64,000 nt of DNA from Maledivibacter sp. (GTDB taxonomy: Bacteria > Bacillota > Clostridia > Peptostreptococcales > Caminicellaceae): the NCBI GenBank assembly GCA_025210375.1, contig JAOASB010000052.1, positions 62,001 through 126,000 on the forward strand, in the 5' to 3' direction. The notes below the pieces were generated by a model that did not search any database, was not told the DNA's origin, and worked only from the letters and a program-made list of their open reading frames with translations. Below, piece by piece: positions 1 to 64,000 of this stretch (positions are counted from its first letter, which is position 1; every line of letters begins with the position of its first letter). The translations under genes and the position numbers were made by a program.

Positions 1-2
1 AT

Positions 3-1019
3 GCAGAGATTACAGAGGTACTACAGGTAAATGGCAATGCTGTAATTAATGAGAAAAAGGTAACGGATAATAAGGTAATAATAGGTGGAAATGTTAATGT
101 AAATATGCTTTATGCTACGGATGAACCAAGGAACCCAGTACATGAGCTAAAGCATGAGATACCATTTACCCATTTTGTTGAGGTTCCAAAGGCTGAAAAT
201 GATATGGATTGTAGGGTGGATGTAAATATAGATGAAGTTTATACAGATGTAAAGAAAAATATAAATGAAGAAAACAAGGTTTATGATGTGGAGGTTGTTT
301 TAAAGGCAAATGTTAAGGTTTACAAAAAGGTTGAAAAGGAAGTCTTACTGGATGCTTATTCTCCAACAAGAAAGTTGAATATACAAACAAATGACTTCAA
401 GTTTATGAAAAATATTGGAAGTAATTCTTCCCATGCTGTTATAAAGGAGACCATAGACACACCAAATGACTATCCAAGTATATTTAAAGTATTTACAGTA
501 AAGGCAAGACCAGTAGTAACGGATTATAGGATGATAGAAAATAAAAATATCATAGAGGGATTTATAGATACAAATGTTTTATATATGGCTGATACGGAGG
601 AAATGCAGGTACAATCATTTAATCAAGAGGTTCCATTTAGACACTATGTAGAGGTCGAGGGTATGAATGAAGATATGGAAGCCGATGTGAAGCTAGATAT
701 ACAAGACGTTGATTTTACTGCCATAAACTCAAAACAAATTGAAGCCAAATTTAGCTTGAATGCCCATAGCGAAGTAAATAAAGAATATGAAATGAATGTA
801 TTGATTAATATTGAAGATTTAGGAGAAGTAGATGATGATGACAACAAAGCCAGTATAACAATTTATTTTGTTCAAGAAGGGGATAATCTATGGGATATAG
901 CTAAAAGATACAATACAACTGTAAATGAAATTTTACAGACCAATGAGATCACAGATTCCGAGGAAGTTAAGGCAGGAAATAAAATAATAATTCAGAAAAA
1001 CTATGAATATAAGTTTTAG
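3..1019 (+). CDS. SPOCS/DUF3794 and LysM protein (5' end outside window)
   Basis: The frame is open from base 3 with no stop upstream, so the gene starts before the window. The visible part holds two similar beta-rich units of the SPOCS (DUF3794) type; the phrases VPFRHYVEVEGM and IPFTHFVEVPKA mark equivalent positions in each. A C-terminal LysM domain of about 45 residues follows (FVQEGDNLWDIAKRYNTTV), which in this family binds peptidoglycan or cortex. Proteins of this layout are linked to spore coat or cortex assembly in Clostridia, and the nearby sporulation and germination genes fit. No signal peptide can be judged because the N-terminus is missing. The exact role is unknown. Confidence 0.85.
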   Translation, partial: AEITEVLQVNGNAVINEKKVTDNKVIIGGNVNVNMLYATDEPRNPVHELKHEIPFTHFVEVPKAENDMDCRVDVNIDEVYTDVKKNINEENKVYDVEVVLKANVKVYKKVEKEVLLDAYSPTRKLNIQTNDFKFMKNIGSNSSHAVIKETIDTPNDYPSIFKVFTVKARPVVTDYRMIENKNIIEGFIDTNVLYMADTEEMQVQSFNQEVPFRHYVEVEGMNEDMEADVKLDIQDVDFTAINSKQIEAKFSLNAHSEVNKEYEMNVLINIEDLGEVDDDDNKASITIYFVQEGDNLWDIAKRYNTTVNEILQTNEITDSEEVKAGNKIIIQKNYEYKF

Positions 1020-1195
1020 ATTAGGAAATTTTATAGCTCTTACTTGGATAAGTTGCATAATACATCTGGTATGGCCTCGGAGATTTTAAAGTCATATATA
1101 GTAGATGACTTTCATAGAACATAATTATTCAATTTCCTCAGATAATAAAAAATGAAAGTTTTTGGTTAAAATATATCATAAAAAACATAAATTAT

Positions 1196-1226
1196 AAAAA
1201 ATCCGTAGTCGACTACGGATTTTTTG
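1196..1226 (+). terminator. Intrinsic terminator after the SPOCS-LysM gene
   Basis: A perfect 20-bp palindrome (ATCCGTAGTC/GACTACGGAT, 1201-1220) is preceded by A's and followed by six T's, a typical Rho-independent terminator that could also work in reverse. It is the only clear signal in the 308-base gap 1020-1327; I see no convincing promoter for ispE there. Confidence 0.85.
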
Positions 1227-1327
1227 TTTATAATAGTAAGTGTGCAAGAAAAATTGTATTCAGTATATTGTATTTCTAAATACACAAGCCTTTATAACTG
1301 GTCTTCATTGGAAAAGAGGTGCATGGT

Positions 1328-2191
1328 ATGTATGACATTAATTTAAAGGCACCGGCAAAGATAAATTTGTCACTAGATGTATTAAATAAAAGAGAAGATG
1401 GCTATCATAATGTTAAAATGGTGATGCAGCAAATAACTTTGTATGATGAAATATTTATGAGAAAAATTGAAAAAGGCATTACATTAACCACCGATTGTGG
1501 TTTTTTACCTACTGATATATCGAATATTGCTTATAAAGCAGCCGATTCCATGTTCGAAAAATACAATATAAATAGTGGAATCCATATAGATATTAAAAAG
1601 AATATTCCTATCGCAGCAGGTTTAGCCGGAGGAAGTAGTGATGCAGCTAGTGTTATAAAGGGAATAAATAGTTTGTTTGATCTAAACCTTTCTATAGAAG
1701 AAATGATGGAGATAGGAACTCCAATTGGTGCAGATGTTCCATTTTGCATATTAGGTGATGGAGCCCTTGCGGAAGGTATAGGAGAAAAGCTTAGTCCTAT
1801 TAAAGGGCTAAGAAGCGGTTGGATAGTTTTATCAAAACCCAATATATGTGTATCTACTGCAGAAGCATATTCAAATTTAAATTTAGATCATATCGAAGAT
1901 AGGCCGAATACAGATCTGCTATTAAAGTCCCTTGAAATAGATAATTTGTACAATATAGCTAATAATCTAAACAATGTTTTTGAAGTAGGGATATTTAAAA
2001 AGCATCCTATAGTAAAAATAATCAAAGAAAAAATGCTTGAATATGGGGCACTAGGTAGTTTGATGAGTGGCAGTGGACCAAGTGTATATGGAATTTTTAA
2101 AGATTATAATAAGGCAAAATCAGCATATGAAAAATTGAGACTTTTATATAATCAAACTTTTTTAGTTAGGTCTTATAACGGGAGGCAGTAA
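1328..2191 (+). CDS. ispE: 4-diphosphocytidyl-2-C-methyl-D-erythritol kinase
   Basis: IspE is a GHMP-family kinase that phosphorylates 4-diphosphocytidyl-2-C-methylerythritol in the MEP pathway of isoprenoid synthesis. The N-terminal APAKINLSLDV motif, the GHMP glycine-rich loop PIAAGLAGGSSDAA and the C-terminal SLMSGSGPSVYGIF motif are all present. Length is 287 aa, normal for the family. I chose ATG 1328 because AAAGAGG (1313-1319) lies 8 bases upstream; a GTG at 1319 overlaps that site. The stop sits one base before the next gene, whose ribosome binding site is inside the ispE end, so the two are probably co-transcribed. Confidence 0.95.
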   Translation: MYDINLKAPAKINLSLDVLNKREDGYHNVKMVMQQITLYDEIFMRKIEKGITLTTDCGFLPTDISNIAYKAADSMFEKYNINSGIHIDIKKNIPIAAGLAGGSSDAASVIKGINSLFDLNLSIEEMMEIGTPIGADVPFCILGDGALAEGIGEKLSPIKGLRSGWIVLSKPNICVSTAEAYSNLNLDHIEDRPNTDLLLKSLEIDNLYNIANNLNNVFEVGIFKKHPIVKIIKEKMLEYGALGSLMSGSGPSVYGIFKDYNKAKSAYEKLRLLYNQTFLVRSYNGRQ

Positions 2192-2192
2192 A

Positions 2193-2876
2193 ATGACGGA
2201 ATCAAAATCTAATAAATTAGAGATTAGTAATTATAAACCCTTAAGAGAAATTGTATTTGAATACCTAAGGAATTCTATTTTAAGTGGAGAATTAGAACCT
2301 GGAGAAAGACTTATGGAATTACAGCTTGCACAGCAACTTGGGGTTAGTCGAACACCTATTAGGGAAGCCATAAGAAAGCTTGAGTTAGAGGGCTTTGTGG
2401 AAATGCTCCCTAGAAAGGGTGCCTATGTAGCCGATGTATCAATTAAGGATATCTTAGATGTATTGGAGGTTAGGATGTTTCTTGAGGGATTAGCTACAAA
2501 CTTAGCTGCTGAGAGAATGACTGACGAAGAAATAGAAGAGTTAAAGGTTATATTACAAAAGTTTGAAGATGAAATAGAAACTATGGAAAAACAGGAAATG
2601 ATTAAACTGGATAATAAATTCCATGATACCATAATTAAAGGGTCTAGGAATAATAAACTTATGCAGATAGTTCAGGGATTACAAGAGCAATTTCAAAGGT
2701 TTAGAGTGATTTATTTTAATGAATACAGCGAACATCAAGATTTGATTAAATATCATAGGGCCATAGTTAAAGCGATTGCCGACAGGGATTCAAAAAAAGC
2801 CCAGGAGTATGCTCAAACCCACGTTGAGATGATAGAGGAATCAATAATAAAGTGGAAAAAGAAAAATGAAAAGTGA
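2193..2876 (+). CDS. GntR-family (FCD) transcriptional regulator
   Basis: A 227-aa cytoplasmic DNA-binding regulator. Residues about 14-80 form a GntR winged helix-turn-helix (LAQQLGVSRTPIREAIRKLE), and about 90-220 an all-helical FCD ligand domain. Residues that in this family form a metal and carboxylate site are visible: an Asp/His pair in LDNKFHDTI, a His in KYHRAI and a His in QTHVEMI. Ligands for the family are usually small organic acids; the effector here cannot be told. GGAGG just before the ispE stop serves as its ribosome binding site and implies co-transcription with ispE. Confidence 0.92.
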   Translation: MTESKSNKLEISNYKPLREIVFEYLRNSILSGELEPGERLMELQLAQQLGVSRTPIREAIRKLELEGFVEMLPRKGAYVADVSIKDILDVLEVRMFLEGLATNLAAERMTDEEIEELKVILQKFEDEIETMEKQEMIKLDNKFHDTIIKGSRNNKLMQIVQGLQEQFQRFRVIYFNEYSEHQDLIKYHRAIVKAIADRDSKKAQEYAQTHVEMIEESIIKWKKKNEK

Positions 2877-2950
2877 TATATAAGATAACAAAAAAATAAT
2901 CCAAAGGACAGTATGCTTTTGGGTTATAAGTTTAAAGTTTTTATAATTAG

Positions 2951-3155
2951 GGGGAAAGGCTTAGGCCTTTCTCAGGCTGCTTAACAAACCCGAATTTCTT
3001 CGTTGTTGCTTCAAGCAAGAACCCTTACGTATGTCTATATACGCTTCGGTCTCTCGCTTTCAGCACGCCTCGAACTTCAGTTTGTTAAGCAGCCTGCCAT
3101 CTGGTTGACTTTGTCAACAATCTGGGAAAGGCTTAGGCCTTTCTTTATTTTTTTG
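2951..3155. repeat. Long double-stem hairpin element, copy 1
   Basis: Structured intergenic element. The outer arms AGGCTGCTTAACAAAC (2974-2989) and GTTTGTTAAGCAGCCT (3080-3095) are perfectly complementary. Inside are an imperfect second stem (around 3008-3020 and 3051-3064) and a central mini-hairpin CGTAT...ATACG. It is flanked by two identical small hairpins, GAAAGGC-TTAG-GCCTTTC, at 2954-2971 and 3126-3143; the second is followed by T's and looks like a terminator. Copies at 10627 and 10800 keep the loops but have different stem bases. It fills most of the gap 2877-3274; the rest holds a partial AAGTTCTAAG-type arm at about 3172-3205. Confidence 0.85.
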
Positions 3156-3274
3156 TTTAAAAGAATGATCTTGAGTCCTAGAACTTTTCACTTAGAACTT
3201 AGAATATCCATGTATATCCTAATACAATTTTGCAAACTCTAAGTAAAGGAAATTTTCGTAAAGGAAGTGACTTA

Positions 3275-3484
3275 ATGTCAATAGAACCTGAAAAAATTAA
3301 AAGCTTGGCTACTATGTATCTTCTATTGATGATAATAGGAGTTTCAATTTTTTCTATTTTTATAGATTCTAAGGCCCTAAGGAAGAAGAAGTTAAAAAAA
3401 GAAGCAAAAGCCTGTAGGTTTATTGGATACGTATATTTGATTGGGGGAGTCACTTTTTTTGTGGTAATGAAATATGTTCTTTAA
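3275..3484 (+). CDS. Small two-helix membrane protein (CLC_0170-like)
   Basis: A 69-aa protein with two hydrophobic segments (about residues 10-30 and 48-67) separated by a very basic loop (LRKKKLKKEAKA). AAGGAAG at 3261-3267 lies 7 bases before ATG 3275, which decides the start. It sits 37 bases ahead of the GerA-type gene, where small proteins of the CLC_0170 type occur in other Clostridia; that family name is from memory and not certain. A link to germination is inferred only from position. Confidence 0.65.
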   Translation: MSIEPEKIKSLATMYLLLMIIGVSIFSIFIDSKALRKKKLKKEAKACRFIGYVYLIGGVTFFVVMKYVL

Positions 3485-3521
3485 AAAAGTATAGCCCATA
3501 GGCTATGTTTGGAGGTATTAT

Positions 3522-5102
3522 ATGGATTTTTATGAAAAGCTCTTCAAGCCTAAGGAAGATATTCAAAACAAAATAAATATAACCAAGAGTTTGGAAGAAA
3601 ATCTAAAAGCCATAAAAGGGATGTTAAATAATTGCGATGACGTAGTATATAGAGAATTTAACGTTGGAAAAAATCAGAGGCTAAAATTTGCCACTGTATA
3701 TGCAGAAGGACTTGCAGATAAGGTTATAGTAAATGAATATGTTTTAAAAAATCTTATGATGCTTGCAAGAATAACCGAGCCAGAAGTAAATACTATAAGG
3801 GAAAAGGTCTATGACCTTATAAAGGATGGCGTACTATCGGTATCGGATTTAAAGGAAGTAGATAATCTAAATCATGTTGTAGATAATATATTGACGGGGG
3901 AAACAGTTCTTTTAATTGATAAATGGGATAAGGCTATAGTTATCGCTTCAAAGGGATGGCCTATGAGGGGAATATCTGAGCCACAATCCGATGTGGTGAT
4001 AAGAGGTTCTCGTGAAGGCTTTACAGAGACTTTGAGGGTTAATACTGCATTAGTTAGAAGGAGAATCCGGGACCCAAAATTTAAGATAAAGCAGATGCAG
4101 ATTGGGGAGAGATCAAAAACCGATGTTGCAGTACTATTTATAGATGGATTGGTTAACCAAGATATATTACAAACCGTGGTCTATAGGTTAAAAGCAATTG
4201 AAATAGACAGCATTATGGAAAGTGGGTATATAGAACAGCTCATAGAGGATAATTGGAGGTCTCCATTCCCCCAGATTCAAGGGACTGAAAGGCCAGAAAA
4301 GGTGGCAGCCAGCCTTTATGAAGGAAAAGTTGCCATTATCATCGATAATACCCCTTTCTCATTAATAGTACCTACTACATTTAACACCTTGCTTCAAGCT
4401 TCGGAGGATTATAATGAAAGATTCCTAATTTCAAGTGCCATAAGAATACTTAGATATCTGGCCATGGTTGTATCGATTTCACTGCCTGCATTATACATTG
4501 CCATGCTCTCTTACCATCCGGGTATGATTCCAACGGAGCTGGCCCTTTATATAGCAGGAAATCGGGATGGAGTACCCTTTCCAGCCGTGATAGAAGCCTT
4601 TATCATGGAAGCCGCCCTGGAGCTGCTCAGGGAGGCGGGAATAAGACTACCTGGGCCCATAGGATCTACCATAGGTATAGTGGGGGGCTTAGTCCTTGGT
4701 CAAGCCGCCGTTGATGCAGGGATAGTTAGTTCTTTGATGGTTATAGTCGTTGCAATAACTGCCATTGCCGCTTACTCTATTCCTAATTACAGCTTTGGTA
4801 TTTCATTTAGACTATTAAGATTTACATATATGGTGGCAGCAGGCTTTTTGGGACTTTATGGAGTGATGCTCGGAATTTTAATCACACTTATCCATCTATG
4901 TAATTTAAAGAGTTTTGGGGTACCATACTTGTCTCCATTTGTATATAACATGTCTATAAAGGATTTAAAGGATACCTTTATAAGGGCACCTTTACACAAA
5001 ATGAAGCGTAGACCTGAATACATAGCCAAAAACGATAAAGATAAGCTTGTAAATCACTTTAGTAGAGATTATTTAAAGAAGGGTGAAGATGATAGTGGAT
5101 AG
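3522..5102 (+). CDS. Spore germination receptor A subunit (GerA family)
   Basis: A 526-aa GerAA-type subunit of a nutrient germinant receptor in the inner spore membrane. A long hydrophilic N-terminal region (about 1-290) precedes five or so membrane segments (about 300-460) and a short basic tail. Family hallmarks include SREGFTETLRVNTALVRRRI and the region PFPAVIEAFIMEAALELLREAG. GGAGG lies 7 bases upstream of the ATG. The B and C subunit genes follow with overlapping ends, as in gerA operons, so translation is probably coupled. Which germinant it senses cannot be read from sequence. Confidence 0.95.
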   Translation: MDFYEKLFKPKEDIQNKINITKSLEENLKAIKGMLNNCDDVVYREFNVGKNQRLKFATVYAEGLADKVIVNEYVLKNLMMLARITEPEVNTIREKVYDLIKDGVLSVSDLKEVDNLNHVVDNILTGETVLLIDKWDKAIVIASKGWPMRGISEPQSDVVIRGSREGFTETLRVNTALVRRRIRDPKFKIKQMQIGERSKTDVAVLFIDGLVNQDILQTVVYRLKAIEIDSIMESGYIEQLIEDNWRSPFPQIQGTERPEKVAASLYEGKVAIIIDNTPFSLIVPTTFNTLLQASEDYNERFLISSAIRILRYLAMVVSISLPALYIAMLSYHPGMIPTELALYIAGNRDGVPFPAVIEAFIMEAALELLREAGIRLPGPIGSTIGIVGGLVLGQAAVDAGIVSSLMVIVVAITAIAAYSIPNYSFGISFRLLRFTYMVAAGFLGLYGVMLGILITLIHLCNLKSFGVPYLSPFVYNMSIKDLKDTFIRAPLHKMKRRPEYIAKNDKDKLVNHFSRDYLKKGEDDSG

Positions 5103-6207
5103 AAATAATGATGCCATTATGAGCAATCAACTATATTCTATTTTAGTAACTAGTATAATAGGAATAGGAATTTTGTCATTACCTAGGGCTCTTGCCACAA
5201 AGGCTGGACCAGATAGCCTTATCGTATTACTTATAGGGAGCATAGCATTTTTGATTATAGCACTATTGATGGAAAAACTAGTGATGAAGTTTCCTCGAAA
5301 AACTATGATTGAGATTAGTGATTCCATTCTCTTCAAACCCATGGGTCTGATAATTGGGTTTATATATTTTATGTATATGTTCCTAATCACAGCATTAGAA
5401 GTTAGGGCATTTGCTGAAATAACTAAGAATTTTCTATTATTAAATACACCTATCGAAGTGATAATCATAACCTTTTTAGTTTCGGTAGCCTATTTAGTTA
5501 GAAGCGGGATTGAATCAATAGCTAGACTCTCGGTGATAGTACTTCCATTATCCATATTTCCCGCTATAATCGTAATGCTCGTATCTATACGTGATTTAGA
5601 TTTCACATATTTTTTACCTATACTGAGAACACCACTGCCAGATCTAATGAATGCTATACCACAGGTGTTTTTTAGTTTTTTAGGTTTTGAATTTATTTTG
5701 TATCTAGGTTTTTTTGTAAAGGATACAAAGAATTTAAAGAAAACAGCCGTATCTACCATAGGCTTCATTTCCATAGTATACTTTATCTTTACTGCAGTAA
5801 CCATCGCAAGATTTGGCATTGCAGAAAATAAAAGTCTTATTTGGCCCGTAGTGACGCTTTTCAAGAGTGTCGATTTACCAGGTACTTTACTTGAGAATGT
5901 AGAGGTCGTGATAATGTCTACATGGCTTCTATCCGTATTTATGACTGTATGTGTAGCCTATTATGGAGCAACATTTCTTCTTAGCAGAATAGTTAAATCT
6001 AGGGAACACAATTATTTGGCTTTGTTCTTACTGCCTTTAATATACATGCTGTCGTTAATACCTGAAAACATTGTTCAAGTAGGTGATTATTTAGACCAGT
6101 ATGCAAATAACTTTGGAATGATAGTAGGTTTTATCATACCTGTTTTCTTATTTTTGGTCAGCTTTTTCAGAAGGAAGCCTAAAAAGGGGAGGAAGAAAAA
6201 TGCCTAG
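5089..6207 (+). CDS. Spore germination receptor B subunit (GerAB family permease)
   Basis: A 372-aa integral membrane protein of the GerAB/endospore germination permease family, related to amino-acid transporters of the APC type, with about ten predicted membrane helices. It is thought to bind the germinant within the receptor. I chose ATG 5089 because AGAAGGG sits 5 bases upstream; a GTG at 5083 overlaps that site. It overlaps the A-subunit gene by 14 bases and the C-subunit gene by 8, a strong sign of coupled translation. The C-terminal tail is very basic (RRKPKKGRKKNA). Confidence 0.94.
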   Translation: MIVDRNNDAIMSNQLYSILVTSIIGIGILSLPRALATKAGPDSLIVLLIGSIAFLIIALLMEKLVMKFPRKTMIEISDSILFKPMGLIIGFIYFMYMFLITALEVRAFAEITKNFLLLNTPIEVIIITFLVSVAYLVRSGIESIARLSVIVLPLSIFPAIIVMLVSIRDLDFTYFLPILRTPLPDLMNAIPQVFFSFLGFEFILYLGFFVKDTKNLKKTAVSTIGFISIVYFIFTAVTIARFGIAENKSLIWPVVTLFKSVDLPGTLLENVEVVIMSTWLLSVFMTVCVAYYGATFLLSRIVKSREHNYLALFLLPLIYMLSLIPENIVQVGDYLDQYANNFGMIVGFIIPVFLFLVSFFRRKPKKGRKKNA

Positions 6208-7372
6208 GATAAAGCTATATTTATTTATAGGGGCTATTCCTATTCTTTTATTAAGTGGTTGTTGGGATAAGGTTGAAATAGATGAGAGAGCTTTTATTAC
6301 TGCCATAGGTTATGATATGTATGAGGGAAGAGATAGGGAAAAGGAAGAAAAATTAGAAAAAGAAACCCAAGAGCAGTCCATAGAAAGATACGTCAGAACA
6401 GTTACCTATCCAAATGTATCGGTTATAGCGGGAAAAGGAGAAGGAGATCCCTTTTTTATATATACTACTACCTGCGTAAGCTGGGCCGATGGTAGGCAGC
6501 AGGTAGCCCTAAGGGATAATAAGAATTTCTATGTATACCATTTAAAGACTGTAATATTTAGCGAAGAAGTGGCAAAGGATGAGAAGCTTTTTAGAGAGAT
6601 GTTCGATACCTTTCAAAGAAGTGTTTTCTTAAATAGAAAGCTATATTTCTTTATAACCCCGGATAAGGCAAAGGATGTACTTAATACCGATACGGGAAAG
6701 AATATGGATGTAGGACTGTATATTGAGGAATTAATGGATAAGGAAATAAAACCCACTAGAATGTCTAGAAGTGATCTTGGAACTATAGTTATTGATCTTA
6801 TGGAAAGCAATGCCGCCTTAGCACCCCGTATTATAAAATCCAAGGATGGTTTGAAGGTGAGTGGTGCCGCTATACTGAAGGACAATAAAATGATAGGGAT
6901 GTTGGGAGAACTAGAAACTAGGGATGCGTTGGTTCTAAAAGGAGATATTAAAAGTGCTGATTATACATTTAAAGTAGATGACAAGTTCATAGCAGTGAAT
7001 CAAACTTCTCTAAAGTCAAAAATGAAAGCCTACGAGGATAAGGATGGAAAAATAAATGTAGATTTTAAAATTACAGCCGAGGGAGATATTATTCAGCATT
7101 ACTTTGATACCCCTAATGAGCCCTTTGATGATAAATATATAAATAAGGTAAATAAGAAACTTAATGAACTACTCTCAAAGGAGCTGGAAGACCTGTTTAA
7201 GAAGGTTCAAAGGGACTTTGAGGCAGATATTTTCAAAGTGGGAGAAAATTTAAGAAAATTTGAACCGGATACATGGGAAAAAATTAAGAATAATTGGGAA
7301 GAAGTCTATCCAAAGGTAAAGGTTAATGTAGATTACAAAATGAATATTAGAAGAGTTGGGATAGAAGGATAA
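6200..7372 (+). CDS. Spore germination lipoprotein C subunit (Ger(x)C family)
   Basis: A 390-aa lipoprotein subunit of the germinant receptor. The N-terminus has a signal segment ending in the lipobox LLSGC at residues 17-21, followed by WDKVEIDERAFITAIGYD, the family signature. The rest is a soluble extracytoplasmic domain with the characteristic C-terminal Ger(x)C region (about 200-385). GGGGAGG lies upstream of the ATG inside the end of the B-subunit gene. It completes an A-B-C receptor operon with normal subunit lengths and no breaks. Confidence 0.94.
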   Translation: MPRIKLYLFIGAIPILLLSGCWDKVEIDERAFITAIGYDMYEGRDREKEEKLEKETQEQSIERYVRTVTYPNVSVIAGKGEGDPFFIYTTTCVSWADGRQQVALRDNKNFYVYHLKTVIFSEEVAKDEKLFREMFDTFQRSVFLNRKLYFFITPDKAKDVLNTDTGKNMDVGLYIEELMDKEIKPTRMSRSDLGTIVIDLMESNAALAPRIIKSKDGLKVSGAAILKDNKMIGMLGELETRDALVLKGDIKSADYTFKVDDKFIAVNQTSLKSKMKAYEDKDGKINVDFKITAEGDIIQHYFDTPNEPFDDKYINKVNKKLNELLSKELEDLFKKVQRDFEADIFKVGENLRKFEPDTWEKIKNNWEEVYPKVKVNVDYKMNIRRVGIEG

Positions 7373-7380
7373 TTTAGGCT

Positions 7381-7540
7381 AAGGCATATTCAAAAAATAA
7401 ACTAGTCATCTTACTCGTTCTTTTGATTCTTTTCGTCGTTACTGGGTCACTTACATACAGTGAGTATGCGCGTGACCCAGTGCCTAGAAAATAATCAAAA
7501 TTACTTCGTAACCTGACTAGTTTATTTTTTCATATGCCTA
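7381..7540. repeat. Long double-stem hairpin element, divergent copy
   Basis: Fills the 260-base gap after the germination operon. The outer arms at 7381-7408 and 7514-7540 pair over about 27 bases with one small bulge. The inner stem ACTGGGTCAC (7441-7450) pairs with GTGACCCAGT (7472-7481), and the apex has a CATAC/GTATG mini-hairpin. The order of parts and short loop phrases (TTCGTCGTT, CTTACATAC, GTGCCTAGAA) parallel the elements at 2951 and 10627, although the stems share no sequence. The right arm contains a T-run, so it may also end transcription of the ger operon. Confidence 0.75.
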
Positions 7541-7632
7541 GAAAGATACTTTTCACATTATCCAGTATAAAAATTCCCCTTTTTGCTAATACTTTTAATG
7601 AAAATAATATTATAGCAAACGGGGGAATTATT

Positions 7633-8301
7633 ATGAAGAATAAAAAAATCTATATTGTTGGAACCATAGTTTTTGCACTTATAGCTTCTGTTATATCTAT
7701 TTATACCATTGATGTATACAAAAATAGGGAAAGCTTTAAAGAAAACCTAATAAGATTTCATGTCATAGCAAATAGTGATGCGTCCTTCGATCAAGCCCTT
7801 AAGCTAAAGGTGAGGGATAAGGTTTTAAAGGAAATGAGTAGCAAATTTGATACCAGGGATATAAATGAAGCCAAGGAAATTTTAACAGATAACTTAGATT
7901 ATATTGAAGAAATAGCAATGGAAGAGATAAAGAAAAATGGTTTTGATTATCCTGTGAAGATAGCATTGGAGGAACATGATTTTCCAACAAAAAACTATGG
8001 TAATATAACCTTGCCAGCTGGAAATTATCAAGCTTTAAGGGTGGTTATTGGAGATGGACAAGGGAAAAACTGGTGGTGTGTTCTATTCCCACCCCTATGC
8101 TTTATTGATGTGAAAAATGGTTTAACCGATGATAAAACAAAGAATGAATTAAAAACAGTATTGTCAGAAGATGAGTATAATATGATAAGTGCTGCGGCTT
8201 CACAAGAAGGAGAACTACCTATAAAGCTAAAATTTAAGGTGGTAGAGATATTAGAAAAATCAAAATGGAAGTTAAGTAAAATTGTATGGAATAAGAAATA
8301 A
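7633..8301 (+). CDS. spoIIR: Stage II sporulation protein R
   Basis: SpoIIR is the forespore-made signal protein that is exported to the intermembrane space and triggers SpoIIGA to process pro-sigma-E in the mother cell. The 222-aa product has an N-terminal hydrophobic anchor or signal (about residues 7-28), then the family core starting at NLIRFHVIANSDASFDQALKLKVRD and including GNYQALRVVIGDGQGKNWWCVLFPPLCF. ATG 7633 was chosen because GGGGGAA lies 6 bases upstream. It sits alone between structured repeats, consistent with its own forespore promoter, which I could not identify with confidence. Confidence 0.93.
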   Translation: MKNKKIYIVGTIVFALIASVISIYTIDVYKNRESFKENLIRFHVIANSDASFDQALKLKVRDKVLKEMSSKFDTRDINEAKEILTDNLDYIEEIAMEEIKKNGFDYPVKIALEEHDFPTKNYGNITLPAGNYQALRVVIGDGQGKNWWCVLFPPLCFIDVKNGLTDDKTKNELKTVLSEDEYNMISAAASQEGELPIKLKFKVVEILEKSKWKLSKIVWNKK

Positions 8302-8311
8302 GTAGACTGAA

Positions 8312-8450
8312 TACAAGTTCTAAGGGCTAAGTTACAACTTCAAATCTAGAAAATCTAGGGTCAGACTTTTATAATTTTATAAAAGCCTGACCCTTTTTGG
8401 TGATTTTTTACCTGCAACTTGGAACATATACCTTGCAACTTGCAACTAAA
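8312..8450. repeat. AAGTTCTAAG-family inverted repeat with terminator core
   Basis: Left arm begins ACAAGTTCTAAGG; the right arm carries AACTTGGAACAT and TTGCAACTTGCAACT. The core is a strong hairpin GGGTCAG...CTGACCC (8358-8393) followed by five T's, a likely terminator for spoIIR. It belongs to the intergenic family seen also at 12813, 14142, 17095, 18628, 21521, 32161, 35341 and 58710. Confidence 0.75.
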
Positions 8451-8515
8451 TGAATAAACCCATTTGCTAATACAAAAAATAAACCTGAATCTAAAAAATG
8501 GGAGGAGGCAAAATC

Positions 8516-9238
8516 TTGAAAAAGATCACCGCCGTAGTGTGCGGAATTTTGATAGCTGTATTTAGTATTTCAATCTTTGCTATGGATATTTACTTTAGCA
8601 GAGCCTTGGCACAGGAAACTCTTTACTGGGGATCGAGGGGAAATGAAGTTAAGCTTCTTCAACAAACCCTTAAAAAATGGGGATATTATGATGGCCCTGT
8701 GGATGCAGTTTATGGAGGAGGAACATTTACAGCCGTTAAGGAGTTTCAAAGAAAAAATGGTTTATCAGTAGATGGTGTTGTGGGAGCCCAAACGGCAAAG
8801 GCCTTGGGGCTGAAAATCGGTGACAATAAGCCTAGTGGTAGTGGTGGAGGTAGTAAATATACATCCGGTAATAAAGGGGTGTCTAGAAATGAAGATGTAA
8901 GTTTAATGGCGAAGGCGATTACTGGAGAAGCCAGAGGGGAGCCTTATAAGGGACAGGTTGCAGTTGGGGCAGTAATATTGAATAGGGTTAAGAGTCCCAC
9001 ATTCCCAAATACAATAGCAGGGGTAATATATCAACCCGGGGCTTTTACCGCAGTTTCAGATGGACAGATAAATATGGCACCTGTAGAAAGCTGTTCAAAG
9101 GCAGCTAGGGATGCCATGAATGGATGGGATCCTACCTATGGTGCCCTCTATTATTGGAATCCTGCAACCGCAACGAGTAAATGGATATGGAGTCGTAAAG
9201 TAAGGGTAAAGATAGGGAAACATTGGTTTGGAGACTAG
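8516..9238 (+). CDS. sleB: Spore cortex-lytic enzyme SleB
   Basis: SleB is a lytic transglycosylase that degrades cortex peptidoglycan containing muramic lactam during germination. A signal peptide (about 1-32) is followed by a peptidoglycan-binding domain (about 35-98, LYWGSRGNEVKLLQQTLKKW) and, after a Gly/Ser linker, a hydrolase_2 catalytic domain. The expected catalytic Glu lies in AITGEARGEP. The start is probably TTG 8516: a strong GGGAGGAGG (8499-8507) lies 8 bases upstream, while the earlier ATG at 8498 overlaps that site. ypeB follows 18 bases later, the usual bicistronic arrangement. Confidence 0.94.
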   Translation: MKKITAVVCGILIAVFSISIFAMDIYFSRALAQETLYWGSRGNEVKLLQQTLKKWGYYDGPVDAVYGGGTFTAVKEFQRKNGLSVDGVVGAQTAKALGLKIGDNKPSGSGGGSKYTSGNKGVSRNEDVSLMAKAITGEARGEPYKGQVAVGAVILNRVKSPTFPNTIAGVIYQPGAFTAVSDGQINMAPVESCSKAARDAMNGWDPTYGALYYWNPATATSKWIWSRKVRVKIGKHWFGD

Positions 9239-9256
9239 TAGGAGGGAGGTAGTAGA

Positions 9257-10624
9257 ATGAAAAGAAGAAATATCACTGTTGTCGTATTGGTCATAGCACT
9301 GGTTATATCAGGGCTTTGGGGATTCTGGCAGTTTAGGGATAAAAAACAGTACTATACATTTTTAGACAATCAATTCCAAAGAATGTTTTATGATTTGATT
9401 GGTAGCGTTGAAACCATTTCTACGGATATATCAAAGCTCTTGGTTTCCTCCCAGAAAAAAGAAAATGTAGTTCTTTATTCAAATATCCTAATGAATGCAT
9501 ACAATGCACAGGATAACCTGGCACAGCTGCCAATTAAACATGGAGAAGTAAATAAAATAGAGAAATTCTTAAATCAAGTTGGTGATTATACCTTTGCTTT
9601 GTCTAGGAAAAATCTTAATGGAGATCAATTAACTGAAAAGGATATAGAAAATCTAGAAAAGCTTCAAGGTTATGCAGTGGAACTGGGAAAAGATTTACAT
9701 AATCTTCATGATAAAGCTTTAAAGGGTAGTGTATGGAAGGGTGAACTTAGACGTAAGGGGACAGAAAAACTCAACAAAGAGGCGAAAAAGAAGAGTGAGA
9801 TACAAGTAAAGCTAGTAAAGTTTCAAGAACGAATGATAGAGTACCCCGAGCTTATATATGATGGGCCTTTTTCAGAACATGCTATTCAAGGAATGAAACC
9901 CAGATTAAAGGGTAAGAACATAAGTGAAGAAGAGGCAAGAAAAAAAGCAGTAGAGTTTGTGGGTGGAGGAAGTGTAGAAAAAACTAGCAAGAGTGAAGAA
10001 AATGATAGTAAGATAAGTACCTACAGCTTTACATTAAAACCTCAAAATAAGGAAGGCGGCAAGCAAAATCCAATCTATATTGACATAAGCAAGATGAGTG
10101 GGCAGACAGTACTGATGTTGAACAATAGAAAAATAGAAAAATCCAATATATCCGGGCCACAGGCGGTGAAAATGGCTTCAAAGTTTTTAGAAGAAAAGGG
10201 ATTTAAGAATATGAAACCCACATTCAACCTAAAGACGGATAATGTATTAGTGATTAATTATGTACATATGCAGGATGATATTATTATGTATCCCGACTTG
10301 ATAAAGGTTAAGGTTGCCCTTGATAATGGTACAATCGTTGGATTTGATTCAACAAAATATCTTACATCAAATTATAAGAGGAATATCCAAAGGCCTAAAT
10401 TAACTCCCCAGGAAGCCAGGGAAAAGGTTAGTGTCAGAGTCGAAACCGTAGAAAAACCAAGGCTTTGTTATATACCAACACCCTATTTAAAGGAAATTTT
10501 CTGTTATGAATTTGAAGTCAAGTATAAAGGAGATACCTTCTTTGTATATATAAATGCTAGAACTGGAGTGGAAGAAAAAATACTTAAACTTATAAAGAGG
10601 GAAAATGGAATATTGATGATTTAA
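9257..10624 (+). CDS. ypeB: Germination protein YpeB
   Basis: YpeB is needed for SleB stability and localisation in the dormant spore, and the two genes are normally adjacent as here. The 455-aa protein has an N-terminal membrane anchor (about 7-24), a helical region (about 30-200), and PepSY-like repeats in the C-terminal half (for example ISEEEARKKAVEFVGG and LTPQEAREKVSVRV). GGAGGGAGG lies just upstream of the ATG. Length is normal for the family. The signature AQLPIKHGEVNKIEKFLNQVGDY is well conserved. Confidence 0.94.
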   Translation: MKRRNITVVVLVIALVISGLWGFWQFRDKKQYYTFLDNQFQRMFYDLIGSVETISTDISKLLVSSQKKENVVLYSNILMNAYNAQDNLAQLPIKHGEVNKIEKFLNQVGDYTFALSRKNLNGDQLTEKDIENLEKLQGYAVELGKDLHNLHDKALKGSVWKGELRRKGTEKLNKEAKKKSEIQVKLVKFQERMIEYPELIYDGPFSEHAIQGMKPRLKGKNISEEEARKKAVEFVGGGSVEKTSKSEENDSKISTYSFTLKPQNKEGGKQNPIYIDISKMSGQTVLMLNNRKIEKSNISGPQAVKMASKFLEEKGFKNMKPTFNLKTDNVLVINYVHMQDDIIMYPDLIKVKVALDNGTIVGFDSTKYLTSNYKRNIQRPKLTPQEAREKVSVRVETVEKPRLCYIPTPYLKEIFCYEFEVKYKGDTFFVYINARTGVEEKILKLIKRENGILMI

Positions 10625-10626
10625 GG

Positions 10627-11002
10627 GATTCGAGGCATAGACCTCGAATCAGGCCGCCTAAAAACCCGAATTTCTTCGTTGTTGTTGAAACCCAGAACCC
10701 TTACGTATGTCCATATACGCTGCGGCCTCTGGGTTTCAACACGCCTCGAACTTCAAATTTTTAGGCAGCCTGTCATCTTGTAGACTTTGTCTACAATCCG
10801 ATTCGAGGCATACACCTCGAATCAGGCTGCCTAAAAACCCGAATTTCTTCGTTGTTGCTGAAACCCAGAACCCTTACGTATGTCTATATACGCTGCGGCC
10901 TCTGGGTTTCAACACGCCTTGAACTTCAAATTTTTAGGCAGCCTGTCATCTTGTAGACTTTGTCTACAATCTGATTCGATGCATAGACCTAGAATTTTTT
11001 TT
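10627..11002. repeat. Tandem pair of long double-stem hairpin elements
   Basis: Two near-identical 173-bp units (10627-10799 and 10800-10972) followed by a decayed end hairpin. Each unit starts with GATTCGAGG-N6-CCTCGAATC. Outer arms AGGC(C/T)GCCTAAAAA and TTTTTAGGCAGCCT enclose an inner 13-bp stem (GTTGAAACCCAGA with TCTGGGTTTCAAC in unit 1) and a central CGTAT/ATACG hairpin. Loop sequences match the element at 2951 while the stems differ. Together with the promoter at 11059 it fills the gap 10625-11169. A short reading frame inside is an artefact of the repeat. Confidence 0.88.
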
Positions 11003-11058
11003 CGTAGGAAAGAAAAACTTTGAATCAAACTTTTTTACATCTATATTTCAATAAAATA

Positions 11059-11087
11059 TTGAATAATAAAATCAATAATTATAGAAT
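11059..11087 (+). promoter_or_regulatory. Probable sigma-A promoter of ddl
   Basis: TTGAAT (11059-11064) and TAGAAT (11082-11087) are separated by 17 bases in a very AT-rich stretch, about 80 bases before the ddl start. Each box has one or two mismatches to consensus. Confidence 0.5.
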
Positions 11088-11169
11088 AGGTATATATATA
11101 GGGTGGTTTTGAACTGTATGTGGATAATCTGTGATTAAGTATAGTCTTAATAAATTTGGAGGTAATTGG

Positions 11170-12285
11170 ATGGATAACAAGATTAATGTAGGTGTGGTTT
11201 TTGGTGGTAAATCTGCTGAACATGAGGTTTCTCTTATGTCAGCCACATCCATAATAGAAGCTATAGATAAAGAGAAATACAACATAATTCCTATTGGTAT
11301 AACAATGGAAGGCGGTTGGATGATATATAATGGCCCCGTAGAAAAGATAGAGAATGGTGAATGGGAAGGCATCTCAAATAAATTGCTTAGGGATAAGCCC
11401 AAAGAAAATGCTTTTTCAATTATTCCCATAGGAAAAAAGGAGTGTGAAGCCTCCAGTGAGATTCCCCATGAACTGGGAAATAAAATAGATGTTATTTTCC
11501 CAGTACTTCACGGCCCCTATGGTGAGGACGGAACTATACAAGGACTTTTAGAAATGGCTGATATTCCATATGTGGGGGCAGGAGTGTTATCATCGGCTTT
11601 ATGTATGGATAAGGTATATGCGAAAAAAATATTTGAACTACAGGGTTTAAATGTTGTAGAATATTTTGTTGTATTGAGGCATAAGCTAAAAACCAATATA
11701 GATGATTATATTGCCCTAATAGAGGAAAAATTTGAATATCCCGTATTTATAAAACCGGCAAATATGGGTTCGAGTGTGGGTATATCGAAGGCTTATAATA
11801 GGGAAGCATTGATTGCAGGATTAAATGACGCAGCAAAACATGACAGGAAAATATTAGTTGAGAGAAGTATAAATTGTAGAGAAATGGAATGTGCAGTATT
11901 GGGTAATGATGACCCAAAGGCCTCTGTTGTGGGAGAAATTGTACCATCCCACGAGTTTTATGATTATGAGTCTAAATATTTTGATGATGGCAAATCAAAA
12001 CTAATAATTCCTGGGAATATTCCAAAGAATATATCCGATGAAGTAAGAAAAATGGCCGTAATTGCATATCAAGCCTTAGAGTGTAGCGGATTATCAAGGG
12101 TGGATTTTTTCTTGGAAGGGGAAACCAATAGGGTATATATAAATGAAATAAATACAATGCCGGGATTCACAAAATACAGCATGTATCCCTTGCTATGGCA
12201 AGAAACGGGATTACCCTATGATGAGTTAATAGATAAGTTAATCCAGTTGGCATTAGAGAGGCATAAAGAGAAAAATTTAGATTAA
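11170..12285 (+). CDS. ddl: D-alanine--D-alanine ligase
   Basis: An ATP-grasp ligase that makes D-Ala-D-Ala for peptidoglycan precursors in the cytoplasm. The 371-aa product shows the N-terminal GVVFGGKSAEHEVSL motif, HGPYGEDGTIQG, the ATP-grasp segment PVFIKPANMGSSVGISK, and INEINTMPGFTKYSMYP. The omega-loop EFYDYESKY contains the Tyr typical of D-Ala-D-Ala ligases, so a D-Ala-D-Lac or D-Ser specificity is unlikely. ATG 11170 is preceded by GGAGG with 7-base spacing. It is monocistronic or heads a unit with the DUF1934 gene downstream. Confidence 0.95.
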   Translation: MDNKINVGVVFGGKSAEHEVSLMSATSIIEAIDKEKYNIIPIGITMEGGWMIYNGPVEKIENGEWEGISNKLLRDKPKENAFSIIPIGKKECEASSEIPHELGNKIDVIFPVLHGPYGEDGTIQGLLEMADIPYVGAGVLSSALCMDKVYAKKIFELQGLNVVEYFVVLRHKLKTNIDDYIALIEEKFEYPVFIKPANMGSSVGISKAYNREALIAGLNDAAKHDRKILVERSINCREMECAVLGNDDPKASVVGEIVPSHEFYDYESKYFDDGKSKLIIPGNIPKNISDEVRKMAVIAYQALECSGLSRVDFFLEGETNRVYINEINTMPGFTKYSMYPLLWQETGLPYDELIDKLIQLALERHKEKNLD

Positions 12286-12291
12286 AAGAAG

Positions 12292-12380
12292 GATTTAGAT
12301 TGAGGGCTTGACTGGCTTCTTATATGAAGATATCTAGAAGTAATGGCAACAGGGCTTAAGCCTACTCAATCTTAAATTAG
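12292..12380. other. Inverted-repeat segment between ddl and the DUF1934 gene
   Basis: ATTTAGATTGAG near the left end is complementary to CTCAATCTTAAAT near 12365-12378, with about 60 bases between. A weak promoter-like pair, TTGACT (12308) and TATCTA (12331), lies inside with 17-base spacing. Function unknown; it may be another hairpin element or a promoter region for the next gene. Confidence 0.4.
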
Positions 12381-12392
12381 GAGGCTAAACAT

Positions 12393-12809
12393 ATGAAGAA
12401 TGTAATGTTAAAGATAAAGGGAACACAAATGCCTACGGGTAGTGACGAAGACAATATAGAGCTTATAACCGAAGGTAAATTTTATGACAAGGACAATGCA
12501 AAGTATATAGTATATGAGGAGTCGGAATTATCCGGAATGGAGGGCTGTACCACTACCCTAAAGATTACAGGTAATAAGGTTGAAATGAAAAGATTTGGCA
12601 AGGCTACATCCCAACTAGTATTTGAAAAGGGGAAAAGATACGTAACCAATTATAGTACACCCTATGGTAATTTCAGGATGGAGATACTTACCAAAAAGCT
12701 TGAGCTAGGAATCAATGAAGATATAAAGGGCAGTATATCCCTGGAATATCAAATAAGCTTACAAGGGCTAGCCGAGGGTACTAATAAGCTGGATATAGAG
12801 ATAATGTGA
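12393..12809 (+). CDS. DUF1934 (YwiB-like) beta-barrel protein
   Basis: A 138-aa protein of the DUF1934 family, a small lipocalin-like beta-barrel of unknown function (B. subtilis YwiB). Typical features are the opening VMLKIKGTQ, YIVYEESELSGMEGCTTTLKI, and the closing beta strands SISLEYQISLQG. No signal peptide. GGAGG lies 8 bases before the ATG. In B. subtilis ywiB stands directly before argS; here the next gene is an ArgRS-like protein, so the old gene order is kept although the partner has changed. Confidence 0.88.
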   Translation: MKNVMLKIKGTQMPTGSDEDNIELITEGKFYDKDNAKYIVYEESELSGMEGCTTTLKITGNKVEMKRFGKATSQLVFEKGKRYVTNYSTPYGNFRMEILTKKLELGINEDIKGSISLEYQISLQGLAEGTNKLDIEIM

Positions 12810-12812
12810 AAA

Positions 12813-12945
12813 AGTTCAAAGTTTTAAGTGGTAAGTTCTAAGATTAGAGTTGAATCTCTTAGGTTTTCAAAAGAACCTAAAGGCTTAGACCCTAACACTT
12901 TGAACTTAGAACTCACAACTTACAACTTACAACTGCCCCCGTGGC
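12813..12945. repeat. AAGTTCTAAG-family inverted repeat
   Basis: Left arm GTTCAAAGTTTTAAGTGG and AAGTTCTAAG; right arm CACTTTGAACTTAGAACTC and ACTTACAACTTACAACT. TCTTAGGTTTTC and AAAAGAACCTAAA form an inner stem. The end CCCCCGTGGCATAG is the right end of the GCCATGGGGACGG element found at 32226 and 37014, here without its left half. Confidence 0.72.
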
Positions 12946-12960
12946 ATAGGGAACGGAGGG

Positions 12961-14136
12961 ATGAAAATCAAACAAAAACTACAAGGTATTTTGGTACAAG
13001 CCATAAAAGAAATAACAGATATATCTTTAAATTCAAAGGATGTAGCCATTAATATTCCAAAGAAAAAAGAACATGGTAATTTTTCTTCAAACATTGCCAT
13101 GAAGCTGTCGGGAAGGGCAAATATGAATCCTAAGGAATTAGGAGAAAATATAAAAAAGTATCTTATGGCTAGAACTGATTTTATTAAGGATATTAGGCTC
13201 ATGGGGCCGGGCTTCCTAAATTTCTATTTAAAAGAAGAAAGCTTTATAAAAGAAAATATCATGGGTGTAGAAAATGGAGATTTTAAAAATTTTAAGCTCA
13301 AAACTAAAAATAAAATTGTAAAGGTAGCCATAGTTCTAAATAAACTTGAGGATATATTTCGCCTTGAAAGTCTTAGGGCATTTATAAACATGTACTATTT
13401 GGGAAACATATATAGCTTTGCAGGATTTAAAGTTAGAAAGCTTGTTGTGGTAAAAAATTATGATGAAGATTTAAACATAAAGTACTTCATATCGAATTTT
13501 AAAGATATAGAAATAGTTTTAAATGAAGAGGAATTAAAGGACAGTATCACCCTTTGTTCTACCTTAGACCAAGGTATATTCAAAGGACTTGATGATAAAA
13601 GATTTATACTTGAAGATGTAAATATATATAAAAATGGATTAAAGCTGAAGGATGTTGCTTTAAGTGGCCTATTGCAGTGGATAGAACTCGATAGGATTAA
13701 ATATACTCTTTGCAGTAAGGCAATAACTAGTGAAATGGATATAGAGCTGACCAAGGATAAATTGAGATATATTCAATATCCATATAGCAGGATAATGTCA
13801 TTGATAAATATTTTTAAAGCCCAAGGAATGGATATAGATGAAGTAAAGGATTTTAACGAAGAACTTTTAACTAATCCCTTGGAATTAGAAATGATAAACA
13901 AAATATCAAGCTTTAAAGATACAATACTTAGTACCATAAGCCAAAATCAACCCTATAAACTCATAAAATACACAAATGAGCTATGCGATATTTTTTATAA
14001 AATAAATTCATCTACACTATATAGAAAATTAAGTAAAGAAAGATTAGTAGCCTTACTAAGGTTATTTAATGTTTTTAAAATAGTTTTAAAGGAAATATTA
14101 GATATATTGGAATTACCCGCTTATGAGAAGATGTAA
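12961..14136 (+). CDS. ArgRS-like protein without catalytic motifs (DALR domain)
   Basis: The 391-aa product aligns by eye with arginyl-tRNA synthetase at both ends. Residues 1-95 resemble the ArgRS N-terminal tRNA-contact domain (HGNFSSNIAMKLSG, MGPGFLNFYL). The last about 140 residues resemble the DALR anticodon-binding domain (YIQYPYSRIMSLINIF). The middle, where ArgRS carries the HIGH and KMSK signatures, is shortened and reads LNKLEDIFRLESLR with no HIGH-like sequence, and no KMSK is visible. Genuine ArgRS is about 550-600 aa. So it probably cannot activate arginine but might bind tRNA. It lies after the YwiB-like gene, the usual argS position. The start is uncertain: GGAGG abuts ATG 12961 with almost no spacing. 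Confidence 0.8.
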   Translation: MKIKQKLQGILVQAIKEITDISLNSKDVAINIPKKKEHGNFSSNIAMKLSGRANMNPKELGENIKKYLMARTDFIKDIRLMGPGFLNFYLKEESFIKENIMGVENGDFKNFKLKTKNKIVKVAIVLNKLEDIFRLESLRAFINMYYLGNIYSFAGFKVRKLVVVKNYDEDLNIKYFISNFKDIEIVLNEEELKDSITLCSTLDQGIFKGLDDKRFILEDVNIYKNGLKLKDVALSGLLQWIELDRIKYTLCSKAITSEMDIELTKDKLRYIQYPYSRIMSLINIFKAQGMDIDEVKDFNEELLTNPLELEMINKISSFKDTILSTISQNQPYKLIKYTNELCDIFYKINSSTLYRKLSKERLVALLRLFNVFKIVLKEILDILELPAYEKM

Positions 14137-14141
14137 GAGTT

Positions 14142-14262
14142 ACAAGCTGTAAGGGGTCATGATCTTATTAGTAGTTCCAAGGGTATAGTTGAATCTCTCA
14201 AGTCTCTAAAGACATAAAAGCATGACCCCAATACTTGGAACATGGAACTGGCAACTAAAAAA
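14142..14262. repeat. AAGTTCTAAG-family inverted repeat
   Basis: Left arm AGTTACAAGCTGTAAGGGGTCATG; right arm CATGACCCCAATACTTGGAAC followed by ATGGAACTGGCAACT. GGGGTCATG and CATGACCCC are exactly complementary. It separates the ArgRS-like gene from the sigma-54 activator. Confidence 0.7.
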
Positions 14263-14348
14263 GCCTCGTCAGACGCCTTTGTTTTAATCTTAGTGACGAA
14301 AATTAGGCACTATCAGCCGAAAAATCAGCATATGTAGGAGGGATGTTT

Positions 14349-15737
14349 ATGGATAATCTATTAAGGGGAAAAAATGTTGATATAATTTTAGATTATGTCA
14401 GCGATGGAATTCAGGTTATAGATAGGAAGGGGAAGATAGTCTATTGTAACAGGATGGCTGCTATTTTGGATGATATCAATAGGGAGGATGTAATTGGAAA
14501 GCATGTATTCAATATCTATCCATCCCTTGAGGAACAGACCAGCACCCTTTTTCGTGTTCTTAGGGTCGGAATTCCTATATATAACGTAGAACAAAGCTTT
14601 ACCAACTATAAGGGAAAGAAGATTACTACTATAAACTCAACTTTGCCCATAAAGCTGAATGGCAAGGTCGTTGGAGCCATAGAAATATCAAGGAACATAA
14701 CGGATGTGAAGGTTTTATCTGAAAAGGTTATAGATCTACAAAATAAGATATATGGTGGTAGGGGTAATGAAGGTGTGAAGGATGATGAGGTAGGATTTTC
14801 CTTTGAGGACATAGTCGGTAATAGCAAAGAACTTCTAAGGATAAAATCCATAGCTGCTAAGGCGGCGGTCACCATGTCACCTATACTTGTCTATGGAGAT
14901 ACGGGGACAGGTAAAGAGCTTTTAGTACAGGCTATACACAATGCAGGGGGAAGAAAGAATAAATCCTTTGTTGCTCAGAACTGTGCCGCATTACCATCAA
15001 ATCTTCTTGAAGGCATATTATTTGGAACCGTTAAAGGAAGCTTTACCGATGCTGCGGATAGACCGGGACTATTTGAACTTGCCCACGGGGGAACATTGTT
15101 TTTGGATGAAATCAACTCAATGCCACTCCAGCTTCAAGCCAAGCTCCTAAGAGTCCTACAGGATGGAAGAATCAGAAGGCTTGGAGATATAAAAACCACC
15201 AAGGTGGATGTTAGAGTTATTGCGGCAACAAATCTTGCACCGGAAATAGCCCTTGAGAAGGGCTTGCTCAGGAAGGACCTATACTATAGGATCAATGCAA
15301 TCACCATAGGAATACCAGATTTGAAGGATAGAAAGGAAGATATCCCTCTTTTAACTGAGCATTTCATAAAAAAGTATAACAAAATATTATATAGAAATAT
15401 AAAGGGAATCTCTGGAGAGGTAGCATCTATATTTCAAAGCTACAACTGGCCCGGCAATATAAGGGAGCTGGAGCATGTCATTGAAGGAGCCATGAATATC
15501 ATAGATGAAGATACGATAACCATGGACTATCTGCCAAAAAAACTAATAGAATTTTATGAGGAAATGAGTATAAATGCTGTGACGGAAGACCTTCCCTTAA
15601 AGGATGCCCTAGAAAATCTTGAAAGAAAAATGATAAAAAATGCCCTCAAAGCCACCGAAAATAACATAAGTCAAGCAGCAGCCCTTCTAGATATACCTAG
15701 ACAAACACTTCAGTATAAGATAAAGAAATATAGTTAA
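14349..15737 (+). CDS. PAS-domain sigma-54-dependent activator of the lysine cluster
   Basis: A 462-aa enhancer-binding protein. An N-terminal PAS domain (about 8-118, VSDGIQVIDRKGKIVYCN) probably senses a small ligand, followed by an AAA+ domain (about 155-390) and a C-terminal Fis-type helix-turn-helix. Walker A is GDTGTGKE at 183-190, Walker B GGTLFLDE, and RELEHVIEG marks the end of the AAA+ domain. The sigma-54 contact loop, normally GAFTGA, reads GSFTDA at 230-235. ATG 14349 has better spacing to GGAGG than ATG 14343. The gene lies upstream of a -24/-12 promoter driving kdd-kam, so control of lysine fermentation is the obvious inference. Confidence 0.92.
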   Translation: MDNLLRGKNVDIILDYVSDGIQVIDRKGKIVYCNRMAAILDDINREDVIGKHVFNIYPSLEEQTSTLFRVLRVGIPIYNVEQSFTNYKGKKITTINSTLPIKLNGKVVGAIEISRNITDVKVLSEKVIDLQNKIYGGRGNEGVKDDEVGFSFEDIVGNSKELLRIKSIAAKAAVTMSPILVYGDTGTGKELLVQAIHNAGGRKNKSFVAQNCAALPSNLLEGILFGTVKGSFTDAADRPGLFELAHGGTLFLDEINSMPLQLQAKLLRVLQDGRIRRLGDIKTTKVDVRVIAATNLAPEIALEKGLLRKDLYYRINAITIGIPDLKDRKEDIPLLTEHFIKKYNKILYRNIKGISGEVASIFQSYNWPGNIRELEHVIEGAMNIIDEDTITMDYLPKKLIEFYEEMSINAVTEDLPLKDALENLERKMIKNALKATENNISQAAALLDIPRQTLQYKIKKYS

Positions 15738-15803
15738 CACAAGGGGACGGTTCTTCTGTGTCGTTTTTCAAAACGACACAGAAGAACCGTCCCCTTGTGT
15801 TAA
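15734..15803. repeat. Perfect 70-bp GGGGACGGTTC palindrome
   Basis: Two 34-base arms, TTAACACAAGGGGACGGTTC and onward, are perfectly complementary around a 2-base centre. The left arm overlaps the TAA stop of the activator gene. Nearly the same palindrome lies at 24036, so the two bracket kdd-kamE. It would form a very stable hairpin in RNA and may end the activator transcript, although the following T-run is absent. It resembles REP-type elements mobilised by Y1 transposases such as the one at 48170. Confidence 0.93.
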
Positions 15804-15963
15804 AAGCATCTGACAATGTTTTTTCTTATGCCTAAAATTCGGCACTTGTTCTAAAATGTCAATTCAATTTACAATCCTATGAATTTTTGAAAAATTAATA
15901 AAAGCTAGAAAATAACAGCAGTAAACAGTATTTTTGATTGTCCGACTAAAACCCAAGCATATT

Positions 15964-15978
15964 TGGCATAATATTTGC
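15964..15978 (+). promoter_or_regulatory. Sigma-54 (-24/-12) promoter of kdd-kam cluster
   Basis: TGGCA (15964-15968) and TTGC (15975-15978) are separated by 6 bases, so the GG and GC dinucleotides are 12 bases apart as required for sigma-54. The start of transcription would be near 15990, about 57 bases before kdd. With the sigma-54 activator gene just upstream this is a convincing pair. The region 15804-15960 should hold the activator binding sites; I see an AATTTTTGAAAAATT inverted repeat at 15882-15896 but cannot assign it. Confidence 0.88.
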
Positions 15979-16046
15979 GATAAGTAATGATAAAATCTAA
16001 TATAAAACGTTTATTTCAAAAAAATTATCGATGGGGGTATGAAAAG

Positions 16047-17084
16047 ATGAAAAAAGGATGTAAGTTTGGAACACACAGGGTAATTGAACCAAAGGGTACA
16101 TTGCCACAACCAGCATGGAAAATAGACAACGATATGGAAATCTACGACAATGAGATATTGATTAACGTACAGACTCTCAATATCGATTCTGCGAGCTTTA
16201 CTCAAATCAAGGAAAAGGCAGAGGGAAAAGAAGAAAAAATCAAGGAAGTAATGTTGGACATAGTAGGGCAAAGAGGAAAACATCATAATCCTGTAACTGG
16301 TTCCGGCGGTATGCTTATAGGTACTATTGAAAAAATTGGACCAGCTTTAGATGGAAAAACTGATCTCAAAGTAGGAGATAAGATTGCTACCTTGGTTTCT
16401 TTATCCCTTACACCCCTTAGAATTGATAGCATCAAAGAAGTAAGAAAGGATATAGACCAAGTAGATATAGAGGGTAAGGCCATTCTATTTGAAAGCGGTA
16501 TCTATGCTGTAATACCAGATGATATGCCAGAAAATCTTGCATTATCCGTATTGGATGTTGCTGGAGCCCCTGCTCAAACTGCCAAACTAGTGAAGCCTGG
16601 AGATACAGTCCTTGTAATTGGTGGAACTGGGAAATCAGGTATGCTGTGTCTTTACGAAGCTAAGAAAAGAGCAGGAATAACTGGAAAGGTTATTTGTCTT
16701 GGACGTAGTGAAAGAAGCTTAGAAAAAGTTAGAAAAGCAGGTCTTGCAGATGAATATATAATAGCTGATGCAACTAAGGCGGTAGAGGTTATGGAAAAGG
16801 TGGGTGAAGTTACGGATGGACAGATGGCCGATGTAACTATCAACTGTGTAAATATTCCAAATACTGAAATGTCAAGTATACTAGCTACTAAAGACGACGG
16901 ACTTATATATTTCTTTAGTATGGCAACTAGCTTTACTAAGGCTGCCCTTGGAGCAGAAGGCGTAGGAATGGATACAACAATGATAATAGGAAACGGCTAC
17001 ACAAAAGGACACGCAAAAATATCCCTTGAAATAATGAGAGAAAGTAAAGTGCTTAGAGATTTATATGAAGAGCTTTATGCGTAA
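16047..17084 (+). CDS. kdd: L-erythro-3,5-diaminohexanoate dehydrogenase
   Basis: Kdd oxidatively deaminates 3,5-diaminohexanoate to 3-keto-5-aminohexanoate with NAD+, the step after the two aminomutases in lysine fermentation. The 345-aa length matches the family. The N-terminus CKFGTHRVIEPKGTLPQPAWKIDN is characteristic, and a Rossmann nucleotide-binding segment VLVIGGTGKSGMLCLYEAKK lies at about 191-210. ATG 16047 is preceded by GGGGGT with 8-base spacing. It is the first gene after the sigma-54 promoter. The usual neighbours kce and kal do not follow in this window. Confidence 0.93.
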   Translation: MKKGCKFGTHRVIEPKGTLPQPAWKIDNDMEIYDNEILINVQTLNIDSASFTQIKEKAEGKEEKIKEVMLDIVGQRGKHHNPVTGSGGMLIGTIEKIGPALDGKTDLKVGDKIATLVSLSLTPLRIDSIKEVRKDIDQVDIEGKAILFESGIYAVIPDDMPENLALSVLDVAGAPAQTAKLVKPGDTVLVIGGTGKSGMLCLYEAKKRAGITGKVICLGRSERSLEKVRKAGLADEYIIADATKAVEVMEKVGEVTDGQMADVTINCVNIPNTEMSSILATKDDGLIYFFSMATSFTKAALGAEGVGMDTTMIIGNGYTKGHAKISLEIMRESKVLRDLYEELYA

Positions 17085-17094
17085 AAGAGAGTGC

Positions 17095-17345
17095 CAGGTT
17101 CTAAGTGGTAGGTTCTAAGCTTATGGTCAGAGCGACGTCATGGAGACGGTCCGAGGGTCTCACTGGCGTAGCCAGTGACCAACGGGAAGACGATGGAACT
17201 GTCCCCGTGTCAAATGGGAAATTGTGATTTTTTCAGCTATCTCGATGGATCCAAATATCATACTACCCAAGTGCAGTCCAAAAGATTTGACCCTAACACT
17301 TTGAACTTTGAGCTAACAACTAACACAATAGGTTTGACCCTAATA
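17095..17345. repeat. Composite intergenic repeat (kdd-kamA gap)
   Basis: An AAGTTCTAAG-type element (left GGTTCTAAGTGGTAGGTTCTAAG; right CTAACACTTTGAACTTTGAG) encloses a decayed copy of the ACGGTTC palindrome: CATGGAGACGGTCCGAGGG ... GGAACTGTCCCCGTG, with an inner CACTGGCGTAGCCAGTG hairpin. The same nested arrangement recurs at 18716-18798. It separates kdd from kamA without disturbing either ribosome binding site. Confidence 0.78.
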
Positions 17346-17371
17346 CTTAATATATGGGAGCGTGGAGATTG

Positions 17372-18625
17372 ATGAGACATTATTCAGAAATTGAATTGTG
17401 GAAAAATGTTACTGATGAGCAGTGGAATGATTGGCATTGGCAGGTTAGAAACCGTATTTCAAAGGTGGAAGACCTAAAGAAGGTTATTAATATCACACCG
17501 GAAGAAGAAGAGGGGATACATAATGCCCTTAAAACATTGAGAATGGGAATTACGCCCTACTATGCACTTCTAATGGATAAGGATGATCCCCATTGTCCAG
17601 TAAGAATGCAGGCAGTGCCAACATTATATGAAACATATATAAGTGACGCTGACCTAGATGATCCATTACATGAAGACACTGATTCACCTGTTCCTGGTCT
17701 TACCCATAGATATCCCGATAGAGTGTTGTTTCTCATAACAGATATGTGTTCCATGTATTGTAGACACTGTACTAGAAGAAGATTTGCCGGTCAAAAAGAT
17801 GATGAAAGCCCATTAAACAACATAGACAAGGCCATAGAATATATAAGAAATACTCCAGTGGTTAGAGATGTATTACTATCAGGTGGAGACTGTTTATTGG
17901 TATCCGATGAAAGATTAGAATATATCATCAAAAAACTTAGGGAAATACCCCATGTTGAGGTCATAAGACTGGGAACAAGGACTCCCGTGGTTCTTCCACA
18001 AAGAATCACACCTAAACTTGTGGAAATGCTTAAAAAATATCATCCCATTTGGTTAAATATGCACTTTAATCACTCAAAGGAAGTAACCCCAGAGGCAGAA
18101 AAGGCTTGCGAATTGTTGGCAAATGCGGGTATTCCCCTAGGTAATCAATCGGTTCTATTAAGGGGAATAAATGATTGTGTTCATGTAATGAAAAAGCTTA
18201 TGCATGATCTAGTTAAAATGAGAGTAAGACCCTATTATATATATCAATGTGATCTATCGGCGGGAATAGAACACTTTAGAACTCCGGTCTCAAAGGGAAT
18301 AGAAATAATAGAAGGATTAAGGGGACACACATCGGGATATGCAGTACCAACCTTTGTTGTGGATGCTCCCGGTGGCGGTGGTAAAATACCAGTAATGCCG
18401 AATTATTTAATCTCCCAATCACCGGATAAGGTTATACTTAGAAACTACGAAGGCGTTATCACAACATATACTGAACCAAAGGGATACAAAGAAGAGTGTA
18501 CATGTCCTATATGCAAAGGAGAAAAAGAACAGAAAATCACAGGGGTAGCTGGCTTGCTTCAAGGGAATCAACTTGCTCTAGAACCATCAGACCTAGAAAG
18601 ACGTAAAAGAGGACACCATGAGTAA
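17372..18625 (+). CDS. kamA: Lysine 2,3-aminomutase
   Basis: KamA is a radical-SAM, PLP-dependent enzyme that converts L-lysine to L-beta-lysine, the first step of lysine fermentation. The CxxxCxxC iron-sulfur motif is at Cys126, Cys130 and Cys133 (CSMYCRHC), one residue off the well-studied C. subterminale enzyme. The GGD segment of SAM contact is [10 protein letters not shown], and the C-terminal part has [19 protein letters not shown] and a Zn-type CTCPICKG motif. The 417-aa length is normal. ATG 17372 was chosen over ATG 17354, since GGAG precedes it at suitable distance. Confidence 0.96.
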
Positions 18626-18627
18626 AA

Positions 18628-18828
18628 AGTTCTAAGTTCTAAGTTACAAGTTCCAAGCTTAGGGTCGAATCTCTTGAGGCTCTGAAGACCCTAAATCTTA
18701 CAACTACACATTGAGCGGCGCCATGGGGACGGTTCCAGCGTCTCGCTGGCATAGCCAGTGACCAACGGGAAGACGATGGAACCGTCCCTGTGGCAAAGCG
18801 GAAAATCATGTTACAACTTAGAACTTAT
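18628..18828. repeat. Composite intergenic repeat (kamA-kamB gap)
   Basis: Begins 3 bases after the kamA stop with AAGTTCTAAGTTCTAAG, then GGGTC...GACCC. A GCGGCGCCATGGGGACGGTTCC / GGAACCGTCCCTGTGGC palindrome follows at about 18714-18798, holding an inner GCTGGCATAGCCAGTG hairpin. The right end TTACAACTTAGAACTT precedes the kamB ribosome binding site. Confidence 0.8.
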
Positions 18829-18845
18829 CCCAAGGGGGCTTTGCA

Positions 18846-19883
18846 ATGCAGCTGCTTGATTTAATAATAAATAAATACAAGATAATATCTGTAGTGGGAA
18901 TGGCAAAAAATTCGGGTAAGACAGTTACCTTAAACGGTATCATTGAGGAAGCTATAGACAATGATATAAGGCTTGGAATTACATCGATAGGACGAGATGG
19001 AGAAAAACAGGATATAGTTACCTTTACTGAAAAACCACTTATTTATATAAGTAAGGGGACTATAATTGCAACTGCAGAGGAAATTTTTAAGGTGTGTGAG
19101 GCCAATCTTGAGATTCTTGAAATGACGGATTATAATACTTCCCTTGGTAGGGTAGTAATAGCTAGGGCTATTTCACCGGGGTATGTGCAGATAGCAGGGC
19201 CCTGTACAAATAGTGATATAAAAAAAGTAGCTGGGAGAATGTTAGTTTATGGGGTGGATGTGGCTATCGTTGATGGAGCTTTGGATAGAGTATCATCCGC
19301 CTCCCCCTCAATTACCGAGGCAACTATTTTAGCTACTGGAGCAGTTCTCAGCAGGGACATGAATAAAGTCATAGAAAAAACTGCCCATCAAGTAAAGCTA
19401 TTTAGCTTAGATGCTAATGATGATGAAGAAGTAAATATTATAGCCCAAAGGGCATTTGAAGATAAAAGGATATATATAATCGATGATAAAAGAGATGTAG
19501 AGGTTTTAGATATAAAAACTGCACTGGGGGCAGGTAGAAAAATTGCTGGAGCTTTAAATGACAATTCCAAATATGTAATTATAAGCGGCTCCTTGGTAAC
19601 AAAAACATTAAAGGACATCATTACATGCACCAAGCTTTTTAGAAATGTTACCTTCATAATAAAGGATGCAACAAAAATATTTATTGAATATAAGGATTGG
19701 CTTTACTTCAAGAAGGTTGGAGTTAATCTTAGGGTGATGGAAAAAATCAATATATTAGCTGTGACCATAAACCCATATTCTCCACTTGGCTACTATTTTT
19801 CACCCGAGGAGTTTATGGATAAAATGCAAGACATCTTAAATCCTGTCCCTGTACTAGATATGATGATGAAGGATGTAAGATAG
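18846..19883 (+). CDS. kamB: Lysine 5,6-aminomutase reactivase subunit KamB
   Basis: A 345-aa protein placed between kamA and kamC as in other lysine fermenters, where KamB and KamC together restore inactivated adenosylcobalamin-dependent 5,6-aminomutase. The N-terminus carries a P-loop, GMAKNSGKT (about 18-26). Further motifs such as TSIGRDGE and VAIVDGALDRVSSASPSITEATILATGA are typical of KamB and related OrtB-like proteins. AAGGGGG lies upstream of the ATG. The start of kamC follows after only 14 bases, so the two subunits are probably co-translated. Function is from family knowledge, not from a catalytic residue seen here. Confidence 0.88.
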   Translation: MQLLDLIINKYKIISVVGMAKNSGKTVTLNGIIEEAIDNDIRLGITSIGRDGEKQDIVTFTEKPLIYISKGTIIATAEEIFKVCEANLEILEMTDYNTSLGRVVIARAISPGYVQIAGPCTNSDIKKVAGRMLVYGVDVAIVDGALDRVSSASPSITEATILATGAVLSRDMNKVIEKTAHQVKLFSLDANDDEEVNIIAQRAFEDKRIYIIDDKRDVEVLDIKTALGAGRKIAGALNDNSKYVIISGSLVTKTLKDIITCTKLFRNVTFIIKDATKIFIEYKDWLYFKKVGVNLRVMEKINILAVTINPYSPLGYYFSPEEFMDKMQDILNPVPVLDMMMKDVR

Positions 19884-19897
19884 GGGGAGGTGTGTAA

Positions 19898-21535
19898 ATG
19901 TTTATATCGGAAGATACAGCAAAAAATCTGGACTTATATTTTATTTTTGACAATCTTAATGTATATACACCCTATGGAGAGACCCATAAAAAGGCAATGA
20001 AGCCCTATATGACCGAGGAAAAGAATGAACTTATAGAAGAGCTTGACAGGATAGAAAGGGTTGTAGACCTAATCCAAAGACAAAGATATGATTTCATAGA
20101 AATGAGAACCTACTTTAAGCATACCAAGGACCTTAGACTAACCTTTGAAAGGGTGACAAATGGAGAGGTATTAAGTACAACTGAGCTATTTGAAATAAAG
20201 ATGTTTATAGGAATTATAAAAAAATTAGATGCTAACCTGCAAAAGCTCAAGTGGGATATTCCAAAGGAGGTAAGGCCTAGGGCTATATCCTATTTAGAAA
20301 GGCTATTTGACCCTAGTGAAACGGGAACCAATACCTTCTATATATATGATGATTATTCTAAAAAGCTTGCCTCCATAAGAAGAGAAATAAGGGATATGGA
20401 AAACAAAATTAGTAGGGAAAGAAAAAGCTTAAAGGAAAGGGTAGAAAAGGATTTAAATGTAAGGTTAAGATCAAACGGAGAAATTACAGTAAATAAGGAT
20501 AATAAAGGGCTTATTGATAAATTTAAAGCATATGAATTCTTAACATATAGTGTGGAAACATATATGAATATAACTTTTAAGACAATAAGCACCTTGGATA
20601 TAGATGATTTTGATAAAAAGCTCCAACAATTGAAGTTGATAGAGGAAGAAGAGGAATTTAGGGTTAGGGAGAAACTGAGTGAAGAAATTAATAACTATAT
20701 GGATCAAATCGAGAAAAATATTACGGCCATAGGCAAACTGGATTTACTTGTTGCCAAGGGCTTTCATGCAGTTGGATTTAAGGCGGCAAAGCCTGAGATA
20801 GTTGATGAAAATATCATATATGTACTAAATGGGCGTAATATCAAGGTTGAACAAAATCTCAAAAAAGCTGGTAGAGAATTTACACCTATTAGCTTTAAGC
20901 TAAATAATGGGGTCACATGTATAACCGGTGCCAATATGGGAGGAAAAACTATTTCTTTAAAAACCATAGGACTTCTCCTCACAATGGCTCAATATGGAAT
21001 GTTTGTGCCGGCGGAGAAGATGAAGCTGTCCCTTAAAAAATATGTGTTTTTTTCCATGGGAGATTTACAGTCCACGGATAAAGGACTCAGCACATTTGGG
21101 GGAGAGATATTAAAAATAAAGGAAGCAATTAAGGACTCTGACGAGGAAGGACTCATATTGATTGATGAATTAGCAAGGGGGACTAACCCAAAGGAGGGCT
21201 ATGCAATCTCTAAGGCAATAATCAATCACTTGAAAAATAAGGAAACCATAACCATAATAACCACCCACTTTGATGGTCTTGCCGATGAAGAAAAAGTAAA
21301 ACATCTTCAAGTACGAGGATTATCGGTGGAGGACTGGGATAAAATATCTAATAAAATACAGGAAGAAAAGGAGGGGGTAAGCTTACTCCATTACTACATG
21401 GATTATAGACTCACAGAAATAAAAGATGTAAAGGAAGTTCCAAAGGATGCCATAAACATATCAAGGCTTATGGGACTGGATGAAGAAATCCTAAGGGAGG
21501 CTGAAAAGATATTAGAAAACAGTTCTAAGTTTTAA
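19898..21535 (+). CDS. kamC: Lysine 5,6-aminomutase reactivase ATPase KamC (MutS-like)
   Basis: A 545-aa MutS-family ATPase without mismatch-recognition domains. Helical clamp or lever regions occupy about 1-330, followed by a MutS ATPase domain: Walker A GANMGGKT (344-351), the segment FFSMGDLQSTDKGLSTFGGEI, Walker B LILIDELARGT (about 420) and TTHFDGL. With KamB it reactivates the B12-dependent 5,6-aminomutase; the MutS-like fold for this job is known from Clostridium lysine clusters. The last residues NSSKF and the stop codon lie inside the intergenic repeat that follows, so the C-terminus was reshaped by that insertion. Confidence 0.92.
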   Translation: MFISEDTAKNLDLYFIFDNLNVYTPYGETHKKAMKPYMTEEKNELIEELDRIERVVDLIQRQRYDFIEMRTYFKHTKDLRLTFERVTNGEVLSTTELFEIKMFIGIIKKLDANLQKLKWDIPKEVRPRAISYLERLFDPSETGTNTFYIYDDYSKKLASIRREIRDMENKISRERKSLKERVEKDLNVRLRSNGEITVNKDNKGLIDKFKAYEFLTYSVETYMNITFKTISTLDIDDFDKKLQQLKLIEEEEEFRVREKLSEEINNYMDQIEKNITAIGKLDLLVAKGFHAVGFKAAKPEIVDENIIYVLNGRNIKVEQNLKKAGREFTPISFKLNNGVTCITGANMGGKTISLKTIGLLLTMAQYGMFVPAEKMKLSLKKYVFFSMGDLQSTDKGLSTFGGEILKIKEAIKDSDEEGLILIDELARGTNPKEGYAISKAIINHLKNKETITIITTHFDGLADEEKVKHLQVRGLSVEDWDKISNKIQEEKEGVSLLHYYMDYRLTEIKDVKEVPKDAINISRLMGLDEEILREAEKILENSSKF

Positions 21536-21688
21536 GTGGTAAGTTCAAGTGGGACGACAGAACCATTGGTAAGGGTCCTATGGTTTGAAATAGATACGCA
21601 TTTGTTACCACAAGAGCCGTACCCGCAGTCGGTGTTTAACCCAATAGATTCCACCCTAACACTTAGAACTTTGAACTTACAACTCAAA
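21521..21688. repeat. AAGTTCTAAG-family inverted repeat overlapping kamC end
   Basis: Left arm GTTCTAAGTTTTAAGTGGTAAG starts inside kamC and supplies its last codons and stop. Right arm ACACTTAGAACTTTGAAC and TTACAACTCAAAAC ends just before the kamD ribosome binding site. The central GTGGGACGACAGAACC/ACCACAAGAGCCGTACCCGC region looks like a worn copy of the nested palindrome. Confidence 0.75.
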
Positions 21689-21707
21689 ACATGGGGGTAT
21701 GAAAACA

Positions 21708-23264
21708 ATGCAAAGCAAATTAAATCTGGATAAGGAGCTGATTCAAAGGGCTCGAAGTTCTGCTGGAAGTATTGCCGAGGATATGCAGGGCTTTATTGAC
21801 AAGCATACTACGGTAACCGTTGAAAGAACAATAGCAAGACTACTAGGGATAGATGGAATAGATGACATTGAAAAACCCCTTCCAAATGTTGTTGTAGATC
21901 ACATCAAAGAAGGTGGTGGACTTTCAAGGGGAGTAAGCTATTGGCTAGGTAATGCCATAGTTAACACAAGTAAGACAGCTCAGGAGATCGCAGAAGAAAT
22001 CAGTACGGGACAGCTGGATATTATGAAGCTGCCAGCCGCTGAGGAAGAAAAAATAAAGGAAGAAATCAATAAATTGGCAGTTAAAATGGTAAGTATCATC
22101 AAGGCAAATAGAGAAACAAGGGAAAACTTCATAAATGATATTGGGGAGGGGCCAAAGCCGTATCTTTATGTAATAGTTGCAACGGGGAATATATATGAAG
22201 ATGTACTTCAAGCTCAAGCAGCAGCAAGGCAAGGAGCAGACATAATAGCGGTAATCAGGACAACTGCTCAAAGTCTTTTGGATTATGTACCCTACGGAGC
22301 GACCACCGAGGGCTTTGGGGGAACCTATGCGACCCAAGAGAACTTCAAGATAATGAGAAAGGCCTTAGATGAGGTTGGCAAAGAAGTAGGAAGATATATT
22401 AGACTTTGTAATTATTGTTCTGGACTATGTATGCCGGAGATAGCGGCTATGGGGGCCATAGAAAGACTTGATGTAATGCTCAATGATGCCCTATATGGAA
22501 TACTTTTTAGAGATATAAACATGCAAAGAACCCTTGTGGATCAGTACTTTTCTAGGGTAATCAATGGCTTTGCAGGTATCATCATAAATACTGGAGAAGA
22601 CAACTATCTGACTACTTCAGATGCGGTTGAAGAAGCCCATACGGTTTTAGCGTCACAATTTATCAACGAACAATTTGCTTTAAAAGCAGGGATACCCGAG
22701 GAACAAATGGGACTGGGTCATGCCTTTGAAATGAATCCCAATATAGAGAATGGCTTCCTTTTAGAGCTTGCCCAGGCACAAATGGCCAGGGAGATATTTC
22801 CTAATGCTCCTTTAAAATATATGCCTCCAACTAAATTTATGACAGGAAATATATTTAAAGGACATATCCAGGATGCCCTGTTCAATATGGTGGCTATCAT
22901 GACGGGACAAAGCCTACAGCTTTTAGGGATGCTAACGGAGGCAATCCATACTCCCCTCCTTCACGATAGGGCTTTATCCATAGAAAATGCTAAATATATA
23001 TTTGAGAATATGAGAAATCTTGGGGATGAAATTCAGTTCAAAAAAGACGGTATTATTCAAAGAAGAGCCGTAGAAGTACTTGAAAAAGCAGGGGCTATGC
23101 TTGAAGGAATTGAAAAGGAAGGCTTGTTTAATATAATAGAAGAAGGAAAATTTGCGGGAGTCAAGAGACCGTTTAATGGTGGAAAAGGCTTGGATGGTGT
23201 ATTAGTTAAGGATGAAAAATACTTTAATCCATTTATTGACCTTATGCTAGGGGGGGCTAAATAA
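21708..23264 (+). CDS. kamD: Lysine 5,6-aminomutase alpha subunit
   Basis: KamD is the large TIM-barrel subunit of the adenosylcobalamin- and PLP-dependent 5,6-aminomutase, which moves the terminal amino group of beta-lysine to give 3,5-diaminohexanoate. The 518-aa length matches the family. Conserved stretches include IRTTAQSLLDYVPYGATTEGFGGTYATQ, RYIRLCNYCSGLCMPEIA and MTGQSLQLLGMLTEAIHTPLLHDR. ATG 21708 has about 10-base spacing to GGGGG; ATG 21699 is too close. The stop overlaps the kamE start by one base, so equal synthesis of the two subunits is likely. Confidence 0.95.
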   Translation: MQSKLNLDKELIQRARSSAGSIAEDMQGFIDKHTTVTVERTIARLLGIDGIDDIEKPLPNVVVDHIKEGGGLSRGVSYWLGNAIVNTSKTAQEIAEEISTGQLDIMKLPAAEEEKIKEEINKLAVKMVSIIKANRETRENFINDIGEGPKPYLYVIVATGNIYEDVLQAQAAARQGADIIAVIRTTAQSLLDYVPYGATTEGFGGTYATQENFKIMRKALDEVGKEVGRYIRLCNYCSGLCMPEIAAMGAIERLDVMLNDALYGILFRDINMQRTLVDQYFSRVINGFAGIIINTGEDNYLTTSDAVEEAHTVLASQFINEQFALKAGIPEEQMGLGHAFEMNPNIENGFLLELAQAQMAREIFPNAPLKYMPPTKFMTGNIFKGHIQDALFNMVAIMTGQSLQLLGMLTEAIHTPLLHDRALSIENAKYIFENMRNLGDEIQFKKDGIIQRRAVEVLEKAGAMLEGIEKEGLFNIIEEGKFAGVKRPFNGGKGLDGVLVKDEKYFNPFIDLMLGGAK

Positions 23265-24019
23265 TGGCTAATCAGAAAATTGATTTAACTAGAGTAAAAC
23301 CCTATGGGGATACCTTAAACGATGGAATGATGCAGCTTAACTTCACATTGCCGATTCCTTCTGGCGTAGAAGCCGAAGAAGCGGCAAAACGTCTTTGCTT
23401 AAAAATGGGGCTTCAGGAACCAAGTGTTGTATATTCACAGGACCTTGGGGTGGGTTATACGATGTTTGTGGTATATGGTAAATGCCAGCATACCGTGGAT
23501 TATGCAAATATTGAAGTCCCTAAGGTGGACGTAGATGTAATGGATAAGTATGCCGTTGAAGCATTTATAAAGGAAAACATAAAACGAGATGTAGTTATAG
23601 TTGGAGCATGTACTGGTACCGATGCCCATACTGTAGGGATCGATGCCATCATGAATATGAAGGGCTATAATGGCCATTATGGGCTTGAAAGATATAAGGG
23701 TATAGAAGCCTACAATCTAGGGAGCCAAGTGCCAAATGAGGATTTAGTGGCAAAGGCCATAGAATTAAATGCCGATGCAATAATAGTATCCCAAATAGTA
23801 ACGCAAAAGGATGTCCACATACCAAATCTTACGGAGTTGGTTGAACTATTGGAAGCAGAAGGAATGAGGGACAAGGTAGTCCTAGTATGTGGTGGCCCAA
23901 GAATCAGCCATGAACTAGCAAAGGAGCTAGGCTATGATGCCGGCTTCGGAAGAGGCTCCTATGCTGAAGACGTGGCTTCATTCACTGTAAATGAAATAAT
24001 TGCAAGGAAGCTGATATAA
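23264..24019 (+). CDS. kamE: Lysine 5,6-aminomutase beta subunit
   Basis: KamE is the small subunit carrying the B12-binding Rossmann domain. The base-off/His-on motif DxHxxG is present as DAHTVG (residues 120-125), and the later cobalamin-domain glycine region is VLVCGGPRIS. Lys145 in LERYKGIEAYNLG is at the place expected for the PLP-anchoring lysine (Lys144 of the C. sticklandii beta subunit); that assignment rests on family knowledge. The 251-aa length is normal. A strong AGGGGGG precedes the ATG inside the kamD end. Confidence 0.95.
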   Translation: MANQKIDLTRVKPYGDTLNDGMMQLNFTLPIPSGVEAEEAAKRLCLKMGLQEPSVVYSQDLGVGYTMFVVYGKCQHTVDYANIEVPKVDVDVMDKYAVEAFIKENIKRDVVIVGACTGTDAHTVGIDAIMNMKGYNGHYGLERYKGIEAYNLGSQVPNEDLVAKAIELNADAIIVSQIVTQKDVHIPNLTELVELLEAEGMRDKVVLVCGGPRISHELAKELGYDAGFGRGSYAEDVASFTVNEIIARKLI

Positions 24020-24035
24020 AAGGTTTCATGTTGGG

Positions 24036-24104
24036 TGCAACACAAGGGGACGGTTCTTCTGTGTCGTTAAAAACGACACAGAAGAACCGTCCCCTTGTGT
24101 TGCA
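24036..24104. repeat. 69-bp GGGGACGGTTC palindrome after kamE
   Basis: Arms of 33 bases (TGCAACACAAGGGGACGGTT onward) are perfectly complementary with a 3-base loop. The inner 30 bases of each arm equal those of the palindrome at 15734. Only 16 bases separate it from the kamE stop, so it probably acts as the transcript end of the kam operon as well. Confidence 0.93.
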
Positions 24105-24149
24105 AATATTACAAAAAGTTATTTCTTTACAAAAATAAGTAAATTAATA

Positions 24150-24178
24150 TTGAAGTTATGGGTTTGAAATAGTAAAAT
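24150..24178 (+). promoter_or_regulatory. Probable sigma-A promoter of the chemoreceptor gene
   Basis: TTGAAG (24150-24155) and TAAAAT (24173-24178) with a 17-base spacer, 37 bases before the ATG. Confidence 0.5.
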
Positions 24179-24214
24179 GAATCGGAGTACAAATTATTGG
24201 AAAGAGGGATTGAA

Positions 24215-25930
24215 ATGTTTGACAATTTAAAGATCAAAGCAAAAATAGGAGTATTTTCAACGGTCTTAATGTTGTTTATTGTTTTGCTTGGTGGGGTAGG
24301 ATTTGTGAATCTTACAAAAGCTAATAAGACCATGGTAACAATGTATAACGACAGATTACTTGCAATTGAACAACTAAATGATAATAGGGCAAATGCAAGA
24401 GCAGTGGAAGCTGATATAAAAAGTATTATCCTCCATGCTGGTGAACCGCAAGAACAAAAGGATATACTACAAGATATCAACAGTAGGGGACAATTATTTG
24501 ATGAGCAGTTTGAGAGGTACAAGAAGACAAAATTAGATCAATTTGAAATTGATACAATTAAGGTTTTAGAAGATAATTTATTAAAATACAGGGATGAAGG
24601 AGAAGAGGTTATATCCCTTGCAATGATCGGTAAAAGTGAAGAAGCATTTGAAGCTTATCATAAAATTGAAAAAACAATAGAAGCTTTTCAACAAAATCTA
24701 GTGGATTTGGCTAATTATAATGTGAAAGTAGCACATGATTTAAATGATCAGAATAATATTGAGTATGCTAAAACAATTAAAATCTTTATAACTATACTTA
24801 TAATTTCTTTACTAATTTCTATAGTATTGTCAGTATACATAACAAGAGTAATAAGCGAGCCCATATATTTAACCATCAATCATATGATAGAGTTATCTAA
24901 TTATGATATCAAAAGAGATGTATCATCAAGGTTTATGACTAGAAAAGATGAAATAGGTGACCTAGCACGAGCTATACAAAGAATAAAGGACCAACTAAGG
25001 GATTTGCTAGAACATATTGGTGATACCTCACAGCAAGTCGCAGCCTCTGCCCAAGAACTTACATACACATCTCAACAATCAGCTGCATCGGCAGAAGAGG
25101 TTGCAAAAACCATAGATGAAATTGCAAGGGGGACATCGGATCAAGCTGAAAATACGGCACAGGGTTCAGAAGAACTGATGGAACTCGGAAATATCATCGA
25201 AGAAGAGAAAAAACATGTGTACGTATTAAATGAATCATCAAATGTTGTAAATAGTTTAGTTGGACAAGGCTTAGATATACTTAATAAATTAGCCACGAAA
25301 ACAAAGGAAAGCAGTGATGCCACAGAGAATGTATATGAAAGTATCAAAAAGACCAATGAAAGCTCAGATAAAATCAGTGAAGCAAGTACTCTTATAGCAT
25401 CTATCGCAGAACAAACTAATTTACTTGCATTAAATGCGGCTATTGAAGCGGCAAGAGCAGGAGAACATGGAAAAGGCTTTGCTGTTGTAGCTGAGGAAAT
25501 TAGAAAGCTTGCGGAACAATCTGCAGAATCAACTAAAATTATAGATGATATGGTAAAGGTATTGCAGCAGGATTCACAAAAAGCCGTAGAGATAATGGAA
25601 AGTGTAGCAGTTATAACTAAAGACCAAATGAAAAATATGAATCTTACTGAAAATAAATTTAATGAAATGAGTGACGCAATTAACAGATCAAGGGAAGCAG
25701 TAGATATAATTAAGGATTCGGGGATACAAATTGAACAAAAGAAAAATGGAGTTTTGGATATGATACAAACCCTTTCGGCAGTGGCTGAGGAAAATGCAGC
25801 TGGTACCGAAGAAGCATCGGCTTCTATGGAAGAACAATCATCTTCTATGGAGGAAATTGCAAATTCTAGTGAAGCATTATCCCGATTATCCCAAGAGCTT
25901 CAAGAATTAGTTGCTAAATTTAAAATTTAG
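24215..25930 (+). CDS. Methyl-accepting chemotaxis protein
   Basis: A 571-aa membrane chemoreceptor. An N-terminal transmembrane helix (about 9-31), a four-helix-bundle type extracellular sensor (about 32-190), a second helix (about 192-214), a HAMP domain (about 215-268) and a long coiled-coil signalling domain follow in order. The hairpin tip that contacts CheA/CheW is visible as [20 protein letters not shown]. The sensor resembles the 4HB_MCP class, whose ligands vary. ATG 24215 has GAGGGA 6 bases upstream, so it is preferred to TTG 24197. No other chemotaxis genes are near. Its place after the kam cluster is suggestive of amino-acid sensing but proves nothing. Confidence 0.92.
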
Positions 25931-25962
25931 CCAACAACATAATCAACAACATAACCAATAAC

Positions 25963-26015
25963 ATAAGCAATGCAAAGGGACGCAGATGAATTGGCCCTTT
26001 GCATTGCTTATTTTC
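25963..26015 (+). terminator. Terminator after the chemoreceptor gene
   Basis: ATAAGCAATGCAAAGGG (25963-25979) pairs with CCCTTTGCATTGCTTAT (25995-26011), 17 bp, followed by T's. It is preceded by short CAACATAA-type tandem repeats. Confidence 0.85.
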
Positions 26016-26175
26016 AATATTGTAATATACTTTTAACAAAATATGTCACAATTTGGGGATATAATGGAATATAAAGGGTGTTGCCATAAATTTCATCCCT
26101 TAGCAAGTAAAGTGATACTTCAAATATGCCGATACATTAGAGAAAGACCATGGTATAAATTAGGGAGGGGAGTCT

Positions 26176-29100
26176 ATGTTGAGAAAGTATAGCAAAGTAC
26201 TAATATTCATGTTAGCATTTGTGGTTATGTTTACATCTATTTCATTTGAAAATACAGCTTATGCAGCTGGACCACCTGATATAACCAGAATTGAATTACA
26301 AACTATCACTGAAACCGATGGCTCGGTTACGGAAAGATATTTGATATGGGGGTCAAATTTTCAAGACCCTAACTTCATAATAGAAGGATACACCATAGAT
26401 AGCAGTATCTATACAAAGGAAAATTCAGCCTATGTAATAAATAGGAGTAGTAAGGCTGGGTTGTATCCCGATCTATGGCAGATTCCAGCCGATGGAGATA
26501 TCACTATTGAGGTGGAAAACTCCGATGGTTCTAAGGATTCTGTTGATTTTAGTATTAGGGTGAAGCCTACTATAACAAATATTTCAGCAGTATCAAAAAA
26601 AGTGTACGTTGGTAAGGCATTGACCATTGAAGGAACTGGATTTACCGACGGTTCAAGTAATGATATAGATACGGTATATGTTTCTGGTACAACATACAAG
26701 CATCCCGGAGACTATTCTATAACACCGGAAAAAAATATTCATATTGCCACCGTTAAAGACCCCCATACCCAAGGGATAAGCGATATAATGGTAGTAAAGG
26801 ATACTGGAGATTCGGGCTTTATAGGAAAGATAGTCGGGGTATATAAGGATGCTATTACAGTAGTAAAAGAGACGGATATCATTGACCCGGATAAAATGAA
26901 GATAATACCTAATACTGGGCCCATCGAAGGTGGGACAAGGGTTAGGATATTCGATGAAGCAACAAAATCAAACTTAAAACCCGATATGAAAATTTATGTA
27001 GATTCCATCAGTGCTGGCAATTTATTCACTGATATTAAGCTTATATTGGATCCAGCTAATAGCAGCAAGGTAATTGGTATTTCAGGGTTGACGCCTCCGT
27101 CGCCTACAGGGGCCCAGGGTTTTTTTGACATAATTATTACTGATAAAACGGGCTCAAATGAACAAAGGATAGATAATGCATTTACATATGAGGAAAAGGA
27201 GAATCTACTTAAGTTAATCAAGGTAGACCCTGTGTCAGGAAAAGCCGGGGCTATAGTAAACGTAAAGGGTAAGAATATATTGAATCTTAATATTCCATAT
27301 ATAGAAGATGTTGAATATTTAGATGAAAATGGTACAAATGTAGTATCTAATTTAGTAGGGAAAAGGGTAGGAAATAAACTAGTTATATTCTATAGGGGTG
27401 ATGACAAGAATAACCCAGGAAGTAAATTGAAGGTTAAAAGAGAAATTGAGCTAATAATTGGACAGGTTGCGGAAATTCAGGAGACTGATTTAATCGTTAG
27501 TCCCACAGTTGATGAGATAAAGGTGAAGATCCCTAGTACAAGTGAAACGGGATTAGTTGACGTTACAATAAATGCTACAACAACCATAACCGATTCCTCC
27601 AATGTGGTAAAGGAGATCAGAGAAGAAGAAGATAAATTAGTTGACGGCTTTGACTTGATTCCATCGGTTTCACAGCCTGAGATATCAGAGATACAACCGG
27701 CAAAGGGAGATGTACATAAGAGAATATACCTTACTATAAAGGGTAAGAAATTCCAAGTTCTTTCTAATGTTGATTTAACACCAGATTTTCCAGAAATCAC
27801 CGTAGGAACAAGAAAAGCAACGGTTACGGCGGTTTATGATGATGAGGGTAATGTGGTGAATGGAGTAGGAAGAGAGTTCGGTACAATTATCAAGGCCTAC
27901 ATACCTAAGCTAGGTCCATCGGATAGTGCAGCCCATGGCCCCGTAGATGTGAGAATTGAAAATCCAGATAAAGGGGATACGGTTTCCTACAAAGGCTTTG
28001 AATTCCTAAATCCCGATCCAGCCCATAAGCCTAAAATAAAAAGTATCGAACCAAATATCGGCTCCTTAGATGGAGGGAATGTGGTAGTGATAGAGGGCGA
28101 AGGCTTTGCCCATACAAAGCCTGTTCCAGATGTCATAGTGACTATTGATGGCCAAATAGCTAATGTCAATAGTGCCACCAATACAACGATAGAAATTGTG
28201 GTTCCAAAGGGTATATCTATTGGTGAAAAGCCTGTACAGGTAATAACTGAGGATGGTGCCATGGATACCATTGAGGTAGATGATTCAGATCGTGAAGGAT
28301 ATACCTATGTGAGACGCCTTTCAGACCCGGAGGTAGAAACAATAGCTCCAAGCTTTGGTGGTGAAGGGACAGTAGTTTACATATTTGGTAAGAACAAGGG
28401 AGATGAATACCCGAATTTCTACAAGCCAATTATAAACCCTAGTGCTAGGGTTGAAGAAATGGCAGGTACTAGGGTATTGCTTAATGGAATAGACGTAAAT
28501 GATATGGGTATTGATGAAGCCACTTATCCCGATGGCTCCCTATATGAAAGGGCAGCTAAAAATTCCGATGGTACCCTAGGAAATCTTAGGGATACCGATA
28601 AAAATGGTAATATCTTTGACATACCACATGATGATGCCAATGCACCAAGGGGATTTACCATTGAGATAGAAGATGAAAGCGGTACAAAGGTAAAAGCCCT
28701 ATCAAGGGTAGAGGTAATAGATGACAACACCCTAAGAATCATGATTCCAGGTGGATACGCGGCGGGATTGAAGGATGTAACCATCTTAAATCCAGACTCA
28801 TCCACAGTAACGGTTAAGGATGGTTTTGATTATAAGATACCACCTTTAAATGCGGATGTTAGGATAACAGAAATAGATCCAAACATAGGAACCAACCTTG
28901 GAGGAGACTATATAACTATTACTGGTAAGGACTTTAAGGATGGAGCCCAGGTTTATTTTGGAGGATATAAGTCCGATTCCGTTAGGGTTTCTACTGAGCA
29001 TACCCTCATAGTAAAAACCCCTCCATATCCCCTACCTAATCCCGATGTAATAAGTCAAAAGGATGTAGAGGTAGTGGTGGTGAATTATGATGGTAGCTCT

Positions 29101-32100
29101 GCGGCATCACCGGCGGACCCCGCTTCTGTGGATGAGCCTAGTACGGGCTATAGATATATGGCTCCAAAAACTAAGCCGCAAATTAGCTCCATAGAACCCG
29201 ACACAGGGACAACCCTTGGGAATGAATTAGTTACAATCATAGGACAGGACTTTAGGATGGTTACCCATGATAAGGATCATACTCCCCTGGCTAAGGCAGA
29301 GTACCCAAAGGTGTTTTTTGGTGGTAGGGAAGTAAAGGAAGAAGATTTTTTAATAAGTGAGTTTAAGCATAATAGAATTGTCGTAAGAACTCCTTTTTAT
29401 GGCAAAGAAGGGGTAGTAGATATAACTGTGAAAAATCCACAGCTTGAATTTGGATCAGTAACCAAAACAGCAGCATTTACCTATAGAACCTCAAAGCCTA
29501 AGATCAACAGTGTATTTCCTAAAAGAGGCCAAAAATCAGGTGGAGATGAAATAGTTGTTAAGGGGACGGAAATATTGGCTGGGGATTTTACTGGTCAAAT
29601 AGAAATAGTACCATCTTCAAGTGGATTTAAGCCCGTGATAGACGTATTAGCTATTTTTGGAGATGAAAAATTTGAAAAGCCACTTAGGTTTGGAGAGGCC
29701 AAGGGAACCTTGGGAGATATAAAGGTGGATTATAAAAGCGATAGACCAGAGACTCAGGTTCCTGATGGCAGCGGTGGGACTACAACCACTACGGATAGCC
29801 TTATAATTTACCATGTGGATGATGAAGGTAATGAAAAGGCCATAGCCCATTATCCCCTAGAATCTGAGAAAAGAATGATATTTGTGATGGATTGGAAGGA
29901 ATTGGGTATTGATATATCCCAGGAGGCCATTGTAGTGGAGCTTATGGATGATAATCTTATTGCTAGAAGGAGAGTAGCTCCAAGGGCAGATGTATTGAAT
30001 TCAAGTGATGATAATCCCATCAAAAAAGTAGAGATTCAGACGCCGCCCGCTCTAATGATTGGGCCTAAAGATCTATATATTGAGAATAAGGACAGGGGAT
30101 GGGATAAAATAAGCTTTGAATATATACATCCATCAAGTAGACCTGCTATTAGACAAATACTTCCAAATAGCAGACATCCCAAGGCTGATCCAGATAGATA
30201 TTATGTTGAAAGCACCGTAGAAGGTGGGTTATATATAACCATAGATGGGTATGACTTGAGACAGGGAGCAGAAGTATTTATCGATGGTGTTCTTGCGCCA
30301 TTGGTTAGTATGAATCTACTAAGTAATTCGGATTCTGAAGACCCCGAGGGAAGACCTAGATCAAGGCTCATAGTAATGGCTCCAAAGGGAGAAGCCAAAA
30401 AATTAAATGAAGAGCTTCAGATCATGATTATAAATCCCGATGGTGGTTTTGTAGATGCTTCAGATACATCTAAAATAGTACCTGGGTCGTCGGGGGCTGA
30501 AGTAATGCCATATTACTTTGTCTATAGAATACCGGAAAGTGATCCATATATAGATAGTATACTTCCTACCGAAACTTCACAGGCCGGAGGAAATCCCATA
30601 AGAATCATAGGTTATGATTTTAGGGGAGGTTTAAGGGTAGTAATAGGTGGTATGCAGTGTCCAGCGGTGAATCCCGCTGATATACATGTTGACGAGATAG
30701 TAGCTGAGACTCCTACTGATTTAACACCGGGGATTAAGGATGTGCAGGTTATTAATAGTGACTATGGTGCAGTTACTAAGTCTCCAGGAATAACCGTAAT
30801 CAGTTTTCCAATAATAAATGGAGTACATAGTGAAGGCGGCGATGCAGTGGACAGAGTATCCATAGAGGGTGGAGAGAAAATAGTTCTTTCCGGTAAAAAC
30901 TTTCAAAGCGGAGCCAGTGTTTATTTTGGAGGAGAAATAAAGAAAATAGGTGACTCTGATGATGCTTCGATAAAGGGTTTATTTAAAGATGATGACTACT
31001 ATGCCGTTGAGGATGCCTATTCAGCTAATGAAGTTGAATTTATAAATGAAAATAAGCTTATAGTTACTGTTCCTGAAGTGCTAAAGGAAGGTAAGTATAC
31101 CATAACAGTTCTCAATTCCGATGGTGGAATATCCTATGGCGGAGTTGAGGACCCTGACGAAGGCTATGTACTATTAGAATACAGAGTGCCAATACCTACC
31201 AATCCAATTGGGCTTGAGGCGGAAATAGTAAATGACAAGTACATAAGAATCTACGGATATAGCTCAGTAAATACAAGCTACTATGAAGTATATGCTTGTA
31301 TAGACGAGAATTCTCCCGATGACGATGATTTTAAATACCTTGATACAACCGAGAAAACATCATATAAGATAACTAAATTTAAGGAACTAGATGATGATGA
31401 AAATATCTATCTGAGAATAAGGGCGGTAAATAAGTATGGACCTTCTCAATGGTCTAATGTTGCCAAAATATCCTATAGAGAGCTAGATGATATAGATGGA
31501 ATAGGAAATGAAGACACGGACGGAGACTTGGTATCGGATTATCAAGAAAGCATAGGAAGTAATGGAGTAAATGTTGTTTTGGGTCATAAAAACCTAAAGG
31601 GTAACGATTACTATATATATGTTATCGACCTTAAGGATAAAAAATATGATAAAATAGATAAGCGGGTAATCAATATTCCTGGTAAAATAATAAGAAATTC
31701 CAATAAAGCCCTGCTTATGGATAATGGTGATACTAAGCTTCAATTAAACGTAAGGAACTTCTATGTATATTCCTTTATCAATATGGGGCCAAAGGATCAA
31801 GAAAGTACCTACGGTAGAATAGTATTCAACAGAGCTAGTGGTAAGGATTCCGATTATATGCAAAGAAAAATACCGAGAAAGTACAAACTAATTTCAAGGG
31901 TCTATGATATAAAGGCGGAATTCCAAATGCAGCAAAAGACCACCAAGCTAGATAGTATGGCAGGTTATATGGATTTGGAAATAGGCTATGATGATAACAG
32001 ATTAAATGGAATAAAGGAAACCAAACTTCAGCTTTATAAATACTATGCTAAAGAAGGTAAATGGATACCCCTAGCAGGTGGTGTAAACCCAGACACCAAC

Positions 32101-32157
32101 AAAGTTCATGCTAGAATAGACGGCCCAGGACAATATGCAATACTAGGGGAGAAATAA
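26176..32157 (+). CDS. Giant secreted IPT/TIG-repeat surface protein
   Basis: A 1993-aa exported protein with a signal peptide (about 1-30, ending AYAA). About a dozen IPT/TIG-type immunoglobulin-like units can be picked out by the recurring pattern of a P-x-I-x-x-I-x-P start, a GG pair and a GxDF turn, for example KPKIKSIEPNIGSLDGGNVV and RITEIDPNIGTNLGGDYI. A fibronectin-III-like domain follows at about 1673-1772, then an acidic DTDGDLVSD calcium-type loop, and a C-terminal beta-rich domain (about 1800-1993). There is no SLH domain, LPXTG motif or transmembrane tail, so how it is held on the cell is unclear. GGGAGGGG precedes the ATG. It heads a train of surface-protein genes. Confidence 0.88.
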   Translation: MLRKYSKVLIFMLAFVVMFTSISFENTAYAAGPPDITRIELQTITETDGSVTERYLIWGSNFQDPNFIIEGYTIDSSIYTKENSAYVINRSSKAGLYPDLWQIPADGDITIEVENSDGSKDSVDFSIRVKPTITNISAVSKKVYVGKALTIEGTGFTDGSSNDIDTVYVSGTTYKHPGDYSITPEKNIHIATVKDPHTQGISDIMVVKDTGDSGFIGKIVGVYKDAITVVKETDIIDPDKMKIIPNTGPIEGGTRVRIFDEATKSNLKPDMKIYVDSISAGNLFTDIKLILDPANSSKVIGISGLTPPSPTGAQGFFDIIITDKTGSNEQRIDNAFTYEEKENLLKLIKVDPVSGKAGAIVNVKGKNILNLNIPYIEDVEYLDENGTNVVSNLVGKRVGNKLVIFYRGDDKNNPGSKLKVKREIELIIGQVAEIQETDLIVSPTVDEIKVKIPSTSETGLVDVTINATTTITDSSNVVKEIREEEDKLVDGFDLIPSVSQPEISEIQPAKGDVHKRIYLTIKGKKFQVLSNVDLTPDFPEITVGTRKATVTAVYDDEGNVVNGVGREFGTIIKAYIPKLGPSDSAAHGPVDVRIENPDKGDTVSYKGFEFLNPDPAHKPKIKSIEPNIGSLDGGNVVVIEGEGFAHTKPVPDVIVTIDGQIANVNSATNTTIEIVVPKGISIGEKPVQVITEDGAMDTIEVDDSDREGYTYVRRLSDPEVETIAPSFGGEGTVVYIFGKNKGDEYPNFYKPIINPSARVEEMAGTRVLLNGIDVNDMGIDEATYPDGSLYERAAKNSDGTLGNLRDTDKNGNIFDIPHDDANAPRGFTIEIEDESGTKVKALSRVEVIDDNTLRIMIPGGYAAGLKDVTILNPDSSTVTVKDGFDYKIPPLNADVRITEIDPNIGTNLGGDYITITGKDFKDGAQVYFGGYKSDSVRVSTEHTLIVKTPPYPLPNPDVISQKDVEVVVVNYDGSSAASPADPASVDEPSTGYRYMAPKTKPQISSIEPDTGTTLGNELVTIIGQDFRMVTHDKDHTPLAKAEYPKVFFGGREVKEEDFLISEFKHNRIVVRTPFYGKEGVVDITVKNPQLEFGSVTKTAAFTYRTSKPKINSVFPKRGQKSGGDEIVVKGTEILAGDFTGQIEIVPSSSGFKPVIDVLAIFGDEKFEKPLRFGEAKGTLGDIKVDYKSDRPETQVPDGSGGTTTTTDSLIIYHVDDEGNEKAIAHYPLESEKRMIFVMDWKELGIDISQEAIVVELMDDNLIARRRVAPRADVLNSSDDNPIKKVEIQTPPALMIGPKDLYIENKDRGWDKISFEYIHPSSRPAIRQILPNSRHPKADPDRYYVESTVEGGLYITIDGYDLRQGAEVFIDGVLAPLVSMNLLSNSDSEDPEGRPRSRLIVMAPKGEAKKLNEELQIMIINPDGGFVDASDTSKIVPGSSGAEVMPYYFVYRIPESDPYIDSILPTETSQAGGNPIRIIGYDFRGGLRVVIGGMQCPAVNPADIHVDEIVAETPTDLTPGIKDVQVINSDYGAVTKSPGITVISFPIINGVHSEGGDAVDRVSIEGGEKIVLSGKNFQSGASVYFGGEIKKIGDSDDASIKGLFKDDDYYAVEDAYSANEVEFINENKLIVTVPEVLKEGKYTITVLNSDGGISYGGVEDPDEGYVLLEYRVPIPTNPIGLEAEIVNDKYIRIYGYSSVNTSYYEVYACIDENSPDDDDFKYLDTTEKTSYKITKFKELDDDENIYLRIRAVNKYGPSQWSNVAKISYRELDDIDGIGNEDTDGDLVSDYQESIGSNGVNVVLGHKNLKGNDYYIYVIDLKDKKYDKIDKRVINIPGKIIRNSNKALLMDNGDTKLQLNVRNFYVYSFINMGPKDQESTYGRIVFNRASGKDSDYMQRKIPRKYKLISRVYDIKAEFQMQQKTTKLDSMAGYMDLEIGYDDNRLNGIKETKLQLYKYYAKEGKWIPLAGGVNPDTNKVHARIDGPGQYAILGEK

Positions 32158-32160
32158 TGG

Positions 32161-32383
32161 AGTTCTAAGTTCTAAGTGGTAAGTTCTAAGATTGGGGTCA
32201 TGGCTCTTGGAAGTGCCAAGATAAAGAGCGGCGCCATGGGGACGGTTCGACTGACACGCTCTTCCCCGTGTGTCTGTGGAACCGTCCCTGTGGCATAGCG
32301 ACAAAACAACATTGAAGATTGATCCATTTAAGATACAAGTTTTTAAGCATGTCTTGGGGCTGACCCTTTGGCATAGCGCGTCT
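32161..32383. repeat. Composite intergenic repeat
   Basis: Starts 3 bases after the preceding stop with GTTCTAAGTTCTAAGTGG. A nested GCGGCGCCATGGGGACGGTTC / GGAACCGTCCCTGTGGCATAGCG palindrome lies at 32226-32301, with an inner ACTGACACG...CGTGTGTCTGT stem. It ends at the ribosome binding site of the next gene. Confidence 0.8.
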
Positions 32384-32395
32384 GGAGGAATGTTT

Positions 32396-35332
32396 ATGAA
32401 AAAAACACTAACATTAGCATTAACCCTATTAATAACAATAAGTCTGTGTCTGCCTTGCTACGCTGAAAACTTATATCAAGGGGTTCCGGTACCTCAGTTC
32501 ACAGGATCGGTGACTGATATACAGAATAAGGTGGAGATACTGGGATATAACAAGGGTGCCCAGCTTTTGCAAAACTCCGTATTTACGGATACCCGTGGAC
32601 ATTGGGCTAATAGAGCCATAACTAGGATGAGTGCCCAATCGATTATAAAGGGCTATGGACAGCATAAATTTTCCCCAAATACCAAGATTACTCGTCAAGA
32701 AGCTATAGCTTCCCTTGTTAGAATGAAGGGCAGGGAAGGGACAGTACAGCAAAATCTATCTCAGCAGGGAGCGGGACTTAGCGGTAATATCATAAATGAT
32801 CTGTGGGCGGAAGGCTATATTGCTGAGGCTCAAAGCCTAGGAATATTAGTGGGGGATGAGGATTCAAACTTCAAATCCAATACAAGCCGAGAGGAAATAG
32901 CAGTATGGGTGGCTCGTTTATTAGGACTTGATTCCGTTTATGACAATATAGAGATTATGTATACCTTTAAGGACTGGAAACAGATATCCTTTGAAAATAT
33001 AGGCATAGTCGAAGCTGTTCTTCAAGAAAAGATAATGCAAGGGGATTCAAATAAGAATTTTAATCCACGCAGTTATATAAGCAGGGCAGAATTTGCAGCC
33101 ATACTCAACAATATTAGTGATAAATTATATGAAGAAAGGGATCTTAAACAACATTTTGGACAAGTCATCAATATTCAAAGGAAAGATACAAAGGACATAG
33201 GTTCCCTTATTAAAGAAACTATAGTAACTATAAAAAATATAGATGGAACAATGACATCGTTGATCGCTAAAAATACCGCCAGTGGAGCATTAAATGAATT
33301 TGTAGTATACAAAAACGGTATTGTTTCAGGCAGTAGTATACTTAGTATGGGGGATGAGGTAGAGTACATATTGAGGGGTGATCAAGTAATATATGTGGAG
33401 ACATACAATGACAGCTCCATAGTAGAAAAAATTAAGGAAAGCAGCCTAAAAAGTTCTAGGCTCAGAACCTATTTTGGCAAGGTTATGACAATATCCAAAG
33501 AGGATAATAGCCCGATTCAAAACGCCAAAGCCGTAGATAGGTTTAGGATAAGAAATATAGATGGACAGGACTTTGACATAGTGGTTGAAACTGATGTTAA
33601 TACGGGCATGAAGAATGACATAATAGTCTATAAAAATAACAGGGTTGGGGGAAGTAGCCTACTGGTGCAGGGTGATGATATAGAATATGTGGTTAAAGAT
33701 AATAAGACCATAGTATATGTTAATGTAATCTCAATAACCAGGGAGATAATCAGTGGGACAATAAAGACCGTAGATCCTGCTGAAAATAAGATAGTTATCC
33801 TAGATTATGACGACAAAACAAGGGTATTGAGAGCTACACCCTACGCCGCCGTAACCATCAACATGAGGCCCGGGGCTTTATCCGACTTAAAGTATGGCCA
33901 GGAGGTTACATTAAATGCCAACAATGGACTAGTTACATCCATAACCAGTGAAACCTTTATGGATGAACCCGGCTATATACCTAAAAAAGGAATGGCTAGA
34001 ATGGGTACAATCAAACACCTTGAAGATGGCAGTGTGACCATAGAATATAAGGATGGTACAAAGGAAAACTTTAAGGTAAATGATGGGACAACCATAGTTA
34101 AAGAAGGTAGAAGCATTAGGTCATATGATCTTAGAGAAGGTGACAAAGTAAAGCTTTATTTTGATGATATATATTCTAAGGAAGCAAGTAAGCTTCAAGT
34201 AGAAGGAAAAGAACAGTTAATCAAGACGGTTTATAAGGGCAAGCTAAACAAGGTGGATGTTAGTGGAGATGAGATAACATTGACATCACCTAAGGAGCTA
34301 GAAAACAGTAGGTGGAAGGATGTAAATGACTACAAGGTTAAAGTAGAGCTTGATGACTTGGCTACTATCTATTATAATGGTAACGAAATTGATATAGATG
34401 ATCTTGGAGATGGCCATATAAATGATGATGTTTATGTAGTACTTGCAGATTCCTATAGTAGGGATAAGGGAATTAAGGTTGTAGTCAAGGGAGGTAGTGA
34501 AAAGCTATATAATGATGTAATAGATGGAGTAAACTTTGCGGCAGAAAAGTTTGAGCTGGACAATGGTAAAAATATTATCTATGATGAGGGTACCATTATC
34601 GTCAAAGATAATAGGCTGGTAAGTTCCAGTGGACTTGAAGAAGATATCAATGCCTTGGTTGTCACTGATTACTTAGGTGGAAACTATAGGGCCAGTGTTA
34701 TTGAGCTAGGAGTTACTGGTGGAGGTAGAATATTTGAGAATATTTATTTAGGTAAGATAGACTCCATAGACTCCAATGATTTTGATATAACAAAGTATAG
34801 TGAATTAAGTGGAAACGAGTGGGATGATGTTTCGAGGGGAGATATGACCCTTGATTACAATGATGATACCTTCATAGTAGATGTAACAGACGAAGAATAT
34901 AAGAAAATAACAGCCCATGATTTCTTCCACGATGGATATTCCGAGGAGGAGGACGAAGACTACTTCGGATTCATGGTTACAGATGATGATCAGAATGTCA
35001 TAGCCATGAGCCTTAGAAAGGATGAGTTATTTAAAAATAGTGATATCGATAGTTCAAGTGAAATAGAACATGAATTAGATGACCTTATACTTACTAAGGG
35101 GGCAGTTGAGAACATCGACCAGCTCAGAAATAGACTGAAGGTATCTGATCCATACGATTGGAGTCCATTCTATGAAGAATGGAAGGGAAATAGAAACCAT
35201 GAATATGTGGATATAGAACAAGCTCTATTCATAAAGGGAGATGAAGTAATCGACAGAGATGACATAGATGAAGACGACACAATCTATATCCTCAGAAACG
35301 ACGAAGATGCAATAGTTATATTTGTGGAATAA
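32396..35332 (+). CDS. SLH-domain surface protein (978 aa)
   Basis: Exported protein with a signal peptide (about 1-22, ending CYA) and three N-terminal SLH domains (about 45-250: GHWANRAITRMSAQSIIKGY; YIAEAQSLGILVGDED; GIVEAVLQEKIMQGDS) that should bind the pyruvylated secondary cell-wall polymer. The rest (about 260-978) is a series of beta-rich, acidic repeats of unknown function, several with VYKNxxVxGSSxL or similar turns. ATG 32396 has 7-base spacing to GGAGG, while ATG 32390 is too close. It is second in the surface-protein train. Confidence 0.87.
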   Translation: MKKTLTLALTLLITISLCLPCYAENLYQGVPVPQFTGSVTDIQNKVEILGYNKGAQLLQNSVFTDTRGHWANRAITRMSAQSIIKGYGQHKFSPNTKITRQEAIASLVRMKGREGTVQQNLSQQGAGLSGNIINDLWAEGYIAEAQSLGILVGDEDSNFKSNTSREEIAVWVARLLGLDSVYDNIEIMYTFKDWKQISFENIGIVEAVLQEKIMQGDSNKNFNPRSYISRAEFAAILNNISDKLYEERDLKQHFGQVINIQRKDTKDIGSLIKETIVTIKNIDGTMTSLIAKNTASGALNEFVVYKNGIVSGSSILSMGDEVEYILRGDQVIYVETYNDSSIVEKIKESSLKSSRLRTYFGKVMTISKEDNSPIQNAKAVDRFRIRNIDGQDFDIVVETDVNTGMKNDIIVYKNNRVGGSSLLVQGDDIEYVVKDNKTIVYVNVISITREIISGTIKTVDPAENKIVILDYDDKTRVLRATPYAAVTINMRPGALSDLKYGQEVTLNANNGLVTSITSETFMDEPGYIPKKGMARMGTIKHLEDGSVTIEYKDGTKENFKVNDGTTIVKEGRSIRSYDLREGDKVKLYFDDIYSKEASKLQVEGKEQLIKTVYKGKLNKVDVSGDEITLTSPKELENSRWKDVNDYKVKVELDDLATIYYNGNEIDIDDLGDGHINDDVYVVLADSYSRDKGIKVVVKGGSEKLYNDVIDGVNFAAEKFELDNGKNIIYDEGTIIVKDNRLVSSSGLEEDINALVVTDYLGGNYRASVIELGVTGGGRIFENIYLGKIDSIDSNDFDITKYSELSGNEWDDVSRGDMTLDYNDDTFIVDVTDEEYKKITAHDFFHDGYSEEEDEDYFGFMVTDDDQNVIAMSLRKDELFKNSDIDSSSEIEHELDDLILTKGAVENIDQLRNRLKVSDPYDWSPFYEEWKGNRNHEYVDIEQALFIKGDEVIDRDDIDEDDTIYILRNDEDAIVIFVE

Positions 35333-35340
35333 AAGATAGT

Positions 35341-35470
35341 TCAAAGTTCTAAGTGGTAAGTTCTAAGTTTAGGGTCCTCGGTGCCATGGAATTGACCGTC
35401 CCCGTGGCATAGCAGCAAATCCGAGTAGCCCCAAACCCTTAGAACTTTGAATTTGCAGCTTACAACTCAA
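35341..35470. repeat. AAGTTCTAAG-family repeat with nested half palindrome
   Basis: Left arm GTTCAAAGTTCTAAGTGGTAAG; right arm CCCTTAGAACTTTGAAT and GCTTACAACTC. The centre has GGTGCCATGGAATTGACCGT and CCCCGTGGCATAGC, a shortened form of the nested palindrome. Confidence 0.75.
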
Positions 35471-35486
35471 AAACGGTGGTGATAAC

Positions 35487-36992
35487 TTGAAGAAAATATT
35501 AACAGTAGCATTAACAATAATACTTCTAACGACGACAATTTCATACGGACAAATTACTGGCTTTGATGGTGGCGTAAAGGACGACTATATGTACAAGGAA
35601 GTAGTATTCATCACAGGAAAACCCGTAATAGTTGAAGGTGAAGTCAAAACCCAGGAAAGACAAAAGGGAGATATAGTTACTACCACCTATACCTATGAGC
35701 TTAGTAACACAGAAGAAAATATGCAGGTCAAAAGAAGGGTTACATATGAAACCAACCTTTACAAAAAAGAAAAAAAAGGGCAAACTGTGGGAGTTACATC
35801 CGTAGATAGATACAGCGAAAGAATAACCGTTGGAAACGATAGGTACAATCTTGAGGACTATCAGTTTTCAAACTCCACAATATACGATAACAGGCCCGCT
35901 GTAGACTTTTACTCTGGAAATTTAACCAGTAAAAAAACATACTCTATAAATAGGGACAAGGGTACTGTTGTTATTGAAGGCAATAGTGATACCATAGTTG
36001 GATATAAGCACTATTGGGGAGCTTCTGAAACCTGTATATTAACCCAGGATATTCATAGAAAGCAGCAAGATGCCTATACCGATGGGGACGGAGATGCCCA
36101 CGATATAAAATGGGATGGACTAGTAACCCTAAAGCTGTCATCTACAACTAAAAAGGATTTAGATTACATCAAGAACGAGCCCACCAACATAAGCTTTAGG
36201 GGAGGATTACTGCAGAGTGAAAAACAAGAAAATATACTACAGTATGAATATGATCTTCCCAAATTTGATGACGATGGGTTACCCGACAGGAGAAAAAGAG
36301 TTAAAGATGAAGAAAACCTAAGGATGGATACTGAACCCATCCATAAAAGATTGGTAATACCAAACCTAAAGGATATTAGTCCCCATTGGGCAGAGGAAAG
36401 TATATTTACACTATACAGCTTAGAGATATTCGATGACCCATCACCATACTTTGGGCCTAAGCTTCCTATGACGAGATCGGAATTTGCAAAATCCATAGTT
36501 AGAGCCATCTCGTTACTTGAGGAGGAAGAAAATACAGAAAAAATAAGAAGGCAAAGAATCAAAGACGGTGAAGAGGAAGAAGAAATCTTTGATGATATAA
36601 ATAAAGAAGATGATAACTTTAAGTACATAAAGTTTGTAAAGGAAAAGGGTATAATGAATGGGGTCAATGACAGCTTCTTTTCTCCCGATGGAGAGTTGAC
36701 TAGGGCACAGGCTATCACTATACTTATAAGAACATTAGGACTGGAGGATCTAGCTCCAAATCCTCCCTACAAAACCCACTTTGAGGATGACGAGGATATA
36801 CCATTTTGGGCAAAGGATTCCATATATGCGGCAAATGAAATCGGTCTACTAAGGGGGGACTCCTACGGTAGAGTGAACCCAAATGACACCATGAGTAAAG
36901 CCGAAGCAGCCCAGTTCATATACAGATATATAAAACACATCAAGGATGAAATAACCATTGATTACAGAGAAAAAATAATCAATAATCGTTAA
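35487..36992 (+). CDS. Surface protein with C-terminal SLH domains (501 aa)
   Basis: TTG start with GGTGGTGA upstream. A signal peptide (about 1-21, ending SYG) precedes a domain of about 260 residues of unknown function rich in charged beta strands. Three C-terminal SLH domains follow (about 290-490), split by an acidic insert rich in Glu between the first and second; key phrases are SPHWAEESIFTLYSLEIF, KGIMNGVNDSFFSPDGELTR and FWAKDSIYAANEIGLLRGDS. The SLH position is opposite to that in the previous gene. Probably displayed on the cell wall with its neighbours. Confidence 0.86.
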   Translation: MKKILTVALTIILLTTTISYGQITGFDGGVKDDYMYKEVVFITGKPVIVEGEVKTQERQKGDIVTTTYTYELSNTEENMQVKRRVTYETNLYKKEKKGQTVGVTSVDRYSERITVGNDRYNLEDYQFSNSTIYDNRPAVDFYSGNLTSKKTYSINRDKGTVVIEGNSDTIVGYKHYWGASETCILTQDIHRKQQDAYTDGDGDAHDIKWDGLVTLKLSSTTKKDLDYIKNEPTNISFRGGLLQSEKQENILQYEYDLPKFDDDGLPDRRKRVKDEENLRMDTEPIHKRLVIPNLKDISPHWAEESIFTLYSLEIFDDPSPYFGPKLPMTRSEFAKSIVRAISLLEEEENTEKIRRQRIKDGEEEEEIFDDINKEDDNFKYIKFVKEKGIMNGVNDSFFSPDGELTRAQAITILIRTLGLEDLAPNPPYKTHFEDDEDIPFWAKDSIYAANEIGLLRGDSYGRVNPNDTMSKAEAAQFIYRYIKHIKDEITIDYREKIINNR

Positions 36993-37006
36993 AAAGGTTA
37001 GATTTG

Positions 37007-37110
37007 ACTTGGGTAGCGGCGCCATGGGGACGGTTCGACTGACACGCTTTTCTCTGTGTGTCTGTGGAACCGTCCCCGTGGCATAGCGGCACATTAACAC
37101 CTACAACTTA
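37007..37110. repeat. GCGGCGCCATGGGGACGG nested palindrome
   Basis: GCGGCGCCATGGGGACGGTT and GGAACCGTCCCCGTGGCATAGC (37016-37088) form the outer stem, with the same inner ACTGACACGC...TGTGTGTCTGT stem as at 32226. Only a trace of the AAGTTCTAAG family remains (CCTACAACTTAAAAAC at the right end). Confidence 0.78.
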
Positions 37111-37131
37111 AAAACAAGGAGGCACAAAACG

Positions 37132-38547
37132 ATGTTTAAAACAACAAGATTCAGAAAACGATCCATAATATTAGTTCTAGTAATCACCTTGCTATCAACG
37201 GGATTTTCCTACGCCGGTGAAGCAACTAAGGAATTTAAAAGCCTAGATGATAGATTGAAATATCTAGGGTCTATGGTAAAATACATAGAAGCAAAACATA
37301 AATACGATGTAACAGAAGAAGAACTTATGGAAGCAGCATACAACGGAGTATTTAATGCACTAGATAGACACAGTAACTATTTTAGTCCCAATGAATATGA
37401 ACAATTTAGTGTGGATACTTCAGGAACCTTTGCAGGAATAGGTATCTCGGTGGGAGTAAGAAATGCAAGGCTTACGATAATAGCACCCATAAAGGGAACC
37501 CCTGGAGAGAAAGTCGGTCTTAAATCTGGAGATATTGTAAAATTTGTAGATGAAATTGATGTTACTAATGTAAATATTGAAAGAGTTATAAAGCTAATGA
37601 GGGGAGAAGCAGGTACAAAGGTAAAGCTAGGGATAATAAGGGGAAGGGACCCGGAGGTTAAGTACTTCGATATAACCAGGGAAGTTATAGAAATTAATCC
37701 TATAGAATATGAAGTTATTGAAGACAACATAGGTTATATAAAAATAGTAAGCTTTAACAACAATGCCTATGAGAATATAAAAGAGGCAATAGACGATCTT
37801 TTAGCTAAAAATGTGAAGGGATTTATTATTGATCTAAGAAATAATCCCGGTGGTTCACTTGGGGAAGTAACAAAGGTGTCGGATTATTTTGTACCAAAGG
37901 ACTCACCTATTGTACACATTGAATTTAAGAATGGAAAAAGAAAAACCTATACGGCGAAAAAAGGAAAGGTTGATAAACCCCTTGCGGTGCTAGTAAATGG
38001 TGGAAGTGCAAGTGCTTCAGAAATATTCGCAGGGGCTATTCAAGGTACAGATTCTGGTACAATAATCGGCACTCAGACCTATGGTAAGGGAACTGTGCAG
38101 ACGGTTATATCCCTATCAAATGGTGGTGGTATGAAGCTTACCATAGCTGAGTATCTCACAGCCGATGAAAAGAAAATTGACGGTATAGGATTAACACCGG
38201 ATTTGATTGTAAAAAACATTGAGGTGGAAGATAAAGAAAACATACCGGCCTTTGCACCTATGATAGAGGATGAAAAATCGAAATTGAATGATAAGGGCTT
38301 AAATATCTACGGAGCGCAACAAAGGTTAGGATTCTTAGGCTATGAGGTGAGGGCTACAGGAGTATTAGACGAAAACACCCTTGAGGCAATAAAACAATTC
38401 CAGACTTCGGAGAAGTTAACGGCATCCGGGGAGCTGGACTTCGTTACAAAGGAAAAAATGAATAAAAAGATAGTAGAGGTATACTCAGAGGGCATAGAAG
38501 ACCTACAACTTGAAAAGGCCATAGAAACAGTCTTAAGCCCTAAATAG
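37132..38547 (+). CDS. S41-family carboxyl-terminal processing protease with PDZ and PG-binding domains
   Basis: An exported CtpA/CtpB-like serine protease, 471 aa. A signal or anchor helix (about 10-28) is followed by a helical N-domain, a PDZ domain (about 95-185) and the S41 core. The catalytic Ser294 (GSASASE), Lys319 (YGKGT) and Gln323 are all present with the correct 25- and 4-residue spacing. A C-terminal peptidoglycan-binding domain (about 385-450) is an added wall anchor. GGAGG precedes the ATG. It closes the surface-protein train, so trimming of surface or spore proteins is a reasonable inference, not proven. Confidence 0.93.
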   Translation: MFKTTRFRKRSIILVLVITLLSTGFSYAGEATKEFKSLDDRLKYLGSMVKYIEAKHKYDVTEEELMEAAYNGVFNALDRHSNYFSPNEYEQFSVDTSGTFAGIGISVGVRNARLTIIAPIKGTPGEKVGLKSGDIVKFVDEIDVTNVNIERVIKLMRGEAGTKVKLGIIRGRDPEVKYFDITREVIEINPIEYEVIEDNIGYIKIVSFNNNAYENIKEAIDDLLAKNVKGFIIDLRNNPGGSLGEVTKVSDYFVPKDSPIVHIEFKNGKRKTYTAKKGKVDKPLAVLVNGGSASASEIFAGAIQGTDSGTIIGTQTYGKGTVQTVISLSNGGGMKLTIAEYLTADEKKIDGIGLTPDLIVKNIEVEDKENIPAFAPMIEDEKSKLNDKGLNIYGAQQRLGFLGYEVRATGVLDENTLEAIKQFQTSEKLTASGELDFVTKEKMNKKIVEVYSEGIEDLQLEKAIETVLSPK

Positions 38548-38608
38548 TTGTTTTGCATTATCAATCTAAGCACCCAAATTTACCATTCTAAAAATCTCAA
38601 ATTTCCCC

Positions 38609-38637
38609 TTGACTCATCATACCACTCATTGTATACT
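38609..38637 (+). promoter_or_regulatory. Sigma-A promoter of pyrG
   Basis: TTGACT (38609-38614), a 17-base spacer and TATACT (38632-38637). Transcription would start near 38644, giving a leader of about 185 bases before pyrG. Confidence 0.8.
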
Positions 38638-38656
38638 ATTATAGTTGTTAAACTAG

Positions 38657-40435
<1,779 letters not shown>

Positions 40436-40466
40436 ACAAGTCAATACGATAATATAGGTTTAACCA

Positions 40467-40503
40467 AAAGAGATATTACCCAAAAGAGTAATATCTCTTT
40501 TTC
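40467..40503 (+). terminator. Terminator of pyrG
   Basis: AAAGAGATATTAC (40467-40479) pairs with GTAATATCTCTTT (40488-40500) and runs into T's. Confidence 0.88.
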
Positions 40504-40620
40504 ATGTTTTTGTGCCTTTTCTACTATTCTTTATCCCTCATAGAAAGCAACCCCACCCCCTAATCCACTAGTTGGTTCATTTTACCTTGGCAACACAGAA
40601 CAAATAAACCAACACAGGAA

Positions 40621-40783
40621 ACAATGTCGTATGTTGTCGAATCTTTTATATATATGCAAAACTTGCCAAGAAAATAAGCCTCTGTGTAAATCCATCGTAA
40701 TAAATTGTAATATAGTTGTAATGGACTAATGAGAAAACACATAGTATAATGAGTTATGTGGAAACGACAAGAAACGACATTGT
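40621..40783. promoter_or_regulatory. Promoter segment flanked by 19-bp inverted repeats
   Basis: ACAATGTCGTATGTTGTCG (40621-40639) and CGACAAGAAACGACATTGT (40765-40783) are inverted copies with 17 of 19 matches, 125 bp apart. The enclosed segment holds a sigma-A promoter, TGGACT (40722-40727), 17 bases, TATAAT (40745-40750), pointing at the S-layer-like gene 40983; the start would be near 40757, just left of the second repeat. Each repeat holds two TGTCG words one helical turn apart. It could be an invertible promoter or paired operator sites. The remainder of the gap 40436-40982 holds the pyrG terminator, a GTTGGTT/AACCAAC hairpin (40571-40613) and a leader with TGGCGGCGCCA at 40860-40870. 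Confidence 0.7.
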
Positions 40784-40982
40784 ATAGAAAGTGTATAAGA
40801 GTGAATAAATATACATGAATATACAACCTTCAATCCACGAATCAATAGTAGCGTCATGACTGGCGGCGCCACTATCACCAACCAAGTTTTTAATGCGGAA
40901 ATCTACAAAGATTTACTCGCATTAATAATATTAACATGCCATGAGGCAAAAAAATTAGAAGAGAAAATAAGGAGGAAGAAAA

Positions 40983-43754
40983 ATGAAGAAAATTCTTTCA
41001 TTAGTATTAGTACTTTCAATGGTACTTGGAAGCATCGGTTTTGCATTCGCTGCTCCAGCTGACGTTGAAGGTACAGATTATGAAGATGCTGTAACAAGAT
41101 TAGCAGCATTAGAAATCCTATCTGGATTCCCAGATGGAACATTCAGACCAGGAGAAACTGTAACAAGAGCGCAATTTGCAAAAATAATGGTTACTGCACT
41201 TGGAGTTGGTGAAGCTGCAAAATATGCTGCAGGACAAACTCAATTCACTGACGTTGCTGGTGGACACTGGGCAGCAGGATACATCAATGTAGCTTCTGAT
41301 ATGAAGATTATCAATGGTTACGGAGATGGAAACTTCGGTCCAGAAGATCAAGTAACTTATGCACAAGCAGTTACTATGATAGTAAGATCTCTTGGATATG
41401 AGCCAAAAGCTACGGCTATGGGCGGATACCCAGGTGGATACCTTGCTATAGCAGCAGAAAAAGAAATCACTGAAGATATAAACGTAGTAAACACTTTAGC
41501 AGCTATCCGTGGTGATGTTGCTGTAATGGTAGACGCTTCCCTTACTGTACCTATGATGGTTCAAAAAACTTGGGGACAATACCCAGAGTATGAAGAAGAC
41601 GAAGACAAGACTCTTATGACTACAAAGCTTGGAGTTGACGAAATCGAAGGTGTAGTTACAGATGTACCTAACACTGATAGTTCTTTAGAAAAAGATGAAA
41701 TCAAGGTTGGTAGTGACACTTACACTTTAAAAACTGACGTAAAGCTTGACTCACTTCTTGGTTTAGAAGTTACAGTATGGGCTGACGGAGAAGATGTATT
41801 CTTCGTAGACGTTGAAACTGATTCAGACGATATACTATTTGATACAGTAAAAACTGCAGACAAAGATGATGTTACTCTTTATGTTGAAGATGAGACATAT
41901 GACTGGGCTAAAAATGCTAAAGCATATGTAAACTTTGAAGAAGTTAATGTAGATAAGGTTCCAGCCGATGCATATGGTTACGTTGTATTAAATAATGATG
42001 AAGAAGTTGAATTTATAAATGTATTTAAATTTGACGAAGTAGCAGTTGGGGTAGTATACGAAGTAGATGGAGATGTTTACAAATATGTGGACTCAACTGA
42101 TGCAAGCACAGATGAAATAGAATTGTCAGACTACAAAGATGGCGTATTTATTTACAATGAAAAGATGGAATTAGTTGACGCCGAAGATATAGATGTAGAT
42201 AGTGCAATCTTTGCTTGGGAAACTAGCGATGAGTTATACATGATCGTTAAGAACGAAGTAGTAAAAGGCGAACTTGAAAGAATCAAAGATAACGAAATAA
42301 GAGTAGCTGGAACAAGCTATGACTCAGCTTATAATGGAGCTGCTTACTCAGATGATAAATTCGATAACTTTGGTGCATATAATGATGTTGCTGACTTAGA
42401 TAATCTTGGCGACGAAAAAGTAAATGTAGTATTAGACCTTAATGGTGAAACATTATTAGTATATGGTGATGCTAAGACTACTAGCTCTACTATGTATGGT
42501 GTTGTAACTTATGGAGATACTACTTCAAAATCAAAGGCAACTGTATTCAATAAAGATGGGGAAGAAATAGACTACAAATTTGAAACAAGAGCTGACGGAA
42601 CTGACCTTGATGGACTTGGATACTTTGAAATTAAAGATACTAACAATGGAAACAAAGACTTAAGCTTTGCAATAATGGAATTCAAGCTTAACTCAGATGG
42701 CGAAATCGCAGATGGTGAAGCTACTATCGATACTATAACTTATGCTTCTGATGCTGTACCAGCTGGTACAGGTAACTTAACAAAATCTGCAGATAAAAAC
42801 TATGTAGATGTTAGTGGTACTAAGTACTATATCTCTAAGGATACAGTATTTATGACAGTGGTAAACAATGACGGAGAATTAGATCCAGAAGTTGTTAAAT
42901 ACGAAGATATCTATAAGAGTGCAATTGCTTCAAACGAAGTACACGTATACGGAACTTCAAGCAAGGATGCCGACATGATAGTATTCTTAGATCCTACATT
43001 CGTGGGTGCTGATGATGATTACTACTATGGTGTTGTAAAAGATAATCCTTGGAAAGATGGAAGCGACTATGTAGTTGAGATCGATGTATTTGGTGAAGGT
43101 GAAAAAGAATATACAGTAAAAACTAAAAGTGACTTTACAGAAGGAAAAGTAGTTAAATTCCACTTCAATAGTGATAATGAAATAGTAAGAGACGCATTAG
43201 GAACAGAAGATGCTGATGGTACTTTCGATTATGACGATGGATATTTAACATCAACTGATGATGGAACAGTTAAGATTTCTTCTAAAGCCGTAGTATACGA
43301 GCTTGACTCAGATGGTGAGATTGATGAAAAAGTAAGTGTATCTAAAGTAGATGACAGCAACTTCAAGACTTTAGTTTACATCCTTGATGAAGACGGTATT
43401 GTTGTAGCTGCTACAGTAGAAGAAGAAGGAACTACACAATCTACAAGTGCTAAAGCTACTATCACAGCAGACGCTATACTAGATGCTCCAACAGATGCTG
43501 TTAATGTTAAATTAACATTAGGTACTGGAGAAGCAGTTGGTGAATACAAATTAATGGTTTACAAGTCAACTGGGTTTGTTTCATCAGCAGCTATAACAAC
43601 TGATGTTGATACAGATGCAAATGGTGAAGATTTTGAAGCAAATTCAGATTTATCACTGGCTGATAACACTGAGTACACAATAAAAGTAGTTAAAATGGCA
43701 GACGGTACAGTATTGACAGAAAAAGTTGTAACAACTCTTGATGTTACACCATAA
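40983..43754 (+). CDS. S-layer-like protein with N-terminal SLH domains (923 aa)
   Basis: Exported, very acidic protein. A signal peptide (MKKILSLVLVLSMVLGS..., cleaved about residue 24 after AFA) is followed by three SLH domains (about 28-200: ILSGFPDGTFRPGETVTRAQ; INGYGDGNFGPEDQVTYAQA; a third, weaker unit at about 150-195). A long beta-rich region rich in Asp, Glu and Val follows. Codons and the GGAGG ribosome binding site suggest strong expression. A promoter and long leader precede it, and a terminator follows, so it is a single-gene unit. It is a likely paralogue of the next gene. Main S-layer or an accessory layer protein are both possible. Confidence 0.9.
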   Translation: MKKILSLVLVLSMVLGSIGFAFAAPADVEGTDYEDAVTRLAALEILSGFPDGTFRPGETVTRAQFAKIMVTALGVGEAAKYAAGQTQFTDVAGGHWAAGYINVASDMKIINGYGDGNFGPEDQVTYAQAVTMIVRSLGYEPKATAMGGYPGGYLAIAAEKEITEDINVVNTLAAIRGDVAVMVDASLTVPMMVQKTWGQYPEYEEDEDKTLMTTKLGVDEIEGVVTDVPNTDSSLEKDEIKVGSDTYTLKTDVKLDSLLGLEVTVWADGEDVFFVDVETDSDDILFDTVKTADKDDVTLYVEDETYDWAKNAKAYVNFEEVNVDKVPADAYGYVVLNNDEEVEFINVFKFDEVAVGVVYEVDGDVYKYVDSTDASTDEIELSDYKDGVFIYNEKMELVDAEDIDVDSAIFAWETSDELYMIVKNEVVKGELERIKDNEIRVAGTSYDSAYNGAAYSDDKFDNFGAYNDVADLDNLGDEKVNVVLDLNGETLLVYGDAKTTSSTMYGVVTYGDTTSKSKATVFNKDGEEIDYKFETRADGTDLDGLGYFEIKDTNNGNKDLSFAIMEFKLNSDGEIADGEATIDTITYASDAVPAGTGNLTKSADKNYVDVSGTKYYISKDTVFMTVVNNDGELDPEVVKYEDIYKSAIASNEVHVYGTSSKDADMIVFLDPTFVGADDDYYYGVVKDNPWKDGSDYVVEIDVFGEGEKEYTVKTKSDFTEGKVVKFHFNSDNEIVRDALGTEDADGTFDYDDGYLTSTDDGTVKISSKAVVYELDSDGEIDEKVSVSKVDDSNFKTLVYILDEDGIVVAATVEEEGTTQSTSAKATITADAILDAPTDAVNVKLTLGTGEAVGEYKLMVYKSTGFVSSAAITTDVDTDANGEDFEANSDLSLADNTEYTIKVVKMADGTVLTEKVVTTLDVTP

Positions 43755-43776
43755 TAAAATTTAATATGATATAAGT

Positions 43777-43814
43777 GATCCCTAGGAGGAATGCACCTTC
43801 TAGGGATTTTCTTT
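43777..43814 (+). terminator. Terminator after the first S-layer-like gene
   Basis: GATCCCTAGGAGG pairs with CCTTCTAGGGAT around a short loop, followed by TTTTCTTTT. Confidence 0.85.
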
Positions 43815-43926
43815 TATTTACATAAAACTGTAACAAAACCCACTTGCAACCCCCCTATATAAAGCCCTAAATGTCCTTGAAATACTAGTGAAAAGAACAT
43901 GTAATAATATTGTAATATAAATCACA

Positions 43927-43956
43927 TTGACTTGGAAAAAAGAATTATGGTATCAT
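43927..43956 (+). promoter_or_regulatory. Sigma-A promoter of the second S-layer-like gene
   Basis: TTGACT (43927-43932), an 18-base spacer and TATCAT (43951-43956). The start near 43963 would give a leader of about 250 bases. Confidence 0.7.
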
Positions 43957-43961
43957 ATCGT

Positions 43962-44038
43962 TAGTGATTAATGAAATAAATTCCTGTATAGGATAAATAA
44001 TCACTAGCAGGTTTATGTTACTTAGTAGGTTACATAAA
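43962..44038 (+). promoter_or_regulatory. Two hairpins at the 5' end of the S-layer leader
   Basis: TAGTGATTA (43962-43970) pairs with TAATCACTA (43998-44006) and encloses CCT-GTAT-AGG. TTTATGTTAC (44012-44021) pairs with GTTACATAAA (44029-44038) with one mismatch. The first lies right at the predicted transcript start, where a stem can protect mRNA from decay. This is the main content of the gap 43755-44216; the rest up to the ribosome binding site shows no clear signal. Confidence 0.6.
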
Positions 44039-44216
44039 CACACAAGCTTTTTTAAAGCCCTTTATATTATGGTGTTAGAACGTGGATTTGATTTTATATC
44101 TTTTCCACTTCTATAGATTTAACCCAGTTTATCCTTGATGGGTAGGATGAATAGGGTTGGTACATAAAAACCCCATCACAAAAATAAAGAACAAAATAAA
44201 AGGAGGAAATTTGAAC

Positions 44217-47200
44217 ATGAAAAAGATACTTTCATTAGTATTAGTACTTTCATTAGTACTAGGTTCAATGAGTATGGCTTTCGCTGCGGCGCCTTCATTC
44301 TCAGATGTTGAAAATGAAGACGTATTAAAGGCAGTGAAAAGACTAAATGCTTTCGGAATCGTAGATGGATATGACGACGGTTCTTACAAGCCAGAAAAAA
44401 ATATTACAAGAGCGGAATTTTCAAAGTTGCTAATTACTGCATTAGGACTTGAAAATGCTGCAAATGCTGCAAGTGGAATTAGTCACTTTGGTGATGTTAC
44501 AGGTGGTGAGTGGTTTGCAGGTGCTGTAAACGTAGCTGCAGGTCAAGGTATAGTAAAAGGATACGCTGATGGAACTTACAGACCAAATGCAGAGGTTAAA
44601 TACTCTGAAGCTGTTACTATGATAGTAAGAGCATTGGGATACAAAGATGAGTTCCTACCTGGAAAATGGCCAGGAAACTTTATTGCTAAAGCAGCTGACG
44701 CTGGAGTAACTGATGATGTTACTTTCCAACCAGATGGTATTGCTAATAGAGGATCTGTAGCAATAATGTTAAATAATGCATTAGATGCTAAAATGGTAAA
44801 GGTTAGTTCTTATAATAAAGATATCTTTAATGCTGATAGTGATGGAATTCACTATATTTTAACTGATGTTACATTATTACAAGATAAGCTTGATATCGAC
44901 AAATATGAATCAATCGAATTAACTGGGACACCTAAGGTTGATAATGGGTTAGATTCAGATCAAGTTGCATTCAGAGAAACTGACGATTCCAAAATGAATG
45001 GTGAAGATGAAGACGAATTTAATTTACCTTCAAAATTCGATGTTGAAGATGCAGATATGTTAAACGTATTAGAAACTCGTTTAGGTGAATCATTAAACGT
45101 TTATGTTGATGACGATGAAGTTGTATTCTTTGAAACTGCAGACAACGCTTATACTGTTAAGTGGGGTACTGTTAAAAAAGGTGATATTGATAAAGAAAAA
45201 AATGAAATCACAGTAACATTTGTTGATGGAGACGACAAAGATTATGATTACGAAGATTCAGGAAAATCTGAGATAAAGATTTATATTGATAACGAAGAGA
45301 AAGACGAAGATGATGTAAAAGACGACCTATTTGGTAAGTTTGTTATTGCTGATAATGGGGACGTTTCAGTAGCTGATTTACATGATTGGGACGATGAAGC
45401 TTTAATCGTTACTGAATCAAAGGCTGATGAGTTTGACTATATTGCAGCGGCTGATTCACATAAGACATTTGAAGCTGATGACTTTGATAAGGTAGTAGTA
45501 ATGAATACTGCTGGTGAAGTTATGAATATGGAAGATCTTGAAAAAGATACTGTTGTATATATCAATGAAGCTGAGCTTGCTGAAAGTGGCGATGATGTAG
45601 CTTATGTTGTAGCCGTTGAAACACCTGCTGTAATTGAAACAGCTGATGATTTTGACATTGATGATGATGACAAAGAGCAAGAATTTAAGACAGAAGAAAG
45701 TGGTACTTACGACATCAATGATTCTTATGGTACTGTATCTGCTGATGAAGATGACGACATCGTAGATTTTGAAAGCGCTCGTGACGAGTTAGAAAGTATT
45801 ACTGGTAAAGATGCAAAAGTTAAGATCTTATTTGATATAGTTAAAGATATTAGACACATTAGTACAGATGTAGATGTATCTTCAACTAACCTATATGGGG
45901 TTATATTAGGTACAGATGATGATAATTTCGATAGTGATGAAATACAAGTTAAAATATTAACTTCTACAGAAGACAAAGTTGTTTACGATATCGATTTTGA
46001 TAGTGACGATTTCTACAACTTTACTGATAAAGCTTTCTATGGAACTGCTCCAGCTGCAAAAGACTTTACTGAAGCTAATTTAAAAGATTTAATAGAAGGT
46101 TTAATTGTTAAGTACACATTAAATAGTGATGGCGAAATAGATTCTATGGTAGTAATAAACCAAGATAAAGAAGATGATGATACAAATGCTAGCACTGATG
46201 AAATTAAAGGTGATGATGAATTAGAAGCAAATGAAGCAAACAATGTTGATGACAGTGATGTTATAATTGCTTCAGGTAAGTTAAAAGAAGATATTGAAAA
46301 AGATTCAATTGAATTTAGTTCAACTGATTTTGAAGGTGGAAAAGATGGAGTAAAAGACTTCACAGTAGCATCAGATGTTATAGTATTTGATGTAACAGGA
46401 GAAGATGCTGACGATATGGATTCTATTAAGTACGAGAACCTAATCGGTAATGGTGAAAATAAACAAATATTAGTTGTGGCTAATGACGACGAAGAAGTTG
46501 AATTAGTAGTTGTAACAAACGAAGTAGCTTCTGACACTGAGTATGTTGGTTACCTATTAGAAACTCGTGAGATAGATGATGAGCATTACTTTGAAATGGC
46601 AGTATATGGTGAAGATAAAATTAAGAAATACGAAATTGATACTAGTACTGTAAATGAAAATAAAATTGCAGAGGAATCAATGGTAGTATACAATGTAAAA
46701 TCTGATGATACAATCAAGATTATCGGGGCTTCTGATAAAGACGCTGGTCAATCACTTCCAGATACTTCTGACTTTGAATTTGTTGTAGGTCAAGTTGTGG
46801 ATGTTGACGGAGACTGGTTAAAGATTGATACAGACGCTGATAAAACTTATAACGACAAAGTTAAATTATACAGTGATACACTTGTATATGAAGAAGATTC
46901 AGATGATGCAGATGTAGATGAATATGATTTTGTATTAGTTGCTAAAGATGGTACAAAAGCAAGAGTAGTTAAGCGTTATGACATTGATTTCGAAGATTAT
47001 GATGAAAATGGATCTGAAGAAGAAATGTTTGAAGAAGATCTTAAAGAAAATGAAGGAACTACCGATATAAGTGGATTTGTCTTTGGTGAAGGTGAAAAAC
47101 CAGAAAATAGCAATAGTGAAGAATCATCAGCTTATATTGTTGATCATACTTATGCTAGTGGAACATATAAAAGATTAAAAACAACAGATGCTAATGAAAA

Positions 47201-48002
47201 AGTAGTTTACTTATCATTCTCAGACTTCACAACATTTAAGTTTGGTGAAACTGAATTACCGAAAGAAGCAGTAGTTGCTTGGATGATTGCGGAAAGTTCT
47301 AACTTTGTTGTAAATGTTGATGGTAAGACAATGATAGTAAAAGATAAGGATACTGAAGAAGCAGCAGCTAAAGATTTATTAGCAGCACAAAAAGCTCTTG
47401 ACTTTAATGAAATTAAAGATTCAAACACAAAAGCTACAGAAGTGAAAGCCAACTTAAGTTTACCTGCAGATGCTAGTGGATTTAGTCCAGCAATTGCTGG
47501 GATAGCATTTGCTTGGGAAAGTAGTGATAATACAGCAGTAAATAAAACAAATGGTAATGTAACTAGACCTGATGCAGGAAAGGCTGATGTGAATGTTACT
47601 TTAACTGCCAAAATTAAAAAAGCTGATATTGAATTAACAAAAGATATTGAAGTAAAAGTATTAGCAAAAGACTTCTCTGCAGAAGCTGGTAGTCTTTCTA
47701 CAAGAGCTGTAGATATTACATTAACATTAGATGGATATGCAAACGGTGATTTTACAGTTTCAGACTTTGATATGGATGGTTTAGGAAATGATTCAGTTAC
47801 ATTTAACGGTGTTACTTACACAGTAACTTACAGTTCAGGAGTTTACACAGTAACTGCAACTTCAACAACTGGAGCAGCGGCAGAAGCTAAGACTGTAACA
47901 TTATCATTGACTGAAGATGACAAAACAATCGAATTTGATTTAGATATTCAAAAAGCAAATGCAGGTGGTGAAAACGGTGATTTCACGATTACTGTAAAGT
48001 AA
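44217..48002 (+). CDS. S-layer-like protein with N-terminal SLH domains (1261 aa)
   Basis: Exported, extremely acidic protein. The signal peptide (MKKILSLVLVLSLVLGSMSM) is nearly the same as in the preceding gene. Three SLH domains occupy about 27-195 (GIVDGYDDGSYKPEKNITRA; GIVKGYADGTYRPNAEVKYS; GVTDDVTFQPDGIANRGS). A long acidic beta-rich region with many Asp/Glu runs follows, then an immunoglobulin-like domain near 1060-1150 (AFAWESSDNTAVNKTNGNVT) and a C-terminal beta domain. ATG 44217 follows GGAGG by 9 bases. Single-gene unit with its own promoter, structured leader and terminator; probably an abundant wall protein. Confidence 0.9.
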   Translation: MKKILSLVLVLSLVLGSMSMAFAAAPSFSDVENEDVLKAVKRLNAFGIVDGYDDGSYKPEKNITRAEFSKLLITALGLENAANAASGISHFGDVTGGEWFAGAVNVAAGQGIVKGYADGTYRPNAEVKYSEAVTMIVRALGYKDEFLPGKWPGNFIAKAADAGVTDDVTFQPDGIANRGSVAIMLNNALDAKMVKVSSYNKDIFNADSDGIHYILTDVTLLQDKLDIDKYESIELTGTPKVDNGLDSDQVAFRETDDSKMNGEDEDEFNLPSKFDVEDADMLNVLETRLGESLNVYVDDDEVVFFETADNAYTVKWGTVKKGDIDKEKNEITVTFVDGDDKDYDYEDSGKSEIKIYIDNEEKDEDDVKDDLFGKFVIADNGDVSVADLHDWDDEALIVTESKADEFDYIAAADSHKTFEADDFDKVVVMNTAGEVMNMEDLEKDTVVYINEAELAESGDDVAYVVAVETPAVIETADDFDIDDDDKEQEFKTEESGTYDINDSYGTVSADEDDDIVDFESARDELESITGKDAKVKILFDIVKDIRHISTDVDVSSTNLYGVILGTDDDNFDSDEIQVKILTSTEDKVVYDIDFDSDDFYNFTDKAFYGTAPAAKDFTEANLKDLIEGLIVKYTLNSDGEIDSMVVINQDKEDDDTNASTDEIKGDDELEANEANNVDDSDVIIASGKLKEDIEKDSIEFSSTDFEGGKDGVKDFTVASDVIVFDVTGEDADDMDSIKYENLIGNGENKQILVVANDDEEVELVVVTNEVASDTEYVGYLLETREIDDEHYFEMAVYGEDKIKKYEIDTSTVNENKIAEESMVVYNVKSDDTIKIIGASDKDAGQSLPDTSDFEFVVGQVVDVDGDWLKIDTDADKTYNDKVKLYSDTLVYEEDSDDADVDEYDFVLVAKDGTKARVVKRYDIDFEDYDENGSEEEMFEEDLKENEGTTDISGFVFGEGEKPENSNSEESSAYIVDHTYASGTYKRLKTTDANEKVVYLSFSDFTTFKFGETELPKEAVVAWMIAESSNFVVNVDGKTMIVKDKDTEEAAAKDLLAAQKALDFNEIKDSNTKATEVKANLSLPADASGFSPAIAGIAFAWESSDNTAVNKTNGNVTRPDAGKADVNVTLTAKIKKADIELTKDIEVKVLAKDFSAEAGSLSTRAVDITLTLDGYANGDFTVSDFDMDGLGNDSVTFNGVTYTVTYSSGVYTVTATSTTGAAAEAKTVTLSLTEDDKTIEFDLDIQKANAGGENGDFTITVK

Positions 48003-48038
48003 CTATCTTAAATTGAGAATTAAGGTTCTCAACTAAAG

Positions 48039-48075
48039 AAAGACCCCAATGGAGAAATCCAAAGGGGTCTTTTCT
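48039..48075 (+). terminator. Terminator after the second S-layer-like gene
   Basis: AAAGACCCC (48039-48047) pairs with GGGGTCTTT (48064-48072), followed by T's. Confidence 0.88.
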
Positions 48076-48088
48076 CATTTATCCAAAA

Positions 48089-48130
48089 CACAAGGGCAAA
48101 ACACAAGGGGACGGTTCTTTTGTGTTGTTT
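48089..48130. repeat. Single-arm ACGGTTC repeat upstream of the Y1 transposase
   Basis: ACACAAGGGGACGGTTCTTT followed by TGTGTTG is one arm of the palindromes at 15734 and 24036. AACACAA and TTGTGTT fold it into a short hairpin. It ends about 40 bases before the transposase gene. Confidence 0.8.
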
Positions 48131-48169
48131 TTTTATGTTTAATCTGTTAATATAAAAGAGGGTGCAGAA

Positions 48170-48928
48170 ATGCCAAGAAAAGCCAGAGAAAAAAGTAGTA
48201 CAGGAGTATACCATGCTATTTTAAGGGGTATTAATAGACAAAAAATATTTGAAGATGATGAAGATTATGAAAAGCTATTGGAAACATTCAAAGATCATAA
48301 AGAGAAAAGCGGTTATGAAATATATGCTTATTGCCTTATGAGTAATCATATACATCTATTAATCAAAGAAGGAAAAGAAAATTTAGGAACAGTATTTCGA
48401 AGGATTGGAGCTACTTATGTATACTGGTATAATTGGAAATATAATCGGAGAGGGCATTTATTTCAAGATCGATATAAAAGTGAAGTAGTTGAAAATGATA
48501 AATATTTCTTAACCGTTAATCGATATATTCACCAGAACCCATTAAAAGCAGGAATGGTAAAGAAGATTTCAGAATATCCATGGAGTAGCTATAGAGAATA
48601 CATAGAAAAATCGGGACTTTGTGATATAGATGTCACCCTTAACATATTTTCTGAAGATCGAGAAAAAGCTATAAGACTGTTCAAAGAGTTTAGTTTAGAA
48701 GAAAATAATGATAAATGTTTAGAGTACAATCAAAATATGAGATGGAAAGATCCAGAGGCCATAGATTTTATAAAAGGAATTTCTAGAGTCCAAAGCCCCC
48801 TAGAGATACAAAGCTTTGAAAAAGAAAAGCGAAATGATATTATAAAAAAATGTAAAGAGAAAGGTTTATCCATAAGACAAATTGAAAGGTTAACTGGTAT
48901 TAGTTTTGGAGTGATTAGAAGAATATAG
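48170..48928 (+). CDS. REP-associated Y1 transposase (IS200-like, RAYT type)
   Basis: A 252-aa single-strand DNA transposase of the Y1 HUH family. The metal-binding HUH motif is HIH (His60, His62 in SNHIHLLI) and the nucleophile is probably Tyr119 in NRYIHQNPLKAG. The N-terminus PRKAREKSSTGVYHAILRGINRQ and the phrase RRGHLFQDRYKSE are typical of the REP-associated group. A C-terminal helix-turn-helix-like tail (SIRQIERLTGISFGVIRR) is added. No TnpB partner is present. GAGGGTG precedes the ATG. Gene appears intact. It sits between ACGGTTC repeats, so these are its likely substrates. Confidence 0.92.
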   Translation: MPRKAREKSSTGVYHAILRGINRQKIFEDDEDYEKLLETFKDHKEKSGYEIYAYCLMSNHIHLLIKEGKENLGTVFRRIGATYVYWYNWKYNRRGHLFQDRYKSEVVENDKYFLTVNRYIHQNPLKAGMVKKISEYPWSSYREYIEKSGLCDIDVTLNIFSEDREKAIRLFKEFSLEENNDKCLEYNQNMRWKDPEAIDFIKGISRVQSPLEIQSFEKEKRNDIIKKCKEKGLSIRQIERLTGISFGVIRRI

Positions 48929-48944
48929 ACACAATATTAAAAGC

Positions 48945-49020
48945 AGGACAGACAGAAGGGTACGGTTCTTTTGTACCGTTTTTGAAACTATTTCTTAAGA
49001 AAGATTTTAGGAAATAGTTG
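48945..49020. repeat. GGTACGGTTC hairpin repeat after the transposase
   Basis: GGTACGGTTCTTTTGTACCG forms a hairpin (GGTAC/GTACC), followed by TTTTTGAAACTATTTCTTAAG; AACTATTTC (48986-48994) pairs with GAAATAGTT (49011-49019). About 55 bases are clearly similar to the repeat at 50056. Confidence 0.8.
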
Positions 49021-49145
49021 GTTTGGCGATAGGAAATGAAAATATGTAGAAAATCATAGAAGATTTTAGTAAAATAAGATAAGGTAATCGGAAAAGAGCA
49101 TGGGATGGTTGACACCTTACTTTCAGATGAGGGGGAGGTGGTGCG

Positions 49146-49232
49146 ATGAGTACATACGAAGTAATATCTTTAATGATAATCTTTGGTATGTTTACTATAT
49201 TGTTAATCGCCTTGCACCACCATGCAGCGTGA
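49146..49232 (+). CDS. 28-aa holin-like toxin (type I TA candidate)
   Basis: A very short reading frame with a strong GGGGGAGGTGG 5 bases or so before ATG. The product starts MSTYEVISLMIIFGMFTILL and ends in IALHHHAA, matching the putative holin-like toxin family: an acidic start then one membrane helix. Such genes are usually held by an antisense RNA (type I toxin-antitoxin). A TTGACA (49109-49114) lies upstream but I see no good -10. The antitoxin RNA is not identified. Confidence 0.72.
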   Translation: MSTYEVISLMIIFGMFTILLIALHHHAA

Positions 49233-49256
49233 TTAAGTAATTTGTACTCTTAGTGG

Positions 49257-49290
49257 CAATCGTATTTTGTGAATTCGATTGTTTTTTTGT
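49257..49290 (+). terminator. Terminator after the holin-like toxin
   Basis: CAATCG (49257-49262) pairs with CGATTG (49276-49281), followed by seven T's. The stem is short but the T-run is strong. Confidence 0.6.
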
Positions 49291-49354
49291 TTTTAAAGGA
49301 TTACAAGAATGCTATACTATAATTATAACTATTTTAGGGAAATAGGTGATATAT

Positions 49355-49750
49355 ATGAACAATGATATTAGATGGAAACAAAGATTTGAAAATTTCAAAA
49401 AGGCTACTATCCAGCTTACAGAATTTATAGAAAAAGAAGAATTAAACAAATTTGAAGTTCAAGGATTAATACAATGTTTTGAATATACTTTTGAATTAGC
49501 TTGGAAAACTATGAAAAATTATTTGGAGCAAGAGGGTTTTGATGTGAAAAGTCCTAGAAAAACAATACAAACAGCTTTTCAGATACAGCTAATCACTGAT
49601 GGACATGCATGGATTGATGCATTGGAAAAAAGAAATCTGATGGCACATACATATGATGAAGGAAAAGCAATGGAAGCAGAAGAACTAATAAGGAAAAAAT
49701 ATTATCAAATCATTAAAAAGCTTTGTTGCAAGCTAGGGGAGTTAATATGA
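49355..49750 (+). CDS. HepT-like HEPN toxin / nucleotidyltransferase substrate-binding protein
   Basis: A 131-aa all-helical protein of the HI0074 (HEPN-like) family. The RNase-type motif Rx4HxY is present as RNLMAHTY (Arg93, His98, Tyr100). In HepT/MntA systems the toxin is a HEPN ribonuclease and the partner nucleotidyltransferase modifies its tyrosine. ATG 49355 is preferred to GTG 49346, which lies in the ribosome binding site. The stop overlaps the partner gene (ATGA), typical of such pairs. Whether it is toxic here is untested. Confidence 0.83.
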   Translation: MNNDIRWKQRFENFKKATIQLTEFIEKEELNKFEVQGLIQCFEYTFELAWKTMKNYLEQEGFDVKSPRKTIQTAFQIQLITDGHAWIDALEKRNLMAHTYDEGKAMEAEELIRKKYYQIIKKLCCKLGELI

Positions 49751-50058
49751 AATTTGGACTAAAAAATTTTGAATTAAATTATATTATTGATGCTCTAAAA
49801 AAATTTGATGTAATAGAAAAAGCTGTTATATTTGGATCAAGGGCTAAAGGAAATTACAAACCAGGCTCAGATGTAGATATAGGTATTTATGGTGAAAATA
49901 TAAATTTTGACACTATATCAGCTCTTCATGCTATGTTAGAAGAAAAAAGTCCACTGCCATATTTTTTTGATATTGTAGATTATACTCATTTAAAACATAT
50001 AAAATTAAAGGAACATATTGATAGAGTCGGGAAAGTAATTTATGAAAAAGAAAAGTGA
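49747..50058 (+). CDS. MntA-like minimal nucleotidyltransferase (antitoxin)
   Basis: A 103-aa nucleotidyltransferase with the GSx10DxD motif intact: Gly30-Ser31 in IFGSRAKG and Asp42, Asp44 in SDVDIGIY. In the HepT/MntA pair this enzyme AMPylates and silences the HEPN toxin. Start ATG 49747 overlaps the preceding stop by four bases, with AGGGGAG upstream. It has no membrane or other domain. It is followed at once by an ACGGTTC repeat. Confidence 0.87.
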   Translation: MKFGLKNFELNYIIDALKKFDVIEKAVIFGSRAKGNYKPGSDVDIGIYGENINFDTISALHAMLEEKSPLPYFFDIVDYTHLKHIKLKEHIDRVGKVIYEKEK

Positions 50059-50115
50059 CACAAGAGTACGGTTCTTTTGTGCTGTTTTGAAACTAATTCT
50101 TGAGAGGGAAAAAGG
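50056..50115. repeat. GAGTACGGTTC repeat after mntA-like gene
   Basis: GACACAAGAGTACGGTTCTT then TTGTGCTGTTTTGAAACTAATTCTTGAGAGG parallels the repeat at 48945 over about 55 bases. It overlaps the stop codon of the upstream gene by three bases. Confidence 0.78.
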
Positions 50116-50218
50116 CACAGGAGTTGTGGGCTTTTTTTGAAGAGTACCGCAGGAAAGAGGAGAGAGAGAAGGATTGAGCCGAAGGCGATGGAGGAGAGAA
50201 AAAATATTGTATAAATCT

Positions 50219-50248
50219 TTGACTTCAGTAAATAGAGTTTGATATAAT
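50219..50248 (+). promoter_or_regulatory. Sigma-A promoter of the coiled-coil gene
   Basis: TTGACT (50219-50224), an 18-base spacer and TATAAT (50243-50248), about 28 bases before the ATG. Confidence 0.75.
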
Positions 50249-50276
50249 TAATTTAATAAGGTGGGAGGTATAAAAA

Positions 50277-50654
50277 ATGGAACAAGAAATATTAAAATTG
50301 ATATTAAGCAAACTTGATAATATTGAAAAAGAGCAACAAGAAATGAGAAAAGAGCAACAAGAAATGAAAAAAGAGCAACAAGAAATGAAAAAAGAGCAGC
50401 AAGAAATGAAAAAAGAACAACAAGAAATGAAAAAAGAACAGCAAGAAATGAAAAAAGAACAACAGGGAATGAAGATGCGTCAAGATGAAATGTATATTAT
50501 GCAAAGAGCAATTGAGGAAAATATAAAAATAACTAGGGCAGAGCAAGAGAAAATGCAATTTACTTTGGCAGATATTCAAGGTAAGGTAACAGCTCTTACA
50601 AATAAAGTTAAAAAACATGATAATGTTATTAATCAAATAAGAGCTATAAAGTAA
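50277..50654 (+). CDS. Coiled-coil protein with KKEQQEM heptads
   Basis: A 125-aa highly charged protein, almost wholly alpha-helical coiled coil. Seven in-frame heptads of the type KKEQQEM occupy about residues 18-66 and are encoded by 21-base tandem repeats (about 50328-50474). The C-terminal part (IQGKVTALTNKVKKHDNVIN) continues the helix. GGGAGG precedes the ATG and a good promoter lies upstream. No signal peptide or known domain. Function unknown. Confidence 0.8.
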   Translation: MEQEILKLILSKLDNIEKEQQEMRKEQQEMKKEQQEMKKEQQEMKKEQQEMKKEQQEMKKEQQGMKMRQDEMYIMQRAIEENIKITRAEQEKMQFTLADIQGKVTALTNKVKKHDNVINQIRAIK

Positions 50655-50661
50655 ACATATA

Positions 50662-50803
50662 GGACACAAGGGGATTCTCAACGGCGGGGACGGTTATCCT
50701 GGTTGTTTTAGGGGAGTGTATGAACAGGATCATAGTTTTATAGAAAAATTAAAGAAAGCTGTTGGATAGAAACTAATAGAAAGAAGCTGTTAGTTTTTTT
50801 TTG
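50662..50803 (+). terminator. Worn ACGGTT repeat and terminator after the coiled-coil gene
   Basis: GGACACAAGGGGATTCTCAA and CGGCGGGGACGGTT (50662-50695) look like a decayed ACGGTTC repeat. Further on, AACTAA (50771-50776) and TTAGTT (50790-50795) with a nine-T run form a terminator. Confidence 0.6.
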
Positions 50804-50848
50804 CCATTTTTTAAATGTCTTCCTTAATCAATATTTGCCATAAATATC

Positions 50849-50877
50849 TAGACTTGAATACAACTTTTATTTATAAT
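50849..50877 (+). promoter_or_regulatory. Probable sigma-A promoter of the lipoprotein gene
   Basis: TAGACT (50849-50854), 17 bases, TATAAT (50872-50877). A start near 50884 would place the hairpin element 50917 in the transcribed leader. Confidence 0.55.
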
Positions 50878-50916
50878 ATATGTAGTAATAACAAATATAG
50901 AGAGTCTAGGGGAAAT

Positions 50917-51000
50917 CTTAATTTATACATATGTAAATATCCCATGTTTCCGGGGATTTTTAATGTGCATAAATTAAAGTTTTGACTGGAATTTCTATAG
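50917..51000 (+). repeat. 84-bp hairpin element, copy 1 (leader of lipoprotein gene)
   Basis: TTAATTTAT and ATAAATTAA form the outer stem, with ATATCCCATG...GGGATTTT inside, then a conserved tail ACTGGAATTTCTATAG. About 80 percent identical over its length to the element at 51552, with some changes falling in paired positions. It ends 37 bases before the lipoprotein ATG. No known riboswitch is recognised. Confidence 0.78.
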
Positions 51001-51037
51001 CACCAAAGAAAAAAACTAGAAGGGAATGGATTACTAA

Positions 51038-51442
51038 ATGATTAAGAAAAGATTGGGTTTAGTTGTGCTATTAGCTATGATAATCCTTATATCGACTTCA
51101 TGTACACCAAGTGTAGCGGAGCTACAGCCAGCAGTAGATGAGTATAAAGCTAGTCTAAAGCAGATATACAGTGAACTTGATAGTCAATATGCTAAGAACC
51201 CAACTAAAGAAGAATGGGCTACCTTTTCTAAGGATTGGATGCCTAAGCTTACAAGCTCGACACCAGAAAAATTAAATGGGAAAATGCCTAAAGAAATCAC
51301 AGGAGAAGTATCACAGCTTGATAATGTAAAGGGCAAGCTTATGTACCTATGGACTGAATACGATAATAAAATGGCGGGAAAAAAATATTCAGAGGACAAT
51401 ATAAAACAGTTAAAAGAAAATATTGAAAATAATTTAAAGTAA
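51038..51442 (+). CDS. Small lipoprotein of unknown function
   Basis: A 134-aa lipoprotein: signal helix (about 6-20) and lipobox ISTSC (Cys22). The mature part is helical and lysine-rich, with no domain I recognise. AAGGGAATGG lies upstream of the ATG. It has its own leader with a hairpin element and its own terminator, and stands just before the TolC/HlyD export genes. A link to them is suggested only by the hairpin element shared with the tolC-like upstream region. Confidence 0.78.
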   Translation: MIKKRLGLVVLLAMIILISTSCTPSVAELQPAVDEYKASLKQIYSELDSQYAKNPTKEEWATFSKDWMPKLTSSTPEKLNGKMPKEITGEVSQLDNVKGKLMYLWTEYDNKMAGKKYSEDNIKQLKENIENNLK

Positions 51443-51472
51443 AATTACATAAAATAAGCTAAGGCATATGAA

Positions 51473-51528
51473 AAAAACAAACCAGAAGAATATATCTGCA
51501 TAGGGGTTCCTCTGGTTTGTTTTTTTTA
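51473..51528 (+). terminator. Terminator after the lipoprotein gene
   Basis: AAAAACAAACCAGA (51473-51486) pairs with TCTGGTTTGTTTTT (51511 onward), followed by T's; strong in both directions. Confidence 0.85.
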
Positions 51529-51551
51529 TGTATAGATTTCCAAAAGTTAAA

Positions 51552-51634
51552 CTTAATTTATACATCTCAAAATATCCGATGTTTGTAGGGATTTTGATGT
51601 GTATAAATTAACTATTTAACTGGAATATCTATGG
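51552..51634 (+). repeat. 84-bp hairpin element, copy 2 (upstream of tolC-like gene)
   Basis: TTAATTTATACA pairs with TGTATAAATTAA; TCAAAATATCC pairs with GGATTTTGA with one bulge. The tail ACTGGAATATCTATGG matches copy 1. Here it lies about 50 bases upstream of the promoter at 51683, so a role in DNA or in a separate small RNA must be considered. The gap 51443-51759 also holds the lipoprotein terminator. Confidence 0.78.
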
Positions 51635-51682
51635 TAATCTTTAAATTAATACTATTTTAATGAAATATTAATAATTCTTTCG

Positions 51683-51739
51683 TTGACATAAAAAGCAAAG
51701 TAATATAAAATCAAAACATAACCGACCGACGAGTCAGTA
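51683..51739 (+). promoter_or_regulatory. Promoter and candidate operator of the first tolC-like gene
   Basis: Perfect -35 TTGACA (51683-51688), 17 bases, TAAAAT (51706-51711). Just downstream is ACCGAC-N6-GTCAGT (51721-51738), five of six paired positions, the kind of site bound by TetR-type repressors. No TetR gene is present in the window. Confidence 0.65.
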
Positions 51740-51759
51740 TGTAGAAAGGATGATAGTTT

Positions 51760-52917
51760 ATGAAGAAATATGTTGGTAGCACTATTCTTGTTTTAGTTTT
51801 ATGCTTTACCTTAGTTGGGACAACCTTAGGGGCAAGTAATATAGTTGATAGCATGGATTTTCAAGGTGAAGGTGCTAATTTAAGCCTAGATAAGGCTATC
51901 GAGCAAACAATAGAAAGTAGTCCGTCAATAAAAAAGGCGAAACTGGACCTAGAGCAAGCTGATGTTGACTATGATAAATACAAGAGTAATTTGAGAAAGG
52001 CAAAAAAAGCAGATAACACAAAGAATAAAGAATCTGCATCGTATTTGCAGTATGTAACATTGCAAGAGATTGTTGGTGAATATGGATTAGAAAATTCAAA
52101 GAGAAACTATAATGCCACAGTGGAAAAACTAAAGGCAGATATAGAAGAGGCTTATTATGGATTGCTTCAAGCACAGCAGCTGGAAGATATTAATAAGGCA
52201 AATGTAGAAACGGCAAAGGATTTATATGAGAAGACCAATAAGAAATTTGAGTTGGGATTGATCGCAAAGCAGGAAGTAATCAATAGTGAATTAAGTATGA
52301 TTAAGGCGGAAAACGACTATAAATATGCACAAAATATCGTAAAGAATGCTAAAATGGGCTTGAATATGATATTAGGCTATGATGTGATGAAGGAAATAAA
52401 ATTGCAGGATGAATTGAAATACAAGGAATTTGAAGCAGGCAGTATAGCAGAAGGGGTTTCAAAGGCATTATTAAACAGAAATGAAATAAAAGCAGCAGAG
52501 GTTGGTTATGAGATATCAAAGGTTAACTTTGCTATAGCGGAAAAGAAATATCCAGATGTTACATATCAGTTTAGAGAAAGCAAGGTTAATGTAGAGAAAG
52601 CAGAAAAGGAACTTGAAGATGCTAAAAAGGCCATTGAAATGGAAGTAAGGGGTAACTACCTAAATGTAATTCAAAAGCAAGAAGAAATAAAGGCGGGAAA
52701 GAAATCAGTAGAATTGGCAGAAGAAGCCCTGAGACTTAGTAGGCTATCCTATGATGTAGGGATGAGCGTATTAACGGATGTTCAAAAGGCTCAAACAGCA
52801 TTTCTTCAAGCAAAGCTAGGACTTTCAAAAGCTATACTGGATTATAATTTAGCCGTTTTAAAATATGAAGATGTCATAGGAGTAGGAAGAGCAACCATAT
52901 GGACAAGCGGCTTCTAA
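51760..52917 (+). CDS. TolC-like outer membrane efflux family protein (385 aa)
   Basis: Exported protein with a signal peptide (about 1-24, ending LGA) and the alternating helix pattern of the TolC/OEP family. Two related halves (NLSLDKAIEQTIESSPSIKKAKLDLEQA; ALLNRNEIKAAEVGYEIS) each end in long coiled helices (LYEKTNKKFELGLIAKQEVI; ALRLSRLSYDVGMSVLTDVQ). Shorter than Gram-negative TolC, with the beta-barrel strands not obvious. In a monoderm it might be a periplasmic-like wall channel or adaptor. AAAGGATG precedes the ATG; own promoter, terminator downstream. Confidence 0.85.
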   Translation: MKKYVGSTILVLVLCFTLVGTTLGASNIVDSMDFQGEGANLSLDKAIEQTIESSPSIKKAKLDLEQADVDYDKYKSNLRKAKKADNTKNKESASYLQYVTLQEIVGEYGLENSKRNYNATVEKLKADIEEAYYGLLQAQQLEDINKANVETAKDLYEKTNKKFELGLIAKQEVINSELSMIKAENDYKYAQNIVKNAKMGLNMILGYDVMKEIKLQDELKYKEFEAGSIAEGVSKALLNRNEIKAAEVGYEISKVNFAIAEKKYPDVTYQFRESKVNVEKAEKELEDAKKAIEMEVRGNYLNVIQKQEEIKAGKKSVELAEEALRLSRLSYDVGMSVLTDVQKAQTAFLQAKLGLSKAILDYNLAVLKYEDVIGVGRATIWTSGF

Positions 52918-52938
52918 ATAAAAGCATATGATATTCAT

Positions 52939-52977
52939 AAAAACCTACAATCCTTTATTAAGATCGTAGGTTTTTTA
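52939..52977 (+). terminator. Terminator after the first tolC-like gene
   Basis: AAAACCTAC (52939-52948) pairs with GTAGGTTTT (52966 onward), followed by T's. Confidence 0.85.
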
Positions 52978-53014
52978 CATTTAAACAATATAAAAATAGT
53001 TAATATATAAACTA

Positions 53015-53043
53015 TTTACATATAAAATATAAAGTGATATAAT
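53015..53043 (+). promoter_or_regulatory. Promoter of the marR operon with AT-rich repeats
   Basis: TTTACA (53015-53020), 17 bases, TATAAT (53038-53043). The word ATATAAAATAT or close forms recurs at about 53019, 53051 and 53082, inside and below the promoter, and could be operator sites for the MarR product. Confidence 0.65.
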
Positions 53044-53105
53044 ATTAATATATAAAATATAAATCTATTTAGTATCAATACATAAAATATCTGGGAGGTG
53101 GATCA

Positions 53106-53588
53106 GTGAATAAACGGAAACAAATATATGAAAGCTATAATTGGATAGGAGAAATTGCCAATAAAACAATTGTTGAACTAAAGAAAACCGCCGAGATATT
53201 GGAAGAAACCCATAATAATTTTTTTAACAAATTTGATATATCTAGTACTAAGTTTAATCTTTTGGTGATTCTATACAATGCTCCGGAAGAAGGCATGACT
53301 TTGTCGGAAATTGGTGGAGAAATGTTGGTTACAAAGGCAAATATAACTGGACTTGTGGATCGGTTGGAAAAACAAGGCTTTGTAACTAGAAGAAGACATC
53401 ATAGGGATAGAAGAAAGGTAATGGCTGCAATAACTAAGCCAGGTAGGGAGTTTACTGAAAGAGTTATTGGGGAATACAAGGTATGGTCAAAGGATGTGAT
53501 GACCATATTAGGTGATGATGAAAAAAGTCGATTATTGGGCCTATTCAGAAAGCTTCAAACGGGCTTGATTAGTAAAAAATTAGTTTAG
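53106..53588 (+). CDS. MarR-family transcriptional regulator
   Basis: A 160-aa winged-helix repressor. The DNA-binding region is at about 60-115 (GMTLSEIGGEMLVTKANITGLVDRLEKQGFVTRR) with the basic wing HHRDRRKVMAAITKPG. GTG start with GGGAGGTGG upstream. Its stop is 16 bases before the second tolC-like gene, so it probably controls its own operon with tolC-like, hlyD-like and permease genes. Ligand unknown; MarR proteins near efflux genes often respond to phenolic or toxic compounds. Confidence 0.92.
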   Translation: MNKRKQIYESYNWIGEIANKTIVELKKTAEILEETHNNFFNKFDISSTKFNLLVILYNAPEEGMTLSEIGGEMLVTKANITGLVDRLEKQGFVTRRRHHRDRRKVMAAITKPGREFTERVIGEYKVWSKDVMTILGDDEKSRLLGLFRKLQTGLISKKLV

Positions 53589-53604
53589 GGAGGAGCAAAA
53601 GATA

Positions 53605-55050
53605 ATGAGAAAAAGAGTATTTATAACAACTATTTTAATATCACTACTGGTATTTAATGTGGCCTTTGCAGTGGATGATATAAAAGAAGTAAAAAAGTCA
53701 ACGGAAGAAAGTAAGACCATATCACTTACAATAGAAGAATCAGTTAAGCTTGGTCTTGAAAACAGTATAGATTTAAAGATTGTAAAGAATGAAATAGACT
53801 TAAGCGCTTTGAAGCAGAAGAGAACAAAAAATTTGAGTAAAAAGCTTGAGGATGGTGACGATAGAATAAGGGATGCAAGTGGACAAATAAACAAAGCTCA
53901 GCAGCTTTTAAATGCAGGAATCTCTCCTATTGATAAAAAAATAGGTAGTATTACTATTAAAGCTGGTCAACCAATACCAGATAGTATACCTGCTGATCAA
54001 AAGGCTGCAATTATACAAGGTATACAAGCAGAACTAAATAATAAGAAGAAAGCCCTTGAAGGTGGCGAGCTTTCCCTTGAAAGCTCACTAGATCAAGCGG
54101 GAATATCTATATCAGAAAAATTAAAATTTGAAACCTTAGATTCATTAGGGGTAAATTCAACATCGGATTTGATGACAACTATGGCAAATGTATCCTACGA
54201 AGTGACAAATGCTTCCTATGATATATACAAAAATAAGATTGCCATGCTTATACAAAAAAACTATTACGATGTACTAAAGGCTCAGAAGATATTGGCGGTA
54301 AAACGAAAAGCCATGGAAAGAGCTAAAAAGCAATATGAATTTTCAAAGGATAGCTTTGAGGTAGGTATGAAGGCCAAGGATGATATGTTACTTGCCGATG
54401 TCTATTATAAAAGTACTGAGATAGAATTCAGAAAAGCAGAGGGAGAACTTGAAAATGCTTTTATAGAATTAAAGAAAAATTTGAATGTTTCTTTAGATAC
54501 AGAAATAGTACTTACTGATGTCCTAGTAGATGAAAGCGAGACGCCGGATTTTGAAGAGGGATTAAAGAGTGGTATGAAGAACAGATTGGAGATAAAAAAA
54601 GCCGTAGGCGAAGTAGCTATATATGATTTGAATTTTGAAGCTACGAAAAAGAAATATCCTTCTAATACCTATACACATAAGGAAGCAAAATTACTTAAGG
54701 AAAAGAAAAGATTGAATTATGACAAAGTATTTCAAGATGTAGAAACATCAATAAAACAGTCCTATGAAACCCTTATAACCGTTGGAGATATGCTTGAAAA
54801 GGCAAAGGATATGGTGGAAAAAGCAAGAGAAAGCGTTGAAATAGCAGAATTCAAATACAAAGAGGGCTTCGGTGTTGAGAGCAGTCTTCTTAAAAAACTT
54901 GATTTAGAAACCGCGGCAGGAACAATCGTAGAGGTATTAGCCGCTGAGGAAAATTTATCAAATGTGGAGGAGAAGGTTGTACAAATAATGTATAGCTATA
55001 ATCTGGCTAAGGTTAAATATTATAATGATGCAGGGAAGTTTATTTATTAA
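53605..55050 (+). CDS. TolC-like outer membrane efflux family protein (481 aa)
   Basis: Exported protein with a signal peptide (about 1-22, ending AFA) and the TolC/OEP coiled-helix architecture in two halves (SLTIEESVKLGLENSIDLKIVKNEIDL; FEEGLKSGMKNRLEIKKAVGE). Typical OEP turns are YEFSKDSFEVGMKAKDDML and AEFKYKEGFGVESSLLKKL. An insert at about 75-175 is rich in Gln and Lys. GGGAGGAG precedes the ATG. It is translated right after the MarR gene and ahead of an HlyD-like lipoprotein, the expected partner in tripartite exporters. Confidence 0.85.
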   Translation: MRKRVFITTILISLLVFNVAFAVDDIKEVKKSTEESKTISLTIEESVKLGLENSIDLKIVKNEIDLSALKQKRTKNLSKKLEDGDDRIRDASGQINKAQQLLNAGISPIDKKIGSITIKAGQPIPDSIPADQKAAIIQGIQAELNNKKKALEGGELSLESSLDQAGISISEKLKFETLDSLGVNSTSDLMTTMANVSYEVTNASYDIYKNKIAMLIQKNYYDVLKAQKILAVKRKAMERAKKQYEFSKDSFEVGMKAKDDMLLADVYYKSTEIEFRKAEGELENAFIELKKNLNVSLDTEIVLTDVLVDESETPDFEEGLKSGMKNRLEIKKAVGEVAIYDLNFEATKKKYPSNTYTHKEAKLLKEKKRLNYDKVFQDVETSIKQSYETLITVGDMLEKAKDMVEKARESVEIAEFKYKEGFGVESSLLKKLDLETAAGTIVEVLAAEENLSNVEEKVVQIMYSYNLAKVKYYNDAGKFIY

Positions 55051-55082
55051 TAAAAAACGTTGAAGGCTTTAGGGTCAATGAA

Positions 55083-55138
55083 TGGGGACAGTCTCCCGGA
55101 TACATAAAAGGAATATGTGTCACATGGGACTGTCCCCA
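55083..55138. repeat. GGGGACAGTC palindrome
   Basis: GGGGACAGTC (55084-55093) pairs with GACTGTCCCC (55128-55137) around an inner ACATA/TATGT hairpin. A relative of the GGGGACGGTTC palindromes with A in place of G. It lies in the tolC-hlyD gap. Confidence 0.75.
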
Positions 55139-55190
55139 TATCGCAGACATTTTAAAGCTGGATTATATATTTTGAAAGGGGAAATATAGG

Positions 55191-56240
55191 ATGAAGAGTT
55201 TAAGTAAATCCATATGCATTTCAATCTGTTTATTGATGCTTTTAATGACGGGTTGTAGTGCTGGTGCTGAGGGAAAGGATGCAGTAAATGTATTTAATGA
55301 AGAAGAGGGGATAGTATCTCAGGGAGTTATAGAAGCTAAGGAAGTCAGTATAAATAGTAAGATACCAGGAAGAATCGGAAAGATATACGTGGAAGAGGGT
55401 ATGGAAATAGAGGCAGGTAAACCAATCGTTGAAATAACCAGTGAAGAGCTTCAGGCTAAGAAGGAACAGGCCCTTGCCCTTGTAAAGGCTGCTGAGGCGG
55501 CTCATAAAGCAGCAAAGGGACAGGTTCAAGCGGCACAGTCTTTATCTCAAAAGGCACATAATGGAGCTAGGGAGCAGGAAATAGCCAAGGCTCAAGCCTA
55601 CTATGATCTTATGGTTTCTACATATGAAAGGGTAGAAAAACTTTATGAAAAGGGTGCAGTTTCTGAGCAGAAGAAGGAAGAAGTTAAAACACAATTGGAG
55701 GTTGCTAAGCAAACATTGAGTATGGCTAAGGAAGGGGCAAGAAGTGAGGATATAAATAGTGCAGAAGCCCTTGTTACTCAAGCATTATCAATGGAACAGG
55801 CTGCAAAGGGCAAGCTAGAGCAAGCACAAGGCGGACTTCAAGAGGTTGAGGCTTATTTAAAGGATACTAAAATATGCGCTCCTATAAACGGTACTGTGAC
55901 TCAGATAAATGCCGACGAAGGTGAGCTTGTGTCTACGGGAATGTCAATAGCTACCATCACAAACCTAAATAAAGCATGGGTAGAGGTTAAGATTAAGGAA
56001 ACAGACCTTGAAAAGATAGCCTTAGGTCAAGAAGTGAAGGTAAAGGTGCCTAGCTTTTCAGATGAAATATTTAAGGGGAAAGTAGTACGAATTAACAAAA
56101 AACCTGACTTTGCTACTAAAAGAGCTACTAATGATAATGGGAATTTTGATATCATTGCCTTTGGTGTAAAGATAGAAATAGAAAACAATGAAAAGGTATT
56201 AAGACCAGGAATGACAGCCTTTGCTCAGTTTTTAAAATAG
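55191..56240 (+). CDS. HlyD/YbhG-like periplasmic-adaptor lipoprotein
   Basis: A 349-aa adaptor. Signal helix with lipobox LMTGC (Cys22), a lipoyl-like half (INSKIPGRIGKIYVEEGMEI), a long alpha-helical hairpin (about 85-215), the second lipoyl half (TKICAPINGTVTQINADEGE) and a beta-barrel domain (about 255-349). This is the layout of adaptors joining an inner-membrane transporter to TolC. GAAAGGGG lies upstream. The permease gene begins immediately after the stop, so they are in one operon. Confidence 0.9.
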   Translation: MKSLSKSICISICLLMLLMTGCSAGAEGKDAVNVFNEEEGIVSQGVIEAKEVSINSKIPGRIGKIYVEEGMEIEAGKPIVEITSEELQAKKEQALALVKAAEAAHKAAKGQVQAAQSLSQKAHNGAREQEIAKAQAYYDLMVSTYERVEKLYEKGAVSEQKKEEVKTQLEVAKQTLSMAKEGARSEDINSAEALVTQALSMEQAAKGKLEQAQGGLQEVEAYLKDTKICAPINGTVTQINADEGELVSTGMSIATITNLNKAWVEVKIKETDLEKIALGQEVKVKVPSFSDEIFKGKVVRINKKPDFATKRATNDNGNFDIIAFGVKIEIENNEKVLRPGMTAFAQFLK

Positions 56241-56252
56241 GTGGTGAAAGCC

Positions 56253-57437
56253 GTGATAAGCAGCCTTTGTACTACGATAAAAAGAGAATTCGATATAATG
56301 GTGAAGGCGAAGATGATATTCATAGTAATTATACTCATCCCTCTCCTTACCAATTTTTTATTCGGTTATGAATTTGGAAAGGATGTACTGACTAAGATAC
56401 CCATGGCAGTATATGATGGAGATAACTCATCAATTAGTCGAATGATAGTGGAACAATTTAGAGAAAATGATATGTTTGATGTTAAGTATTACTTAAAAAA
56501 CAGTGATGATATGAAGGGCTTAATGGATGACAGTAAGATAAGGGTAGGAATGGTGATCCCCAAGGGCTTTGGTAAGGATGTGACAGGAACCAAGTCCCCA
56601 AGTATATTAATGGTATATGATGGCAGTCACATGCCCATGGCAGCTGCTGCCAAGAAAAGTGCATCGGAGATACTATTGACCTTAAAAACCGGTGTATTTA
56701 TGAAGCTGCTGCGGGGTAAGCTAAATCTTCCTGCGGACACAGCACAAAAAGTGGCTTTAGCCATAAATTTTAGCAGTAGAACATTGTATAATCCTACGGG
56801 AAGCTATAAGAACTTCTTAAACATAGGATTTGGAACTGCCATAGTACAATCAGGAATTGCCATAATGGCGGCAACAGCCATTAGGAGAGAAGAAATAGAA
56901 AAGGAAAAAAGCAAAAGAATAGGATATTTATTAGGGAAAATTATTTTCTATGGACTTTTAGGCTGGCTTTCCCTCGTATTATGTATATTTATTCAGAATA
57001 AGGTATTTAATATTCCACTTAGGGGACAATTCACCCATGCAGTGATACTCAGTATGGCACTTTCATTTGCAGTGGCATCCTTAAGCTTAATGATTTCCAC
57101 ATGGATTAGGGACTATATGTTTGCCACATTAGTAAATGCGGTCATATTCATACCTAATACAGTAATGGTAGGGTATACATGGCCAGTTTTATCTATGCCA
57201 AAACCCTATAGGATATTAGCTAATTTTTATCCCTTTTATCATTTTATAGATAATCTAAGGGACTTGTTCCTAAAGGGATTACCTATCTCAAAAATGGGTG
57301 GAGATATAGTATGGTTTATTAAGTTTACCATAGGGGTATTGATCATTGGTATACTAGGCATTTTGACGGCAAAGGGACGGGAATATATTGAGGAAAGTTC
57401 TCCAGATAAGGGGGGAGAAGAAATTGTCATTTCTTAA
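56253..57437 (+). CDS. ABC-2 type permease (YbhS/YbhR-like), first
   Basis: A 394-aa membrane protein: one N-terminal helix (about 20-40), a large extracytoplasmic domain (about 45-185, KIPMAVYDGDNSSISRMIVEQF) and five or six helices in the C-terminal half. This is the ABC2_membrane_3 pattern of drug or lipid exporters. I chose GTG 56253 because AGGTGG lies 8 bases upstream; two earlier GTG codons overlap that site. No ATP-binding subunit gene lies beside it or elsewhere in the window. Confidence 0.86.
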   Translation: MISSLCTTIKREFDIMVKAKMIFIVIILIPLLTNFLFGYEFGKDVLTKIPMAVYDGDNSSISRMIVEQFRENDMFDVKYYLKNSDDMKGLMDDSKIRVGMVIPKGFGKDVTGTKSPSILMVYDGSHMPMAAAAKKSASEILLTLKTGVFMKLLRGKLNLPADTAQKVALAINFSSRTLYNPTGSYKNFLNIGFGTAIVQSGIAIMAATAIRREEIEKEKSKRIGYLLGKIIFYGLLGWLSLVLCIFIQNKVFNIPLRGQFTHAVILSMALSFAVASLSLMISTWIRDYMFATLVNAVIFIPNTVMVGYTWPVLSMPKPYRILANFYPFYHFIDNLRDLFLKGLPISKMGGDIVWFIKFTIGVLIIGILGILTAKGREYIEESSPDKGGEEIVIS

Positions 57438-58563
57438 GATGATATTTAAAGAGTTAAAAAATACGATTTTAGATAGAGATGTCATACTGCTGATTTCATT
57501 AGGCTCTATATTTCTGACTCTTTTATTTGGTGGAGTATATATAAACAGCTATATTGAGGATATACCCGTTGCCATATTGGACGAAGATAATTCTAGCTTG
57601 AGTAGGATGATCGTACAACAGTTTGGTGATGACGATAGATTTGATTTGACCTATCATATAAATACAAGGGAAGAACTCAAGGATTTGATTGATTCCAGAA
57701 GGGTTCACATGGGGGTGTATATACCGCCGAATTTTTCTAAGGACGTTATGACCTTGGAGTCCTCCGACGTATTGATTCTTGTAGATGGAACCAACATGGT
57801 TGTAGGGAACAATGCATATGCCCAGGCTGTAAGTATAATTCAAACAATAGCCGCGGGAACGCAAATAAAGCTGATAGAGGCCAAGGGAATAGTGCCGAGT
57901 TTATCATATAATGTAGCTATGCCCTTTCAATTTACCGATAGAATGTTATATGATCCAAAGATGACATATATGAACTATCTGATCGTAGGATTTATTGGAA
58001 TTTTTTTGCAACAGGTTATGTTTTCGGGTGTGGGAATAAGCGTTGTAAAAAGAGGAGAATATTTTGCAGGTAAAAATACAATCAAAAAGCTTGTACCAAA
58101 GGTAATTGCCTTAGCTATACTGGCGCTATCATCTATGTGTATTGCGATTCACATAGCCCAAAGGGTTTTTAATGTTCCTATAAGGGGGAGTATAGGCATT
58201 GGATTACTATTTGCCTTTGTATTCATATTGGCAATCACCTGTCCAGCGATTATATTGGCTTCAATCGTAAAGGACAAATTGAAGTTTGCACAAATTTCAT
58301 ATATGCTGTCCCTACCTACCTTTGCAGCCAGTGGATACCTGTGGACCATTGATCAGCTGCCGGCCCCGATGGTTGCTGTTTATAAATGTCTATGGCCCCT
58401 TATATACTTTGTAAGGCCCTTTGATGAGGTTATGGTAAAGGGCTTGAGATTTGAAATGATTAAGGGCAATATATATGGATTGCTTTTATATACCTTGATA
58501 TGGATGCCCATAGCAATATTTATATTGAAAAGGAGATATAAAAACACTGAATGTACAAACTAA
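57424..58563 (+). CDS. ABC-2 type permease (YbhS/YbhR-like), second
   Basis: A 379-aa membrane protein with the same layout as its neighbour and clear similarity to it (DIPVAILDEDNSSLSRMIVQQF against the first copy), so the pair probably arose by duplication and forms a heterodimer. TTG start at 57424 with AAGGGGGGAG 6 bases upstream; the gene overlaps the previous one by 14 bases. It ends the operon as far as can be seen. No ATPase follows; the next gene is a V-ATPase subunit about 330 bases on. Confidence 0.86.
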   Translation: MSFLKMIFKELKNTILDRDVILLISLGSIFLTLLFGGVYINSYIEDIPVAILDEDNSSLSRMIVQQFGDDDRFDLTYHINTREELKDLIDSRRVHMGVYIPPNFSKDVMTLESSDVLILVDGTNMVVGNNAYAQAVSIIQTIAAGTQIKLIEAKGIVPSLSYNVAMPFQFTDRMLYDPKMTYMNYLIVGFIGIFLQQVMFSGVGISVVKRGEYFAGKNTIKKLVPKVIALAILALSSMCIAIHIAQRVFNVPIRGSIGIGLLFAFVFILAITCPAIILASIVKDKLKFAQISYMLSLPTFAASGYLWTIDQLPAPMVAVYKCLWPLIYFVRPFDEVMVKGLRFEMIKGNIYGLLLYTLIWMPIAIFILKRRYKNTECTN

Positions 58564-58586
58564 CTTTTGGAAAAAATAGAAAAACT

Positions 58587-58880
58587 TTAACAAAATTTTA
58601 AAATATTGATATATAATAGAGATATGGTCTAATATCAAAATGTTGAATGTTATTCGGGTAAGTTTCGATGGCTTTTGATTTTGGGGTCCGATCTATGATA
58701 TGGGGACAGACATTTAAGTTATAAGTTATAAGTTCAGAGTTCTAAGTATTTAGGTCAAGTCTTTTGGGTCTTCAAATACCTAAAAGGTTTGACATAAAAC
58801 CTTGGAACTTGTAACTTGAAACCTCAAAAGCCCAACCCTTATAATTTATCACTTAGAACTGACAAAGCACAGCTTTGTCA
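58587..58880. repeat. AAGTTCTAAG-family repeat in the gap before the V-ATPase genes
   Basis: The gap 58564-58896 holds a weak promoter-like TTAACA (58587) with TATAAT (58612) at 19-base spacing, a remnant ATATGGGGACAGACAT (58700-58715), then the inverted-repeat family: AAGTTATAAGTTCAGAGTTCTAAG on the left, ACCTTGGAACTTGTAACTTG on the right, with AGGTCAAG/TTTGACAT in between. A TGACAAAGC-ACA-GCTTTGTCA hairpin (58860-58880) ends just before the ribosome binding site. Confidence 0.7.
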
Positions 58881-58896
58881 CAAACGGGGTGAATAC

Positions 58897-59211
58897 ATGG
58901 AAAATATAATTGATAAAATAGTGGATATAGATAGAAAGGCCCTTGATATAAAGGCAAAGACGGAGAAAATACTGCAGGACAATGGAAAAAAATTGAATGA
59001 AAAACTGGCTGAAATAGAAAAAAAGGAACTAGAAAATGCCAAAAAAGTTGGGGAGAAGAAATACCGAAAGCTTATAAAGCAAGGAGAAAATGAAAGGGAT
59101 GAAATAAAATCCCATACAAAAAAAGAATGTAGAAAGCTAGAAGAAAGCTATACTAAGATTCATAAAAAATTAGAAAAAGAAATTTTTTCTGTAATATTTA
59201 AAGATAATTAA
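58897..59211 (+). CDS. V-type ATP synthase peripheral-stalk subunit (G/H type)
   Basis: A 104-aa charged helical protein resembling the small peripheral-stalk subunit that pairs with subunit E in V/A-type ATPases (AtpH or NtpF type). It is nearly all coiled coil (ELENAKKVGEKKYRKLIKQG). ATG 58897 is preceded by GGGGTGA. Sequence alone would not prove the family, but the subunit C, I, K, F, E genes downstream do. A 309-base gap separates it from subunit C. Confidence 0.8.
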   Translation: MENIIDKIVDIDRKALDIKAKTEKILQDNGKKLNEKLAEIEKKELENAKKVGEKKYRKLIKQGENERDEIKSHTKKECRKLEESYTKIHKKLEKEIFSVIFKDN

Positions 59212-59520
59212 CTGAGCAAATTGTGAAATCACCTTCTACAAAACCATCAAATATGCTTATATCTAATATACAAACCATTACTATAAAACAAACATTTCCA
59301 TAGCATCTATTCAAATAATCATATCAAAATACTCTTATTTTTCCTTTATTCATACCAATATCTAATACAACAATCCAACTCCTAAATATACATATCACCC
59401 CATGGAATCGACCTAAATTTCATTTTCAACCATAGGAATGACCTGAAATTTTAATCTTAATCCATCACTAAAGACAATGCCACCAAAGCCCCCAACATCA
59501 CTGAAAAAGGATGTGAAATT
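59212..59520. other. G-depleted intergenic stretch inside the V-ATPase cluster
   Basis: From 59231 to 59400 the + strand has only two G's in 170 bases, opposite to the purine-rich + strand of all neighbouring genes. No reading frame of note occurs in either direction. At 59404-59420 and 59434-59451 two related words, GGAATCGACCTAAATTT and GGAATGACCTGAAATTTT, form a direct repeat. It may be the remains of a gene or insertion element on the - strand, or an unstructured leader. Confidence 0.7.
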
Positions 59521-60570
59521 ATGGGAAGCATAAAAAGATTTGCTGCTATAAATACGAAAATAAGGACATTGGAAGGACGACTTTTAACGGAGCATGACTA
59601 CAGTAGATTGATAGCAATGAATAGTGTTGGTGATATAGCAAGATATCTAAAGGAGCATACTGCCTATACCACCGTACTTGAAGGCATTAATTTGTCATTG
59701 ATAAATACGGATAAATTGGAGCTGTTACTAAAAAAATATATAGTGCAGCAATATCAAAGGCTCATACATTATTTTACCGATGAATATAGGAAGTTGTTTA
59801 AAATACTTTTCACAAGGTATGAAATAGAGGATTTAAAAATATTTTTAAGGGCCATAGACCGAGAAGAGAGCCTGGCAAATGTAAAGGATATGGTGGTATA
59901 CTCGGGCATTTACAGCACTATAGATTACGATGACTTAAGCCTATCAAAGAATTTAGAGGGATTAATAGATAGATTGAGGGGAACCGTTTATCATAATGCA
60001 TTGAAGGCATATACAAGGGAAGACCAAGAAAAAAGATTATTCTATATGGAAATGTCATTGGATCGTCTATATTTTAAGCTGCTCGCTGAAAAGCTAGAAA
60101 AGTTAGATAAAAGGGATAAGGATATATTAAGGGAGCTTCTTGGAAAAAATATAGATCTTATGAATCTTCAATGGATATATAGGGGTCTCAAATTCTATGG
60201 GCTTTCTCCAGAAGAGCTTATAAACTATACCCTGCACAATGGCCATTATTTGAATTTTAAAAGAATAAAGGAGCTGTGTTATGCAAAAAACGAAGGGGAA
60301 CTCATATATAAGATGATAGATTCAAAATATGGCTTTTTGTTTGATAATAAGGATACACTAGAAATATTTATGGAAAGGCGTATAGAAAGATACCTATATT
60401 TTCTTTTACTTGATTATAAAAGGAAAGAGAAGATGAATATAATTGAAGCCGTTGTATTTATACATCTTTTAGAATATGAAATGCGGGATATCATATCCAT
60501 AGTGGAAGCAGTACGATATGGAATGGATGAGGAAAGCACTACAAAATTCTTAGTTAGAGTTATTCAATAA
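59521..60570 (+). CDS. V-type ATP synthase subunit C (d subunit)
   Basis: A 349-aa helical protein of the V/A-ATPase subunit C (AC39/d) family, the socket linking the central stalk to the membrane ring. Features include the opening FAAINTKIRTLEGRLLTEHDY, the AIDREE region, and the closing ATP synthase C signature FIHLLEYEMRDIISIVEAVRYG. Its ribosome binding site is weak (AAAAAGGATGTG upstream). Length is normal. Subunit I follows after about 30 bases. Confidence 0.93.
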   Translation: MGSIKRFAAINTKIRTLEGRLLTEHDYSRLIAMNSVGDIARYLKEHTAYTTVLEGINLSLINTDKLELLLKKYIVQQYQRLIHYFTDEYRKLFKILFTRYEIEDLKIFLRAIDREESLANVKDMVVYSGIYSTIDYDDLSLSKNLEGLIDRLRGTVYHNALKAYTREDQEKRLFYMEMSLDRLYFKLLAEKLEKLDKRDKDILRELLGKNIDLMNLQWIYRGLKFYGLSPEELINYTLHNGHYLNFKRIKELCYAKNEGELIYKMIDSKYGFLFDNKDTLEIFMERRIERYLYFLLLDYKRKEKMNIIEAVVFIHLLEYEMRDIISIVEAVRYGMDEESTTKFLVRVIQ

Positions 60571-60604
60571 ATGAATGTGGGAGTCTTTGAGGGGAGGTGT
60601 AGTT

Positions 60605-62572
60605 ATGGCAGTGGAAAAGATGGAAATGCTTAACCTAGTTGCACCCATGGATGAGATAGATAACATTTCAAGGGATATAGTCTTACTTCAAAATATTCAT
60701 ATTGTAAATGCTTTAAATGAAATAAACAAAAGTAACTTTACCCTGTGTGTATTAGAGGAAAATCTCGAGGAGCTTGTGGATATGTGTGTCATTAAACCCT
60801 ATATGAAGGAAGCTGATTACAAGGGCATATCTGAAAAAATTAATAATTTGATGGGCTATCTTGGGTTGGATAAAGCTATCAAAGAAAAATATATAGATGA
60901 ATCCTATGATTTTCAAGACTCGATAAAGGAAATAGAGGATATTTATCCAGAAATTTGTGGAGTTTATAAAGAAAAATTTATTTATAATCATGAGCTGAAA
61001 AAAATAGAGGAATTTGACAGCCACATACATCATCTAAAGAGAACCAATGTAGATCTAAGCAGCTTAAATAATCTTAGCTTTTTTAGTTATAAGATAGGGA
61101 TTCTATCAAAGGAAAATATAAATAGGCTTAAGAAAAACTATGAAAATATATCCGCCATTGTTTTACATATAGGCAGTAATACAATAGGGGAGGTATATCT
61201 AGTTGTTAGCCCTAAGGACTTGGAAACTGAAACCAATAGGATATTGAACTCAGTGAATTTCCATGAGCTAGATATTCCAAAGGAATTTTTAGGAACTCCA
61301 GACCAGATAGTTGTCAACGTGGAGCAGAAAATAAAGGAAAATAAAGGAAAGCTAGAGTTGGTGAATCATAGGCTGGCACAATTAAAAGAGAAATACGGGT
61401 CTTCGGTTGAAAGGGCATATAGCAGACTGAGACTTGAGGAAGAAATAGTTCAGATAAAAAAGGAAACTGCCTGCACAAACAGCTATTTCTATCTCTCGGG
61501 CTGGGTGCCAGCCAGAGACAAGAAAAGAATCGAAAAGCGGTTTGAGAAATATGGGCATATGGTGCTTACTATGTTTAAGGATGTTTCTGAGGTTCACAAA
61601 TACATAATTCCACCCACTAAGCTTAAAAATAATAGACTGACTAGGCCCTTTGAATCCCTAGTAAAGATGTATGGGGTTCCCTCCTACGACGAACTCGATC
61701 CCACATTGTTTTTGAGCATCACCTATATGCTTTTATTTGGGATGATGTTTGGGGATGTTGGGCAGGGGCTGATATTACTTTTAGCTGGTTTATATTTCAG
61801 CAGGAAAAACAAAGATAGCTTGTATGGGGGAATACTGGCAAGGCTTGGGCTTAGTTCAACCATATTTGGATTTTTATATGGAAGTGTATTTGGATTTGAA
61901 CACATTATTCCCGCCCTATTGGTACATCCCATAGAGCATATAAGCTTTATGCTGACGGGGTCTGTTGTCATGGGAATTATACTGCTTATCACAAGTTTTG
62001 GCTACAGTATTGTTAATAAAGTAAGGCAAAGGGATATAAAGGAAGGCATATTTGGTAGAAATGGCTTAAATGGATTGATATTTTACTTAAGCCTATTGGG
62101 TCTTGTGGCCAATGTTGCACTTAAAAGAGAGATAATCCCATCCACTGTGCTTTACTTAATATTATTGATTTCCTTAGTCCTTATTGTGGTTAGGGAGCCA
62201 ATGGCTAATCTAATACTTAAGAAAAGACCACTATATCACGAGGAGATATCTAGCTACTATATAGAAAGTGGCTTTGATATATTTGAAACTCTACTTAGCA
62301 TGATGAGTAATACGATTTCCTTTATAAGGGTAGGAGCATTTGCCCTTAATCATGTTGGACTTTTCATAGCCTTTCAAACCATGGCAAAGCTCATGAACAA
62401 TTTTGCGGGAAGCATAATCATTTTTCTAATAGGCAACATCATTATAATATTCCTTGAAGGCTTAATAGTATTTATTCAGGGGTTAAGGCTACAATACTAT
62501 GAGCTTTTCAGTAAATATTATAAGGGTGAGGGAATAGAATTTGAGCCGGTGAAATTAGGGGCTAAATATTAA
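60605..62572 (+). CDS. V-type ATP synthase subunit I (a subunit)
   Basis: A 655-aa membrane subunit that forms the ion half-channels beside the rotor ring. The N-terminal cytoplasmic arm (about 1-345) is coiled-coil rich, followed by a membrane domain of seven or eight helices. Family signatures are IPPTKLKNNRLTRPFESLVK, LLFGMMFGDVGQGLIL and FIRVGAFALNHVGLFIAF, the last holding the essential Arg. ATG 60605 is preceded by GGGGAGGTG. Length is normal for bacterial NtpI-type subunits. Confidence 0.95.
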   Translation: MAVEKMEMLNLVAPMDEIDNISRDIVLLQNIHIVNALNEINKSNFTLCVLEENLEELVDMCVIKPYMKEADYKGISEKINNLMGYLGLDKAIKEKYIDESYDFQDSIKEIEDIYPEICGVYKEKFIYNHELKKIEEFDSHIHHLKRTNVDLSSLNNLSFFSYKIGILSKENINRLKKNYENISAIVLHIGSNTIGEVYLVVSPKDLETETNRILNSVNFHELDIPKEFLGTPDQIVVNVEQKIKENKGKLELVNHRLAQLKEKYGSSVERAYSRLRLEEEIVQIKKETACTNSYFYLSGWVPARDKKRIEKRFEKYGHMVLTMFKDVSEVHKYIIPPTKLKNNRLTRPFESLVKMYGVPSYDELDPTLFLSITYMLLFGMMFGDVGQGLILLLAGLYFSRKNKDSLYGGILARLGLSSTIFGFLYGSVFGFEHIIPALLVHPIEHISFMLTGSVVMGIILLITSFGYSIVNKVRQRDIKEGIFGRNGLNGLIFYLSLLGLVANVALKREIIPSTVLYLILLISLVLIVVREPMANLILKKRPLYHEEISSYYIESGFDIFETLLSMMSNTISFIRVGAFALNHVGLFIAFQTMAKLMNNFAGSIIIFLIGNIIIIFLEGLIVFIQGLRLQYYELFSKYYKGEGIEFEPVKLGAKY

Positions 62573-62587
62573 CTGGGGGTAATAAAC

Positions 62588-63010
62588 ATGAAATACATAC
62601 TAATTTCTTCAATAATCATTGTGATGTTAACAATAGGTTCTGGAATGATGATGGCATATATGAATTATGAGGGATCAAAGCCAAAGCTCAAAAAGGCACT
62701 TAAGTTCAATTTATTTACCTTTATTCCAATGATGCTTATGGCTCTTATAATCCTAGTACCCGATATAGTTTTGGCTATACCCCAGGGGGGAGCAAATCCT
62801 TCGGGCTTAGGATTTATCGCAGCGGCTCTTTGTACTGGTCTTGCAACCATAGGAGCAGGCTATGCAGTTGGAGCAGTTGGTTCTTCCGCATTAGGAGCGG
62901 TATCGGAAGATCCAAAGATACTTGGAAAAACCTTGATATTTGTTGGCCTAGCCGAAGGTATAGCCATATATGGATTGATCATCTCCATATTGATACTTGG
63001 TAGATTATAG
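62588..63010 (+). CDS. V-type ATP synthase subunit K (c ring)
   Basis: The 140-aa proteolipid of the membrane rotor. The C-terminal half is a clear c-type hairpin: GFIAAALCTGLATIGAGYAVGAVGSSALGAVSEDP, then the ion-carrying helix with Glu in VGLAEGIAIYGLIISILIL. The N-terminal half (two helices around 5-24 and 43-66) lacks an ion-carrying acid, as is usual in double-hairpin K subunits. GGGGGT precedes the ATG. The Glu is followed by Gly, so a classic F-type sodium motif is not seen; ion choice is open. Confidence 0.93.
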   Translation: MKYILISSIIIVMLTIGSGMMMAYMNYEGSKPKLKKALKFNLFTFIPMMLMALIILVPDIVLAIPQGGANPSGLGFIAAALCTGLATIGAGYAVGAVGSSALGAVSEDPKILGKTLIFVGLAEGIAIYGLIISILILGRL

Positions 63011-63019
63011 GGTTTTATC

Positions 63020-63325
63020 ATGAGATCCTATTTAATATGTGATGATAAGGATACCCTTATAGGAATGAGACTCGGTGGCATTGAAGGGGTTCTCGTTAAT
63101 ACCAGGAAGGATATATTAGATCAGCTCAAGAAAGTATTGTCCGATGATAGTGTGGGAATTGTAATCATTACGGAGAGTATATTATTGATGGCTGAAGATG
63201 AGATCATGAAAATAAAATTAGAAAGGGAATATCCATTGATTACGGCAATACCCGGTAGAGATGTGAAGAAAAGAGAAGATTATATATCTAAATATATAAG
63301 GGAGTCAATTGGAATCAAGATATGA
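63020..63325 (+). CDS. V-type ATP synthase subunit F
   Basis: A 101-aa central-stalk subunit with a Rossmann-like fold. Typical phrases are LIGMRLGGIEGVLV, VGIVIITESILLMAEDEI and PLITAIPGRD. Only a weak ribosome binding site (AGGG) stands before ATG 63020, and the gene lies 9 bases after subunit K, so coupled translation is likely. Length is normal. Confidence 0.93.
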   Translation: MRSYLICDDKDTLIGMRLGGIEGVLVNTRKDILDQLKKVLSDDSVGIVIITESILLMAEDEIMKIKLEREYPLITAIPGRDVKKREDYISKYIRESIGIKI

Positions 63326-63335
63326 GGTGGTAATT

Positions 63336-63962
63336 ATGATTACAGTGGAAGAGAAACTCGATGTATTCACAAAATTGGTGCTTGAAAAGGTACAAAGAGA
63401 ATATGAGGAAAAGAAAAAAGAAATAGATGAAAAAAATAATGAAATAATTCAGGGCCATAAATCGGAGATAAGTGAAAGGGCCCATAAATTAATTATAAAT
63501 ATAACTGGTAGGGGAGAAATACAAAAAAATCGTTTGATTTCAAGGGCAAAGGTTGAAGGTAAAAGGATTGTTTTAAGTAAGAAGGAAGAATTGTTGGAAA
63601 AGCTCATAGGAAATATAGAGGGAAAGGCCGTTCAATTTACATATGAAGACGACTACAAGGGTTATATTGTGAATAGTTTATGTGAAGCCCTTGAAAATTT
63701 AAAAAATAAAAAATCTATAATACTGTTTTTAACAGATAAGGACAGGGATAGATACAGGGAATTAATCATAAATACAGTAAGAGAGAATGGCTTTGACAGT
63801 GAAAACACACAGATTCAAAGCCTAGAACCTGGATTAATAGGGGGAGTAATAGCTATAGATAGGGAAAAAACAGTTAAAGTAGACTGCACCATAAAGACTA
63901 GGATAGAGGATAATAGAAATATGATTGGTAGGGTATTATATGATGCCCTGGATAGGAAATAG
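63336..63962 (+). CDS. V-type ATP synthase subunit E
   Basis: A 208-aa peripheral-stalk subunit: a long N-terminal helix (about 1-95, VQREYEEKKKEIDEKNNEI) and a globular C-terminal domain (about 100-208, LEPGLIGGVIAID). ATG 63336 is preceded by GAGGTGG, so it is preferred to TTG 63309. The operon should go on with catalytic subunits A and B beyond the window; the last three bases (63998-64000) are an ATG behind AGGGG that may be the next start. Confidence 0.92.
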   Translation: MITVEEKLDVFTKLVLEKVQREYEEKKKEIDEKNNEIIQGHKSEISERAHKLIINITGRGEIQKNRLISRAKVEGKRIVLSKKEELLEKLIGNIEGKAVQFTYEDDYKGYIVNSLCEALENLKNKKSIILFLTDKDRDRYRELIINTVRENGFDSENTQIQSLEPGLIGGVIAIDREKTVKVDCTIKTRIEDNRNMIGRVLYDALDRK

Positions 63963-64000
63963 TAGAGAGAGCGGTTTTTAAGCTTCAACCATAGGGGATG

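What the first reader, a model, noticed from the sequence alone, without database searches (positions are those of the whole stretch)
12961..14136. ArgRS-derived protein without the aminoacylation core
The gene occupies the argS position after the YwiB-like gene and keeps ArgRS-like N-terminal and DALR anticodon-binding regions, but is about 160-200 residues short and shows no HIGH or KMSK motif. Losing catalysis while both tRNA-contact domains stay intact in an undisturbed frame suggests a new role, such as tRNA-Arg binding, regulation or modification.
Basis: partly seen in the sequence, partly recalled or inferred. Interest (0 to 1): 0.7.

Follow-up and report, generated by a model that had tools for sequence, protein, structure and literature searches.

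The report
Retired synthetase reused without its catalyst
The gene is best read as the old arginine-tRNA-charging enzyme of these bacteria, displaced by a second enzyme, stripped of its active site and kept in at least 23 genomes as a probable tRNA-binding protein; in its own bacterial family it appears to start from rare non-AUG codons that would keep its level low.

Summary
Window 12961-14136 encodes 391 aa with an ArgRS N-terminal domain (aa 6-90) and a DALR domain (aa 271-391). There is no catalytic-domain match; HIGH reads RLES and the KMSK loop is deleted. A full argS lies elsewhere in the genome.

New here: (1) It is a conserved family: 23 of 247 genomes of the order, four families, open frames of 234-450 codons, directly after ywiB wherever checked. 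(2) In other orders of the class the best-matching full argS genes occupy that same ywiB slot (27/27 loci) and resemble it more than its own argS does; the working argS of its relatives is another type, not ywiB-linked. So it is best read as the displaced ancestral argS, repurposed. (3) The residual Rossmann segment is as constrained as the flanks in the window's family; f11 and f3 lost it. (4) The tRNA-elbow (A20) asparagine is invariant, but a universal DALR tyrosine is lost in 12 of 13, beside a new invariant R-x-L. (5) In all five genomes of the window's family the codon 7-9 nt after the Shine-Dalgarno core is AUC, AUU or AUA, as in infC; three lack any usual start codon nearby.

tRNA-Arg binding is likely; the downstream role is inferred.

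The parts
12393..12809 (+). ywiB (DUF1934), the constant upstream neighbour of the family and of ancestral-type argS
   Evidence: Pfam DUF1934 E 1.3e-39; synteny
12955..12960 (+). Shine-Dalgarno sequence GGAGGG
   Evidence: core 7 nt before ATC 12967 but 1 nt before ATG 12961; 17 of 26 window genes with a strong site have spacing 6-9
12967..12969 (+). probable non-AUG start codon ATC (aligned ATT/ATC/ATA/ATA in the other four genomes of the family)
   Evidence: infC control
12976..13230 (+). ArgRS N-terminal (tRNA-elbow) domain, aa 6-90
   Evidence: Pfam PF03485 E 4.5e-19
13219..13221 (+). Asn87, counterpart of E. coli ArgRS N84 that recognises A20; invariant in 13 family members
   Evidence: E. 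coli contacts from PMC8975779
13276..13752 (+). middle segment aa 106-264, shrunken Rossmann remnant, catalytically dead
13360..13371 (+). RLES, at the place of the HIGH motif
   Evidence: alignment
13771..14133 (+). DALR anticodon-binding domain, aa 271-391, with the ArgRS-type C-terminal Met
   Evidence: Pfam PF05746 E 4.3e-14
14023..14031 (+). R355-K-L357, family-specific R-x-L motif invariant in 13 members and not in ArgRS

Best explanation
The gene is best read as the ancestral ywiB-linked arginyl-tRNA synthetase of this lineage, displaced as the working enzyme by a second, differently built ArgRS and then repurposed. Shown by computation: the catalytic motifs are gone, the frame is conserved as a family in the old slot, and the A20-binding asparagine and the DALR fold are kept. 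Inferred: the protein binds tRNA-Arg (elbow A20 plus anticodon arm) without charging it, and acts as a low-abundance tRNA-Arg adaptor or modulator, for example presenting selected isoacceptors to another enzyme as human DALRD3 does, or holding uncharged tRNA-Arg. In the window's family translation most likely starts at AUC/AUU/AUA, which would restrict its synthesis and make it sensitive to IF3. Rough probabilities: displaced-argS origin 0.9; tRNA-Arg binding 0.7; non-AUG start in this family 0.85; adaptor for another enzyme 0.3; tRNA-level regulator or chaperone 0.35.
For: Domains without catalytic core. Family in 23 of 247 genomes of the order, always after ywiB where checked. 27/27 best-matching full argS loci of other orders sit in the same ywiB slot. 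All 13 members score higher with the ywiB-linked ArgRS profile than with the order's own ArgRS profile (window protein 170 vs 94 bits). A full argS of the other type in the own genome and in 20 of 22 other carriers; the two without are draft assemblies of 85% and 90% completeness. Members form one clade, support 100. Substitutions fall most at codon position 3 and least at 2 in all three regions. A20-contact Asn invariant and A20 in all seven tRNA-Arg genes read. ArgRS fold by AlphaFold and Foldseek. Start-codon pattern in 5/5 genomes with infC as control.
Against: No binding or expression data. A tree grouping with the order's own argS is not rejected (AU p 0.30). The universal DALR Tyr is lost in 12 of 13 members, so the anticodon contact may be gone. 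In f3 the DALR domain falls below Pfam detection. Several families of the order lack the gene, so it is dispensable. The putative start codon also encodes an Ile that is conserved in f12, which starts upstream at ATG.
Confidence: 0.68

Rival explanations
1. A slowly decaying pseudogene of the displaced argS with no present function.
For: Fast divergence (48-56% identity within the family, where ywiB keeps 68-82%), progressive shortening, loss from several families.
Against: Open frames in all carriers whose locus is complete, across four families; codon-position pattern of purifying selection in all three regions; new invariant motif; conserved strong Shine-Dalgarno sequence.
Confidence: 0.08
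2. A regulator that binds RNA other than tRNA-Arg (an mRNA or tRNA-like leader), using the remodelled DALR domain.
For: Loss of the universal DALR tyrosine together with a new motif; a non-AUG start suits a low-abundance regulator, as reported for ccpN (PMC13009471).
Against: The A20-specific asparagine is invariant and the genome's tRNA-Arg genes read have A20; no Rfam element was found in the window.
Confidence: 0.12
3. An accessory subunit that pairs with the working ArgRS or another protein through the Rossmann remnant, with tRNA contact secondary (like HisZ with HisG).
For: The catalytically dead middle segment is as conserved as the flanks in f1, including NMYYLGN; aaRS-derived regulatory subunits are known (HisZ, PMC9437257).
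Against: f11 and f3 members lack the segment entirely; no conserved downstream partner gene: only ywiB is shared by all loci.
Confidence: 0.12
4. A recent duplicate of the genome's own argS that inserted after ywiB.
For: The AU test does not reject grouping with the order's argS (p 0.30).
Against: Slot shared with ancestral-type argS in 27/27 loci; profile scores favour the other type by 22-89 bits for all members; the order's own argS form a separate clade, support 99.
Confidence: 0.05

Closest known systems
Arginyl-tRNA synthetase, ywiB-linked type (HMGN / MSKRTG motifs)
   Same: N-terminal and DALR domains, slot after ywiB, highest profile scores, C-terminal Met
   Different: No HIGH or KMSK, no connective insertion, about 175 residues shorter or more; universal DALR Tyr lost; R-x-L motif gained
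Human DALRD3 (METTL2 partner; PMC7237682)
   Same: A DALR-domain protein without a synthetase catalytic motif; a non-charging tRNA-Arg binder is the working hypothesis here
   Different: Vertebrate-only, DALRD3 origin uncertain, partner methyltransferase known; no partner is known here
NrtL, ArgS-related anticodon-binding protein (NCBIfam NF045898)
   Same: ArgRS-related, about 330 aa, no full catalytic domain by its length and name
   Different: Members here score 30-67 bits against a cut-off of 340, mostly over the N-terminal domain; no publication was found
HisZ (HisRS paralog)
   Same: Synthetase-derived protein without charging activity in bacteria
   Different: Class II, different pathway, known partner HisG
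Genes with conserved non-AUG starts: infC, ccpN, cvfC1 (PMC13009471)
   Same: AUU/AUA start behind a strong Shine-Dalgarno sequence, conserved between species
   Different: Here a synthetase-derived gene; the codon varies among AUU, AUC and AUA; use not shown experimentally

Membership tests
Arginyl-tRNA synthetase (argS, TIGR00456) | Whole-protein score over the curated cut-off 261.65 bits | tested here: not met
   89.3 bits
Arginyl-tRNA synthetase (argS, TIGR00456) | Class I catalytic domain with HIGH and KMSK-type motifs | tested here: not met
   No tRNA-synt_1d match; HIGH reads RLES, KMSK loop deleted
Arginyl-tRNA synthetase (argS, TIGR00456) | Arg_tRNA_synt_N and DALR_1 domains | tested here: met
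   E 4.5e-19 and 4.3e-14
NrtL (NF045898) | Score over the curated cut-off 340 bits | tested here: not met
   44.8 bits for the window protein; 30-67 bits for eight relatives
DALRD3-like tRNA-Arg adaptor | DALR domain without a catalytic motif | tested here: met
DALRD3-like tRNA-Arg adaptor | Binds selected tRNA-Arg and recruits a modifying enzyme | not testable with these tools
   Needs biochemistry; no linked modifying enzyme seen
Genes with infC-type non-AUG start codons | AUU/AUC/AUA at normal spacing after a strong Shine-Dalgarno sequence, conserved across genera | tested here: met
   5/5 genomes of family f1, spacing 7-9 nt; infC control
Genes with infC-type non-AUG start codons | No usable AUG/GUG/UUG start nearby | tested here: inconclusive
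   Met in G001, G003 and G004; the window has an ATG two codons upstream, G002 has in-frame GTG and ATG upstream
Genes with infC-type non-AUG start codons | Initiation at that codon observed in vivo | not testable with these tools
   Needs ribosome profiling or N-terminal proteomics

The most novel reading that the evidence does not exclude
A bacterial counterpart of DALRD3: after displacement by a second ArgRS, the old synthetase became a non-catalytic tRNA-Arg adaptor with altered isoacceptor choice, progressively cut down to about 230 aa, and in one family its level is set by IF3 through a conserved AUU/AUC/AUA start codon.
Probability: 0.25. Interest if true: 0.85.

Novelty: new variant of a known kind. 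Interest (0 to 1): 0.62.

Why it matters
It offers a visible series (full enzyme, dead Rossmann remnant, bare tRNA-contact domains) in one syntenic slot for how an essential synthetase is retired and reused. It gives a testable bacterial case of a tRNA-Arg-binding protein without catalysis. It would also add a translation-related gene, beside infC, whose start codon is apparently kept at non-AUG codons across several genera.

Tried and rejected
Pseudogene: rejected on conservation and substitution pattern. Recent duplicate of the genome's own argS: disfavoured by slot and profile scores, though the AU test does not exclude it. Membership of NrtL: far below cut-off. Replacement of the core by an unrelated domain: disfavoured, since the top Foldseek hits of the middle segment are class I synthetases, albeit weak (E 0.016), and its HIGH region aligns with ywiB-linked ArgRS in mini G001; sequence searches with the segment alone found nothing significant. 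RNA element in the window: none in Rfam. Genome-contig scans: the first found no relative, the second returned mainly full-length argS and no named carrier. Papers on ywiB with argS, or on NrtL as an ArgRS relative: none found in this library.

Full report
Observation. The frame at 12961-14136 encodes 391 aa with Arg_tRNA_synt_N at aa 6-90 and DALR_1 at aa 271-391 and no class I catalytic domain. In alignment with full ArgRS the HIGH region reads RLES, the connective insertion and the KMSK loop are missing, and most catalytic residues are lost. Of positions identical in at least 85% of 65 full ArgRS, the window's family keeps about 71% in the N-domain (7.8 of 11), 57% in DALR (8.6 of 15) and 19% in the catalytic part (7.4 of 39). 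A complete argS lies on another contig.

It is a family. A profile search finds it in 23 of 247 genomes of the order, in four families (a 24th match, G034, is a full argS). These are all five genomes of the window's own family f1 (open frames 388-410), f12 (450, plus one cut by a contig end), f11 (244-275) and part of f3 (234-249). At every locus examined it follows ywiB. In f11 and f3 the middle segment is gone and the N-domain joins DALR through a short linker. A 183-aa frame after ywiB in G037 (family f2) keeps two family motifs and may be a further remnant, on weak evidence. Of 22 genomes chosen without the gene, 19 keep ywiB, followed by other genes.

Origin. The best-scoring full argS of other orders in the class (27 loci) all have ywiB just upstream, and those whose motifs were printed carry HMGN and MSKRTG. 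The order's working argS carries HIGH and TRKG-type motifs and is not ywiB-linked, including in carriers of the gene. A full argS is present in the own genome and in 20 of 22 other carriers; the two without it are drafts of 85% and 90% completeness. All 13 members tested score higher with the ywiB-linked profile. Members are one clade (support 100) and the order's argS another (99). The tree alone does not reject grouping members with the order's argS (AU p 0.30), and several member branches are long, so synteny and profile scores carry the argument. The simplest account is displacement by a second ArgRS followed by reuse of the resident copy.

Structure. AlphaFold of the whole protein (pLDDT 79, pTM 0.70) gives 20 PDB matches at E<=0.001, all ArgRS. 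The middle segment alone (pLDDT 73) gives only weak matches, led by ArgRS and CysRS (E 0.016-0.018), which fits a shrunken Rossmann fold. Within f1 this segment is as conserved as the flanks (22% invariant, against 23% and 24%), so it probably has a function there, although f11 does without it.

tRNA contacts. E. coli ArgRS N84 and F82 hold A20 (PMC8975779). They correspond to N87 and F85: N is invariant in 13 members, and F is F in 11, H in one and Y in one. The seven tRNA-Arg genes read in this genome (anticodons UCU x4, ACG, UCG, CCU) all have A20. In DALR, a Tyr found in all 42 ArgRS of both types compared is replaced in 12 of 13 members, and R355 and L357 are new and invariant. Binding to the elbow of tRNA-Arg is therefore likely, while anticodon reading is probably changed. 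This is inference, not a measurement.

Start codon. In the window the ATG at 12961 lies 1 nt from the GGAGG core, whereas 17 of 26 window genes with a strong site lie at 6-9 nt; ATC at 12967 lies at 7 nt. At the aligned position G003 has ATT, G002 ATC, G001 ATA and G004 ATA, at 9, 8, 9 and 9 nt. G003 has a stop two codons before its ATT and its first ATG is 45 codons on, inside the N-domain; G001 and G004 first meet TTG or GTG 20 and 29 codons on. By the same criterion infC starts at ATT in the genomes where it could be read (seven of eight). Members in other families have ordinary starts. Conserved AUU and AUA starts that cut reporter expression to about a tenth are described for cvfC1 and ccpN in S. 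aureus (PMC13009471). Caveats: the codon matches an Ile that f12 keeps although f12 starts upstream at ATG, and the window and G002 have upstream alternatives.

Verdict. A real, conserved, apparently non-catalytic ArgRS derivative in the ancestral argS slot. The closest functional analogue is DALRD3 (PMC7237682); the NCBI family NrtL is related in kind, but its model is not met. The role needs biochemistry.

Noticed in passing
window 12813-12934, 14173-14210, 17279-17348: Intergenic inverted and direct repeats (38-nt arms, 79% complementary at 12813-12934) with words such as TTTGAACTTAGAACTC; similar words lie between ywiB and the gene in G003, suggesting a dispersed hairpin repeat.
   Followed up: partly
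window 14343-15737: Sigma-54-type regulator whose first ATG (14343) is 1 nt from its Shine-Dalgarno core; an ATG two codons downstream fits better.
   Followed up: no
window 15987-18625: Lysine-fermentation genes (3,5-diaminohexanoate dehydrogenase, lysine 2,3-aminomutase) follow the locus in f1 and f11 in the same order.
   Followed up: no
L227, L228 (G387, G343): Two f11 genomes carry a further full-length ArgRS of another kind (HVGHL, about 596 aa, only 372-376 bits with the order's ArgRS profile) beside the usual one.
   Followed up: no
L200:1899-2450 (G037): A 183-aa frame directly after ywiB with GHLNF and YRKFSKEKL, possibly an extreme remnant of the same gene.
   Followed up: partly
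window 40983-48002: Two very large neighbouring frames (923 and 1281 aa) with similar secretion-type N-termini, resembling surface-layer proteins by eye.
   Followed up: no
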